Below are positions 1 to 64,000 of a stretch of DNA of 64,000 nucleotides, piece after piece. The notes below the pieces were generated by a model, which saw only the letters and a program-made list of their open reading frames with translations, was not told where the DNA came from and searched no databases. The position numbers and the translations under genes were made by a program. Each line of letters starts with the position of its first letter. The first letter of the stretch is position 1. This DNA comes from Mermis nigrescens (lineage: Eukaryota; Nematoda; Enoplea; Mermithida; Mermithidae). The DNA lies in NCBI GenBank assembly GCA_036768485.1, contig JAVLUZ010000228.1:1696384-1760383 (forward strand). The letters are read 5' to 3'.

Positions 1-344
1 CCTCCCTGAAAATTTTACCCTGCGCACCTACACATGCAACGTGCCTTTAGGGAACGGGACTTAGTGACTTTTCTTTTAAATAGACCTTTTTGAGCTACAT
101 ATGTATGTATGTATGTTCGTGCTACTTCTTAAAATTTTGATTTTATAGATAAATATTGACCTAAATTTATAAGGTGGTTTAGAAATTATACCAGTAAAAT
201 CAAATTTCAATTTTGCTGACGTATATACATATGTACCTATTTCACCAACGTTTATGCTTCAAAAAACTAGGTAAAATAAACAACTTAATCAGTGTATTTA
301 CTGAAAATGTCTGTTTAAGAACAGAAACAGACTTTGCCGTTATA

Positions 345-552
345 CGTGTAACGGCTCGGAATTTTAAGAGAGGTCCTTGGTCATTTTATGGGGGTGGCGG
401 AAAATGTCCTCCAATTTTTGGCTAAAAGTGGCAAAGAAGCACCTAAAAATGACCCGAAAAAATGCCGGTTTTCACCAAAAGTCGAGGGAGGGTCCAAATT
501 TTTCGGACTCTGAGCGGATGGGAGAACAGCTGACTTTAGGTAGGATATCCCC
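345..552. repeat. Short repeat, GTAACGGCTCG family (family R3), diverged copy
   Basis: This shares the start (GTAACGGCTCGG) and the G-rich, then C-rich body of the better preserved copies at 3823-4034 and 7473-7705. Ends are approximate and no target duplication is clear. Confidence 0.5.
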
Positions 553-1607
553 CTAGTTCACGTTTACAAATGGCAAGAAGCACCAAAAAATGACCTAAAT
601 ATGCGAGTTTTGCTAAAAAGGGGAGGTTAAAAAATCTTAATCTTCGAAGGATGGGGGTAGTGATATGCTGAGTTCACTTTTTCGAGAAACTTGGGTCTGG
701 ATCAAAATTCTAGATAGCCTTAGATCCGGGTTCAAAATTTTAAGAACGTCGGGTGTAAGTCCAAAAGAGCTGGACCAGATCGGGTCCGGGATCGGGCCAT
801 TGTATATGTGTAACACGAGATATTTCTAGCATAATGACAGTTCAGACGGCTGTTGTAGGATAGAATGTATATAAATATGTACATAGATCTCTATCTGCAA
901 GTATATAGGGTTGCTAGCACACTTATATTTACATGCACAATGGGAAGTGTTTGAGGGGTATCCCCCTTCCAGGACTTTAAAAAGCGTTAAACGGCATATA
1001 ATAGCACAATTTCAATGACATGTAGTTATTTTTCTAGCAGTAAATTTGTAAATTCTGTCATTCGGGCGCTTTTCTTCCACTATTTCGTATATATTTGATG
1101 CTAAAGGTCATTTCATCGTCCATATTATTGTCTTTCATTCAATGTAACCTCGAATATCAATGAAAAATAAATTGCAGCAAATTAAGTATCAAAGTTTGAC
1201 ATTAAATAAAAATTACTCATTTACCCCGCCCCCTCCCGAAAACTCGGTTTACCCCTCCTAGAACTTTTGACCGTGTGCATGTATGATGAATGCATGAATT
1301 CCAGTTCCTTCTTTAATACAGCCTCCTATTCAGGATCTTATTTTAAGAGGATATCCAAAATTTTGAAGATAATGCGTCCATAAGCAATTTTACGGGATAG
1401 AACGAACGTTTTTCGACCTGTTTTTTGTGTTTTTTGAACGAAGTTTGGCAATTCGACATTCGATATTTTCACTTTTTCAAACTCAATTCTTTTTAGGATA
1501 AAAAATGCAAAAACGTACGAATAATAAAAAAATTCGACATTTCTATCGCCTTGACCCCGATTTCGCAGCTTTCAGAAGATATAAAAAAGCAGGAATTATG
1601 TACAGTT

Positions 1608-1800
1608 CTCGTCACGAAATTTGAACAATGAGCAGTCCTTAAAGTTCTCCTCGGGAGTTAGTGCCTATGTTATAACAAAGGACGCCGACTTATATTTTGC
1701 ATTGCACATATGACGGCGTCCTACATATGTTTTAAAAGTGGGCAACTTAATCCTTAAGAGACCTTTATGGAATGCTAATTGTTCGAATTTCGTGGCGAGA
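1608..1800. repeat. Hairpin MITE, CACGAAATTTGAACAAT termini (copy 1)
   Basis: The left end reads CACGAAATTTGAACAAT and the right end reads as its near inverse, ATTGTTCGAATTTCGTG. The inside also holds an inverted GGACGCCG/CGGCGTCC pair, so the whole unit can fold back. A second copy lies at 4986-5176. Both copies lie a short way upstream of an exon of the same gene. Confidence 0.6.
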
Positions 1801-1918
1801 CCTGTATACTGGAGCAAAGCCTCAAAAAGTTTGACATTTTTATCCGTTTAAACTGAATTTCGCGTTGTATTTGGAACGTATGTACGTACATACATGCATA
1901 AGACATTGACTTTTATAG

Positions 1919-2041
1919 CTAAATCAAGTGAATCGCCTGCGAAAAATGCTGTTCGTAAGAAATCGGATTTAGTAGGACCAGTTAGTGTTTCAAGCAATGC
2001 GACGCCCAGTCCTCCGTGGTTTACTAGAATTGAAACAAGCG
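1919..2041 (+). CDS. Exon A of Lys/Ser-rich protein gene (module 1)
   Basis: An internal exon of 123 nt between acceptor TTTTATAG and donor G|GTAAGC, phase 1 at both ends. It encodes about 41 residues rich in Ser, Lys and Pro and ends in a PPWFTRIETS motif (W-F/I-x-x-I before the splice site). The exon at 7281 is a clear paralogue. All exons of this gene in the window are phase 1 to phase 1, so any of them can be duplicated or skipped without shifting the frame. No known domain is recognised. The reading frame was fixed from agreement with the paralogous exon and the downstream splice phase. Confidence 0.75.
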
Positions 2042-3690
2042 GTAAGCTACATACATAATTTATAGACGCTTAGTGACATCAGTGCATGATTGTGGATAAT
2101 GATAATCCAACCTACATAGAAGAATGAATGAACAAATTATTATTTCAGTTGAATTAGCCTCGCATTTGTCATATATACATATGTACAGAGCGTAGGCCAT
2201 GGATTTTTCTAAGGGCGGTTCAAGATGCTGGTGACCCTATATTTAGGGATATGGTCGACGGTGCTAAATCGAGTGCATTTTCTGTCGTTTGCGAAGATGC
2301 TCTATCCGTTGAGCTCATAACATGGTCGATCTTTCCGAAAGACGCTTAGTTTCCCTAATAAGCTACTAAAAATGACGTTTCCTGGCACGTGCTTGAGCCT
2401 ATGTGAACGCAGAATACTGATTTTACAGCTATGAAGCGCCGATGGATTTGAACTTTCGATAAATGTTGGCAATTTTCCGTATATCCTTACTTTCTAGAGT
2501 TATTCTTGGGCTCAGGGGGAGCAACTATGGAGAATGACATTCCATCGCCGCGCATGAGCTAAATGATACGAATACTTCAGTGTCATTCTAGCGCTTTCGT
2601 GAAGCGACCGAAGATTGCTAGGTCATCTTAGATCAAAATGATGCCAATTTTCGTGCATTTCCTGCCTTTCCAAGATTATTATGAAGCATCTGGGGGCGGC
2701 AACACGCCTCTGCATGCGCCATGCATACATATGTATATTATTAATCATCTAACTTCTACTTACAGCATGGCTGGGCGTAGGGAGAGGAGAGAGCAGTTTC
2801 GCTTCCTCCCTCCTAAAAATTTCAAAAATCGGTTATTGTCGGCGATTTCAGAAGGCATATAATGTGCTGCTTTGAAATTTGACCTGGCTTTAAAAACTTT
2901 TCCTTAATTGTCAAAATCAACTTGGTCAGTTTACTGCAATAATATTTTCGAACCTCTTACTGTTACTTAACAATCATCGATCGTACACTTTGAGTCATTT
3001 TATATACAGGATGGCCCAGAAGTGAGGCTATACCTCGCCATTGCATCATAACGTCATCTAATTTGATCATACATAGAATTTTGAGACTATCACATCAGAT
3101 AGATAAAAATGTTTTTGCCTAACTCGTGTAAAAAATTTCGACTAACTGTCAGCGCTTCGGCGCTCTGTTTACACCCCACTTTGATACGTTTAAACATGTA
3201 TTACATTTTTGAGCATATTTGTACTAACTAACATACTGGCACATAGGTACCCTTTTTTGGATATATTTTCAGCCAGAAAAATTCTTAGCATTTTTGTTGA
3301 AACCTCAGAGTAAATAACTGCTCTTCCAAATGTGTATGCGTTAAAATTGAATTGAAGGTATCGTCATAATTATGAGTGAATTGATGACTAAACCGAGCAA
3401 GCTTTCGTCATTTAAACGATACTGAAATAAGGTACATATAAACAAATCCCTGTCGCACCCGAAGCGCTGACAACTGGTCAAAATTTTTTACATGCATACG
3501 TAGCTTAAAAGAAGACATTTTATTTGCATATGTAATGCAATGCCATTAATCCTAATAATGTGCGCATGTATATTCAAACCAGCCGAAGTTATGACTTGTA
3601 ACGAAGAAATTAATGAATTTCTTGTTTTATCCGAAAATCATAGTCTTCTATTTAAATTTATGATCTTTAATTTCACGTTCTAATTTACAG
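2042..3690. other. Intron A-B
   Basis: AT-rich intron. The first part resembles the intron after exon A' (7404 on), which supports duplication of genomic DNA rather than of cDNA. No gene or recognised repeat otherwise. Confidence 0.5.
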
Positions 3691-3810
3691 CTGAATCAGT
3701 TAAATCGTCGTCTAAGAAATTTTTGCGTAAATCATTTCAATCGAACAAAGCAATCGAGTCAAGTTTCACGACGCCAAGCCCTTTGTCATTCAGCCTAAGT
3801 GATAAAAACG
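3691..3810 (+). CDS. Exon B of Lys/Ser-rich protein gene (module 1)
   Basis: An internal exon of 120 nt, acceptor TAATTTACAG and donor G|GTAAGC, phase 1 at both ends. It encodes 40 residues with a KSSSKKFLRKSFQS basic stretch, a short FTTPSP linker and a terminal LSFSLSDK motif. The paralogue at 12135-12260 has the same layout with two extra codons. Function unknown. The basic, Ser-rich composition is compatible with a nuclear or chromatin-associated protein, but that is inference. Confidence 0.75.
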
Positions 3811-3822
3811 GTAAGCTAGTAT

Positions 3823-4034
3823 CATAGCAAGTAACGGCTCGAAATTTGGGGGTCTCGACCTTTGTTAAAGAGGGGGGGGTAAATGACCTCCAATTTCTGA
3901 CCAAAAATGGCCAACAGGAGGTCAAAACATTCGATTTTTTTCAGAAATCAGGGGGGGGTCAAAAATTTTCTGTTTTTGGGGATTGGGGTGGACGTTCGAC
4001 TCTGGTTGGGGGAATCCTCCCTGTTACATGTATG
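3823..4034. mobile_element. Short hAT-like MITE (family R3) with 8-bp target duplication
   Basis: The 212-bp unit is flanked on both sides by GCTAGTAT (3815-3822 and 4035-4042), a perfect 8-bp duplication typical of hAT transposons. Its ends, CATAGCAAGTAAC and the inverse CATACATGTAAC, form an imperfect terminal repeat. It sits 12 bp inside the intron after exon B. There is no coding capacity, so it depends on a transposase made elsewhere. Confidence 0.75.
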
Positions 4035-4042
4035 GCTAGTAT

Positions 4043-4985
4043 CACAAGGATAGTTATCATGGAAATCACTATAACTATTGCACACACATGTATATAGCAA
4101 GGGTGGTAAGAAAGAATATTATCCCTTTTCAATGATTTGCTAAATTCTAGCAATTTCTTAAATCTTATACTTTCTAAATGGTAATTGACTTCTTTCTTAC
4201 TTCAGTACATGATAAGGCACTGGTCAGTAATTATGTATATAGGCATAGTGAATACTAATTATGTATATTTACATAGGTTTTCAACGAACACTACCAGTTT
4301 TCTACAGAAATATAAAGTTTCGCTATAAATTATTAGCATTATGGTTAACCGTTTATCTCGCAGAAGGACTTATTCGCATTAGAAGTGGCTTAAAACACAC
4401 ATTTTATTCGATAGAATGCATAGATGCACAAGGTCAGGGTCGGCAGGGAGAGATTGAAATCCTAGAAATTCAAAGCAGTAAATTTGGTGCTCAAAATTTT
4501 TCTGCTATTTAAACGATAATAATAGTCAAAATAGCATATAAAACGTTTTTTATGGTTATAACACTTCTTAAAAGCATTTTTAGCCCATTTTGACTACATT
4601 ATATCGCTTTTAATTTTCAAAATCGCCGAAGAGTACCTGTCTGGCTGATTCTTCAGTGGAGAAAACTTTCCTCACCCCTACGTGCATGTACATATATACG
4701 AATGATAAAATGTATCCTTAAGCTAAGCTTATCCTCCTTTATCAAAAAGTGGCGTATATAGAAAGGATATGATAGAGTCTTAAGCAGTGAAATGATCATT
4801 ATAGTATCCTACTGATTTGTTTGTTGATTGACCCGTTCAGTGACAAGTTCAACATGCTATCGGATCGGCTGACCATATTCCAGCAGAACTGAGCTCAAGT
4901 GCTTGACACTTGAGTGTCTTAGAGATTGTCCGTTTAATTCTCTTCGCATTCGCCACCTTGAAGCTATTTCGTTGGCTGTACATTT
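4043..4985. other. Intron B-C, left part
   Basis: AT-rich intron with no coding exon. Segments around 4370-4430 and 4800-4900 have recognisable counterparts near 13510-13580 and 13640-13740, downstream of exon B'. This shows that the introns were duplicated together with the exons. Confidence 0.55.
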
Positions 4986-5176
4986 CTCGCCACGAAATCT
5001 GAACAATTAACAGTCATTAAAGTTTTCTTAAGGATCTATAGTGTGTTGTAACACAGGACGTCGTTGCATGTTTTGCATTGCTGTGCTAAAACATGATGAC
5101 GTCCTACGCTATAAAATAGACGACTCAACCCTTTAAATACTAATAAAAGAACGTTGATTGTTCAAATTTCGTGGCG
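4986..5176. repeat. Hairpin MITE, CACGAAAT termini (copy 2)
   Basis: Same layout as the copy at 1608-1800: CCACGAAATCTGAACAAT at the left, ATTGTTCAAATTTCGTGG at the right, with an internal inverted GGACGTCG/GACGTCC pair. It lies about 200 bp upstream of exon C. Confidence 0.6.
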
Positions 5177-5384
5177 TTGAGTTTCAAATTAGGAGATGTG
5201 TACGTTGTATAAATTGAACAAACTTTTCCAAAAAATGGCCCTTTTCTTCGAGATATTTAGTTATTTTTTGTTTTTTTTCAACAATTTGAGATGCAGAAGG
5301 GAGTGAAGTTGATCGAATGCCTTTTTCTCTATACATCACTTTAGACGTGTCCTTGCATTGCAGTAATCAAATAATTTCTTTCAG

Positions 5385-5507
5385 ATAAGCCTGACCATCT
5401 ATCAGTGAGTAGACTGGTGCGTTCTTCTGCTCGGAGTTATGAGAAAACGAAACCACTTGACTCTTCAACGTCTAGCCCTCTGTGGATTAGCAAAATTCAA
5501 ATTAGTG
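5385..5507 (+). CDS. Exon C of Lys/Ser-rich protein gene (module 1)
   Basis: An internal exon of 123 nt, acceptor TTTCTTTCAG and donor G|GTACGG, phase 1 at both ends. It encodes 41 residues with a VSRLVRSSARS basic segment and the terminal SSPLWISKIQIS motif. The latter parallels the PPWFTRIETS end of exon A, so exons A and C may themselves be ancient relatives. The paralogue is at 15960-16082, and homology extends into the upstream intron. Confidence 0.75.
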
Positions 5508-5872
5508 GTACGGTAGTCGATATGTCCATATTTACCTGCATGCTTATTTGCTGATTTCATTGCGCAATCGAAGAGTAAAAAAGAGCTTGAAATTTTTGAG
5601 ACGGACATGTTTTAACCTGAAGGGGTCTTCTTTTCGAAAAATTGCATATTCGTTTTCTGTTTCCCTAGCATTGGAATCTTGGATGATAAACATAGAACGT
5701 AATCTGACACAATTAAAAACTTGGCTAGATTTCGTAAATTTTAAATAAAATGTCACCGGAAGTCATTTTTTTGTGCTAAGCTTTTTTCAGCACTTCTATT
5801 GATCCTTATTCACAATTCGCTTGAGAGGGACTGGCCTACTTTGGGAACATACATATTTCCGACTTTTTTAAC

Positions 5873-6140
5873 ATGTCTTATCCATGCACAGCATGGGAAT
5901 TCTGGGGAGGGTGAAATTATAAAGTTCCTTTTTTATGCCCAAAATGATAGGTACGCGTTAAGAGCATCGTTTTTCGGCGTTTCTGACGATACTATATCTT
6001 TCTAGAGCACAACAAACGTGAAAAATATCGCAAAAAAGTCGATAAAATTGAACAGAATATAGTCAAAACATGAGTATAATGGAAGCGAAAATTTGACTCT
6101 TTTGAGCCAATAGATGGCTAAAACGCTTAAAAAGGCACTT
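5873..6140. repeat. Dispersed repeat (family R4)
   Basis: Contains GGTACGCGTTAAGAGCATCG and a TTCTAGAGCA segment shared with 13080-13436 and, twice in opposite orientations, 14915-15575. No coding capacity, and ends are approximate. Confidence 0.5.
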
Positions 6141-6475
6141 GACTTATTTTATTATAATTTTGACGCATTTTTAAAACTATCATCCCAGACAGGTCATGAT
6201 AAGACATGCAGGCGGCAGATTTTGGGTTCTAGCTAGACCTTCAGATGGAAAAATTGAAAATTTTCTGTGGAAAATGAGGCAAACTGACGGTCTATAAAAT
6301 GGAAGAGAATTGAAGATCTTATCGAAAACCGCTTAAAAGAGGTCAAATGATTGCCACCGTTTCAAGGCGTTTTTAGTACGTATCAATGATATTTACCATG
6401 TATTTACTAGCCTTCTTGGCGCTTTAAAAACCTCGTTTATACGTCAGAAGAGCGTTTTTTGTATGTAACAAAGCA

Positions 6476-6930
6476 CACTCATTCCCATAGGGGGTGAGGG
6501 GGTATTACCCACACCCACCTCACGGTCTGAGACTTGAATCACTGTCGGACGATTTCGAGCTATCAAACTTTTTCTGCATGATTTTTGCGTATGAAAGACG
6601 AGATAATAAAATTTTTCGGCGCTTCGTGCATGACTAATACATTTCTCTTTATTTTACTTATAAAATACCTAGAATGAAGTTGAAATGATCTGAAAAGTCA
6701 AAATTTTTGATGAATTCTTATATTTTTTACTCACAAGAGTGACAAAACTAGTCAGAATGGGGCACAAAGTAGTAAAAAATTCAGTTTTTCACATTAAAAC
6801 ATGCTATATAGGATGTTTTAGCCATTTTTCATATTTGACCAGTAAAAAGGCTAGACTCTAAAGTAAGTGGTCCTAAATTTTGGGATTTCACCCCTTTTGA
6901 ACTTTCGACCTTAAGAAACTATGGAACAAA
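6476..6930. repeat. Dispersed repeat (family R5), long copy
   Basis: Runs parallel to 46704-47115 over most of its length (start CACACTCATTCCCATAGGG, end near a GGGATTTCACCCC segment). A shorter relative lies at 8738-8990. The type of mobile element is not clear. Confidence 0.5.
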
Positions 6931-7280
6931 GATTTCGTAGTTCTTACATTGATTTTTCGAGTACTTTTCAGCGCTTTGTGTCGATTTTTGAACTATGTTG
7001 TGCGTTTTTCATAGAAATTTCCAAAAACTTTTAAACTTTTCAATTTTTCTGCATCAAAAATGATTCTGCTATCAAGAGACGACAAAACCCGCTTTTTAAA
7101 GCATAATGGGCGGATTTTACGGACAGTTTTTGACACTTTATGGGGAATTTTGGCTTCCGCTAATTACATACATAAGTAACGTTATGCTATTCTTTGATTG
7201 GCTATGCGATTGGACTCGTTTAACGTTCGATATGAACACTTATTTGAATTGCTCTTTGAACAGGACATTGACTTTTACAG

Positions 7281-7403
7281 CTGAATCAAGCAAATCGCCT
7301 GCGAAAAAAGCTACTCGTAAGCAATCAGACTTAGAAGGGTCGGTTGTAGGTTCAAGCTCTGATACGCCAAGATCTGCATGGTTTACTAGAATTCAAAAAA
7401 GCG
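7281..7403 (+). CDS. Exon A' of Lys/Ser-rich protein gene (module 2)
   Basis: The 123-nt paralogue of exon A: acceptor GACTTTTACAG, donor G|GTAATT, phase 1 at both ends. It encodes 41 residues that line up with exon A without gaps (ESSKSPAKKATRKQSDL at the start, AWFTRIQKS at the end). Conservation of frame, length, splice phase and both termini shows that both copies have been kept as coding sequence. A weaker homology continues into the following intron. Confidence 0.8.
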
Positions 7404-7472
7404 GTAATTTAATTTTTAAATGATAAGGGAATTATTACATGATTGAGAATACTGATAATTCAGGCTAATAGG

Positions 7473-7705
7473 CAGACATATAACGATTCGAAATTTGGGG
7501 AGTGGGTCCCCGGCCATTTTTAGGGCCGGGGGTAGATGACCTCTATTATTTGGTCAAAAGAGCCAAAAAACGCTTAAAACGGCCTAAAAATTTAATTTTC
7601 TTCAGAAAATAAGGGGTAGGTCAAAATTTCTGGCTTTAGTGGAGGGAATTGGGGACGGACGACTTTTGGTGGGGAATCTCCCATCTCCCCTGATGTACAT
7701 GTATG
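7473..7705. mobile_element. Short hAT-like MITE (family R3), near-perfect 8-bp duplication
   Basis: Flanked by CTAATAGG (7465-7472) and CTAATAGT (7706-7713), 7 of 8 identical. The body matches the copy at 3823-4034. It lies 69 bp after exon A', in the intron. Confidence 0.7.
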
Positions 7706-7713
7706 CTAATAGT

Positions 7714-8316
7714 GATGATTGACTGCTTTATTTCAGCCGACTTATGTTTATATTTTTCAGCTGCTATGAATCATTAGACTGTCGGAATAATCTGTTTCCG
7801 AGAAAAATATGAAATAGGAGTAAATCTTACGAAAGGAACTCTAAGCTTATCAGATAGTTTTGCGTATTTTGTAGGTAATTAGGGTTAACCGTTTTTTAAA
7901 GTGTTCAACAAGCCATGTATGTATGTGCATAGGAACGAATCCGTATTTGTTTGATTCTTATCGTGGGTTTTGTATTCGCCAAAGATTTTTCCGTACCTAA
8001 AAAGACTTTTGGGACGATTTTTTTGTATAAATTAACAGATTTTTGGGGATATAAACACTGAAAATGTCGAAAAATTTCACAAATTTCCGATCAGCAATTC
8101 TGTGTTTGTGCCTATATAATGGTAAAGCTTGAGTTTAATAAGGCAAAAACGTCAGAATTTTCAGGGACTTCGCGGTCGATTGCTCCGTTATTTTTCTTCG
8201 TAAAGCTGTAGCAATTCTAAAATTCAAATGATCTTTTCCCGAAAATTTTCGAACTAATGTCTACGTGTGGGTCCCTCCGCTTCAGCACCTATTTTTTATG
8301 TTACTTAGGTCCCGTC
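7714..8316. other. Intron A'-B', left part
   Basis: AT-rich sequence with no exon or clear repeat before the nested transposons that begin at 8317. Confidence 0.45.
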
Positions 8317-8990
8317 CAGACATGCACGTGGTGGATGGGATTTGGGGTAGTGATCGACCGGGGCGACTTTTTTGGCCGGGGCTGGGGCGGTACCGGGGCT
8401 GGAAAAAATCCCCGGCCCGGGGCCGGGGCTGGCCGGGGTCAGACAAAGGAAAATATTATTGCATGACACATACTTGGGGTGGGCATAGGAAAAGAAATAA
8501 TGAGCGACTGCTCCATTCAGTAGTAAATGGCTAGCGCAAAGTTAGGTGCGCCTTTTCATATCAAGTTTTATTACTATTTATGTCACAAGAAACAAATTTA
8601 GTTCAGTGTTTCATTGTCTGAATCATCAATAAAGTCATGTCGCTACTATTAGCACACTCTATATCATTTGAATCTTCGCTACTGCTACTGCTGCTGTAGC
8701 GATTGGATGCAATAGGTATTGGATGTAATAAATGAGACATCACACATTCCTATAAGGGGAGGGGTTTAACCCCCTCAGGGTCCAAGACACAAGTCACCGT
8801 CAGACGATTTTTGGTGAAAACCTTTTGAATTTTTTGAACTTGATTTTTTAGTATGGCAAAAGTGTACCTGTCTATTAGAATTTCACGAAGTGGTACATTA
8901 TTTTAGAATGTGAGCTAGAGTAAATTGAGAAACTATCACAATAAAACATGCATGTAATCGCTTAAAATTTTATGAGGGTCCCTCAGTATA

Positions 8991-9210
8991 CATGTAACGG
9001 CTGGAAATCTAGGATAGGGGTCCCTCGCCATTTTTAGAAGGAGGGGGTTAGCGACTAAATCAAAAATGGTAAAAACACATAAAAATAGCAAAAAAAGCGC
9101 AGGTTTTTGCCAAAAAATGGGGGAGGGTGATCAAATATTTTCTGACTTTCAAGGAAGTTCGGGGCTTCAAAGCGTCGATGGGGGGTGGCCCAAACCCCTG
9201 TAACTTGTAT
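8991..9210. repeat. Family R3 short repeat inside the 3.47-kb element
   Basis: Starts CATGTAACGGCTGG and ends near CCCCTGTAACTTGTAT, with the same G-rich then C-rich body as the copies at 3823 and 7473. Target duplication not clear. Confidence 0.5.
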
Positions 9211-9947
9211 ATTTCTCGGCCATTTTCGGGGAAGGGGTACGCGGCTCCATTTCTACAGCCGCTTACCCCTGAAAATCTTTAAAATAATAGAATTTGCAAT
9301 AAGGAATTCTACACCTTTTTACAGTTTTTTCTCCGAAAATCTTTGTACATGTACAAAGATGGTCCTGAAACGTCTTTGTACATCAGCAAAAATCTTCGCC
9401 AAATACAAAAAAATTGTGAAGTTCTAAATGTGATAATTCGGCCTGAATTTAGTTGATAATATTAGTTTGGCGCGAAGTGCCGAAATTTTTATGAGCTTTT
9501 GATGGAATTCACACATAAAACTCGACTGAGAAAGCTAAAACAACTTGTACTACAAAATCAGAAATATTACAAAAATTGTAATATGCGAATTAAATCTTGT
9601 AATAAGCAACACTGCGCTTTGAATGGAAAAATGGAAAAATGTCAAATATTCAGAAACCCAAAAATTAGCCAAATACACTACTAAAGGTCGAATATGTTCT
9701 ACCACATCGAAATTGTTACTGTATCATATTAAAGTATACAAAAATTTGCATGTACAAAACAGTGTTTTTTTGTATCCGCCAAAGATTTTTCCCGATGTAC
9801 AAAGACTTTCAGGACAATCTTTGTACATGTACAAAGATTTTTAAGAAGATAAAACTGTAAAAGGTGGTAAATTGAAAAATTTTCGGCACTCCGCTCCGAT
9901 TTGAAAACTTGTCTGTCCTATATATCTTTAAAAGGGCAAAATTTGTA

Positions 9948-10908
9948 CAGTCGAACTTCGATAATGCGTACACGGGATAATGCGTTTTCTCGCATAATGA
10001 GTACAGTATTGCTAGGTCCGGACCGAAAGGCCATGCAAAACATAAGGCAATAACATGGGATAAGTGCGTACTCAGTTAATGCGTAATGCGTACAGCCGAT
10101 TTCATCCATGGGCCCATGCCTGCATGTTAAACTACCCGGCTTAATGCATACAACATGTATTTTTTCACCTCAGATAATGCGATCAGCTCGAAATGTTTGC
10201 GTCTCTCTGCTATCTTTGATGTGCATCATTTTAAATTTTGATACATTTTCTTTTTCTAATAAAGTTCCTTGTTTATACGAGTACTTTGGTCAAATTGACT
10301 TATGTGTTGTGCAAGCCTGTTTTCTCAAATGTGTATAATTTTTAGTCTGGATCTTTAGCTTTCTTTGAAAAGCTTAGAATTCTAAAGTTTTAGGGGAATT
10401 AAGCCTTAAACGAATTGTTATTTTTGATTGGTCATGGCGTTTTCAAAAAACGAAGTTTCTCTGGGGACAAATTTAAAAATGTTGACAAATCACCGCAAGT
10501 TCTGTGGTTATGCGAAAACTTTAGGCACATCGAGATGAGTGTTGTGCCTATTTGTTTTTAAAATGTGCATAATATTTAGTTTCGTGACCTGGACGATCTA
10601 GGAGAAACAGAAACGGTTCCGAGCTATCAGGATTTAAAACTGAGTATATCAAACATACGAATTTAATGGCACAGGACAATTGTGACACAAGTTGTTCAAT
10701 GAAATGAATGATATCGAAAATTTTTGTGACTTTAAGCGTGAAAATATGTAAAAACAGACTTGTGTTGCTATATTTTCCTAAAAAATGATTTTATCGCATA
10801 ATAGTGTATTCCTTGTTAAAATCTGGGTATTCGGATAATGCGTGCACTCGGATAATGCATACAGAAGGGATTGGTTCCTTGGGTGTACGCATTAAGCAAG
10901 TTCGACTG
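9948..10908. mobile_element. Tc1/mariner- or pogo-type non-autonomous element
   Basis: Bounded by TA on both sides (9946-9947, 10909-10910). Ends CAGTCGAACTTCG and the inverse form a terminal repeat, and subterminal GATAATGCG motifs recur several times near both ends. CAGTCGAAC-type ends with a TA duplication are typical of pogo/Tigger-like families (family knowledge). No transposase frame is seen. It is nested in the 3.47-kb hAT-like element. Confidence 0.7.
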
Positions 10909-12134
10909 TATTTAGAATGGAAAAATGTCAAATTTCTAGGCGCTTTGCGCCGTTTTGAGACAATTTTAGTAATTTTTGGCGTTAGAAACCCAGAAATTAG
11001 CTAAAATATACAATCAAAAGTCAAAAGACCCTGTTTTACCACACTAAAATCGCTACTGTACCATATTATAGTAAGCAAAAATGTTTGAAAATATATTTAT
11101 ATAATATAGCTACAAAAAATTTGTTAGCTCATACAAAGACCTTTTCTGAGATCTTTGTACAAACACAAGAGGCTCAGTACAACAAAATAGAGTCGGCTAA
11201 TAATAGTCCACCACTTAATTTTCTGGTCCTCCAATTTGGGATTTCATCCCCCTCAACATTGGACCTTAGGAAACTATTTGAGACATATTAAGTTTATCGG
11301 ATCGGACGCAATTCTGTAGCGTAGTTTACATTCGCCTATAATTAACCTCCATCCTAATAACTATTACAAAAGAAACGCGTTTTAAAGCCCAGTGGTTCCC
11401 ATTCAATTGAATGTAAAAGTGTTTTTTGTAAAAATAGTTTGTCGAAAACGCACAATTTCCAACTAGAAATAGAACGTATTTGTCAACTCTAAATCTTTTA
11501 GCCATGGCTATGAATGAATGAGTTAAAAGTAGCATTTAGTTTAAATAAGTTAAGTGGAGGAATCAAAAACATGCAGATTTTCCTGAACATTTTTCAGTAG
11601 AGGATTAAGTAAGTATACATATGGTCTAATCAGTACAGTTCTCAAAATTAATACTTGCTCATTGATAAATAAGTGCCAGTATCACAGCCTGTATCAAAAT
11701 ACGAATTACACTAAATTTTTCCTGGCCCCGGCCATTTTTTGACCTTGCCCCGGCCGGGGCCGGGGATGCTCAAAAATGGCCGGGGATTGCCGGGGCCGGG
11801 GCCCCGGTCGATCACTAATTTGGGGTTCTGCTGACCCCCCAGAATCGAAAAATGGGAAATTTTTCCGGGAAAATGAGGCAAATTTGAAGGCAAAAAACGG
11901 ATTGAAAAAATTGAAAATTTTCTTCAAAACGGTATTAAATCAGTCGAAAACTGTATAATAACGTAGTTGTAACGCTATTTTAGCGCTTGTACCAGTTTTT
12001 TAGGTCATTTTGACTTAAAAAAGTTGAATTGCTGACTCTCCCACCCCAGACCGGGTGCCCCCCCAAATCGGCTATGCTGTGCATCTATGGTCCCGTCTAC
12101 TTAAGTTCAAACTGTTACTTTCGTTTTTTTGTAG

Positions 12135-12260
12135 CCGAATCGATTAATTCATCGTCTAAGAAATCTTTGCGTAAATCAATTCAATCAAGCAAAGCTGTGG
12201 AATCAAGTTTCACAACAACAACAACAAGCCCTTTCTCATTCAGTTTAACTGACAAGAGTG
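12135..12260 (+). CDS. Exon B' of Lys/Ser-rich protein gene (module 2)
   Basis: The 126-nt paralogue of exon B: acceptor TTTTTTTGTAG, donor G|GTGAGT, phase 1 at both ends. It encodes 42 residues with SSSKKSLRKSIQSSKAVESS and the terminal PFSFSLTDK motif. Relative to exon B it has two extra Thr codons inside an ACA run, a likely replication-slippage change that keeps the frame. It begins only 45 bp after the end of the split transposon. Confidence 0.8.
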
Positions 12261-12734
12261 GTGAGTTAGTATGAGTAGAATTGTTATTACGGTAGCCACT
12301 ACAGAGGCATCGAGTTTAAAATTCAATTTTTCGAATACTGTATCGAGCCTCTCAAATTTTCAATCGTGAAGCAAAATTTGAAGCTGATTAAGCTACATAA
12401 TTAGTTATAATCGTCATGATAGGACGTTTTGAAGTCGAAAGTGTAAATGGCAAAGTCAGTCAGTCATTTGGTTCTAAACTTGTCATGTGTTTTAAATTAG
12501 TTTAAGGTCGATATTAGTGAAATTGGTTGAAATAGCAGACTCCTAGCGCTGATGAATTTTTTAGTGAAAATTCTAATGTTAAACATAAAATAACATGAGA
12601 ATTCGGTTAGTCTTCGTATGAGTCACCCGGTAATTCAGCAGTGAGCCAACCAAACCCCTCAGATAATACACGCACAGTATACATGAGCATGTGGGTGATG
12701 GGGTATTACCCCTTCCCGACTAAGCTTTGAAAAA

Positions 12735-13060
12735 CTGATAGCTATACAGCGATTTTGGCCGAAAAAACCATTGCTGTATAGCTTTTTTGGGCTCAGAAAA
12801 TTGAGCTGTACAGCCTTTTTGGGCAGAAAACTAGCTATATAGCCTTTTTGAGCTCAAAAAATGCTATTTAGTAGTCTTTTCTGAATTTCAAAAGGATATA
12901 TAGCTATTTTCTCGACTCTAAGCAGGGATTAATCGCTATTTTTAGTCCAAAAGGCTAAATAGCTGTTTGTGAATCCAAAAAGGCTATATAGCTAGTTTTC
13001 TGGGACCAAAAAGGCTATATAGCTAATTTTCTGACCTCAAAAGGACTATAGAGCCGTTTT
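12735..13060. repeat. Inverted array of GGCTATATAGCT units
   Basis: Roughly 35-bp units containing TAGCTATATAGCC and TTTTTGGGC are repeated. In the left half they read in one orientation and in the right half (from about 12950) as the reverse complement. The whole array can fold back on itself. Units are diverged, so counts are approximate. Confidence 0.55.
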
Positions 13061-13079
13061 TTACGAAGCACATAGCTAT

Positions 13080-13436
13080 GGGGGTGAAATTTTAAAGTAT
13101 GGTCCAAAAATGGTAGATACATACGCGTCAAAAACATCGTTTTTTGGCGTTTCTGACGATCCTCTATCTTTCTGGAGCATAAAAACAAAAAGATTTCCGA
13201 AAAAAAATCCAAAAAAGTCGAATAAATTGAACAAAATATAAACTTTATAGCATGAGTGTATGGCGCGAAGCGCCGAAAATCAGACACTTTCAAGCAAATA
13301 GATAGCTAACAACGCTTAAAAGACAATTTTTTTACGAATTTTCAGAAAATTTCGGGCACTTTCGAAAAATCGAGAATTCTGGGGGGGTAAATAATTTCTG
13401 GGGCTGAACCCTTCCCCAAGATCATGTATGCTCAGA
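13080..13436. repeat. Dispersed repeat (family R4)
   Basis: Shares ACATACGCGTCAAAAACATCG, the TTCTGGAGCATAAAAAC segment and a C-rich end (CCCCAAGATCATGTATG) with 5873-6140 and 14915-15575. Confidence 0.5.
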
Positions 13437-13885
13437 TTTCAAATGATCAGCTTAAGTGCTACGATTTTGGAAATTTAATTAATTTGTCAAATTATAGCAT
13501 TTGATGAGTTATTTATCGCACATAGTGGCTTATTCGCATTAGAGTGGCTCAAAACAAACATTTTATTCGATAAAATGTATTTTCGAATTGACTTACTTCT
13601 TTTTTATCTAATACTGGCATTAAGAGGCCGTAGAAACTTGTTTGTTGGCCCGCTTGAGCTTAAGTGACAAGTTTAGTATGCTATCGGATCGGCTGATTAT
13701 TACACACGCAATCAGAAATCAGCTTAAATGCTTTTAGAAACAATATTTGCTGGTTCTCCTTCATTCTATGCCTTAATACCTTTTCGCATACTGTTGGTAT
13801 CACGCTATTTAGGTGTGCGAAGCACATTCTGAGATTCAAATGAGCTGAAGTGGTACATGACATGGTAAAAATTGAATTGACTTGC

Positions 13886-14004
13886 GAATAAATAATAATA
13901 ATAATGAATAATAATAATAATAAAAATAAATAATAATAATAATGAATAATAATAATAATAAATAAATAAATAATAATAATAATAAATAAATAATAATAAT
14001 AAAA
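13886..14004. repeat. AAT/AAAT microsatellite
   Basis: An uninterrupted stretch of AAT and AAAT units. A second AAT-type tract lies at 16430-16512 in the same gene. Confidence 0.9.
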
Positions 14005-14009
14005 CTTAC

Positions 14010-14910
14010 GAACAAATAATAATGGTCCGTTTTTTAGTATGTACTAGTCGGTCATACCCGTTTTAAATTTTTGACATTTTTCTGTCAAAATACCGCCTTT
14101 TTGCTTTTTATAAAGTTACTGTGATTTATATAGACCCTAGGATCTTATGGTTGGTATGTAGGCAAGCGCTATAACCAATGAGCTGTTCGGCTTATAATTT
14201 AAATGATATGACTACGATTATCAACTAAAAGCACGTTTTTGTATACGACAAAGAATTTTCCCGATGTACAAAGATTTTCCGGGACCGTCTTTAGGCGTGT
14301 ACAAAGATTTTTGGGGAGACAGAAAGTGTAAAATAGTCTACAGTTCCCAAAAATTTTCGGGCTTTACGTCGAAATGAGTAATTGTCTGTTCTATACATCT
14401 TTATAATGGCAGAATATGCATTTAGAAAGGAATAATACAAAAATTTTCGGCGCATTTTACAATGGTCAGAAACCCAGAAATTGGTTTAAAATACACTGCC
14501 AACGGTCGAGAAGCCGTGTTTTACAACACTGAAAGCACTGGTATCATATTATATTACATATTGCATGTACAAAAAGTACAAAGACTTTTAGTGACTATGT
14601 ATCTTTATCAAAGATAGTCCCCAAAAATCTTTATACACGTGCAAAGGGACCTTGTACAAAAAGATTGACTACAAGATCCTAGCAAATCCAACGCAAAAAG
14701 GCGATATTTAAGCAGGAACAGTGGCGTAGCTTTGGGGGGACTGGGGTAACTAGTCTCCCTAAAATTGTGCAAGTATGAATATATTTCACAAAGGTACCCA
14801 AAGAAAAAATAGGAGATTCTCAAAACGTATCTGAATGACCGCTGGAATAGATTCTAGCAAACTTTTGGAGCTATGTAATTAAACCAAATTTCGTATGCAA
14901 TTTTTACATG
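14010..14910. other. Intron B'-C' with TACAAAGAT-type repeats
   Basis: No exon. Segments with repeated GTACAAAGAT motifs (14230-14310, 14570-14670) resemble 9340-9410, 9780-9845 and 11085-11180 inside the 3.47-kb element. They probably come from the same unclassified mobile family. Confidence 0.4.
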
Positions 14911-14914
14911 CAAT

Positions 14915-15575
14915 TTTTGGGTCCAAAATGGTAGGTACCGAACATGATTTTTTGGGGGTGTCTTCACCCCATCCAGAATTGGCGATTTTTTGAATGATCC
15001 CAAAAATTTTATAAGAATTTGTAGAAAAGATGCTTTTTAAGCGTTTTTATCTATCTACTTGCTCAAAAGCGCCACATTTTTGGCGCTTTGCTCCATTATA
15101 CTCATGCTTTGACTATATTTTGTTTAATTTATTCCGACTTTTTTATTTTTTCGAAATGTTTTTATGCTCTAGAATGATAGAGCACCGTCAGAAACGCTGA
15201 AAAACCATGTTTTTGACGCGTACCTACCATTTTTGGACCCAAAAAAGCACTTTAAAATTTCACAATCTCCCCTCCAGATATTCCATGCTCTGCATGTATG
15301 GTAGGTACGTACGCGTCAAGAACATCGTTTTTCAGCGTTTCTGGCGGTGCTCTATCTTTCTAGAGCATAAAAACAGAAGAATTTCGAAAAAAATACAAAA
15401 AAGTCGGGACAAATTAAACAAAATATAGTAAAATCATAAGTATGATAGCGCCGAAAATTTGGTACTTTTGAACAAATACATAGCTGAAAACGCTTAAAAA
15501 GTATCGTTTTCTTCAGATTTTTAGAAAATTTTTGCGTGGAAGGGGGTGAAAAGAAAATCCCCCAAGATCATGTAT
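14915..15575. repeat. Two family R4 copies in opposite orientation
   Basis: The left part (to about 15290) reads as the reverse complement of the right part. Both carry the CGCGTCAAGAACATCG and TCTAGAGCATAAAAAC segments, so the pair forms a large inverted repeat with little spacer. Confidence 0.5.
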
Positions 15576-15959
15576 GTATACAACATATTTATTCAATATA
15601 ATTTGAAACAAATATGATGTTTTAAAATTCTTTCTTCAACGTGTAGTTCTCGTTGAGAAAAGCTCAAAAACACCATTATTTATGTCTATCCATAAGTAGT
15701 TGTTAAGATATCCAATCTTAAAATTTTCGCCCCCCCCCGCTCCACAATCAGAAGGCCAGCGACACCACTGAGCAGGAAATTGTCAAAAATGTGAGTGGGG
15801 TCAAACCGACTAGTATCGCTTTTTCAAATGTCACTTTTTGCTGTTATGCAATGTGAGATTTATGTAGAAGGGGACGAAGTTATACATATAATTGAATGCC
15901 CTTTTCAATATGAATTTAGATAAGCTTTTGCATTACGATAAACAAATATTTTCGTTTAG

Positions 15960-16082
15960 ATCAGCCTGCCCAGCTTTCAATGGGAAGACTTGTGCGTTCA
16001 GCTGCTCAGACTAGAAGGGAAAACGAATCTTTTGACTCTACAGCGTCCAGCCCTCTGTGGATTACCAAAATTCAAATGAATG
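15960..16082 (+). CDS. Exon C' of Lys/Ser-rich protein gene (module 2)
   Basis: The 123-nt paralogue of exon C: acceptor TTTCGTTTAG, donor G|GTAAGA, phase 1 at both ends. It encodes 41 residues with LSMGRLVRSAAQTRRENE and a terminal SSPLWITKIQMN motif, collinear with exon C. The 100 bp upstream also match the intron before exon C, including a GAATGCCCTTTTC-like segment. This shows that the duplication unit included introns. Confidence 0.8.
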
Positions 16083-16365
16083 GTAAGATAGTCTATATGT
16101 TCGTACATAATGTATGTTATGTATCTGCCTGCTTATCAGTTAATTTAAGTGCATAGTTTAAGACTGATAAAAGAGCGCATAAAGTATAAAGCCGACGCAT
16201 ACCAGCCGGGAGGAAAATACAGCATTTTTCGAATTTATAGCATTTTCATGTGTTAATTTAACATTTTAATCACGTTGTGTCTTTTTAAACAAGATATTTC
16301 TGCCAAACCTAATTTCTCTATGGAACGGATGTGACAGTGTACGCGACCAAGTCTATGGCGGATAG

Positions 16366-16560
16366 CATGCATGTTACGGCTCGAACTTTTGGGTTGCTTA
16401 GGTTCCCCGGCCTTTTGGGGGGCCTAATGAATAATAAAAAATAATAAAAAAATAGTAATACATAATAATAATAATAAATAATAATTATTATTATTATTAT
16501 TATATTATAATAATAAACTAACTTATGTGAGGGATCCCCATTCCTCCTTTTACGTGTATG
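16366..16560. repeat. Family R3 short repeat carrying an AAT microsatellite
   Basis: Starts CATGCATGTTACGGCTCG and ends TTTTACGTGTATG like other R3 copies, but the middle is replaced by an AAT/ATT tract (16430-16512). Confidence 0.5.
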
Positions 16561-16820
16561 GTAGCTGGTCTTCTAATTTATGATCAAAAGTCTGTAATAT
16601 CTTTTTTTGTCTAATTCTCGAAAGGGCTTCTGAATAAAATGAGGATTTAATCAGATAAAGATCCAAGCTGCGGCTGACGTTTGACATTTTATTGCTGAAG
16701 GAATAAAATCATCCGAAGGCCAAAGCTTATTTCGTGGCAGAAGTTCCTGTTTGCGCTAAATTTTGGACAAAATCGCATGTAATCTAAGCTAGTGACAAGA
16801 AAACTTTTTTAGTAGGTAAT

Positions 16821-16966
16821 AGTTTTGAAAAATGAGCTTGTTAAGCGAGAGTTGTAAACCAAGAGAAACTTAAAGTTTAAACATGCCATTAAATTATGAA
16901 GAGAATCTTTAAACTTTAAGTTTCTCTTGGTTTACAACTCGCTTAACAAGCTCATTTTTCAAAACT
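16821..16966. mobile_element. Palindromic MITE (family R7), copy 1
   Basis: A nearly perfect 146-bp palindrome. The left arm starts AGTTTTGAAAAATGAGC, and the right arm ends with its inverse. The spacer is about 25 bp. It lies in the intron before the terminal exon; copy 2 lies just after that exon (20365-20550). Confidence 0.8.
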
Positions 16967-17378
16967 TTTTAGCTTGTTTTGATCGCCTTCAATAGTTATA
17001 ATTTTACATGCATTTAGAAGGAGCCGAAAACTTTTGGATTAGCAATGAAATTTAGTTCATTTAAATGAAAAACTGAGTGTGATTTGGTCCCTTGATGACC
17101 AAGCTGAAAATGTGATCTTTTTAGGCCCTCTGTTAGCACGTACCTTCGAGTATATACGGAAAAAGTACACTTATGTAGGCCAAGCTGGCTTTCCGCTTTT
17201 TAGACAATTTTTTGTCCGCCATATATTCTGAAAGGTTAACATTTGCTTAAAAATAATGCGATTGCTGTGCCTAATTTAAATTTTTGGATTGTGTGCTTCT
17301 ACCATGTATGTATATAGTTCTTCATGTTGTAAGAATTAGCAAAAAACAATATGTACTCTTACGTACGTACATGCATAC

Positions 17379-17593
17379 CATGCATATAAGAGCTCGAAAT
17401 TCTGGGTGGGGGTTGCCGGCTATTTTTATTCGGGAGAAGGGGTGAATGACCTTCAATTTTTGGCCAAGAACGGCCAAAAGCACTAATAAAGATGGCCATA
17501 AACGCTATTTTTTTCCAAAAAAATCCGGGAAATAAAAAATTTTCTGGATGGGGTATTCAAGTTTGGATGGGGTATCCCCCTGTTATACGTATG
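17379..17593. repeat. Family R3 short repeat
   Basis: CATGCATATAAGAGCTCG at the left and CCTGTTATACGTATG at the right, with the usual G-rich/C-rich body. Target duplication not clear. Confidence 0.5.
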
Positions 17594-18407
17594 GTACATA
17601 GATAATGTGATATTTGCATAATTCCAGTTATGAACCAACACGGTCTTTTTGCACAGCGCTATTGAAAGATCAGCCTTGCAAATGAACTCTAGCGCTCAAT
17701 TAGAAATTCCAAGAAATAGAGAAAAATTAACAAAAATTCGTGTTCAAATGCAATTGAACTCTCCAAAGTCCTTTTAACCACAAAGATCTCTAAATTTTTT
17801 GTCGCTTCGTGCCAAATTTTATTCGTAATATGAGTTTCTTTTCAAGCAAATTGCAAAAGGGGTGATAAATCAGACAATGTGGAGGAAATTATATCTTTAT
17901 ATCTAATAATCAGCCCTTGGTGCATAGCGTGCGATTGGTGTGACAATTTTATTTGCACGCGACCTAATGGAGGTCGTGCATAAAAATTGTGAAGAGGTAT
18001 TTTTCGTTAAATTAAATTTTAAACAAAAACGTAAGGAAAGCAAATCTTGTGCGCAAAAAAATTGGAAAAAATTAAGGCTTACATAAGATTCCAAAAAAGT
18101 TCATCTGGGAGGAAAATTTTTATATTGTTTGTTTGACGAATCGACGGATTTTAATTGAGAAGCCTAATTACCATAAACGAGCAGCATCCAAATTTTTGAG
18201 GTCCGATGGGGAAAGGGCGAAATCGCCAAAAATTTTATTCTGGGGCTCATCAATTTGGGGAGGGGTTCTTTCAGGTTCTCGGAGGATCCAAACCCACCCC
18301 CCACGCCCATGTTTGCTAATCACTATTGCATTTGTATGCGTATAGCAATTCATATTAGACTGATAGCAGTATTGAGCGCTACATTTGGTGATTCTTCTGT
18401 TTTTTAG

Positions 18408-20176
18408 ACGAGGCGGAGGAAGAAGTAACAGACAAGACTCCACGCAAATCGGTGGAAATTGAAAAGCGAATTCCATCTACGCCATCGGATCGTGTCAAAG
18501 AGATCGAAGGTAAAAAGTCAAGTGTTCGTGCTAAGCAACCAATTGAATTTATTTCCGAAAGCCCCGCACTGAGCACGAGATCTAAAAAAGGCCTATTGGA
18601 GAGGAGTGATTACTCCTTCGTGCTTGGTTCACCCGCTGCAAAATTTGGACCAATCAGAGTTGACCAGACTCCACGAGCAGCCAATAAAAAAAGCGATCTG
18701 ATTAAGAAGGATTCGGCGAAGAAAGATTACTCATTTTCGCCTAATTCGTCAGCCGCAAAATCGGGACCAATCAGAGCCGACCCAACTCCACGAGCGGCCA
18801 ATAGAAAAAGCGAGCTGATTAAGGAAGATTCGGCAAAGAAAGATTACTCGTTCGTGCGTGATTCGCCAGCTACGAAATTTGAACCAATCAGAGCTGAGCA
18901 GACTCCACGAGCAGCCGATAGAAAAATCGATCTGATTAAGAAGGATTCGGCCAAGAAAGATTACTCATTTTTGCCTAATTCGCCAGCTGCGAAATTGGGA
19001 CCAATCGGAGCTGACCCAAGTCCGCGAGCAGCCAATAGAAAAAGCCAGCCGATTAAGGAAGGTTCGGCAAAGAAAAATAACTCATTCGCGCCTGATTCGC
19101 CAGCTACGAAATTTGAACCAATCATAGCCGAGCAGACTCCACGAGCAGCCAATAGGAAAATCGAGCCCATTGAAGAGGATTCGGTTGACAAGAATGACGA
19201 GGCGGCAAAGGCCGGCCGACGACGACGTATTAGTCGAAAGAAAAGCGTTGTGGAAGAGAAAAGAACAAATCAGAAAGAAGCGAGTCAAGCCAAACGGAAA
19301 GTTGTCAAACGTTCGAGTCGGAAACAAACCAACGTTTCACACGAAAATGACTCATCGAAGGGCGATCAAGAAAACATGGGCTTAACATCAAAGCTGAAGC
19401 CGCCAATCGCCGGTCTCAAATCGCGCCAAACGAAAAATCGCAGCGCGATTAAGGAAAAAATCGATAACGCAATGCAACAGGGATGTACATTGGAAGTAGT
19501 TAAGCGTAGCAAGACGACGAAATCGGCGGAAAAGGGCGACACGGACGAATTGTACCCCAGACGCACGACTCGGAGAGCCTGGGCGAAGTTAGCCACGCCT
19601 CCTCGTGCTTCTGATGAACCAATGAAAAAGAAGAGTCGGCGAGCTGCCAATCAAAAGAGTTTAGACAGAGAGGAGGAGGAGTTAATCGAAGTTGAGCAGA
19701 AGGAGAAACAGGCCAGTCGTAGTTCGGTTTCAAGGAAAAGGGGGTCTGAAGCCGTCGATTTGGTGGTAGAAGCTAAATCGAATAAACGGAGTGCGCGCCT
19801 TAGAGGAAAACAACCGAATCAGATTGGCATTGATTCGAAAAGCTCCGATTCTCGCGTATCAAAGCGGAAGCCGGCAGTGGAAGAAAAGCTCGAAGATATC
19901 AATCGAGGCAAGAATAAAGAGCCTATCAAACGGAAGCAAAAGTTGGAAGATAAGTCGATTCCTCAAGAGCCAAAAACACGTAATACGCGAAATCTGAGCA
20001 AAACGGGAAAAATCGCTATCGAAATGATTCAAGATGCCGCTAGTGCGTCGATAAGGGATGCAAATTCGAATGCCAGTGTAAAGCGTAAAGCTAATAACGC
20101 TAAACCGTCGAAATTGTCCAAACTTGTGTCCGTTTCGCCTGTTAAACGAGTGACAAGGTCTATGAAGCCTAAATAA
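18408..20176 (+). CDS. Terminal exon D of Lys/Arg/Ser-rich protein gene
   Basis: Acceptor TGTTTTTTAG, phase 1, open for 589 codons to a TAA. The product is strongly basic and low in hydrophobic residues. It opens with an acidic stretch (DEAEEEV) and a KTPRKS motif. Five tandem 39-residue repeats (18602-19186) follow, then a long Lys/Arg/Ser/Glu-rich tail with many KR pairs (RRRRISRKKS, KRSARLRGK) that ends VKRVTRSMKPK. There is no recognised domain. Composition suggests a nuclear, possibly chromatin- or RNA-associated, intrinsically disordered protein (inference). Codon use is consistent and there are no frameshifts over 1.77 kb, so it is under selection. It joins exons A-C' in frame. Confidence 0.85.
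18602..19186 (+). repeat. Five in-frame 117-bp repeats within exon D
   Basis: Units begin at 18602, 18719, 18836, 18953 and 19070, each 39 codons. Each contains a DYSF-like start, an SPAAK or SPATK core, a PRAANRK motif and an IK-DSA end. Units 2 and 4 resemble each other (ADP) and units 3 and 5 resemble each other (FEPI, AEQ), so a two-unit block was duplicated. Confidence 0.85.
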
Positions 20177-20364
20177 TCGTTTATTTCTCATGTTGCGTGT
20201 GTATTTTGATTTCGCTTGAATTATACATTGACATTCAGGGCCTGTTTTCGTGTATATTCATTTTAATATTATTCGATACTTCTGCTAGTTTAAGACGCTT
20301 CAAGATTATTTCGGTTTCATTTATATAAAAATAACTTTAGAAGCGACTGTTCACTAGGTAATAG

Positions 20365-20550
20365 TTTTGAAAAATGAGCTTGTTAAGCGAGAGTTGTAAA
20401 CCAAGAGAAACTTAAAGTTTAAACATACCATTAAATTATGAAGAGAATTATAAAAGATCTTTTATAATTCTCTTCATAATTTAATGGTATGTTTAAACTT
20501 TAAGTTTCTCTTGGTTTACAACTCTCGCTTAACAAGCTCATTTTTCAAAA
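20365..20550. mobile_element. Palindromic MITE (family R7), copy 2
   Basis: An almost perfect 186-bp palindrome centred on AGATCT with no spacer. Arms match copy 1 at 16821-16966. It lies about 190 bp after the stop codon of exon D, so it could be part of the 3' UTR. Confidence 0.85.
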
Positions 20551-20583
20551 AATAACTTTTCTGGAGTGTGCTTCGGACCGCAC

Positions 20584-20812
20584 CATACGTGGGCAGCAAG
20601 AAAATTCTGGGGGGTGCAAGAATTTTTCAAGGTCAAAAAATGGCCTTAAAAATCGTGGTATGGTGAAAAACACCATTTTTCGACGTTTCTCATCAAGCAC
20701 TATCCATTGGCGTCGAAAAATTGCGAAAAAAAGAAAAAAAATTTCAAAAATTGAATTCTGAGGGGGGGTATTTTGGTTTCTGGGGGGTGCATACCCCCCA
20801 CGCCCAGGTGTG
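20584..20812. mobile_element. Short hAT-like MITE (family R1), reverse orientation
   Basis: Starts CATACGTGGGCAGC and ends GCCCAGGTGTG, the two termini of the R1 family in reverse. The body matches the copies at 24310 and 35199. Only CGCAC is shared by the flanks, so the 8-bp duplication is not clear here. Confidence 0.7.
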
Positions 20813-21944
20813 CGCACTCCCTAGAAGAATCCTGAATACCCCTGCAAATTAAGACCCCATAATTGAGTTTTTTGGTGCTTTTTATGATTTTGCCGTATTA
20901 GATTCCGCCAAAATCTGGTTGTCGCTGAATTCTCAAAAAAAAATTTCGTTATTTGTGCAATTTCTTAATGCCAAAGGATAGAACTCGGTGAGGAAATTCA
21001 AAATAAGCTGTATTGTCCCTATAATCAATTGTTAACGCTTCTTTGACCATCTAAAATTTTTGGACCACTTCTTTTAGATGCCCTCGTGATTCCAATTTTA
21101 AAAATTCTTTTTTTGCGCATTTTTAATTGCGCTTTTTTTCACTCCATGTTCTTTTGACCTTACGAATTTTTCGGTCTCAGAATTATACAATTGTTTACCT
21201 TTGACGATAAATAGGCTGCTTTTGTATTTGCGTATAGAGAATTCCATATGCTATTGTATCTAATTTGATTCCCATCGTTTTTCGTTTACTAGTGGAAGCA
21301 TACGCTTATAATCGCACTGGAATTAAATTGCATTTTTTAAGATTTTTCGCTATTAGTTATATTGTTGTCGTATCTGTCGGGCTGCTTCGTGTTTTTATTT
21401 TCATTTCAAGTAGATGTGTCCGTTAATTGCTGTAAATTAAGCTTAGCGAGCCGTTGAGTTATCCTGAAATGACAAAAATGCCAATCGAACATTAATCAGA
21501 CGATCTTATTTTGAGGGAGGTACATAATAAATACTGAATGCGCGGATGATAAAATATTTATTTTTGCTGGTTTGTGGGGGTGTAGTGGTCAAATATTTTA
21601 TTTTAAAAGCGTAGATAAATGAATCAAGTGAAGTATTTCAACTGGAAGAAAAAAGTAAAACGAAACTTAATTGTAACAGTTTAAATGTACATCGGACAAA
21701 CGAATTAATCATCTACGTTAGCTTCAGATCGAATGGCAAATAGCTTAAGTATCCATACATTAATCAGCTTTATATTACGCTACCCTCTGTATAACGAAAG
21801 GTCAATGCACTGAAGTTTTTTACTGACCTACTTCATCTTAAGAATTTCATCGTTACTGAATTGGTTTTTGTAATATAGAAAGTTCGAGATGCATGTAGCG
21901 CCTTCCTATGACTTTTATGGTGAATTGCCCATTATGCTAACAAT
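20813..21944. other. Intergenic, no recognised feature
   Basis: AT-rich sequence with short open frames only. I see no exon, RNA gene or clear repeat. Confidence 0.4.
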
Positions 21945-22631
21945 CATGCCTGGGCGTGGAGGGTTCAGGGGGTATGCAACCCCCAGAAACCAAAATACCC
22001 CCGCCCCAGAATTCAATTTTTGAAAAAATTTTCTCGTTTTTTTCGCAATTTTTTGATGCCAATGGATAGTGCTTGATGAGCAACGTCGAAAAATTGTGTT
22101 TTTTTCGCCATATCACCATTTTTAAGGCCATTTTTTGACCTTCAAAAAATCTTGCACACCCCATCCCCCAATTTTCTTGCTGCCCACGTATGGTATGCAC
22201 CCCCAGAAACCAAAATGCCCCCAGAATTCAATGTTTTTTTCGCAATTTTTTTTTTGATGCCAATGAATAGTGCTCAATGAGAAACGTCGAAAAATGGTGT
22301 TTTTTCGCCATACCACCACACCTGGGCGTGGGGGTGGTATGCACCCCCAGAAACCAAAATACCCCCCCCCAGAATTCAATTTTTGAAAATTTTTTTCGTT
22401 TTTTTCGCAATTTTTTGATGCCAATGGATAGTGCTTGATGAGAAACGTCGAAAAATGGTGTTTTTATCGCCATACCACCATTTTTAAGGCCATTTTTTGA
22501 CCTTCAAAAAAATCTTGCACCCCCCCAGAATTTTCTTGCTGCCCACGTATGCATACCACCATTTTAAGGCCATTTTTTGACCGCAAAAATCTTGCACCCC
22601 CCCCCCAGAACTTTGGTGCCGTCCACATATG
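21945..22631. mobile_element. Cluster of three R1 MITEs, one inserted in another
   Basis: Copy 1 is 21945-22192. Copy 2 occupies 22193-22316 plus 22560-22631. It is interrupted by copy 3 (22317-22551), which is flanked by a perfect 8-bp duplication CATACCAC (22309-22316 and 22552-22559). The target site lies within the R1 sequence itself. Confidence 0.8.
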
Positions 22632-23067
22632 CTTAAAACGTATTTTATGTTTATAATTCTCTGAACCTACTACAGGCTCTCGATTTGCTTATTAGTTACG
22701 TCTTAATTCTTCGCTTATGTACAAGTTCTCCGCGTTGCGCCCATTTTTAAGTGTGCACGTTATTTGCTTTCACGAATGTGTAAACTTGTCTTGTCTCGCT
22801 TACAGCTTTGGCGGTGTAATCACTTACTATCAAGACTATCTAAATTAGTTAAAATATAGTTGAAATATCACTCCAGCCGGTAACCTTGACTTTCAACTGC
22901 TTTCTCGTTTTCTCATTTGGAATGGAGCTCAGTTGTGAAAATATAGAATGATGTAAAGACAAACTAATAGCTGATCGAGCGAGTTTCGAAGTAGAAGAAT
23001 GTTGATTTTAAAAAGCGAAAATAGGAAAAGTATAAGTCGGTGCATTGAAAGAGTCTTAGTTTTACTA
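22632..23067. other. Intergenic, no recognised feature
   Basis: No exon, RNA gene or clear repeat recognised. Confidence 0.4.
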
Positions 23068-23513
23068 TAGTCTGTTTCATTCTAGGCGGCCCATTTTCGC
23101 TTTACGGCTTATTACTGTAGCAGAACATTTTACGATTTATAGTCTGTTTTTTAACCTAGTGCAAGGATCCGTTCGGAAAACTAATATCGTTATTACTGTG
23201 GCGCTCGATCTTTCCCTTGCTCGACGGAGTCGGTAGTATTTTTTTCATAGATATGGCGTGCCAAGTGATGAAGGCTTTGGGTGCTACAGTAATTAGGAAA
23301 ATCGTTTGCCGACTGAATTCATGCCCTGGGTTAAAAAACTAAACTATAAGTTGTCGCAGTTTGTTAGATGTGCCTCATGTTAAGCAAAGCATTACATCGC
23401 TAAGGACTTCAACCAGTCGCTGCGGGAGCATAATTGAAGAAGTCATCTGTGCAATGAAAAACTAATACAGTAACAAGACAGCGAAAATGGGCCGCTTTGA
23501 ATGGAACAGACTA
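23068..23513. mobile_element. MITE with TAGTCTGTTTCAT ends (family R8), with nested element
   Basis: Inverted ends AGTCTGTTTCATTC and GAATGGAACAGACT extend about 33 bp, through a GGCGGCCCATTTTCGC segment. TA lies at both borders, which suggests a Tc1/mariner-type target. A second inverted pair (GTTTTTTAACC at about 23141, GGTTAAAAAAC at about 23328) marks another element nested inside. Confidence 0.65.
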
Positions 23514-24301
23514 GCTTGCGTATGTGGTGAATTAATATTCATGTTTTTGGTTTACCGCTAATAAGCTATAGCCTTTTCACTGGCGCGTATGTGCATACGT
23601 AGGCAAATTTATGTGCGCTCCCTTTACTTTTTAGCTATGATTCGCGCTCGCTTTGTACTGGTTCATCTGCAATTTTATCCCGTCATTTTGAACGATGTAC
23701 ATTGTCTTGATTGTTTCAGTGTAATTAAAGTGTCCTTATTAATTAAAAAAACAGTTTATACATAGAATTGGATAGGGAAAAATTGAATGGAGAAAATATC
23801 TAAATTAGGACAAGAAGTGTATTTAACGGTAAAAGTTTCCTTTTTTAACTAGTTAACCGTGTTGAGTTGGTCTTGTAAACGGGAACTTTTATGAGAACCA
23901 ATGCAAAGGAGGGCCGAAAAAAGTGAAAATCAAAAATTATTTTTGCATCCATCCAGTTTTTGAGGTCATTTTGGCTCGAAAAAGATGAGGCTCTTGTGTT
24001 GATCGGTAAGTGAACAGCATCATGCTTGTTGCTTTACTTTAAACCGCCTTTTTAATTAATTTTCCTTATCCCAAAACTTATGATCAAAGCGCAAGGTTTC
24101 TTGAAATGATCACAGTTCGTTTCACTTGGCACTGTGTGTTTTTTTGAAAAAATTAACGTCCTCACGAAAGGATTTTAAAATATCGCCATAGCTGTACATA
24201 ACATTCTAGAATATATTGATTTGGGGTGCAGTGAAAAGTTTCCAGGGAAATTCTGCTCTTAGCGCTGGTCCAAATCGCGTAGTCACAGAGCAACTTCGAT
24301 T
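23514..24301. other. Intergenic, no recognised feature
   Basis: No exon, RNA gene or clear repeat recognised. Confidence 0.4.
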
Positions 24302-24309
24302 ATCTGGAC

Positions 24310-24577
24310 CACACCTGGGCGTGGGGGTTTGGGGGGTACGCACCCCCAGAAACCAAAATACCCCCCCCCAGAAATCAAAATACCCCTTCCCCCAGAATTC
24401 AATTTTTGAAAAATTTTTTCGCTTTTTTCGCAATTTTTTGATGCCAACGGATAGTGCTTGATGAGAAACGTCGAAAAATTGTGTTTTTATCACCATACCA
24501 CCATTTTTAAGGCCATTTTTTGACCTTCAAAAAATCTTGCACCCCCCCCCCAAGAAATTTCTTGCTGCCCACGTATG
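24310..24577. mobile_element. Short hAT-like MITE (family R1) with perfect 8-bp duplication
   Basis: Flanked by ATCTGGAC at 24302-24309 and 24578-24585. The ends CACACCTGGGCGTG and CATACGTGGGCAGC (read inward) form an imperfect terminal repeat. No coding capacity. Confidence 0.85.
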
Positions 24578-24585
24578 ATCTGGAC

Positions 24586-25047
24586 CCTTGTAGACCTACG
24601 GCTTCGACTCCCCCAATCCTAATATTGCTGACTGCACTTTCGTCGGGAGTCTCAGCAGCTACGCCCTAGATCCTAAAAGTACCTACCTAAAATCCCGGAA
24701 TGCCGCGAGGTCAGTTGACCTATCTCAACCCAGCTCAAGTTGATTAATTAACTTGTTTTCAAAGTTTACACTTGTCTTGAAATATTTTTGGTTCCTAATG
24801 TACGTAGCACAATGAAATTTGAAAACAACACCAACGAGCTCTAAGCTGATCAGCCATCATAAATAATTAAATAAGATTTTTGGCTAATTTTAGGGTCGAG
24901 AAAAGAATATTGAATTTTGACGAAATAAGTAATCAAAAAGTATTTACCCTTTCCTATCCACCAGAATATCAGAAGTCCTCGACGTAGGAAGCCGGCCGAC
25001 CTCACCCTCGATATAGTTAATCCCTGGATGGTTTTTCTACTTTTATT
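24586..25047. other. Intergenic, no recognised feature
   Basis: No exon, RNA gene or clear repeat recognised. Confidence 0.4.
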
Positions 25048-25179
25048 CGAATACTAGTTGAGCTGCCCGGCGTTGCCCGGGCTGAACTTAGGCCCGATAG
25101 CTATATGGAATTAATATGTCTCTTGTATTTTTTATTTTTCAATACTTTTGATGTTTTTGGGATATTTCTAAAAAAATTG

Positions 25180-25560
25180 TTGGTACAAACCATATTTTAT
25201 TTTTTGGATTTTTTTAAAATGTCTTTTGTCAACCATTTTTTGATGAAATCCATATTTTTGACGTTACAGAATGGTTTTGAAAATTGTTTAGCCATAATCA
25301 TATTTTTGATGTTCTGGGGTGTTCTGGAAATTTTCTTAATAAAACCCATATTGTTGATGTTTTGGGATGTTTTGGAAAATTTTTTTCGTCAAACCATATT
25401 TTTGATGTTTTAGGATGTTTTGGAAAATTTTTTTAATCAAACCCATATTTTTGATGTTTTGGGATGTTTTGGAAAATTTTTTTCGTCAAACCATATTTTT
25501 GATGTTTTAGGATGTTTTGAAAAATTTTTCGGTCAAACCATATTTTTGATGTTTTAAAAA
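25180..25560. repeat. ~48-bp tandem array
   Basis: Units start CCATATTTTTGATGTTTTG and continue through GGATGTTTTGGAAAA. About eight diverged units. Confidence 0.75.
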
Positions 25561-25649
25561 TTTTTTGTTTGTTGTAGCAAAGGGTGTCATATATCACGTG
25601 ATATGTTATAGCTGATGGTATCTCCTATCTTATATCACTGCATGTTATG

Positions 25650-26000
25650 GCACAGACAGGGTATCTATACCAAACCTATCTTATAGCATTGCCTATCTCG
25701 TAGCACAGGGTATCTTATATCCCATACTATCTTATAACATTGCCTATCTTGCAGCTCGGGGTATCTTATATCACTTCCTATCTTATAGCATTGCCTATCT
25801 TGTAGCACGGGGTATCTTTTATAACGTTCTATCTTATAGCATTGCCTATCTTGTAGCACGGGGTGTCTTATATCACGTCCTATCTTATAGTATTGCCTAT
25901 CCTGTAGCACAGAGTATCTTATATCACGTCCTATCTTATAGCATTGCTTATCTTGTTGCACATAGTATCTCATACCATGCCTATCTTATAAAATTGCCTA
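25650..26000. repeat. ~51-bp tandem array
   Basis: Units contain CCTATCTTATAGCATTGCC and TATCTTGTAGCAC, with about six or seven copies. The 51-bp period keeps one minus-strand frame open through the array, which is an artefact of the repeat and not a gene. Confidence 0.75.
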
Positions 26001-26449
26001 TGTTATAGCATCATTTGGTTAAACCCGTATTTTGATGTTTCACAGTGCCGACCAATGCTATAACATATAACAATGTACATAGTGTCGCCAGGCATGCTCC
26101 TCTTGGCCGGGGTATCCCTATACAAACAGTATAAACTAATTTTTGAAAAAATAGCAAAAAATTGGCCATCTCCCGAAATCGTGGACGCTTATAGCACAAG
26201 GGCCAAACCCTGCTCCCTCCCTGCCCAGGGCCAATGGGTGCGTTTGTCGAAATTTCAAGATCGCTACGGCTCCTTCCCCCATTGGACCGACCTCGGCCCA
26301 AAATATCAGCCCACCAAATTTCATTGGGCCGGAGCTAACCCGGCACAAACATACGAACATACATACATACATACAAACAAACAAACTTTCAAAAATATAT
26401 AGTAGATGTACACACGGCACTCAGCCGGAAACAACACAATATATCACTA

Positions 26450-26964
26450 AAGGATAAAACGAAGCAAACGACAAATTCGTCGAACAGTGAGCCAGCTAAC
26501 TATCCCATCACGGGATCATTACAGTAACATGAAAGTTAACATGACAGTTAACTATTAAGCTAAAATTAGTTTTAATCAATTCGAATGTTCTAGAATACGA
26601 TAAGCGGTAATGTAGATAAGATAATTACTATTAGCATATACTTAATTCTATTTTACCGGACAAGTATCTAATTGATTTTGTAATAAAAAATAGGGATTAA
26701 ATTGAGAACTGAAGGCATAGCCACGAGCTCACACATCGCGCAGATGGCTACTCGAAATTGGTTATGTTAACCGATACAGTACCAAGCTGTTGTCAGAAGG
26801 CATATGCGAACTGATGTAACTCTCGCAGTAACTTACTCAAGAATTGCAATCCATGCACAAGGTTTCCTGAAACAGCCCATGTACCTATTTTTTACAATTA
26901 TATCCTGATTCATGTGAATTATTTCTTATAAATTCGAAAGAAAATCGCAAAGTTAAATGAAACA
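26450..26964. mobile_element. Diverged family R8 element
   Basis: Ends AAATGAAACAGACT like the right end of 29297-29841, and shares an internal CACATCGCGCAGATGG segment with the tRNA-like part of that element. The left end is not clear. Confidence 0.35.
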
Positions 26965-27135
26965 GACTAAAAGACGCGAATTGATTTTTTGGTACGTTCT
27001 TCATTTTGTCCCATCGGACCCTCAAAATTTTGTTGCTGCCTATGTACATATCGTCTAGAGCTTCCGAACCCCATCTTACGTATGTACATACATACGTGCC
27101 GGCAATGTCACTCCTGTCTATTTAATGGTACCTAC

Positions 27136-28042
27136 TAGTGTTGTAAAGGATATCTTTATCTTTTTAGCAAGATAAAGATAAAGATAAAGATATCTTTATC
27201 TTTATCTTGACGGTTTTTATCTTTATCTTTATCTTTTGGAAAAATCACAGGCTATCTTTATCTTTTTGATAGGAATTTATCTTGCAAAAAAGATAAAGCA
27301 TGTACATAAACTAGCATGTAGTCCAAAATGCAGGTTTGACGTCAAATATGTTTAGACGCATTCAAGTTTTACTGTAATACAAGAGAAGAAAAAAACGATT
27401 GTTTAAACCCTATGGTGTGCGGCCCAAACTAATGCCTGTATATCAACCTAAGTAAGCGGGAGGGATACCGGTCTAAGTGGGAGTACTACTACTAGCACCC
27501 ACGTTAATCTAAGTCCAGGCCTAGGAAACATAGAAAAGTTTGAAAAAATCAATAACTGTTGCGATTATATGTATGCACTTTGTACAGGCGCACAAACCAG
27601 GGTTTTGATGCTTGTGAAAAGAAAGAAGTGACCTGCTGTCTGCCAGTAGTAGCAGTACGTGGATCAGTCAGATACCGCGGGTAAACCTCCTAACCTACAT
27701 ACATTTATGTGTGCTTAATGCCTATCCTCTTTGATCTCAGGTGTAAAAGTTAGTGCAATCAGTTGGCTGCTTTACATCAACCACTCTGGTTTATTGCATT
27801 TCACAAGCATCATTCTCCTGGGTTTAGGCGACCATATTTACATATATACACTTTATCTTTATCTTTATATTTATATTTATCTTTTTGATTTGTTTATCTT
27901 TATCTTTTTGATTTCTTTATCTTACAAATTATTTTTATCTTTGTCAATTTTGTATCTTTATCTTTATCTTCTAGTTTTTTTAAAATTTCAACTTTATCTT
28001 TATCTTTTATCTTGCAAAAAATCCTTATCTTTTACAACACTA
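27136..28042. mobile_element. hAT-like element with TATCTT-rich subterminal arrays
   Basis: Ends TAGTGTTGTAAA and the inverse TTTACAACACTA. Flanks GTACCTAC (27128-27135) and GTACTTAT (28043-28050) agree at 6 of 8 positions, compatible with an old 8-bp duplication. Both subterminal regions consist largely of TATCTT/AAGATA repeats in inverted orientation. The middle has no transposase frame. Confidence 0.65.
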
Positions 28043-28100
28043 GTACTTATACCCTATGTTTGGAAATTACAGTAATATAAATTTGCATAGTGAAACTTTA

Positions 28101-28654
28101 TACCGTATTTATTCTAATAGCAGCCGCCCCAATAAACGCCGCCCTCTTATAAGCGCCGCATTATCCAGATGAAAGTAATAATAATCGCCGCCCTCTTATA
28201 ACCGCGGCGGCGTTTATTGCAGGATAATCATCTTTTGAAAACTGCGGCGTTTATTGGAATATATTCATCATTATTGTAAAGTGTGTTTCAATTTAGGTTC
28301 ACAAAGAAGCATTAACTGTGCAGTGAATCATCTTGGGTAATTTCAAAATTTGTTCCATGGTCTCCTTTTGTTTTTTTTGAATCGAGTTTCGAACGTAGCA
28401 ATGGAAACTCCTAGCAGTAATTCGATTTGTACGAGCGTAAAAAATAAAAAGTACAGCATTGATTTTAGATTAACGACTATAGTTGAAGCAGAGCAACATG
28501 GAAATCGGCCGACTGTGACTCGACGAGGAATAGATTTCCGTTTTTATTGTATTTTGTCACGGTTTGTAAGGAAATTTTCGAAAAAGTAATAAACGCCGCA
28601 CCAAAACCTCTGGAAAAAATAAACGACGCGGCGTTTATTAGAATAAATACGGTA
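28101..28654. mobile_element. Deleted pogo-type element
   Basis: The inverted ends TACCGTATTTATTCTAATA and TATTAGAATAAATACGGTA are perfect over 19 bp and include TA at each border. Subterminal AATAAACGCCGC motifs recur on both sides. A short transposase remnant lies at 28401-28589. At 554 bp it is an internal deletion derivative of a larger Tc1/mariner/pogo element. Confidence 0.75.
28401..28589 (+). pseudogene. N-terminal fragment of a pogo/CENP-B-type transposase
   Basis: A 62-residue frame with NKKYSIDFRLTTIVEAEQHG followed by NRPTVTRRGID. It resembles the first helix-turn-helix of pogo/Brinker-type DNA-binding domains (consensus K-x-Y-x-x-x-F-K-L-x-x-I-x-x-A-E-x-x-G-N-R). The catalytic DDE domain is absent, and the frame runs into the right terminal region. 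Family assignment is from the motif and the TA-flanked ends together. Confidence 0.55.
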
Positions 28655-29296
28655 GGTATATGCTAGATATCAATCGCTATGCACAATATCGTGATTTTTA
28701 CTTCGGCTTACACCACTTTTATGATCGATTTAAACTAGAACGAAATTAGTGGTCCATGCACAAGGTTTAGCTTCAACCAAGTAGCTTATGGGTGACGAAG
28801 TTACACGAGACCAGTCTATTCAACCAAACAATGCGCTACGGGTACACAGAGCCATATGACCGCATAGAAGTGCCTGCCTCACTAACATTAACCGTATTCC
28901 TCTTGAACCTTAGACAGCCGGAATCTTAATTTTCGATAAATTTTGACAATACTATCTGCGTAGTAAGCTGTATCATCCTCTTGATTGTATGATGTAGGTG
29001 GTACATAGGTACCTACCTATATTCTGTTTCACACAAGTTCGGTCATAAATTTTAAAACGTTCTCCACAATAAGCTGACATATTACGCTTACAGTATCGAT
29101 CTGATGTATAATCATCGTAATCCTCGGCTTAGTGCCATTGAAAATTCTTAAAATTTATGCACGAAGTTAAGTTAGACAGACTATACATATTTAGATATAC
29201 ATTGAAGAGATTTTAATATCAAAGACCAATAAATTACCGTTACACATACGTCAGAAGAAAAAGATCGACTTAAATAAAATCGGTGCAGAGTAGGTA
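28655..29296. other. Intergenic, no recognised feature
   Basis: No exon, RNA gene or clear repeat recognised. Confidence 0.4.
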
Positions 29297-29841
29297 TAGT
29301 CTGTTTCATTTATCCGAGAGCTTTTTCAGTAAATGTTTTCGGAGGTTACCGTAACCCATTCTTTCTTATTTACTGTAAGTCGCTAGATCTCACTTTAGCT
29401 TCCTAGCAAAGAAGGGTTTTTCAATAACATTTTTGCGGCATAATGTCTTTTCGTCTTCTATCAGATCAATCAATTCACAGATAAAAATCGCGCATTCAGC
29501 TATCCTAAGTCGACACTTTAAACACAATAGACTAAGATGTTAAGAAATGCCGCGAACTCCCACATAGCGCAGTGATAAAAACGTCCGCTTGTAGACACAG
29601 CAACTCGGGTTCGATTCCAGCCGATAGCTTTTTGTTTAACGCACTTACTGCAGTATGTCCCATCACTGATTAAATGTTAAATTAAATTTATATGGGCGTA
29701 TTAGTGCATTTAAAATGGAAGAATTCTAGCCACTCGCCCTCACTGAGCTGATCTGCCGAAGTACAGTAATTAGTCTTGTTTAGCTTACTGTAGCCCTTAA
29801 AAGAATTGACTGAAAAGCTCTCGAATAAATGAAACAGACTA
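29297..29841. mobile_element. MITE with TAGTCTGTTTCAT ends (family R8)
   Basis: Inverted ends AGTCTGTTTCATTTATC and its complement extend about 33 bp, through GAGAGCTTTTTCAGT and ACTGAAAAGCTCTC. It has TA-type borders. It contains a tRNA-like stretch (29558-29627). Confidence 0.75.
29558..29627 (+). other. tRNA-like sequence (pol III A/B-box-like) inside the MITE
   Basis: TAGCGCAGTGAT resembles a tRNA A box, and GGGTTCGATTCC, 40 bp on, matches the B box. The clover-leaf stems are poor, so this is a tRNA-derived relic or SINE head rather than a working tRNA. Confidence 0.45.
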
Positions 29842-29902
29842 TAGGTAGCTACGTAGTATTGAACGGGCAGTATAAATCAAAGCACACTCGACGTATAGGT
29901 AC

Positions 29903-30024
29903 CACACATGGGCGTGGAGGGGGCTGTACCCTTCCCCAGATTACTGTAGACCCCAGAATTCTATTTTTAGTAACACTTTTGACGATTCCTGACGCTTTCA
30001 GAACTTGTGTACTGCCCATGTATG
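29903..30024. mobile_element. Short, internally deleted R1 MITE
   Basis: Ends CACACATGGGCGTGG and GCCCATGTATG. Flanks ATAGGTAC (29895-29902) and GTCGGTAC (30025-30032) agree at 6 of 8 positions. About half the usual length. Confidence 0.6.
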
Positions 30025-30032
30025 GTCGGTAC

Positions 30033-30348
30033 GTGTACTATGTACAAAGATAAGTGCGAGACCTACCTAACATAAGCGAAGCAATGCAACACAATATTCA
30101 AAAAGTAAAGCATGCAAATATGTGTATTCACACCCTGACTGGACATATCTTTAAACAGCAGTACCGACTCGCGATTCTCTGAAAAAAGAACAGTGAAGAT
30201 GAATCATTATTCTTTGCTGAACACATGAAAAAAGTACATGTAAATGATTTTGCTAGGTATAGTATAAGTAAGAGACATTCTAAGCCAGTGTATGTAAGCA
30301 GATCGGTCACATCAGGCACGTACATAGCTGGCCTTCTGAATGTCGGGG
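30033..30348. other. Intergenic, no recognised feature
   Basis: No exon, RNA gene or clear repeat recognised. Confidence 0.4.
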
Positions 30349-31820
30349 GGCATAGGCGTAGCCAGGGGGCATTGGGGGCACATGCCCTCCCGAAATTTAT
30401 CAGAAATATTGTTGATTTTTCTGTTGCAATAACGTGTCCAGAAAACTGAGATGAAATAGGCAAAAAAAGTCAAAATTTCTCGGCGCTTCACGCCGAGTCA
30501 TTATTATTTATTGTTATATACGTAGATCCAATGAATTTAAAAGCTTGAATCAGCTAAAATAATCCAGCACTTCACATCACTTTAGTAATTTAATGCGTTA
30601 TTTGTTCGTTGGAATGAAACTGCGCATGCTTGTTAAGCATAATAGTAAAAGTGCGAAAATCATTGCATACCAGTTTGTCTATTCTCTGCTTTGTTTGTCT
30701 TTTGTGTACTTTGCTTTGTTTGTCTGTCTTTACAAAGACACATAATTCTATAAATGAAAGGAATGGCCAAATTTTCTTATGTGCTTGCGCATTTCCTGTT
30801 TTCTGAACTGCATCTTGTTAATGAGAAGGCCACAAATGGGCCTGAAAACGATAAGTGTAAAATTGTCATCTATACATTTTTCTATATTTTATTGGCAGCG
30901 AACCGTTGCTGCGCTATGTACTCAGCAAAGGTCGAAAAACGCATTTCAGCTCAGAATGTTTGTGCAATAAAGGAGTTTCATCAAGTTTATGTGTTTTTGG
31001 GTTTGATTCAGGACCGCGATTTGGCCGATTTTGAGAAAATTTTAGCGTTACTACTTACCATCAGAATGCTTTTACAAAATTCCCGGGACTCTGCCCGGAC
31101 CCCGCTGGGAACGCTTGAGCGCGGCACCCCAGTTCCCCCGCAGCCCTTAAATAAAATCTTGTTGCACATGTGCAACGAGATTTTAAGGAAAACAAGCCAG
31201 GTAAAAGGATAACAAATTTCTAAAAATTTCAGGCGTTTCGCGCCGGCAATAATTTGTCCGTTTTGTATGATTTAAGCGGTATAAGTTGAGTTCAAAGTGC
31301 AGAAACATGAAAAATTTCAGGCGCATAGCGCCGCCAGTTACTCTTTTTGTAAAGCTCCAGCATTGCGTTTAAAAGCCTGAATCACTCAAAATATCTTCAT
31401 ACAAAGTTAGTAATTCGCAGTTTTCTTGTTAAACTATCAGAATTGTTTTATACAAATTTGAAAATGTTCTGCTCTGTCAGAATATTAGTATTCACAGAGC
31501 TACAAAATATTAAGGGCGGTAAAAAATGACTAATTTTCTTGGTACTTTGCGCCACTTATGATTTCCGAATTGTTTGTCAATAGAAAGGCCATAAATTCTA
31601 CATGAAAACGGTAGAAATTCCAAAAATTTTTGGCACTTCGCGCCGCTTTACACTTTTTGTATTTTGATTGTCGGAAACCCATGAATTAGATAGGCTACAC
31701 TACTAAAGGTTAGAAAACTCAGTTTTACTATACATGACGTTGCTGACATTCAATGCGAAAGTAGTCTTAAAAAATTTGTGTTTATGCCCCCCCCGAACCA
31801 AAATCCTGGCTACGCCTCTT
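30349..31820. mobile_element. 1.5-kb element with AGGCGTAGCCAGG ends
   Basis: Left end CATAGGCGTAGCCAGGGGG and right end CCTGGCTACGCCTCT are inverse to each other. The interior carries several GCGCTTCGCGCC-type short palindromes. A 152-codon open frame at 30754-31212 has no recognised domain. Target duplication not clear. Probably a non-autonomous DNA transposon. Confidence 0.5.
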
Positions 31821-33148
31821 TTGAAGTCAGGTATCTCAACTATTACTTTTAGATGGATAAAATGATCTTTTTGAGCGTTGCTCAGCGAGCTGTTCATATT
31901 GGAGAAGAAAAAATGTTGAAAAAGTTTTTAAAAAATTATTTTGATTTCGATTATGTTCAAAAAGTATGTCGTATAAAATGCCCAAACAAATAATTTCCTA
32001 ACATTATATAAGCTAGACCAAAAACACGATTCTGGGTGAAGCGTAAAAAAATTTCGACAGATTCACCATGTCTACACAAACTTGTGCTGTTTGGAAGAAA
32101 AAAGTCGAGCAGAAACAATAAATCCTGCGCGAAGCGCCCAAAAACATTGAACGTAACAGCTCAAAAGTGTGCTGCAATCTGGTGTTTTTCAAATACACTT
32201 CATGATAGTTCTCCGGTCCACAAGTTGAATAAAAATCGGCATGACATTTTAAATAGTAAAAACCCCAGAAAAACAGCAAAATCTCTGGCGGAAATGCGGG
32301 AAAATTAAGGCCAAAAAATAGACGAATGAAAATCCAAAAACTTTCAAACAAAAGGGCTCGAAAATAGAAATACTCTATTCTAGCGTTTTGTCTCTTTTAT
32401 CTCCGCTGGGTGATCCTCCCGAGAATGACACAAATGATGAAAATACTTTGTAAATAATTAAATAAACGTAAATAAATGACCCTCCACTTCTCTTACAACC
32501 AGCAGTACTAAAGTTCTTGAATTTTACTCCTATCTGATATTGGCTTGCCTCGCCAACCTGAGGTAAATGGATAGAAATGCTCATGCGATAATCCTTCACA
32601 AAGTTGACGATTACAGTGCTTTGTTTGCGTCCAGTGGCTACGCATGCATGTTAACATTTTCGAGATCATCCAGATTTCAGAACATGGAAGCACAGCCTGA
32701 CCGGCGACGGCTTATGAGACCAAATATGTGTATTTCAACCGTAAATAAAAACCTTAATGGCTTGAACTGGTAATTTATATTCTGCATAATTTTAGCCTAC
32801 GCTGGTTGGACATCGTGATAAAGGTGTTTGAAAGTCATTTCTTGCCGCTTCGGCTATCATTCGTTTCTGTTCCAGTTCAGAACGCACTTCACGTATTAAC
32901 AGCCAGAATTTGAAATGCTTTGTGCGTGTGAAGTAATTGGTTAATTTTATCTGATTAAGTCTTAATTCAGGACCATAATTCGGCCTATTTTGTGAGTTTT
33001 AAGGCTACAATATACCATTTCATTTTGGAAAATTTTCCGCTTGAGCGCGTCAGCCCAGATTCCCCAGCTGTAAAAACGAGGGTGTTTCTTGCATTATCTT
33101 ATCCAAGGCAATCAAATGGTCGGCTTATGTACAAATGTGCAATCTGAC
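31821..33148. other. Intergenic, no recognised feature
   Basis: No exon or clear repeat between the AGGCGTAGCC element and the Polinton target duplication. Confidence 0.4.
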
Positions 33149-33153
33149 CCGTG

Positions 33154-33952
33154 AGTAGTTAGGCGTGTGTCCCTAGGTAGCAATGTTATAACATGGCCTG
33201 TGTTATAGCATAGGCGGAGGGGCTCAGAATCTGCTCCCTGGCTTTTCTCAGGGAGCAATGGTGTAGCATAGGCTGTGTTGTAGCATAGGTGCCTGCCCGG
33301 GAAGGGGGCGCGCGCCAGTCCAGGGCCAGGGGCCCAGGGCCAGGGAGGGGGAAATTTCCAGGGGGAAATTTCCCTGGGGAAAACTTGAAATAACTATAAC
33401 TCAAGAACCAGCACTCGGATCAGGCTGAAATTTTTTGATAATGTTAAATATATGGTATGTACAAAATTTTAGCGCGCAACCTACAGTATACCAGCATTAG
33501 TTTACACTTTTGCATAACTCAAGAACCAATGCTTGGATTTTGTTCAAATTTCCAGGAAATGATGTATAGACATTAGCTGTGCTATGTACAGAATTTCAGC
33601 ACGCAGCCTACAGTAAACCAATTTATTTTACACTTTCTCATATAGTACTCTAACTTCAGGGATAGAGGGCGGATTGGGTTGAAATTTCAGGGGTAGTATA
33701 CATATCCTATTAGAAAACTATTACAAGAGTTTTGTGGAAATACCTACAGTATATCAATTTTTTACAATGCACCCAAGAAAAATTGTGTACACGCGCTTAG
33801 GCAGGGGCTCAGAGTCAGATGGGGGACACTCCCGCCACTTTACACTGTATGATTTTCGCCGATCTACGTCAAACACTCATTGATTGATCGTTCGTGAAAG
33901 TATGCATAATATTCTTTTGTTTGCTCGCTGAAATGGTGCCACAGATTAGCTA
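33154..33952. repeat. Left terminal inverted repeat of the Polinton
   Basis: 799 bp, matching the right repeat in inverse up to TAGCTAATC at its inner edge. Contains paired ATAACATGGC/GTTATAGCATAGG motifs near the tip and a C/G-rich block at about 33290-33370 that differs between the two ends. The inner part holds the 3' half of a small gene (33864-34157). Confidence 0.9.
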
Positions 33953-34157
33953 CGGTAGGCAAATCACGAAAAGTAAAACATTGTTTGACAAGTTTGGAAA
34001 AATTGCTGATAGCCTCAGCATCATTTTCTACTAAACTTTGTTTGTACTCAGTAGTTAGCTTAGACCAGAAGTACTTGCTTAAGGCAAAGGTGGATACGCT
34101 GTTCAGGCAAAGCAGGTGTGATAATAAAATGTTTATAGCCGATACCTGAAATGCATT
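33864..34157 (-). pseudogene. Small Polinton protein, FW family, copy 3 (no start codon)
   Basis: An open frame of 97 codons whose C-terminal two thirds align with the genes at 39739-40059 and 41277-41651: KYFWSKL near the middle, then DAEAISNFSKL and VANLWHHFSEQ. No in-frame ATG is present at the expected place. A TATA-like CTATAAACA (34130-34138) overlaps the stop codon of the minor capsid gene. The last ~30 codons lie inside the left terminal repeat, so they are also present, without the 5' part, at the right end. Function unknown. Confidence 0.65.
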
Positions 34158-34911
34158 TTAACAATTGTTTTGCCAAATTCAAAAGGCACAGGTTTATCTT
34201 GATCACTTTTAATGTTCACTTCAATGGTATTGAATGATTTTTGAGCACAGGTATATAATGTGGACTAATATATGCGTGATTAACAATGTCCATATATTTT
34301 CCTTCTATATTCACAACCTGCAGAAGCGGTGCAAAAACATTTCCAACGATTTGAGGCTCAACTATATCGCAATATACGTAAAAGTTGTGCATTCCACCTA
34401 GCATGTCGGGTGAATGGTATGCAACTATGTTTAATTCTTTTTTCGTAGTATAATCTATATTGCTAAGCTGGCTCTCTAGAAATCCTAGCATATACATTAA
34501 ATGCTTTGTCAGCTTTTCACTTTGAATATATCCAGTATTGATTGTTAAGTTACAGAATTTCCTATTTTCATCATACTTTATGCCAAAATATTGCATGTAA
34601 TCAAATTCGTCTATTTGGCTAACCGTTTTTATTCCATTTCTCATGGTTTGGATGAGGTCATGTATATTTAAATATCTTGCTCGAGGAATAAGCTAATTTT
34701 TGTCGCACATTGTTTTTGATGTCGTAAAACTGTATCATATTCTGCTCCTCGGCAACATTGTGCCATGTATTTGCATAAATTTTTCAGTTAACCCAACCTC
34801 CCAGTCGCTAGTTAATGCGATTTGCCTAGGCAGATTGGTAACAAAAGTGGCTGCAGTATTTGTTTCTTGTGAATTGCTCGGAAACGTTATGTAAAACTGT
34901 TTCACATCCAT
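34133..34911 (-). pseudogene. mCP: Polinton minor capsid (penton-like) protein, frameshifted
   Basis: Begins MDVKQFYITFPSNSQ and then SDWEVGL, the typical start of the single-jelly-roll penton-like protein of Polintons. Later it shows YVYCDIVEPQIVG and, near the end, PVPFEFGKTIVKMHF. These parts lie in different frames: breaks occur near 34780 (an A run), near 34660, and near 34215. The longest intact part is 34216-34644. A TATA box (34938-34945) lies 27 nt upstream of the ATG, inside the end of the protease gene. In Polintons this protein is expected to form capsid vertices (family knowledge). The breaks may be real decay or sequencing indels. Confidence 0.82.
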
Positions 34912-34915
34912 TTTT

Positions 34916-35597
34916 TTATAACCTTAGTTTATTGAAATATTTATAAATTTTTTCACTGAGCATAGATAGAGCAATGTTTGTGAAACTTATGCCTTTGCTC
35001 ATGCAGACCAAAAAGTAGATACACATATGACCACAGCTGATTGAGAAAAGCCCTTGTACTCGCATATTATTGTATGTAAATGAGAGCGCATTATCAGAAA
35101 TGTATTTATGCAATTGCACAGGTGGTTCTAAGCCATAGCTGTCAAAATAGTTGCAATGCTTCTTATTTTGAAAATAAATTGCGACCCAGTGTGATCCTCA
35201 CACCTGGGCGTGGGGGTTTGGGGGGTATGCACCCCCCAGAAACCAAAATACCCCCCAGAAATCAAAATACCCCCCCAGAATTCAATTTTTGAAATTTTTT
35301 TTCGTTTTTTTCGCAATTTTTTGATGCCAATGGATAGTGCTTGATGAGAAACGTCGAAAAATGGTGTTTTTATCGCCATACCACCATTTTTAAGGCCATT
35401 TTTTGACCTTCAAAAAATCTTGCACCCACCAGAATTTTCTTGCTGCCCACGTATGGTGATCCTGGTTCCTCACTGGGGTCCAAATTTACAACTAGAGCCG
35501 CAGGGTAGGTTCTTATAGGTGGCAGACAATCTATTGGGAAAACGCCTGCAAATGTATTATTATGTTTGAGAATTTTGAATATTTCAATAGTGTTCAT
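34916..35597 (-). pseudogene. PRO: Adenain-like cysteine protease, split by a MITE
   Basis: Two halves flank the R1 MITE at 35199-35455. The 5' half (from 35597) contains GVFPIDCLPP; the 3' half contains HWVAIYF, YFDSYG, VQGLFSISCGHMC. These fit the catalytic His, the acidic residue, the Gln and the Cys of adenovirus-type maturation proteases (family knowledge). Without the insertion and one copy of its 8-bp duplication the frame would be continuous to a stop at 34916. The start lies about 2 nt after the stop of the major capsid gene and there is no TATA box of its own, which suggests dicistronic expression. In the capsid cluster this enzyme would mature structural proteins. Confidence 0.88.
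35199..35455. mobile_element. hAT-like R1 MITE inside the Polinton protease gene
   Basis: 257 bp, flanked by a perfect 8-bp duplication GTGATCCT (35191-35198, 35456-35463). Same ends and body as 24310-24577. The insertion separates the first part of the protease from its catalytic His. Confidence 0.92.
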
Positions 35598-35599
35598 GT

Positions 35600-36913
35600 T
35601 TATGCATCATAGTCATGAAACGTGTTTCGGTTTTTATCAATCATTATTAAGTTATCAAATTCAGCATATATAATGATTTCAATGCCAGAATCGGGCAAAT
35701 TCTCAGAAAACCTAACAGCGATGCTTGTTGTTCCTTCACGGACTAGGTCCCAGTGTCCTCCATCATCTGCATCAGGAGTCAAATCGAACACAAAGAAGCA
35801 GTGACTTGTTTTAAAATCTTCTCTGCTAATGAAATTACCTTCATGCCCAATATCTAATGCATCAACATCTGAGTATAGGCTTGCAAGTACCTGTCATGTT
35901 TAAATGAAATGCTGAGTGGGTAAGCAGGATACGTTATACCTCCACACGTTACTTTTACATCATTTATGCTGAACAGTTTGAAGTTGAAAGGTGATTTTGC
36001 TAGATTGCCTCCACAAGCACTGCCTTCAACACAAGCAAACACTATACGCCTAGGCAGCTGACCAGTAAACAATGTATAATTGGGCGTTTCTCTAGCAGGA
36101 TTTGAAATGTGCAAATTAGTCAAAGCTACTCTCCTTATAGGATATTTTGCTGTATAGGAAAGCATTGTTTGCTCAAGAGCTAAATTCACAGTGTCCAAAA
36201 CCTCAACTTTATCGAATAAAAAATTTCATTTGTGAGACTTTCAAGTCAAGGCTGACATCCTCAAAGCACTGCAAAACAAATGCATTATTATTTCTGTGTA
36301 ATTCTAGGCGGAAATTGGTAAAATTAACTAAATATCTGTCTTGCAAGAACATGTCAATGTGCAGTGGGGCCGCAACTTCCACAACATTTTCATCTTTGAA
36401 CATTTTTGAACGTTTTTTGAAAGCTTCATTGTCTTTTGTGTCAACATCACTTCCACCTTCGTGAAAGTACAGCGCAGATTGCAAATGTGAATGCTTGGCA
36501 TCATACCCATAATTTAATTCGGTTTCAAAATACGATCTATATGCATATTTATCAGAGCTGTCAAAAACTAATTTGCCTCCTAAAAAGCATTTTACCTGCT
36601 TGAAGAAAGTCTTACCAATAAAATTGATAGGCGCATAGTCAGGCACTGCTGCTCCAGCAGCAACTACTGGTTTTTTGATTCTCAGTAGCATGTAAATGTA
36701 GTTTTTATTGAGCTGAATGTAATGTGGATCAGGAGGTACTCTAAATTCATATGGTCCCTCATTAGTAATAGGATTTGTAGGTTGAATTTCATGCCAAAAA
36801 CCATGCTTCATCACTACTTGAGTAGGAGGGACCGTAAAAAGGTCCAGTTCAGTCTTGGTACTGGGGATAGATTTTCCGTTTACGAGAGCCATTTTTTTGT
36901 TTTGAAAAAACAT
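35600..36913 (-). pseudogene. MCP: Polinton major capsid protein (hexon-like), two frameshifts
   Basis: The first 234 codons (36913-36209) contain MALVNGKSIPSTKTELDLF, PPTQVVMKHGFW and VPPDPHYIQLNKNYIYM, typical of the double-jelly-roll capsid protein of Polintons (F54H12.2-like). It continues in a second frame (to about 35854) and a third (35791-35600, ending with a YAEFDNLIMIDKNRN motif). One break is at a T run near 36205, the other near 35890. Without breaks the product would be about 430 residues, normal for the family. A TATA-like CTGTAAATA at 36930-36938 is 17 nt from the first ATG and 38 nt from the Met at 36892, which is the likelier start. Confidence 0.9.
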
Positions 36914-36921
36914 CTATCATG

Positions 36922-37278
36922 CTAGTACCTATTTACAGACTTTGGGCGGCTACCAAGACCCTCTCCTTGCTGCTGCTGAAGGGCATGAGAGGCTTCATCA
37001 AACAATTGAGCAGCTTCTCGCTTTGAGTGTTCTTTAGTAGACTCAAAAAGCGGTTTTCCCTGGGCCAAATCAGACGCCCTGTTTGAACCTGCAACTAGAG
37101 CATGTTTTCCAACTCGCTTACCAATTGACTGCAAAACTGGGACTGCCATTCTAAAAAGCGAATGGAACTGGTATGGGATGCCTTTATACCCTTCCAACCC
37201 ATAGCCTGTTTGGGCAGCCTGCCCTGTGTAGTAGTCCAACCAAATGTTGTAATCGTTAGGATTGAATTGAATGTGCAT
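36922..37278 (-). CDS. Small Polinton structural-cluster protein (PY/pX-like)
   Basis: 118 residues: an N-terminal aromatic/Gly-rich part (DYYTGQAAQTGYGLEGYKG), then FHSLFRMAVPVLQSIGKRVG, an amphipathic basic helix, then a Ser/Arg tail. The LFR...P.L...GK..G pattern is common to a small protein next to the capsid genes in Polintons and resembles adenovirus core/minor proteins (family knowledge, moderate certainty). It lies between the 188-residue gene and the capsid gene. TATA box CTATAAATA at 37317-37325, 39 nt before the ATG, overlapping the end of the upstream gene. Intact. Confidence 0.72.
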   Translation of the reverse strand: MHIQFNPNDYNIWLDYYTGQAAQTGYGLEGYKGIPYQFHSLFRMAVPVLQSIGKRVGKHALVAGSNRASDLAQGKPLFESTKEHSKREAAQLFDEASHALQQQQGEGLGSRPKSVNRY

Positions 37279-37319
37279 TTTTGTAATTTTGTTTTGAATA
37301 AATTATATGTGATAAGTAT

Positions 37320-37886
37320 TTATAGACTTTCATCCCAGTCGAATTCCCCACCTGCAGCAAAAATCTCCTTACCTTGTCTATTTACTATACTTTCCAGTGG
37401 AACATTTGTGCGATTAAACACTTTCAGCAATTCTTTTGTGCCAGGGTGCCTGCTTATTTTCTTATGCTCACGTGCAAGATCATTAACTAAATCTGCAATG
37501 TTTGAGCCTTCAATTCTATTGCCATCTATCACAAGCTCACCATTAGGCTCAATTTCAATAAATGGGTTTGTACGAATGTAGTGAAGAAGGAGTTTTGCCT
37601 TTGGGATCTGATTTTTTGGCATACCAACAAGCACATCTTCATCACTCAATGCATTCTTTGTATCTTCAACTATACTAGCTCTATATGGCTGCTGCTTTTG
37701 TTCATATAGTCGTTTAAATCTGCTAAGCACCTGATTGTATTTCATGAGTTTTATTTCAGGAGCTATACGTTTGCTATGCAAAACTTTTTGCAATTCATTA
37801 TCCAAGGAATCTAGCACAATATCAATAGGTTTAGTCCGCTCGCTGATTTCAGCGGGTATAAGAATCATTTTTTCAGTATGTTTCAT
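37320..37886 (-). CDS. Conserved Polinton structural-cluster protein, function unknown
   Basis: 188 residues, charged and mostly helical, with MKYNQVLSRFKRLYEQK in the middle and PKAKLLLHYIRTNP later. Proteins of this type sit in the capsid gene cluster of many Polintons; no enzymatic motif is seen. The start codon overlaps the stop codon of the upstream gene in the sequence ATGA (37883-37886). No TATA box precedes it, so it is probably translated from the upstream gene's mRNA by reinitiation (inference). Intact. Confidence 0.72.
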   Translation of the reverse strand: MKHTEKMILIPAEISERTKPIDIVLDSLDNELQKVLHSKRIAPEIKLMKYNQVLSRFKRLYEQKQQPYRASIVEDTKNALSDEDVLVGMPKNQIPKAKLLLHYIRTNPFIEIEPNGELVIDGNRIEGSNIADLVNDLAREHKKISRHPGTKELLKVFNRTNVPLESIVNRQGKEIFAAGGEFDWDESL

Positions 37887-38233
37887 TTTCTGCCAGCTAT
37901 TGCATCAGCTAATAAACTACCAGCTATTGTAAGTATGGGAGTAAGTAAAAGAGGAAGAAAACCACCTTCCTGTATTATAATATCTTTCTTTTGTTTTGTA
38001 GTCGCCTGCTTATTGTTTTCCAGGTATCTAATTTGATTTTGATATCTTCGAAGTTTATTTATATCCTTTTTATCGAAAGGAATATTACCATTCAGAAAGT
38101 TGTTTGCACAGTCACAGAGACAAAGGATTTGATCTTTGCTGGCAGTATTTATAATAGCGGTTATTTGAGGTTTTTTTGCTTGACTTAGGAGATGTAAACA
38201 ACCAATATTGCGTGTTAATTGTTCTTTACCCAT
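37883..38233 (-). CDS. Small Polinton protein with QEGGFLPLLLTPI segment (pVI/pX-like)
   Basis: 116 residues. An N-terminal Cys-containing helical part (LCLCDCANNFLNGNIPF) is followed by a basic stretch (KKDINKLRRYQNQ) and a hydrophobic C-terminus, GGFLPLLLTPILTIAGSLL. The latter is a hallmark of a small Polinton capsid-cluster protein thought to be membrane-active or core-associated (family knowledge, not proven). Overlaps the end of the ATPase gene by 19 nt. TATA box CTATAAATA at 38259-38267, 26 nt before the ATG, within the ATPase coding sequence. Intact. Confidence 0.78.
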   Translation of the reverse strand: MGKEQLTRNIGCLHLLSQAKKPQITAIINTASKDQILCLCDCANNFLNGNIPFDKKDINKLRRYQNQIRYLENNKQATTKQKKDIIIQEGGFLPLLLTPILTIAGSLLADAIAGRK

Positions 38234-38877
38234 TTTTTTGTCGCAATATCTCTGCTAGTATTTATAGATTTCTGCATATAAACAGTTGGATGCCTGCTAA
38301 AAATATTTGTTTTAAGCCTCAGTTCATCTCTAGCATTTTGAGTTAGATCAATTAAAAGGTAACCATGTGGCTGAGAAGTAGCATCAGAATAAGCTTCTAG
38401 AAAATATCTAGCGTTGGCAGGATAGAGCTGTCTGGAAAGCATTTGTGCCTGTAACTGATCAGCAGGGTGTTTGAATAAAACTATATAATCAGAGTTGATG
38501 CGTGAAGTTCTTAGACCATCAAAGAAAACGTTTTGAGCAAGGTGTATAATGCTAATGTTCCAATGATGACAACTCCTTGTAAAAAGTTGCACAATCTGGG
38601 CATTACCCTTGCTCTGTTGCATAAGATCATCGAGAATCAAAAGTTGAGGCACATGACTAAATTGTTTCAGGTAATTAAAATCAGGAAGCCCTTCTATGAA
38701 TGAAACATCATTTAATTTTTTATAAAGAGGCTGATTTTCTGCGAAGCACCACCAAATCTTTTTGATTTTAGTATCAATCAGGCATGCTCTATTCTCAATT
38801 AATCGCTTGACAAATGTTGTTTTGCCTGACTTTGTTGGTCCTGAAACAAGGCAGGTGAAAGGATGTTGGAACATCAT
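38215..38877 (-). CDS. ATP: DNA-packaging ATPase (FtsK/HerA-like)
   Basis: 220 residues with Walker A GPTKSGKT at residues 13-20 and Walker B LLILDD at 79-84, followed by a region with SRINSDYIVLFKHP. This layout is typical of the short genome-packaging ATPase of Polintons and related viruses. It should drive DNA into the capsid. Divergent from the TBP-like gene: the two start codons are 46 nt apart, and each has its own TATA box in the gap (38911-38919 for this gene). Intact, normal length for the family. Confidence 0.92.
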   Translation of the reverse strand: MMFQHPFTCLVSGPTKSGKTTFVKRLIENRACLIDTKIKKIWWCFAENQPLYKKLNDVSFIEGLPDFNYLKQFSHVPQLLILDDLMQQSKGNAQIVQLFTRSCHHWNISIIHLAQNVFFDGLRTSRINSDYIVLFKHPADQLQAQMLSRQLYPANARYFLEAYSDATSQPHGYLLIDLTQNARDELRLKTNIFSRHPTVYMQKSINTSRDIATKKWVKNN

Positions 38878-38923
38878 GGTTTTAGGTATAAATATAAGTT
38901 TATCAGGAAGTATTTATAGAAAA
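38878..38923. promoter_or_regulatory. Bidirectional promoter with two TATA boxes
   Basis: The 46-nt gap between the ATPase and TBP-like start codons holds TATAAATA on the plus strand (38887-38894, for the TBP gene) and CTATAAATA on the minus strand (38911-38919, for the ATPase gene). Confidence 0.8.
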
Positions 38924-39442
38924 ATGGTGACTATACAAAATATTTTACTGACTACAGCACTACCCCATACGCTTAACCTCGAAGAAATCTACCAGAAATT
39001 ACTGGAGACTGCACAATACAATTATTTGAGATTTCCAGGAATTGTATTTCGACTACCTCAGGCAACATTACTGGTTTTCAAATCAGGTAAAATTGTATAT
39101 GTTGGAGCCAAAACAGTGAAAGATGGTGAAAGTGCTATAAAAGCAGCTGTAGATGCATTAAATGCTAGGAGTGATGATTTAAAAGTGAAACCCCATATGT
39201 TCGTAGGCTCTGCTAATTTAGGGTTCCGCATTAATCTTTGCGAATTTTATGAGCTGGTGAAAAGAAAATGCATGTATGAAGTGGAATTGTTTCCTGGCTT
39301 AATATACAAATTCAGAAATATAACATTTTTGCTGTTCACAAGCGGAAAATTGATCCTTACAGGTGCAAAACAGGAGCATGAGTTGCATAGAGCATATAAA
39401 ATAGTTTCAACAATGCTTGAGAAATGCAGGTTAGATACATAA
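38924..39442 (+). CDS. TBP: TATA-box-binding protein (TBP) core encoded by the Polinton
   Basis: 172 residues forming two pseudo-symmetric repeats. Repeat 1 (residues 3-80) starts TIQN and has RFPGIVFRL and LLVFKSGKIVYVGAK. Repeat 2 (88-168) has ELFPGLIY and LLFTSGKLILTGAK. These match both halves of the eukaryotic/archaeal TBP saddle. The four DNA-kinking Phe are present (F37, F52, F123, F138). The Asn in the IQN motif is kept in repeat 1 but is His in repeat 2 (KPH). No N-terminal extension and no intron, so it is not a recent host gene copy with introns; a retrocopied or viral origin is possible. It has its own TATA box (38887-38894), 30 nt before the ATG. The start was chosen because upstream codons lie in the ATPase gene and promoter. 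Confidence 0.93.
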   Translation: MVTIQNILLTTALPHTLNLEEIYQKLLETAQYNYLRFPGIVFRLPQATLLVFKSGKIVYVGAKTVKDGESAIKAAVDALNARSDDLKVKPHMFVGSANLGFRINLCEFYELVKRKCMYEVELFPGLIYKFRNITFLLFTSGKLILTGAKQEHELHRAYKIVSTMLEKCRLDT

Positions 39443-39449
39443 TATTTCG

Positions 39450-39740
39450 AACTTTACAAAAAATTTTCCAAACTTTACAAAAAATATTCCAAATTTTACA
39501 AAAAATTTTCCAAACTTTACAAAAAATATTCCAAATTTTACAAAAAATATTCCAAACTTTACAAAAAATATTCCAAGCTTTACAAAAGTACTATGCTTAA
39601 GCATGTAAAATTATTTCAAAATTTTACAAAAAATTTTCCAAACTTTACAAAAAATATTCCAAATTTTACAAAAAATATTCCAAACTTTACAAAAAATGAT
39701 CCAAACTTTACAAAAATTATTCCAATCTTTACAAATTTTT
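39450..39740. repeat. 21-bp minisatellite (TTTACAAAAAATATTCCAAAC unit, ~14 copies)
   Basis: Unit variants differ at AAATATT/AAATTTT and CAAAC/CAAAT. A different short segment (39590-39620) interrupts the array. It fills the gap between the convergent ends of the TBP-like gene and the gene at 39739. Confidence 0.9.
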
Positions 39741-40059
39741 AGATCAATACTGATGACATGGATGAAGTTATGTGGTCATCAATGATTTTTGTATGGAGGT
39801 TCGCAAAGTAAAACCTAGCCTCAGGGCTTAAAAATTCCCACAAGTTAAACAGCAGGCAAAGATCGCCCTTTTTCAGGTGTTTTCTGATAAACTTTGAGAA
39901 GCTCAAAATAGCATGATCATCAAATTTGAGCAATGTTTGCCTATACTGGTTGCTCATTTTTGGCCAAAAATAATCACCAATGGCATCATTAGACAAATGT
40001 GCGTATTGTGATAAACGATGTAGAATATGATTGAAAAAACACTGACCAATAGACTCCAT
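39739..40059 (-). CDS. Small Polinton protein, FW family, copy 2
   Basis: 106 residues, no known domain. It aligns with the 124-residue gene at 41277-41651 and the open frame at 33864-34157 around a GDYFWPKM core, then DDHAILSFSKF, FNLWEFLS and a C-terminal AxxH segment. Probably all-helical and cytosolic or nuclear. TATA box CTATAAATA at 40084-40092, 25 nt before the ATG and overlapping the stop codon of the integrase gene. Its 3' end abuts the minisatellite. Intact. Role unknown. Confidence 0.7.
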   Translation of the reverse strand: MESIGQCFFNHILHRLSQYAHLSNDAIGDYFWPKMSNQYRQTLLKFDDHAILSFSKFIRKHLKKGDLCLLFNLWEFLSPEARFYFANLHTKIIDDHITSSMSSVLI

Positions 40060-40086
40060 TTTTGATCTTAAGATTTAACTTACTAT

Positions 40087-41141
40087 TTATAGCTTTACAA
40101 TATCAGAAACCCACGAGTCAAATTTAGGCGGGTAGCCTCTCCATCGCACCAAATAATCAGTTTTCTTGCCTTTTTTACGAACTTTTATAATTTTTTCAAT
40201 CACAAATAAATCATCTGATTTTGAAATAATTTTCTGCAACTCGGTTTCATAGAAAATACCCTCTAATTTTTCCCCCTTTTGATCTTCTAAAATATAAACG
40301 GGTGGTGTGCGAGCAAACCTCTCCTTAACAATGAAATTTCTTCGGTCCAGTTGGGCCAGAATCCTTTTTCGAATGTGCGTTTCACTTTACTTATACGAAC
40401 TTTATCACCAATATCAAATTTAAAAACAATGTTCGGTTTATCAATCCTGAATGCTTTGTTCAAAATTTCTCTTTCGTTTTTATAGGTAACGTTAGCGGGG
40501 GATGTACCAATGGTCCTATGAAAAGAATTATTATAATTTTTAAGCAAATTGGGCAAAATGTCAATATATTTAAATGTGTTCTTTTTAGTGAAATATCGCC
40601 ACATGCATTCTTCAAACGTACGATTAAACCGCTCAACAATACTAGCTTTCATTTCGCTTTTGGTCGTGAAAAAGTCAATAAACTGAGATTTCAAAAATTG
40701 CTGAAATTCTTTGTTTGTAAACTCAGTTTCCTGATCCGTTTGCAGTTTATATGGTTTACGGCCCGACGATTCGAAAATTTTCTGAAAAGATGCGATAATT
40801 TCTTTACCAGTTTTTGATTTAAGTGGCACTGACCATGCGTACTTTGAGAAAATATCAATACAATTGAGTAGATACTTAAAATTATGATTGTGGTCGGCTA
40901 ATGATTGCAGATCAACCAAATCCACTTGCCACTGTTCATCAACCCCGCTAACTATTACCTTGTTACGCGAATGTTTCTTTGCAGGTTTGTGTAGTGTATA
41001 TGTGGGTTGCTTTTCCAGCCATGCTTTTACCTTTTCAAATTTTGTAGCTGGGCGCACCTTTTTCACTCGAGCAAAAAGTTGATTCGCCCCCGTATACCCA
41101 GTTTGAGGGTCATAATATAATTTTGTCAACAATTTATCCAT
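40087..41141 (-). pseudogene. INT: Retroviral-type integrase with chromodomain, one frameshift
   Basis: The rve catalytic core is shown by WQVDLVDLQ (D74), KLQTDQETEF (D136) and KASIVERFNRT (E170). The C-terminal region has GDKVRISK (SH3-like part) and, in the next frame, a chromodomain with VEKI/VRKK-type start, DYLVRWRGYP and DSWV motifs, ending at 40087. The frame changes near 40322, just after the WTEEI motif; without it the product would be about 350 residues, normal for Polinton integrases. TATA-like CATAAATA at 41169-41176, 28 nt before the ATG. The enzyme inserts the element into host DNA; chromodomains may target it to modified histones (family knowledge). Confidence 0.93.
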
Positions 41142-41175
41142 TTTTTTAAATTTTATTTTTAATATTACTATTTAT

Positions 41176-41261
41176 GCTCTTATTGGCCGATCAAACGGAT
41201 CGTTTCCGGCTCCCACCACATGGAGGTTAAGAGCAACGGGAGCCTGCGCCTAGGTGGCGCA
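41176..41261. other. GC-rich, highly self-complementary intergenic segment
   Basis: Between the integrase promoter and the next gene lies an 86-bp stretch much richer in GC than its neighbours. Pairs include GCTCTTA (41176-41182) with TAAGAGC (41228-41234), CGATC with GATCG (41188-41202), GGCTCCC (41208-41214) with GGGAGCC (41238-41244), and TGCGCC with GGCGCA around a TAGGT loop (41245-41261). The first and third pairs would interlock. No tRNA-like boxes were identified with confidence. Confidence 0.5.
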
Positions 41262-41276
41262 CAATTTTTTACTACT

Positions 41277-41651
41277 TTACAACAAACGATTTACTTGTTG
41301 CAAAATAGAGTTATCATACATGTTTTCCCACATGTTCTTTCCATTTTGATCAAAAGCCGCATACAAACCACACAAAGAATCAACATCTTTGTCTAAAATG
41401 GCTGCTTTCAGTCTCAATGCAAAAATCCAAAATGCTTCACGTTTATCAATTTCGCGCTGTTCCTCTTTAAACGCATCGCTCATGTAACCCCAGAAACAAG
41501 AGCCTATGCTTTGAACATTTCTGACGCTCAAGTAGCGATTGTTAGCTTTTTCAATAAGCTTTTGGATAAAATGATGGTACGCTAGTTCACCGGGTGAAGA
41601 CATGCTTTCTTTTTTTAATAGCTGCATATATAATATACCTAACGCGCACAT
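41277..41651 (-). CDS. Small Polinton protein, FW family, copy 1
   Basis: Up to 124 residues, with IQKLIEKANNRYL, IGSCFWGYMSDAF and CGLYAAFDQNGKNMW. It is the longest and least similar of three paralogues in the element. The first ATG is only 2 nt from a TATA box (41653-41661), so translation more likely starts at the Met at 41627 (26 nt from the box) or 41603. The TATA box lies directly after the stop codon of the zinc-ribbon gene. No known domain; role unknown. Confidence 0.65.
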   Translation of the reverse strand: MCALGILYMQLLKKESMSSPGELAYHHFIQKLIEKANNRYLSVRNVQSIGSCFWGYMSDAFKEEQREIDKREAFWIFALRLKAAILDKDVDSLCGLYAAFDQNGKNMWENMYDNSILQQVNRLL

Positions 41652-41663
41652 TTATTTATAGAC

Positions 41664-41993
41664 TTAGTAAGCTGTTTTGGCCTTTCCCTCTTCAGCCTGC
41701 TGATCAGAATAGCGCTTCAGCACTCTTTTGCCCGCTTCCTGCATGGCTCTATTAAACTCGCTGCACCTGGGGCACATTTGGATATTCAAGTACCACCTGC
41801 CAGAATTCGTTTCGAAAAAGTCCCTTTCAGAACTATTTTTCTGACAAAAATAGCAAAGCTGGATCATTAGGGAGTACATGGGCCGATCCAAGTTCCTCCC
41901 ACATAGCTCTATGGCCGGTTTGATGGACCGGCCATATGGCTTCTTCTCCTCATCCAGAAAAAGACGCTTTTGGATTTCCCTGATTTCTTCCAT
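41664..41993 (-). CDS. Small zinc-ribbon-like Polinton protein
   Basis: 109 residues. CYFC (47-50) and CPRC (74-77), 24 residues apart, form a likely zinc-binding four-Cys site. A basic N-terminus (REIQKRLF) precedes it, and a helical C-terminus (AMQEAGKRVLKRYSDQQ) follows. The family is not recognised. Such ribbons often bind nucleic acid or act in transcription, and the element also encodes a TBP-like protein, but a link is only inference. TATA box CTATAAATA at 42044-42052, 51 nt from the ATG, divergent from the polymerase-fragment gene. Intact. Confidence 0.65.
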   Translation of the reverse strand: MEEIREIQKRLFLDEEKKPYGRSIKPAIELCGRNLDRPMYSLMIQLCYFCQKNSSERDFFETNSGRWYLNIQMCPRCSEFNRAMQEAGKRVLKRYSDQQAEEGKAKTAY

Positions 41994-42113
41994 TTTCTCC
42001 TTAACGTACTAAAAAGAGTAGTTAAACAGTAGACCATTATTAGTATTTATAGATTTTGATTGTATGTCTATAAATATGGGCAAGTATAACTCCATAAAGT
42101 TCTTACATTAAAA
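41994..42113. promoter_or_regulatory. Divergent promoter region with two TATA boxes
   Basis: CTATAAATA occurs on the minus strand (42044-42052, for the zinc-ribbon gene) and on the plus strand (42068-42076, for the polymerase-fragment gene, 38 nt before its ATG). Confidence 0.75.
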
Positions 42114-42884
42114 ATGGATCTGAATAAATACTTTGAAGTACATGAGTTCCCGGAGATTTTTGTTCGTAGGTTTAAGACAACTGCAAGAGCATTTTTGCTG
42201 CGGTTTAAGAAATGCCCTAATCTGTTTGAGGTCTTTGAGCAGATTTTTGAGGAAGCTATCAAGCAGATGTTGCATGACTGTCCTCCTGACTCTTTGGTAG
42301 GTATTGAAATTAGACAGCCGTGCCTTGATGCGCCTGTATTAGTTCCATTTACTCAACGTGAGTATATAAATGCTGGCAAGGTTTTGAGCATTATAGAAAA
42401 TGTAGCCCAGTCTAAGAACGAGTTTTGCTTGAGCGAGGACATAGCTTTCAAAATAGTTATTGTTGATAAAAAACAACAAACCGGAACTGGCCTTGAACCT
42501 GATGTGAGGGAGTTTTGTAAAAATGGAGGTGGATATATTGAAATCACCTCAAATGATAATTTATCCCTACCTCGAGCTGTTGTAACAGGAATAGCAAAGC
42601 TAGAAAAGAGCCCAAAATGGGATTCCATTAGGAAAGGAGATAAGAGCCGATGTACTCTGCAAAAACGGCTAGCATTAGAACTGATGCACAAAGCTAATCT
42701 TAGCATTAATGAAGATAAATATGGGCTTGAAGCTGTAGAGAAAATTCAAAATGCTTTGGTGCCAGAGTTCCAAATAAAAATATATCATGGCAATGTTTTG
42801 TTCTTTGAAGGACCTAAAGCTGCCAAGGTGATTCACTTGCACACTGCTAATAATCATTATAACCTGATTACAAAAATGCCCTAA
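42114..42884 (+). CDS. PolB: N-terminal part of protein-primed DNA polymerase B, truncated
   Basis: 256 residues matching the N-terminal region of Polinton PolB: GIEIRQPCLDAPVLVPF, SLPRAVVTGIAKLEKSP and, at the end, NHYNLITKMP, which normally leads into a Cys-rich segment and then the exonuclease and polymerase domains. Here the frame stops at once, and the right terminal repeat begins 3 bp later. The exonuclease and polymerase motifs are absent from the whole element. Polinton PolB usually exceeds 1000 residues. The remaining frame is intact; whether the fragment is still made or useful is unknown. It has its own TATA box at 42068-42076. Confidence 0.85.
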   Translation: MDLNKYFEVHEFPEIFVRRFKTTARAFLLRFKKCPNLFEVFEQIFEEAIKQMLHDCPPDSLVGIEIRQPCLDAPVLVPFTQREYINAGKVLSIIENVAQSKNEFCLSEDIAFKIVIVDKKQQTGTGLEPDVREFCKNGGGYIEITSNDNLSLPRAVVTGIAKLEKSPKWDSIRKGDKSRCTLQKRLALELMHKANLSINEDKYGLEAVEKIQNALVPEFQIKIYHGNVLFFEGPKAAKVIHLHTANNHYNLITKMP

Positions 42885-42887
42885 TTC

Positions 42888-43704
42888 TAGCTAATCTGTG
42901 GCACCATTTCAGCGAGCAAACAAAAGAATATTATGCATACTTTCACGAACGATCAATCAATGAGTGTTTGACGTAGATCGGCGAAAATCATACAGTGTAA
43001 AGTGGCGGGAGTGTCCCCAATCTGACTCTGGGCCCCTGCCTAAGCGCGTGCACACAATTTTTCTTGGGAGCATTGTAAAAAATTGATATACTGTAGGTAT
43101 TTCCACAAAACTCTTGTAATAGTTTTTTTCTAATAGGATATGTATACTACCCTTAAAATTTCAATCCAATCCGCCCTCTATCCCTAAAGTTAGAGTACTA
43201 TAGCAGAAAGTGTAAAGTAAATTGGTATACTGTAGGCTGCGCGCTGCATTCTGTGCATAGCATGCCTCGCCTATATACATCATTTCCTGAAAATTTGAAC
43301 AAAATCCAAGCATTGGTTCTTAGTTTATGCAAAAGTGTAAACTAATGCTGGTATACTGTAGGCTGCGCTTGCTAAAATTTTAGTACATAGCATACACTCA
43401 GCATACTCTGAAAATTTGAGCCAGATCCGACCGCTGGTTCTTGACTTACGCCTCTTCAAAAATTACCCCGGGGTTAATAACCCCCTGGGTAGTAACCCCC
43501 TGGGTTATTGTATCCCCTCCTGGCCCCTGGGCCCTTGGCCTGGGCTGGACACCCCTTCCCGGGCAGGCACCTATGCTACAACACAGCCTATGCTACACCA
43601 TTGCTCCCTGAGAAAAGCCAGAGGCAGATTCTGAGCCCCTCCGCCTATGCTATAACACAGGCTATGTTATAACATTGCTACCTAGGGACACATGCCTAAC
43701 TACT
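42888..43704. repeat. Right terminal inverted repeat of the Polinton
   Basis: 817 bp, inverse of the left repeat. Its inner edge is 3 bp past the stop codon of the truncated polymerase gene. It carries a 3'-terminal fragment of the small gene that is intact only at the left end. Confidence 0.9.
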
Positions 43705-43709
43705 CCGTG

Positions 43710-46625
<2,916 letters not shown>

Positions 46626-46703
46626 TGTACCTGTTTTAAGCTAGCTTAGGCCAAGAATATTAAAACTTGGCCTATATATTTTGGGGGATTAATGCGTGCG
46701 TAT

Positions 46704-47115
46704 CACACATTCCAATAGGGGTGAGGGAGTATTACCCTACTTCGGACTTTACGAACGAGTCAGTGTCAGACGATTTTGAACTATAAAACATTTTCTGCAC
46801 GATTTTTGGGGCGAAAGTAACATATGTTAAAATTAGTATATTTTTGTTTTGTTTACCCATAAAATGCCTATAATAAAGTTAAATGATTTGAAAAGTCAAA
46901 ATTTTCGATGAATTATAATATTTTGTACTGACGAAAGTAACGGAACGAGTCAGAGTTGGATAAAATGTACTAAAAAATGCAGTTTTCCACATTTAAACAT
47001 TTCATATTTGGTGTTTTAATCATCTTCCAGATTTGAAGTGCAAAAAGGCTTTAACTCTAAATTTACTAGCCCCAAATTTCGGGATTTTACCCCTTTCCCT
47101 GAACTTTCTATCTTG
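46704..47115. repeat. Dispersed repeat (family R5)
   Basis: Starts CACACATTCCAATAGGGG and runs parallel to 6476-6930. Confidence 0.5.
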
Positions 47116-47369
47116 GGAACCTAAGATGCGTGTACCGTTAGGCAGATGTGTGTAGATATGTAAGGTGGTCGTCTTTTCAGCTTTGACATTTAACTTAGCA
47201 ATGGTTGTCCAGAATCAATTATAATCAATTCATAATCAGAATATATTGCTGATTGCTTTCATCATGAGATTGACTTATACACTGACATTAAAATAATATT
47301 GAGATATTATTAAGCAGGTTGAAAAACTATCTAAAAGTTGTTTTCACCATGTTTTTCTTAATGAAAGAT

Positions 47370-48040
47370 CATGTACCTTTATTTACAAAACGCGGCAAGT
47401 AACCAGCTGCCGTACAAAAAATAAAAGATATGATCAATTTTTAATCAAAAAGCAAAACTCACAGAATATGCTACCATCCACTTGAGTTTAAATTTTGGAA
47501 CCCCTATATCTAAGTCCGTATTGAGTGTAAAAAAGTTTGCCAATAAACGGAAAGTAGCCCTTGAGTCGTAGTATATCTATATCAGAAAAAAATTTTTGGG
47601 ACTCAAAACTGGAGTTATTGGCAGACATAAAGAAGACAAAAAAGAGGCCGAAATGTGTTTTTTTTAACCCTCAGATTCTTTACACTCTTTTCACTACCCC
47701 TCCGGAAACAAGTCACTTAAAAAATTTTAAAAAATGTTTAGAGCTTGCTCAATTGTCTACATTTAAAACACCAGAGTAAATAGAATGCAAGACTGGGTTA
47801 GAAAAGTGTGACCGACCGAAATTTCAGAAAACTATGTTATAATGTTACGGTAAAACTTTACACGCTTATCACACAGTGGCTATTGAGTATACAGAAAAAG
47901 TCTGCAAAATCTTTTTTTAATCATCTATTTTTTAAAAAACCGCGCAACAGAAACGTCCCGTTATAGCTGTGAGGGGGCATTTTTTAGGGGTCCCTACCTA
48001 AGTATATTATGAGTACGCGTTAACGCGCTACCTATAATTT
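47370..48040. repeat. Dispersed repeat, also at 54380-55110
   Basis: The two stretches share many segments (for example AGAAAAAAAT, TTGGCAG, CACTC and a CGCGTTAACGCG or CGCGCTAACGCG element followed by CTACCTA near the right end). The type of element is not clear. Confidence 0.5.
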
Positions 48041-48151
48041 TTTGCTTCCTGAATGGATAGAAATATGTAGAAGTGTTTGCTCAATTTTTACACTTACGGT
48101 TCCAATAATTCGTAAAAAAAGTAAAAGTATACATAAATGGAAATTGCATAC

Positions 48152-48383
48152 AGCATGTCAGCACTTTTGCCATTGGCTGCTTTCCGTTTTTGACTAGATG
48201 CCTCGATGCGGCATTTTGAACAGATTAAGGCTATGAGGCCGCACGAGCCGATACAATAGCTCAAGAGGTCAATGAGGCCAATTAATACAATAATTGAAAT
48301 CACAGCCAATATGACCAACAATGAACTGTATCGTTTCTTGGTATAAGAATCGTCCACCAAATCTAATTCATCGTCAATTGCAG
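48152..48383 (-). CDS. Fas2: Fas2/NCAM-like gene: transmembrane exon
   Basis: Acceptor TTTCTAG, phase 1. It encodes an acidic juxtamembrane stretch (AIDDELDLVDD), then a hydrophobic segment of ~30 residues (SSLLVILAVISIIVLIG, then LIDLLSYCIG) and a Cys-containing cytoplasmic start, LIALICSKCR. This resembles the membrane segment of NCAM and fasciclin-2 proteins. The proposed donor (CT|GTATGC) leads to a phase-2 end; otherwise the frame stays open to a stop at 48094. The remaining cytoplasmic tail was not found in the window. Final extracellular and membrane exon of a minus-strand gene whose 5' end lies beyond the right edge. Confidence 0.75.
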
Positions 48384-49295
48384 CTAGAAATATGTATTAA
48401 ATTATGATATTTTAGTATAGGAGTAGATAAATAATCCACATAATCTTATATTCAATTGACAAGACAGGTAGATACATATGTACGTGCGAACACTGACGCA
48501 TCTATAAATCGATATTTGTAGAACTTAAGGACCAAAGTCGAAAAACCAACAATAAAAAATAGTAGAAAATAATAAAAAGCCTTTTATCATAACGTTGTCA
48601 AGCAATCACATAAAAAGCTAAATTTTCGAAAAAAAGAGTCAGGGGTTAAATCCAATTCTACAGTAGACAGGAGATGTAAAACTGCACTGATATCGATAGA
48701 TTCATATTCTTGAATAGCGTGCTCTTATACAACAAGTGAAGTCATTCAAAAATTTCAAAATTTTGTGCCGTAAAGAGATCGATGCATGCAAAGTTCAGCT
48801 TTATTTTGCCAGATAATATTTGAAATTGTTGATAACATGGCTCGCATGAAAACCTAGGTTTTTGTTGTTGTAATTTCAATTCTCGAGTTAAAGTAGCAAG
48901 GTACTTCTTGTTAGGATTGAAAAATTATTTTTTGCTACTTGTTGCAAATAAATTTGGAACTTTGAACTATATCGCTAATCTGAGCACCAAGACTTTCATA
49001 AAATTAAAAAAGATGAACTCAATGAAGCGTGAAAGAAGTTTATTTGCAAAATTTTCCATGAAACAGACCTAAATTTATAAGTAAGTTTTTCTTCGTTCCG
49101 GAAGGGCGTTCAAGTTTCATACTCTGGATTCAGGCGTAAGTATATTAATACATAGCATTCTATAGGCTGTTTCAAATAATTTTAAGCATGGCTTTTAAGA
49201 ATTTTTAATTGCTATAATCTATTTTTATATGTAGATCTTCTTTTAAACAAATATTTCTTCGTTGTAGCTGAAATTTGTCAGACAATCTTCATGGC
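48384..49295. other. Intron between FN3 and transmembrane exons, left part
   Basis: No exon or clear repeat recognised before the R2/R1 transposon run. Confidence 0.4.
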
Positions 49296-49540
49296 CAGAA
49301 ATGCACGTGGGGGGTTGGAGATATATACCTGCCAAAATAGAAGAACTTCTCGAGAATAAGAAGGAAAAATAAATGCCAAAAATTGATAAAAATCGAAAAC
49401 TTTCAATAAAATCTTTTGAAATTGACCAGAAATTGTGAATAATCATATTTTTACGCTATTTTAGCATTTCTACTAATTTCTGTCCATTTTGGCTAAAGAA
49501 GCTCTACGGGTGACACCAGACGGGCCATGTTGTGCAATGG
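49296..49540. mobile_element. Family R2 short element
   Basis: Starts CAGAAATGCACGTGG and ends GTTGTGCAATG. Followed after 8 bp by another R2 copy. Confidence 0.6.
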
Positions 49541-49548
49541 ACAAGACC

Positions 49549-49810
49549 AGATGTGCATAAGGGAGGTTTAGGGTCTATACCCCCAGACTGGAAAATTTGA
49601 AAACTTTTAGCGGAAAATGAGGCAAATTTAGGTTAAAAAACGAATAAAAACGGAAAACTTTTTCAAAAAAAGAGAAACCGTGGATTAACATAGATTTTAC
49701 GCTATTTTAGGATTTAAATCAGGTTTTGAGGTAATATTGACTCAAAAAGCACTCCGGCTGACCCCACCCAGACCGGCTGACCCTCACACCGGTCTTGCTG
49801 TGCAACTACG
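49549..49810. mobile_element. Family R2 short element
   Basis: Starts CAGATGTGCATAAGG and ends CTGTGCAACTACG. The 8 bp to the left (GACAAGAC) and right (GTCATAAC) agree at 5 positions. Confidence 0.6.
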
Positions 49811-49818
49811 GTCATAAC

Positions 49819-49972
49819 CATACATGGGCAGCAAGAAAATTCTAGGGGGGAGAGAAATCGCCAAAAATGTTACTAAGAATAGAATTAGGGGCGTCTACAG
49901 TCAGTAATCTGAGAGTTTTTCAGCTGCTATAGGGGAGGGTGTTTACCCCCGGACCCTCCATGCTCGTGTGTG
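49819..49972. mobile_element. Short R1-type MITE with perfect 8-bp duplication, next to FN3 exon
   Basis: Flanked by GTCATAAC at 49811-49818 and 49973-49980. Starts CATACATGGGCAGC. The right duplication lies 11 bp from the splice donor of the FN3 exon at 49992. Confidence 0.8.
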
Positions 49973-49991
49973 GTCATAACCAAAAACTTAC

Positions 49992-50339
49992 TCGATATCC
50001 AAATTTCTTCGGATGAATCGGACAAGCCAACGGCGTTTTGAGCCGATACACGAACCGCGTACGTTTTTTGCAGCTGCAAATTAGAAAGCGCAACTTCGTT
50101 AAGTTCCGATGCGGTCGAATCTCGTTCACTTTGAAATAGTACGTCCTGTTGATTAGCGAGCAGAGGGTTATTCGAAAAGTCGTTGTAGGACGCCAGAGTT
50201 TCAGGATTCACTTCGCGATACGTCACTGTGTACCGCAGAATAGGTGAACCCATGTCGTCCGATGATGACCACGACAAAATGCAGGAAGTGACTATGCACT
50301 TCGTCATGTTTGTTGTGACGAATAATGGCGCGCTAGGGG
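49992..50339 (-). CDS. Fas2: Fas2/NCAM-like gene: second FN3 domain exon
   Basis: A 348-nt exon (116 codons), acceptor TACTTTCAG, donor A|GTAAGT, phase 1 at both ends. It encodes a complete fibronectin type III domain: APSAPLFV start, then SCILSWSSSDDMGSPILRY (the B-C strand Trp), YTVTYREV, LSNLQLQKTYAVRVSAQN and AVGLSDSS (F-G strands). It directly precedes the transmembrane exon, as in Fas2 and NCAM. A 25-residue insertion between strands C' and E is longer than usual. Confidence 0.9.
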
Positions 50340-51815
50340 CTGAAAGTAAAATTAAAGTCTCTTCGCTGTTGAACTGCGGCGGATCCAGAATTTTCTGACA
50401 GTGGGGCGGAATCCAAAATTTTCCATAAAGTGTCAAAAATTGCCCGTAAAATCCGTCCATTGTGCTTAAAATAGCTTTTTTATCGTCATTTGATAGGCAG
50501 AATCATTTTTGATGCGGAAAGAATTGAAAATTTTTATAAATTTTCGGAAGTTTACTGTCAACAACGCGCAAAATTGGTGTAAAAATCGACACAAAGCGCC
50601 GAAAAGTACTCGAGAAATCATTTTGAGAACTACAAAATCTTTATGTTAAAAACACTGTTCTGACGTTAAAATTAGGCTTTTAGAGCGCCAAAAATAGCAA
50701 TAAAAGACATTAACGCGTACCTACTATCCCGGCGGGAAGCGCCGGAAAATTTCAAAATCAAAATAAAAATGACTAAAATCATCAAAAAATACGCATCAAT
50801 TCCTTATTGCGCCCAAATATTTTTGACAACAGAGATCGGCCGCCCACCACCCTCCCCCCTAAATCCTCCCTTGCTGTTGAACTTTTGGGTCAAATAAGAA
50901 TTAAAACATTTAGATGATGTTGTACATGAATATTCGCTTCAGGATGAAAGAGAATAGGGCACATTATTAAATTTCACAATCAGGAATCTAAACAAAAAAA
51001 TAAGGAGTCGGTATACCTTTATATTTCAGAACGCTCCTTAAGACATTTCTCTTGCCATTTTTAACGACAGGTTTATTAATGCACTTTTGCAGTGTGATTG
51101 CGATTTTCATTAATGATGGATATGATAATCATTAAAAAGCTCTAGGTAATAATACGTTTTTCGTATTATTGAATGCCTGTCATTATCCGCAAGTGCATTT
51201 TTTCGGTTAAATGTACCCGAAAATCGTAATAGGTGAAAGAAAGTATTATTCATGTTTTATACATTATTTCATTGTGCTCCAGCCCATTTCAATGTCCTAT
51301 CTAAAATTATAAACTTTTTAGCATTATAAACAAACAATATACTAGTATTTAAGATCTGCACAAATTGTTACAAATCAGCAGTATGTGAGTTTTCTAAGAA
51401 TTAGGGAAGCACGTCTCATGAACAATACTTTCCCATCAATTTTGATCTTTTTCATCATATGTATAATTAATATTTTTGATAGTAGAATTTATTAAATCAT
51501 TTGTTTCGTAAAATATAGAAACGCAGCGAAATGTCTATATTTTTTTAAATTTTACTTAATATATTTATTATTTATATAAATGGAAGATATTAAATTTTGT
51601 AGCAGGATCAATTTTTCAAAGCCATTGAATAAAATCGAAAAATAAGGCTGCCTCATCAGTCTGTTAAATGTCATTCAAGTACTCCATCGATATATTATTA
51701 AGTGTTTTTCGCCAAAGTTTTTTATATTTTACCCAAAAAAGACCGCCGAAATTCCGGCAGTTAGAGAATTTATAATGCTTTTGCAAGTAAGAGTAGCAAG
51801 GCTTCTTCAACTAAC
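50340..51815. other. Intron
   Basis: No exon or clear repeat recognised between the two FN3 domains. Confidence 0.45.
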
Positions 51816-51947
51816 CTCTAGCTGGCAGCGTATTGTAAATGATAGATGGAGACCAGCCTGAATTTCCTGCTTCATTTTCAAACCTGGCCGTAAACGTATA
51901 AGTCGCAGCTGGCTTAAGACCTTTTATCCAGATTACTGTCTGAGTAC
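51816..51947 (-). CDS. Fas2: Fas2/NCAM-like gene: first FN3 domain, second exon
   Basis: 132 nt, acceptor AATATTCAG, donor G|GTTAGT, phase 1 at both ends. It encodes TQTVIWIKGLKPAATYTF, ARFENEAGNSGWS and a short NTLPA linker, the E-F-G half of an FN3 domain. It completes the half encoded at 55694-55858. Confidence 0.88.
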
Positions 51948-52390
51948 CTGAATATTGAATAACGATTGATTTTTGATTTTTAAATTTAGATAAAATTTGA
52001 AAACAATTGCCTTTTAGTGCTTTTAATATATTCTAACGCACAAGTCACCAAAACATTGTATTTAAATAGGCCTGCATAATGCCAATCATCTTTAAAACGA
52101 CATAGATCAGCTGTCACTGTGGATTCAAAATTATTTTTGAAGGAATTTAAGGGCGACTAGGATAGCTCCACACATTGCCGAAATAGCAAGTACACCCAAA
52201 ATTCGAGTCAGCTTTTCAGGTCCAATCGGTCGAACGTCATAATGTAAAATAAGATCTATATTTCACGCCATTCATTCACTTTTGACATTTCAAATTGCAA
52301 GTGTTGGTTCCTTAACATTTCGCGATCAATGCCAGTTTCATCCGAACGTAAAAAGGTACTGAAGTATATTTTTTTACTAGCAATGGGAGA

Positions 52391-53190
52391 TGCTCCGATG
52401 GAACAAAAAAGACGAATATACTTGGGATTCTGGATTATTAAGGATGTAAAAGCAAGGGACTAGGAAAAATCTACCTATGTATATGCCTAGGGTCACAAAA
52501 TCTGTTAAAACTCAGACTTTCTCTATGCAACACAAAAAATCGAAGTATATTCTACGGCCTGCTGATTGAAATAAACTATTGAACCTAAAAAAAGATTGAA
52601 AAAGCAGCTCATGCAGTAGCTATGACAAATCAAATGGAGTAACTAGGAACGACTTTGCAAGTCAATCGAATGAAATAGCAAACATCGATGCATTCAAGAC
52701 AATCTAAGGAGTTGTTGGTTTAAAGCAGTTGGAAATGCGTGAGCTTACGTGAAACAGACTACATGTAGTACAGTTGCATGCCCGCAACGATTGTGTGCAC
52801 TAATCAATTGACGCCAGGTTTGCTTGCTATAATGCTCATGATAACAAAATAAATCACCATTAAATAAAATCGCGTTAGTTTTCTATCAATCACGATACGA
52901 AGCAAGTCAGCGTTGCAACTTGCAAGCAATTTTCAAAGAGTAAACATTTTAGATTATGTTTATACATTTTTAGGTGAAGCATAGATAATTATTCAAAGAA
53001 GGTTACACTTTTTGAGAGGCCGCAGATTATACTTCGGTTTTTTGTGTTGCTTAGCGAAAGTCTGATTTTTAACAGATTTTGCGACTTTAGACATGTACAT
53101 AGGTAGCTTTTTCCTAGTCCCCTCCTTTTACATCCTTAACAATCCACAATCCCAAGTATATCCGTCTTTTTTGTTCCATCAGAGCATTTT
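52391..53190. mobile_element. Element with ~190-bp terminal inverted repeats
   Basis: GATGCTCCGATGGAACAAAA at the left (52391 on) is inverse to TTTTGTTCCATCAGAGCA at the right. Pairing continues for about 190 bp (for example AACAGATTTTG with CAAAATCTGTT and TAGGAAAAA with TTTTTCCTA). A TGAAACAGACTA motif (R8 end) lies in the middle. No coding capacity. It lies in an intron. Confidence 0.7.
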
Positions 53191-53364
53191 CCTTTGCTTG
53201 TACTCTACTTTTAATTAGCATGATGTGAGTAAATCAGTCAGTAAACACATACGGTAACATGCCGCAATAATGACAGCAGTCCAAGAACGCGGAAAACAAT
53301 ATTGTTCTGAACACTTTTTTAAGCAAGTCAACCTTACCTAATTTAAACCGGTCAAAGGTTTTCA

Positions 53365-53880
53365 ACATAAACTTTACGCAACTATGGGTTTAAAGAACAC
53401 TTACAATCAGATTCGTAATTCTGACGTTACATGAAACATTTTGAAAAAAACTTCTGCAACGCTCTGAAACTAAATTTAATTTTCAGTGTAAACTTTACAT
53501 AACTGCTGGGTGTAAAGAAAACATATAGTTAGATTTGTAATCCTGACCTTACGGAACAAATTTTGGAAAAAACTCACGTTTAGCGACGCTCTGGAAGTAA
53601 AATGAATAGTGCAAACTCTACACAACTACTGGGTGTAGATCAAACAAACAGTCAGATTCGTAATTCTGATGTTACGCAGAACATTTTGAAGAAATTAAGC
53701 CTCCGCAATGCGGTAGAATTAAAGTTAATTTGCGGTGTAAACTTCACATAACAATAGAGTGTAAAGAAGATTTTAGTCGGATTAGTAATTCTGATATTAC
53801 GATCAACATTTATGGAAAAATTAATTCTCCACAATGGCCTGAAGAAAAATAAGTATTAGATGTAAACTAATTTACACCAC
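53365..53880. repeat. ~120-bp diverged tandem repeat
   Basis: Four to five units, each with GTAAACTTTACATAACT-like, CAGATTCGTAATTCTGA-like and AACATTTTG-like parts. Strongly diverged. Confidence 0.6.
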
Positions 53881-54379
53881 TGTTCAGCGTAAACAAACGC
53901 ACCCAACTGGCGTATCACGCATGATTTCTGGTACATTTTTAAACTTGAGGTCATGTCCAGACTCATAACCGGAGAAGTTGGCAGAAAAAAACAAGACAGA
54001 AACACGTTTAACACGCCCGATTTTTGACTGTACACCACCTGAAAAAGCTAAATATTGGTGTAAATAAACGCAATTTGCAGTGACGTGTACCCCTAAGAAA
54101 TTACTTTATTCTTATTCTATTCAACCTATCCCGACTTCTAGCCGGAGAGAGTGGCGAACAAAAAAACGGACGAAACATATTTTCCACCATCCACCACATT
54201 GTAAACTTTAAAAAATCTGAGCCGTACTTCCCTCCACATTGAGCGCCAAAAAATCCGGTTTGGGCCAGTTTGTAGCTTTTAAATTGTAGTACGTTTGTAT
54301 GTGGAAAAATTCTGTTCTGCAAAACACTTGAGATATTTACCAATCAAGATAGGGGAAGTGTTTTTTCGCCCATTTTACA

Positions 54380-55110
54380 CCCCCTGATTTTGAACTCTAC
54401 ACCCCCATGAATAACTTGATTTTGCGTTTTTGAAAACGCAGTTGCTGCGATGCGTAGCCCTTATAAGGTACATTATTTCTATTTTATTCAAGTTATCCCG
54501 ACTTATAAGCGGAAAAATTGGCAGAAAAATCTTAGACAAAATCTGTTTTTCACACCATCCATTAAAGTGTAAAGTTTAAACCTTAGATCTAGCTCCGTGT
54601 TGAGTGCATAAAAGATTACTGGTAAGCAGAAAGAAGCCCTTAAGCCGTAGTACATTTCTATCAGAAAAAAATCATTGGGACTTGTAACCGAAGTTGTTGG
54701 CAGGCATAAACAAGACTAAAACTCGACCAAAAATGTATTTTTTCGCCCAAGATTTTCACACTCTTCACACTCCCCTTCAAGAACTAATGTGAAATTCAAA
54801 AAATAAGAAAATTGTATATCTAGAGAATTCTATCCTCTTCAATTCTATACCATTAAATTGTATGAGGTTTTTACAGAGTTATGTACAAGCTGGAGGAAAA
54901 AACCACCAAAATTCGCTATGTTATAACGTTATGCCAAAACTTTATACGCTCATTACAAACTCGGTATTGAGTGTAAACAAAAAAACTCCAATTATCTATC
55001 TTTTAAAAAACCACACCACCCAGATGTGTCCCGTTACAGCTGTAGGTAGTAGACATATGTTGGGGTACCCAAGTATATTACAGATACGCGCTAACGCGCT
55101 ACCTATGATT
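54380..55110. repeat. Dispersed repeat, also at 47370-48040
   Basis: Same order of segments as 47370-48040, including the CGCGCTAACGCGCTACCTA end (55087-55105). Confidence 0.5.
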
Positions 55111-55693
55111 TTTACAAGTAACTACAGCAATTTTTATGTTGGAGCTAGGCCGAAAACTGAGCTACGGTGCTAAATTACGCAGTGATCATTTTGAATTATG
55201 TATTCTTTAACTTTGATATCACACTTCATACAGGTGGCACACGGAAAGTAGCACCCCCGCGAGAGTACAGACCTTCATCATAAAAATCGTTTTCTGTATC
55301 AGCTTTTAGGAATAAATGTATCGTTTTTTTCCATTGAGTATAAAAGCGACTAAAATTTTGAAAAGCGACTAAAATTTTGTAAAACTAAGATTAACTTGAA
55401 AAAATTTTGACTTTAAACTTTTATGCTATATTTTTATCGTAAACACGCCATAATACGACCAAAGTGGCTTTAAATGCTGGAACGACTTCTTTATAATTTT
55501 CTGTGGGTTATTTTGATGGCACGCTATAAATGTGAACCTATTCGTTATGAAAGTAAGTATCTGACCATCTGAGTAACCTGATCAAGTGCGCAGGGCTCAG
55601 ATAATATTATACATTGTATGCCAAACACCTTAAAATTACAGAATATGAAGCCCTATTCAGTTTTGAACATGCTTTTATACAAGCCAGCCTTAC
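55111..55693. other. Intron
   Basis: No exon or clear repeat recognised. Confidence 0.4.
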
Positions 55694-55858
55694 TGTAGTT
55701 GGAGTGCTCCACGCTTTCAATTCCAGCACTGTCGGAAAATTTAATCACGAGATTATCCGGTTTATTCGCGAAGCTGGTTTCGGATTGTTTTGAAATGGTG
55801 AATTCGGCTTTATTGGGATGATTTCGTGCGGCAGTAATTAGCGGTGCAGGTGGAATCT
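55694..55858 (-). CDS. Fas2: Fas2/NCAM-like gene: first FN3 domain, first exon
   Basis: 165 nt, acceptor TTCTTTTTAG, donor A|GTAAGG, phase 1 at both ends. It encodes EIPPAPLITAARNHPNKAEF, then SFANKPDNLVIKFSDSAG, the A-B-C half of an FN3 domain directly after Ig5. The usual Trp on strand C is not obvious. Confidence 0.85.
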
Positions 55859-57048
55859 CTAAAAAGAAATATGCACCTGTTAATTAATTTATAAATGAGA
55901 AAAAGTTTGACTCAATAAGAAGACAACGAAGAATTAATGATACATTCATTGCACCATCTGTCTGATTGACGAATTCTTCGCAAATGAATCAATAGATCAT
56001 GCGACGACAAAATCAAGGGAAATAGATCATCGGAAGCACAAATTAATCGAGCTTTCAGATTTTTGAAACATCAAAAATAACTCGACCGAACATCTCAAAA
56101 AATCTAATCCACAGATTAGCAGAAAATTTAAATAAGATTGTAATCCTACGTTTCCTTAATGTAACTTAGATGCCTTCAATTAAGTCGGCTGAAATTGAGG
56201 AACTAATCGATCTCAAGTGGAATAGCAAAGTTATCGTGATAAACTGAAATAACAGGAAGTCATCAATAAGACAATTAAAAAATTTTTGACAAAATATGGG
56301 AAAATAAATAAATAAATAAATGAAAAAGTAAATAAAAAGAAAAAGGAAGAAATAGGTAGAATTGAAGCAAGCTATTTGTATAAAAGAAACCAGAAAGACG
56401 CTAGAAATAGCAAAACGTATACCCAAAGCATTATATTATGAGAAATTACATGTTTTATGTGGCGCAAGAGTATAAGTGAAACGTGAAGAGGTAAGCAGGA
56501 TTATATACAGAAAATGGACAGAAAAAAATATTTAAAAAAATAATTGAAAAGGCGAGGTCATCAAAGAGGAACTAGGTTACAACAGCTTCGTGCCTTTAAT
56601 CCTCTGACTGTCACTGTAACCTAGCGGCACCAGTCTAGGCGGCTAGACTACCTCTCATCAGAAAAAAGAAGCAAATATAAATGGAAAAGAAAAAATTATA
56701 GATACTATAAATACTATATTATTTTTATTAATATTAATAATAGAAACAATATTTTTGAAGATATCGGTCTGTTTTGCTCAATTTTAAGCACTATTAGTAG
56801 GTTTGTCGAATGCATTGCAATTACGGATACACATAATGAATTATCGTATCTGTCGGCTTCCTGTAATTTAAGTTCTTAAAAATCTAGACCAGTTATTTGA
56901 AACTAAATTTTTTGATTGGTAGTTATATTTTCAATATTGCAATATGGAAGCTGAGACAAATACTGAAAGTGCATTCAAATACAAAATAAGAGTAGAATCA
57001 GGTAAAGAAACACAAATAAAGGTTAAATACACAGATTTCATTAATAAC
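55859..57048. other. Intron
   Basis: Low-complexity A-rich stretches (around 56290-56350, 56520-56560 and 56670-56740). No exon recognised. Confidence 0.45.
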
Positions 57049-57145
57049 CTGTTTTCACTAGAACGAAAGATTTTTTATCCGTGCCATGTATATTCGAGGC
57101 CGAACATGAGTAAACGCCGAAATCACTGATTGTTCTAGGGGTCAC
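57049..57145 (-). CDS. Fas2: Fas2/NCAM-like gene: Ig5, second exon
   Basis: 97 nt, acceptor ATTCTTCAG, donor G|GTTATT, phase 0 to phase 1. It encodes VTPRTISDFGVYSCSASNIH and the G strand that follows, with the Y-x-C motif of an Ig domain. It completes the Ig half at 57562-57683 and joins the FN3 exon in frame. Only 32 codons. Confidence 0.85.
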
Positions 57146-57561
57146 CTGAAGAATATGTCAAAACTACATATCAACAAAAAAGCAAAAAAATAATAAAATA
57201 TAACGGATTCTTATAGCATAATTTGCTTTAATTATAATGGTTAAGCAAGATTACGTGTTTCCGTATTGAGACAAACATAATGTAATTGTTCAGGCTGCTT
57301 TTATGAGTTTTCTTTTCATGAAAAATTCGATGAAGAACGAAATGGCCAGTTTCTTTCTGGAAAAACATGTGAGTTCGTCATCGAAGTTTATTCGAGCTAG
57401 TTCCCAAGCATCATGACTTAGCTTTTTTCTACGCTTCTATATTGTTTTTGATCGCATATAAATTTAACAAATAAATAAAATAATACGCTAGAAAACATAT
57501 AACAACAATATCAATCAGTTATATAAAGAAGGTAAAAAAATATAACAGCAAGATCACGCAC

Positions 57562-57683
57562 TTCCAAAGTGGATGTAGATCGATCAGCAGAAACGCTTAG
57601 CTTGCACGAATCAACTGTAACTTTTTCATCCTCTATCAAGTTTCCATGTGCAGATGACCAATTCCACTTGACAGCTGGAACTC
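57562..57683 (-). CDS. Fas2: Fas2/NCAM-like gene: Ig5, middle exon
   Basis: 122 nt, acceptor CTCTATTTAG, donor GAA|GTGCGT, phase 1 to phase 0. It encodes VPAVKWNWSSAHGNLIED and the following strands to STLE. The W-N-W pattern parallels the W-H-W of fasciclin-2 Ig5 (family knowledge). Confidence 0.85.
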
Positions 57684-58856
57684 CTAAATAGAGTCACATA
57701 GGTTATTAGGTGTTTTAATTTAATATTACTAGGTAAAAAAAATTTCCTGTAAACAATGCTCACGGTCCGTACGTTATTGGAACCGTGAATAAGTCTTAAT
57801 TTATGATGAATTATCCGAAAAAATATATATATATATATGTAATTTTTAAAGACAAAAATAAATCGCAGGACTTTGGAAATTCACGAAAACAGTTAGATAA
57901 AAACTTCTTTTAATTTTTTTGAATCGGATTTTTTGTTGAAATCGTACTTCACATATTTTTCTGAAATTTTAACGAAAATTACCATTTTTAAAACTAAAAA
58001 TTTGACAATAAAACTAGATTTTAATTGTCAGGACAGTTTGTTGCTTAAAATAGCTTGCAAAAAGTTCTCGTCAATTGAAAAATTTATTATTTAATATACA
58101 GCTATTTATTTAATATTTAGGATTAGGCCCTTTTTGACTCTTGCTATTAATGATAGGTTAAATTTTATATTGCAGGAATAAGGCGGAATTAAATGAATGA
58201 ATGGGAGTTTTAACTCTCATGGAAAATGTATGAATAAAATTATTTTTTAGCACCCGCTCGCAGAAGAATTCGAAAATCCAGTTACAAATATTTGAATGTC
58301 CGCGTATATGCTGGAGACATTAGGAGATTGCAGAGAATTCGCTAAGTGTAAGAATCAACGCCACTATGAGAAATTCTTTTTGCTGCAAAAAAAACAATGC
58401 GCCTCTATCATTTTAGTAACTAATGAAAAATTTTATACAATTTCTAGTATAAATATACTGTCAGGCATGTGCTGCAAGGAAAATTTTGAGTTTAATGTCG
58501 AAAATACAGTTTGTTTATTTTAATTTTCAAATAAAGTGATCAATTCGTTTTAAAAATAATTTTTCTATTAGATAGAACGTCAATCATAACGTGTTCAGCA
58601 CGGTAAAACAACAGACATCTTTTTCATAAAATACTTGTCCAAATTGAACTTTTGTCAAAAGCGCTTTTCAAAAAGACTGACGACAGGACGTAATGGCGTT
58701 TTGGCAAAAATGGTATTCAAAGAAACTGATGACAAGTCGTAATGGCCTCGAGATAAGAACGAATATTATGAAAGCAATTAGAGATTAAATGATTTTAGTG
58801 ATTAAGTGATTTGAACAAGTTTTGTGATCAGAAATAAATAAACTGAAAATGTTCAC
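57684..58856. other. Intron
   Basis: No exon or clear repeat recognised. Confidence 0.4.
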
Positions 58857-58937
58857 CTTTAGCCCTGCAGAAGAACATAATCGGCTTCGTTGCAGTACGG
58901 ACGGAATACTCAGATTGATCAAAAATAACCGGTGATT
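58857..58937 (-). CDS. Fas2: Fas2/NCAM-like gene: Ig5, first exon
   Basis: 81 nt, acceptor TTCCTAACAG, donor G|GTGAAC, phase 1 at both ends. It encodes SPVIFDQSEYSVRTATKP, then IMFFCRAKG, the A-B strands with the first Ig Cys. Confidence 0.85.
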
Positions 58938-59008
58938 CTGTTAGGAAAATAATTGCAAAACAAAAGCATAACCAGACGAAATATAAGTAAGGAAAAGATC
59001 AAAATCAC

Positions 59009-59153
59009 CATCTACAATCAGTTTTATACTGCGATCTTGTAAACCGGCTTTGTTGGATACGAGACAAGCGTAGAAACCGGCATCACTTGAAGAAACATTT
59101 TCAAAGATCAGCAAGATATCATTTTTCTTCGACAAGCTGTATATTCTTAGCTT
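59009..59153 (-). CDS. Fas2: Fas2/NCAM-like gene: Ig4, second exon
   Basis: 145 nt, acceptor CTGTTTTTAG, donor G|GTGATT, phase 0 to phase 1. It encodes KLRIYSLSKKNDILLIFENV, then SSSDAGFYACLVSNKAG with the D-x-G-x-Y-x-C signature of the F strand. Confidence 0.9.
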
Positions 59154-59205
59154 CTAAAAACAGATTGAAAATTAATTTCAAAACTACGGTATTTATAGTC
59201 ACAAC

Positions 59206-59461
59206 CAGACCTATGCATGAGAGGTCTGAAGACCTTGTAGCTCCCCAGACTGGAAAAATGGAAATTTTTTAGAAAAATAAGGCAAAATAAAGAATAAGAT
59301 GAATAAAATTAAAATATTTCTGCAAAAGTGCTTAAAATTGACCAAAAAATGTGTATTAGCAGTTTTCACGCTATTTTAGCATTTATGCCACTTTTTAAAG
59401 CCATTTTGGCCTGAAAAACTTTATAGTTGTCCCATAGTTAGACAGTAGACACAATACAATG
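59206..59461. mobile_element. Family R2 short element, diverged
   Basis: Starts CAGACCTATGCATGAG and has the R2 body (AATGGAAATTTTTTAG, TTTACGC-type segments), ending near ACAATACAATG. Located in the intron 52 bp upstream (on the minus strand) of the Ig4 second exon. Confidence 0.5.
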
Positions 59462-60239
59462 GAAATATAAACAGTAGTTTTCCAATCGCCTAAATTAAAC
59501 ATGTGTATACATGTATAACTGGCGCCTTGTCTTACGTTTAAAAATATGCATCAGCAGGAGTCGGTCATCTCCACAAGTCCCCCTCCCCAAGTAAAATCTC
59601 GATAAATTGCTCTGTTCGATCGTTTTTTTACTTTTTATGAAAAAGCGAGATTTTTTTAACTCGTGCCTGATCGTATACACAGACTGGCCATCTATTTCCT
59701 AGAAATGGTCTAGCAATAACACTCACCCACATTATCGAATCTGTACACTCATTTGTGCTGAAATCAGCGTAACAAATACTTGTCAATGAATGATAAGGAG
59801 AATCTAAAAATTCGTTGTCCATCAGAATAAGTCGTCGACGCAGGTCGCACAGATTCACAAATAAATACACAAGCTACTCTACTTAAATTGTTCTTAATCC
59901 AGAAATTTTATTCTTTTACGATATACTCGTATTTATTGTACAAAAAGATAAGCTTGAACATGATTGGAAAGCATTTATGATGAAAACCTATACTAAACGC
60001 TCAGAAAGTATAAAATTAGGAAATTAAAAGAAAATATTTAGCATTCCAAATGCTGGAAATATCCTTGTAAAGGCCGTAAAATTAATGAGGTTAAAATCTC
60101 ATCTGTATAATTCTATGAAAGACCTGCAACTGAATTTAAAACACATATTTAGCTCTCGTCTCGCATTCTTTGAAATAAAATAAATTTCCCAAAATGAGTT
60201 TAGACAGATTCTGTAATCTAGTTTCGCATGTTTCCTTAC
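59462..60239. other. Intron
   Basis: No exon or clear repeat recognised. Confidence 0.4.
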
Positions 60240-60400
60240 CGTATTTAAAATGGTGTCACGATTGGGAAATTTAACTCCATTTCTTGACCAATAGGCGTCA
60301 AACGAACTAGCTCGGGGATCAAACTTGCAACTGATATTGAATGGTCTTTTTTGTAAAGAGCTAGTTTGATTATAGGGAAACGGCCTGATTTCCGGTTTAG
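60240..60400 (-). CDS. Fas2: Fas2/NCAM-like gene: Ig4, first exon
   Basis: 161 nt, acceptor CTATTTTTAG, donor ACG|GTAAGG, phase 1 to phase 0. It encodes KPEIRPFPYNQTSSLQ, then FNISCKFDPRASSFDAYWSR with the first Ig Cys and the core Trp. Confidence 0.9.
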
Positions 60401-60659
60401 CTAAAAATAGTCGAATTGAATTTCATGCCTAATTTATTTCCGTCCAGTTCAAAGAAATCCAATTTTCGATTTGTGATTTACATGTGCGCAACTAACATTG
60501 AAACTTATTCAGAATTGCTCAACGGGTAACGCTAAATGAGACAAACTGGTGCAATAAAATAACATTGTTTAAATGCGCGCGTTACAAAAACCAAAGTCGA
60601 ATAAAAGTCTATAATAAGAAAAGAAGCAATTTCAAGTAAATATAATATATTGTATTCAC

Positions 60660-60816
60660 CTGTCACTGTCAGGCTTGTGAGTGAGACTTGAAATCCAGCA
60701 GCATTAGAAGCATTACAAGCGTAAACTCCGGAATCATCCACTTGAACGCTGATTAGCCTAAGGGTGCCATTTTCAAGCTTAAGTCGCATTCCGTCGACTT
60801 TTAATTTAACATCGTT
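60660..60816 (-). CDS. Fas2: Fas2/NCAM-like gene: Ig3, second exon
   Basis: 157 nt, acceptor TTTTTTCAG, donor G|GTGAAT, phase 0 to phase 1. It encodes NDVKLKVDGMRLKLENGTLR, then VDDSGVYACNASNAAG, the canonical end of an I-set Ig domain. It joins directly to the exon at 61766 to give a complete domain. Confidence 0.92.
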
Positions 60817-60957
60817 CTGAAAAAAGCAAAACTTGTTTATTATGCAGTGCAATGTACCTCGTTTTAATTGCTTAATCAGATTAGAACTCCCTACAATTAC
60901 CTCAGGCAGTGAAGTGATCCCATCCCAGGATTGACAATACCGCTGACCGGTCACGGT

Positions 60958-61240
60958 CAGAATAGCACGTGTGGGAGACAAGGGGATCTAGACACCCCCA
61001 CCAGAATGGAAAAATGGTAGATTTTCTCGGAAAATTAAGACAAATTGAGGGCCAAACATTGATAGAAATTTAAAATTTTCATTAAGAGTGCTTGAAATTG
61101 ACCGGAAATTGTAGAATAACGTCGTTTTATCTCTATTTCAGCATTTACAGCAGTTTTTGCGGTCATTTTGGCACAAAAATGCTTACTAACTGACCTTTCG
61201 GATCGACTGAACCCCAGATCGGCCATGCGATGCATTTATG
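60958..61240. mobile_element. Family R2 short element with 7/8 target duplication, intronic
   Basis: Flanked by GTCACGGT (60950-60957) and GTCACGAT (61241-61248). Starts CAGAATAGCACGTGTGG. Lies within the intron between the two Ig3 exons. Confidence 0.7.
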
Positions 61241-61765
61241 GTCACGATGTTCATAAATAGTGAAAAAATAAATGTCTGAATTCTCGACACTAGCGATTGT
61301 AGCGAATGGCTGAGTTATAGAAACTGACGGTACAGGCTGGCTGAAACATATCGGTATGAGTTCTATTTTACTTTAAAAAACCTGGCCAAGCAATGAAAAG
61401 TGCGTGTTTAGGCTAGTTCGAAATCCAAAAGTTCTCGAAGTCAAAGCCTCATTTGCTGTTGGATGGTCGGTTAGCTGATCCACCATTCCTTGTTAGTATG
61501 TGCGTTCAGAAGGCCTGAGCCTAACTCATTTAAAATGCTGTTAAGACATACTACACACACCAGTATTCCCAATTGTACAGTAGCATATTTTTGCTATCGA
61601 CCCTATGGTCGGTTTCTTTTCACTCTTTCTTACTTTTCATGGAGCGTTTTTTCATATAGAAGACTTGCAGCTCACGTTGCCAAAACGTCGGTGAAAATTC
61701 TCGTAAGTTAAATTCATATTGTTTAAGATGAACTACTCAGATAAAAAAATGTTACAAATTCTCAC

Positions 61766-61884
61766 CCGGTACCAATCATAATTCGGCGCTGGATAACCAA
61801 AAGCCAAGCATGGCATTGCCACTGATTCATTTTCGAGCGCTTCAATTTTTCCAGCGTGTTCCTTAACTTGTATCTGCGGTGGGA
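61766..61884 (-). CDS. Fas2: Fas2/NCAM-like gene: Ig3, first exon
   Basis: 119 nt, acceptor TTTTGTACAG, donor CGG|GTGAGA, phase 1 to phase 0. It encodes PPQIQVKEHAGKIEALENES, then AMPCLAFGYPAPNYDWYR with the first Ig Cys and core Trp. Confidence 0.92.
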
Positions 61885-61942
61885 CTGTACAAAAAAGGAA
61901 ACGTTAAATAGGTGTCAGCTTTTCATGTGCATGTTGTCTTAC

Positions 61943-62089
61943 CGTAGCCAATGACAGTTATGTTCATTTCCAGAAACGAAGCTGAAATATCCTGTGATGC
62001 CTGACACTTGTATCGACCATTGTCCTCCTCGGCTTTAAAATTGCGAATCACCAATACCTGACTGTTTTGTTCGAAGTCATATCGATCAC
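61943..62089 (-). CDS. Fas2: Fas2/NCAM-like gene: Ig2, second exon
   Basis: 147 nt, acceptor ACTTTACTCAG, donor G|GTAAGA, phase 1 at both ends. It encodes RYDFEQNSQVLVIRNFKAEE, then DNGRYKCQASQDIS. This is the C-terminal half of the Ig domain before Ig3; its N-terminal half was not found before the window edge. It is the first exon of the gene seen here. Confidence 0.9.
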
Positions 62090-62217
62090 CTGAGTAAAGT
62101 AACATAAGGACACTTTACTAATCATTTTCTAGCATTACAATGACAGATGGACTTTTTATGAAGTTCCGAGGTTAGAAATCATTTAAAGGGTAAAACTATA
62201 TTGCGGAGGGTCTAAAC

Positions 62218-62667
62218 TACACATGGGCGTAGGGGTCCGAGGGTCTGGACGAAAGATACACAACATGACCGATCTGGGGGTCAGCCGGCCTAAGGTGATC
62301 AAGAATTGAGCTTTTTGGGTCAAAATGACCTCAAATACTGTTATAAGCGCTAAAATAGTGTTAAAACTATGTTATTGTACAGTATCTGATCAATTTAAGG
62401 CACTTTTCAATAAAGTTTTCAATTTTCATCCATTTTGTGGCTTTCATTTTGCCTCATTTTCACCAAAAAAAATTTCCGATTTTACATTCCAGAGATCTAG
62501 ACCTCCAAACCCACCACGTGCATGCCTAGTCTGGCTGGAGCCCCATCCCCAGAGAATTCGGCAGACCCCTCCCCAAAAATCGATAGACCCCAGAATTAAA
62601 TAATGCTATTTTTGACAATTTTGTCTTATCGGACCTCGCCCCAAAATCTGGCCGCTGCCCATGTCTG
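62218..62667. mobile_element. R1 MITE carrying an inverted R2 element
   Basis: Outer ends TACACATGGGCG and GCCCATGTCTG, with flanks GTCTAAAC (62210-62217) and GTCCGAAC (62668-62675), 6 of 8 identical. Inside is an R2 element in reverse (end CCACGTGCATGCCTA near 62515) with flanks GTCTGGAC and GTCTGGCT, 6 of 8. Confidence 0.65.
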
Positions 62668-64000
62668 GTCCGAACCCAAACGTCATGTCTATACATTCTT
62701 GGAACGTTGGGACATATTGTGGCGATGGTAAAAAATTTCCACAGCAAAAGCACGGTAATTTTAATACTGTTGGTCCAATTTTTCAGCAGTCTTAAAATTT
62801 TCTGCGCTTTGTCCAGAGCTTATGTTTACCAGCATATACGTACACTAATAGAGCAATAAGTTTAATTAATTAAGGAAATTTATCATTATTATTAACATTT
62901 TGTCAATCAACTCGAAATTGAAATAATCTCTCCCAAATCTAATTCAAAAAATTTTTTAAGTGAAGTGTTTCTTGCTTGTGTTTGTATCTAAATTTCGAAG
63001 GTTTGCCAGGACTATATTTTAATATGCAAGCGGTATTTGATGAAACTTTGTCGCGATATTTTGTGCTCAAATAATGAACATTGTCCATTTCTTCAAGGAA
63101 GGATTAACTTCGTAAATTTGACTTTTAATTTGCTTATTTAACGACAACCCAAATTTCATTTCGATAACTTTCCATTTTACCCTTGGGGACCCTTGTGTGT
63201 TTCAAAAATTATTTTATATTTCCGCGGGGGAGCCCCCCTGAATACGGGCCAGCTCGTGAAAACTTAAAAGGCAGGTTCCTGCATGCTGAGATGGAGCCCT
63301 GGAAACAAGCTTAATATGATGCTGATAATGCACTTGTTATACTCCGATATCCTAATACGATCTGCTAAAACTCACAATATTAATTGAACGCATCAAAGGA
63401 GAAGCGGAAAAAGAAATGAAATTCCTCAGCGTAAAGCAGAAGCAAAAAAGTATTGGAAAGAAAGATTATTTGCCAAATATGCATGTAAAGAGAAATTTAA
63501 AGATAGGTTGGCGAAATAATAATATTCAAGGAATGTGAAATTTAAGAGTTGTGAATGTAGTAAATAGTGATCATGAGGCATGTTTTGTTCCACTTGCAGT
63601 TCAAAGTGCAATTTTTGGTAGGAAAAAAAGGAATGAAATTAGACTCGTGTGAAATGTCCTCGATTTGCTATGGGAAAATTTCTCTACATTTTTGTGAAAA
63701 ACTGATAAAATCTATTCAGTGAGACAAGTGAACGAAATTTTTTAAAATGAACTCAAAAATTTTCTTACAATTTATGTTCGCAAAATCGCCTGATAGTTGT
63801 AGACTTGAGGAGCTCTGATGTGACAATGATCCATCCCTTCCCTAACCAGACTCGAATTCCAATTCATTCTCTTATGAATCTAGTCCGCTACGACGCAGGA
63901 ATGCAAACCATGACCAAATAGATCAGATGTGCACTAATCATATAAAATGTTAAATATAAATATTAAAATATATAATTTAAGATATCTATTAATATTCAAA
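62668..64000. other. Intron, no recognised feature
   Basis: Expected to hold the missing N-terminal half of Ig2 or just intron. I found no convincing Ig exon, RNA gene or repeat. Confidence 0.4.

Follow-up and report, generated by a model that had tools for sequence, protein, structure and literature searches.

A Polinton-like element in the genome of the nematode Mermis nigrescens encodes an intact TATA-binding protein (TBP). This gene recurs across the genome, is under purifying selection, and lies among genes most of which carry a TATA box shortly upstream. We consider it probable that the element TBP acts together with host TFIIB and RNA polymerase II to drive the TATA promoters of the element itself. 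The element lies in a stretch of 64,000 nucleotides (the window), to which the coordinates below refer unless another locus is named.

The TBP gene and the element that carries it

The TBP gene (38924..39442, + strand) encodes 172 amino acids and contains no intron. Its frame is open from the ATG at 38924 to the stop codon ending at 39442, and both TBP repeats are matched by the Pfam profile (PF00352, E = 1.4e-40; score 137.5 bits, cut-off 22.9), which rules out a chance frame. The original prediction that the element encodes an intact 172-residue TBP with both repeats is thus borne out, and so are the four intercalating phenylalanines (F37, F52, F123, and F138) and the motifs LFPGLIY (residues 122–128) and SGKLILTGAK (residues 140–149), all present at the positions given there. 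Among PDB sequences the archaeal TBP 1mp9 was the best match (E = 1.2e-27), and the saddle fold is present in the predicted structure. The best viral structure in BFVD was 18% identical to the element TBP.

Local alignment of the flanks set the ends of two terminal inverted repeats of about 0.8 kb each (left, 33153..33952, + strand; right, 42888..43705, − strand; 88.6% identical by blastn over 822 columns), and the element therefore spans 10,553 bp including both repeats (33153..43705). Directly outside AGTAGTTAGG at both ends stands CCGTG, a candidate 5-bp target duplication. Polintons/Mavericks are 15–20 kb long and have a 6-bp target duplication; in comparison, the window element is shorter (10.55 kb) and shows 5 bp at its ends. 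With them and with the adintoviruses it shares the long terminal inverted repeats, an rve-type integrase, an A32-like ATPase, an adenain-like protease, and presumptive capsid genes; it differs from them in its length, in carrying a TBP, and in that no polymerase gene was found. Neither Pfam searches nor blastp against the polymerase-like frames described below detected a polymerase gene, protein-primed polymerase B included, between the repeats. For this reason the name Polinton given in the original prediction is supported in part.

Divergent from TBP runs an intact gene for an A32-like packaging ATPase (38215..38877, − strand), whose Pfam Pox_A32 match passes the cut-off narrowly (23.5 bits against 22.8). 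On the same strand follow two open frames conserved in relatives, p116 (37883..38233) and p188 (37320..37886), then p118 (36852..37278), a gene resembling that of a major capsid protein (MCP, 35603..36913), an adenain-like protease gene (34919..35597), and a penton-like gene (34145..34911). The position of p118 was set by alignment to relatives, and the capsid-like, protease, and penton-like genes were recognized through open frames in relatives. The protease of a relative matched Pfam Peptidase_C5 (25.3 bits, cut-off 21.3). The MCP of an intact relative gave a weak Pfam double jelly-roll match below the cut-off (E = 0.0073), and its capsid identity, assigned by eye, is presumptive. The penton-like gene was named by eye and had no match in a Pfam search; its identity is putative. 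On the other side of TBP lie p106 (39739..40059, − strand), the integrase gene (40090..41141, − strand; Pfam rve, 53.1 bits, cut-off 32.6), p124 (41277..41603, − strand, taken from a conserved ATG at 41603, the frame's first ATG being at 41651), p109 (41664..41993, − strand), and p256 (42114..42884, + strand). These four p frames are open and conserved in relatives. A Pfam search with p256, the right-end protein, gave no match, and p256, at first taken by eye for a polymerase fragment, was dropped as a candidate when a blastp comparison with the polymerase-like frames did not bear this out.

As had been predicted, the capsid, protease, and integrase genes are broken in the window copy: relatives' proteins align to the MCP, protease, penton, integrase, and p118 genes only across frame changes or stops. 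Capsid and protease frames are open in other copies. That TBP stayed intact amid broken capsid genes is true, but it is not special in this, since seven other frames (ATPase, p116, p188, p106, p124, p109, and p256) are open as well.

The p116 and p188 frames share 4 bases, and p188 lacks its own TATA box; the protease gene stands close behind the capsid gene, likewise without a box. For both pairs this arrangement suggests shared transcripts with reinitiation. Behind TBP, starting at its stop codon, lies a minisatellite with 14 copies of a 21-bp unit like ATTCCAAACTTTACAAAAAAT (39441..39735). A related array was present behind TBP at 27 of 27 scorable loci from the window's lineage and at 0 of 14 diverged loci (L001 being the window and L009 a repeat of L002; L016, L019, and L023 were left unscored). 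The array is possibly an origin, a terminator, or a packaging signal. The original prediction had mentioned neither this minisatellite nor the inverted repeats, the TATA boxes, and the copy number. Outside the element, a basic, repeat-rich open frame of 574 amino acids with a 117-bp tandem repeat was seen at 18452–20176, and two long (TA)n arrays (45290–45434 and 46464–46623) lie to the right of the element, about 1 kb apart.

Copies, selection, and descent of the element TBP

In a protein search of the same genome (524 Mb, 860 contigs), 150 of 2,218 candidates were scored and all 150 matched; TBP is thus encoded at no fewer than 150 places. No stop was present in the matched stretch at 114 of the 150 (our own count; some matches cover part of the gene). 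A profile search, in which 150 of 2,552 candidates were scored, returned as its two best matches exons of the host's canonical TBP gene (contig C73), and 18 places (L031–L048) were fetched from the other 148. By eye, this host TBP and FN3/Ig-like frames point to an animal-like genome. The copies L003–L008 encode an identical TBP protein and their genes differ at 0–6 bases, which points to recent spread. For 12 distinct sequences, dN/dS was 0.11–0.33 in the pairs whose dS was 0.25 or higher (Nei–Gojobori; rough values, some dS being near 1). The element TBP is under purifying selection.

The ATPase gene is the direct divergent neighbor of TBP in 18 of the 20 longer loci that were fetched (L009–L028). 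In L024 an integrase gene lies between the two; in L019 TBP and an integrase gene are adjacent, and the stretch fetched showed no ATPase. Beside TBP, both loci also contain frames with putative polymerase B motifs. By blastp these frames had no other match in the window or the 20 loci, and searches of Pfam, NCBIfam, and PDB with the pieces tried gave no polymerase match. Judged by eye, the TBP of L019 (4664–5182 of that locus) looks like a mosaic whose first half resembles L024 and whose end resembles the window's lineage, which suggests recombination between element families. With the pattern used, no inverted-repeat ends were found in the other fetched loci.

Identity to the window TBP ranges from 71 to 100% within the window's lineage, where the other sequences compared stand at 71–98%, and from 30 to 42% in eight further lineages; the host TBP is 32% identical. 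Marker genes recognized by eye beside the diverged TBPs are p109 in L031–L036, p106-like frames in L037, L038, L043, and L044, and a penton-like frame in L040; none was recognized with certainty in L042, L045, L046, and L047. Frames that look F-box-like by eye adjoin TBP in L031 (2173–2505) and L038 (1824–2501), the latter with no match in an NCBIfam search.

In a maximum-likelihood tree of 48 sequences, 18 of 19 element TBPs and the public protein P0007 formed one clade (98/88), and the host TBP grouped with another eukaryotic TBP. P0007 most likely comes from another genome, as its best match among the 150 places scored here was 58%. When P0059, P0060, and P0066 were added, the clade stood (96/94) and all three nested inside it, which brings the proteins from public assemblies in this clade to four. 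Host TBP and nine sequences of the window's lineage as one clade were rejected (p-AU = 8e-8), and so were host TBP, 18 element sequences, and P0007 (p-AU = 0.005). The original prediction had named two outcomes that would speak against it, the lack of a significant TBP profile match and a recent retrocopy of host TBP unique to one copy. Neither occurred: the profile match is strong, and the phylogeny and the number of places found both point away from such a retrocopy. The long-branched L040 sequence fell outside the element clade in the free tree, and a tree holding all element TBPs together, L040 included, was not rejected (p-AU = 0.52; 0.54 with the four public proteins). One old capture of a eukaryotic TBP would be the simplest reading of these sequences, and the L040 TBP could be a second capture. 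In IMG/VR, queries with the element TBP, its alignments, P0007, ATPases, or capsid proteins yielded no confirmed locus. A broad TBP alignment retrieved 13 loci there, one of which (L058) was left out of the tree by a length filter; the 12 in the tree all lay outside the element clade.

Contact residues and TATA boxes

We take the four central polar DNA contacts of TBP to be two asparagines and two threonines, and E119, E121, and L122 to be residues that contact TFIIB. All three of the latter are kept in the window copy. Among the polar contacts, N6 and T146 are kept and the other two positions hold Val 60 and Met 92, so that two of four are changed. These changes bear on specificity and not on membership in the TBP family; they might make DNA binding weaker rather than shift it. 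The repeat-1 threonine is replaced by Val or Leu, and the repeat-2 asparagine by Leu, Met, or Thr, in 9 of 9 sequences of the window's lineage, in both sequences of lineage H, and in P0007. Lineages G, K, L, M, and N and the host TBP keep both residues, and lineages F and J are changed at the repeat-1 threonine only. At the other positions there were these exceptions: L019 lacks F52, L044 lacks F138, L031 has Tyr at F138, and E119 is replaced by Lys in L019 and L023. These exceptions may be decay. In 17 of 19 element sequences (all but L031 and L040), the turn that leads into the fourth strand of repeat 2 is shorter by two residues than that of the host; among the public relatives it is shorter in P0007 and P0060, and not in P0059 and P0066. 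The charge of helix 2 was dropped as a hallmark because three of four public relatives are at +2 to +4.

The sequence TATAAATA, which we take to be close to the canonical TATA box, occurs 11 times in the window element. Nine of these copies lie in sense orientation 32–58 nt upstream of a gene start, which makes 9 of 13 genes when p124 is counted from its conserved internal ATG. The spacer between TBP and ATPase holds one box in each direction, 37 nt before the ATG of TBP (38887..38894, + strand) and 41 nt before that of ATPase (38911..38918, − strand). The remaining boxes belong to p116 (38259..38266, − strand, within the ATPase coding end), p118 (37317..37324, − strand), the penton-like gene (34938..34945, − strand), p106 (40084..40091, − strand), p124 (41653..41660, − strand), p109 (42044..42051, − strand), and p256 (42069..42076, + strand). 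There is no box at p188 or the protease gene, and the MCP and integrase genes have one-mismatch forms. The density of TATAAATA is 1.04 per kb in the element against 0.15 per kb in the rest of the window; 8 of 11 genes had it within 60 nt, where a Markov null gave a mean of 0.23 and a maximum of 3 in 5,000.

Starts were also counted in the window element and the fetched loci, from which L001 (identical with the window) and L009 (the same place as L002) were excluded. Among frames of at least 80 codons that fit a start pattern, many of them near-copies and thus non-independent, a box within 110 nt was found at 20 of 20 starts of TBP, 15 of 15 of ATPase, 14 of 14 of p116, 8 of 8 of p118, 9 of 9 of p106, 4 of 5 of MCP, 5 of 6 of p124, 2 of 5 of penton, 0 of 20 of p188, and 0 of 8 of protease. 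In four elements listed by hand, 27 of 38 starts had a box within 75 nt. Genes of the diverged loci L031, L036, L037, L038, L043, L044, and L045 also carry the box. Upstream of TBP itself, other TATA forms were found in L037, L040, L045, and L047, and no clear TATA was seen in L031, L036, L043, and L046. The suggestion, made in the original prediction, that the element may control its own transcription gains support from the TATA boxes that precede most element genes.

At the ends of the ATPase and p118 genes the box is coding sequence (TCT ATA AAT ACT). Its codons are the same in 4 of 4 lineages compared for ATPase and in 3 of 3 for p118; at other identical residues, 46–91% (ATPase) and 74–90% (p118) of codons are shared. 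The box in the p118 coding end has decayed in the window copy. The bases TC precede the box at 21 of 22 sites of ATPase, 21 of 21 of p116, 14 of 14 of p118, 17 of 18 of p109, and 11 of 12 of p256, against 3 of 8 of p124, 0 of 26 of TBP, and 0 of 16 of p106 (duplicates included in all counts). TC was also present at three MCP sites and absent at one penton site.

Possible roles of the element TBP

If the element TBP drives the element's own promoters, a Polinton-like, capsid-encoding lineage would have acquired a eukaryotic TBP in the distant past and retained it among its core genes. Host machinery would first make the element TBP from the TATA promoter of the TBP gene. We infer that the protein would then bind boxes with a TATAAATA core about 30–60 nt upstream of most element genes and bring host TFIIB and RNA polymerase II to them, and so to the capsid module; transcription of the element would then start at promoters of its own and depend only in part on host TBP and TFIID. 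We count in favor of this reading the intact TBP with its many places in the genome, low dN/dS, and ATPase neighbor, and likewise the placement and enrichment of the boxes and their presence in diverged lineages. The kept TFIIB-contact residues, the two contacts changed throughout the window's lineage, and the parallel with BcRF1 of EBV described below were also counted for it. On the opposite side, host TBP could read TATAAATA boxes too, p188 and the protease gene have no box, and penton has one at only 2 of its 5 starts. The four loci in which no clear TATA precedes TBP, the missing F52 of L019, and the Lys at E119 in L019 and L023 likewise count against it.

The promoters with TC before TATAAATA (ATPase, p116, p118, p109, and p256) and those without (TBP and p106) would perhaps form an early/late switch. 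Their contexts fit an order in which TBP is made first through host machinery and the capsid module after. This contrast is drawn from base context, and the penton site with a box of the non-TC type counts against it. A wider proposal, which we put forward as possible and hold tentatively, is a self-contained promoter switch in a mobile virus of about 10 kb. A TBP encoded by the virus, whose DNA contacts are altered in the window's lineage, and the TATA boxes on most of its genes would run an early/late program on host RNA polymerase II. This switch would have originated a single time from a eukaryotic TBP and then been passed on and diversified throughout the radiation of these elements.

The element TBP might instead act mainly on the host, occupying TATA promoters or general factors and lowering or redirecting host transcription, with host TBP reading the element's boxes. 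A competitor or dominant-negative protein might keep its TFIIB contacts and change two DNA contacts, and TATAAATA is near the canonical TATA box; but TATAAATA in sense orientation is strongly enriched at the genes of the element itself, and several lineages keep the canonical contact residues, which makes such a role unlikely in our judgment. We regard as quite improbable a function in replication, packaging, or integration, in which TBP would bend TATA-like DNA to organize the element's DNA or would guide the integrase. It would suit the integrase and polymerase-like frames beside TBP in L024 and L019 and the minisatellite present at every scored locus of the window's lineage, but the boxes are tied to gene starts and away from the ends, and the TFIIB-contact residues are kept. 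Finally, a retrocopy of host TBP that had strayed into a single element and was now drifting would be intronless, as this gene is, and could lie beside broken capsid genes, as in the window copy. With 32% identity to host TBP, rejection of the joint clade at p-AU = 8e-8, dN/dS of 0.11–0.33, and at least 150 places, this explanation is already refuted and we give it practically no weight.

Viral TBPs are already known in giant viruses and mirusviruses. According to excerpts of the cited papers, TBP genes occur in 59% of mirusvirus genomes, with one genome of 431 kb (PMC10132985), and sporadically in putative mirusvirus-derived elements of an alga (PMC10675990), and the TBP of ASFV is expressed early and has been proposed to serve late promoters (PMC7458399). 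The genomes of giant viruses, mirusviruses, and ASFV described in such excerpts are far larger than the element, and the 12 IMG/VR TBPs of our tree stand outside the element clade. ASFV also has its own RNA polymerase; the element in our model would use host polymerase II. Excerpts on EBV describe BcRF1 as a TBP-like protein that acts on late TATT promoters with host polymerase II (PMC4893493). As in the late pre-initiation complex of beta- and gammaherpesviruses in these excerpts, a virus-encoded TBP-like protein would be paired with TATA boxes, there variant boxes of late genes. BcRF1 is there no more than a distant relative of TBP and depends on additional viral partners, whereas the element TBP is of the ordinary kind with two repeats and is accompanied by TATAAATA boxes; partner proteins for it were not identified. 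By analogy, and within the parts of the literature covered, the herpesvirus late complex and the early-made ASFV TBP would be the nearest parallels. Term searches of three texts (PMC8097293, PMC4642659, and PMC11071308) returned neither TATA nor TBP, and a full-text literature search found, in the text it covered, no report of a TBP in a Polinton. New here are TATAAATA upstream of 9 of 13 genes and the change of two of four polar contacts in the window's lineage.

In the compared libraries and excerpted papers, the eukaryotic viruses that have a TBP have much larger genomes. A TBP under selection beside TATA boxes on most genes of small transposon-like elements would imply that elements of this kind can take control of the initial step in transcription. 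Since many diverged TBPs and candidate promoters occur here beside the host TBP, the evolution of TBP specificity would become testable within a single genome.
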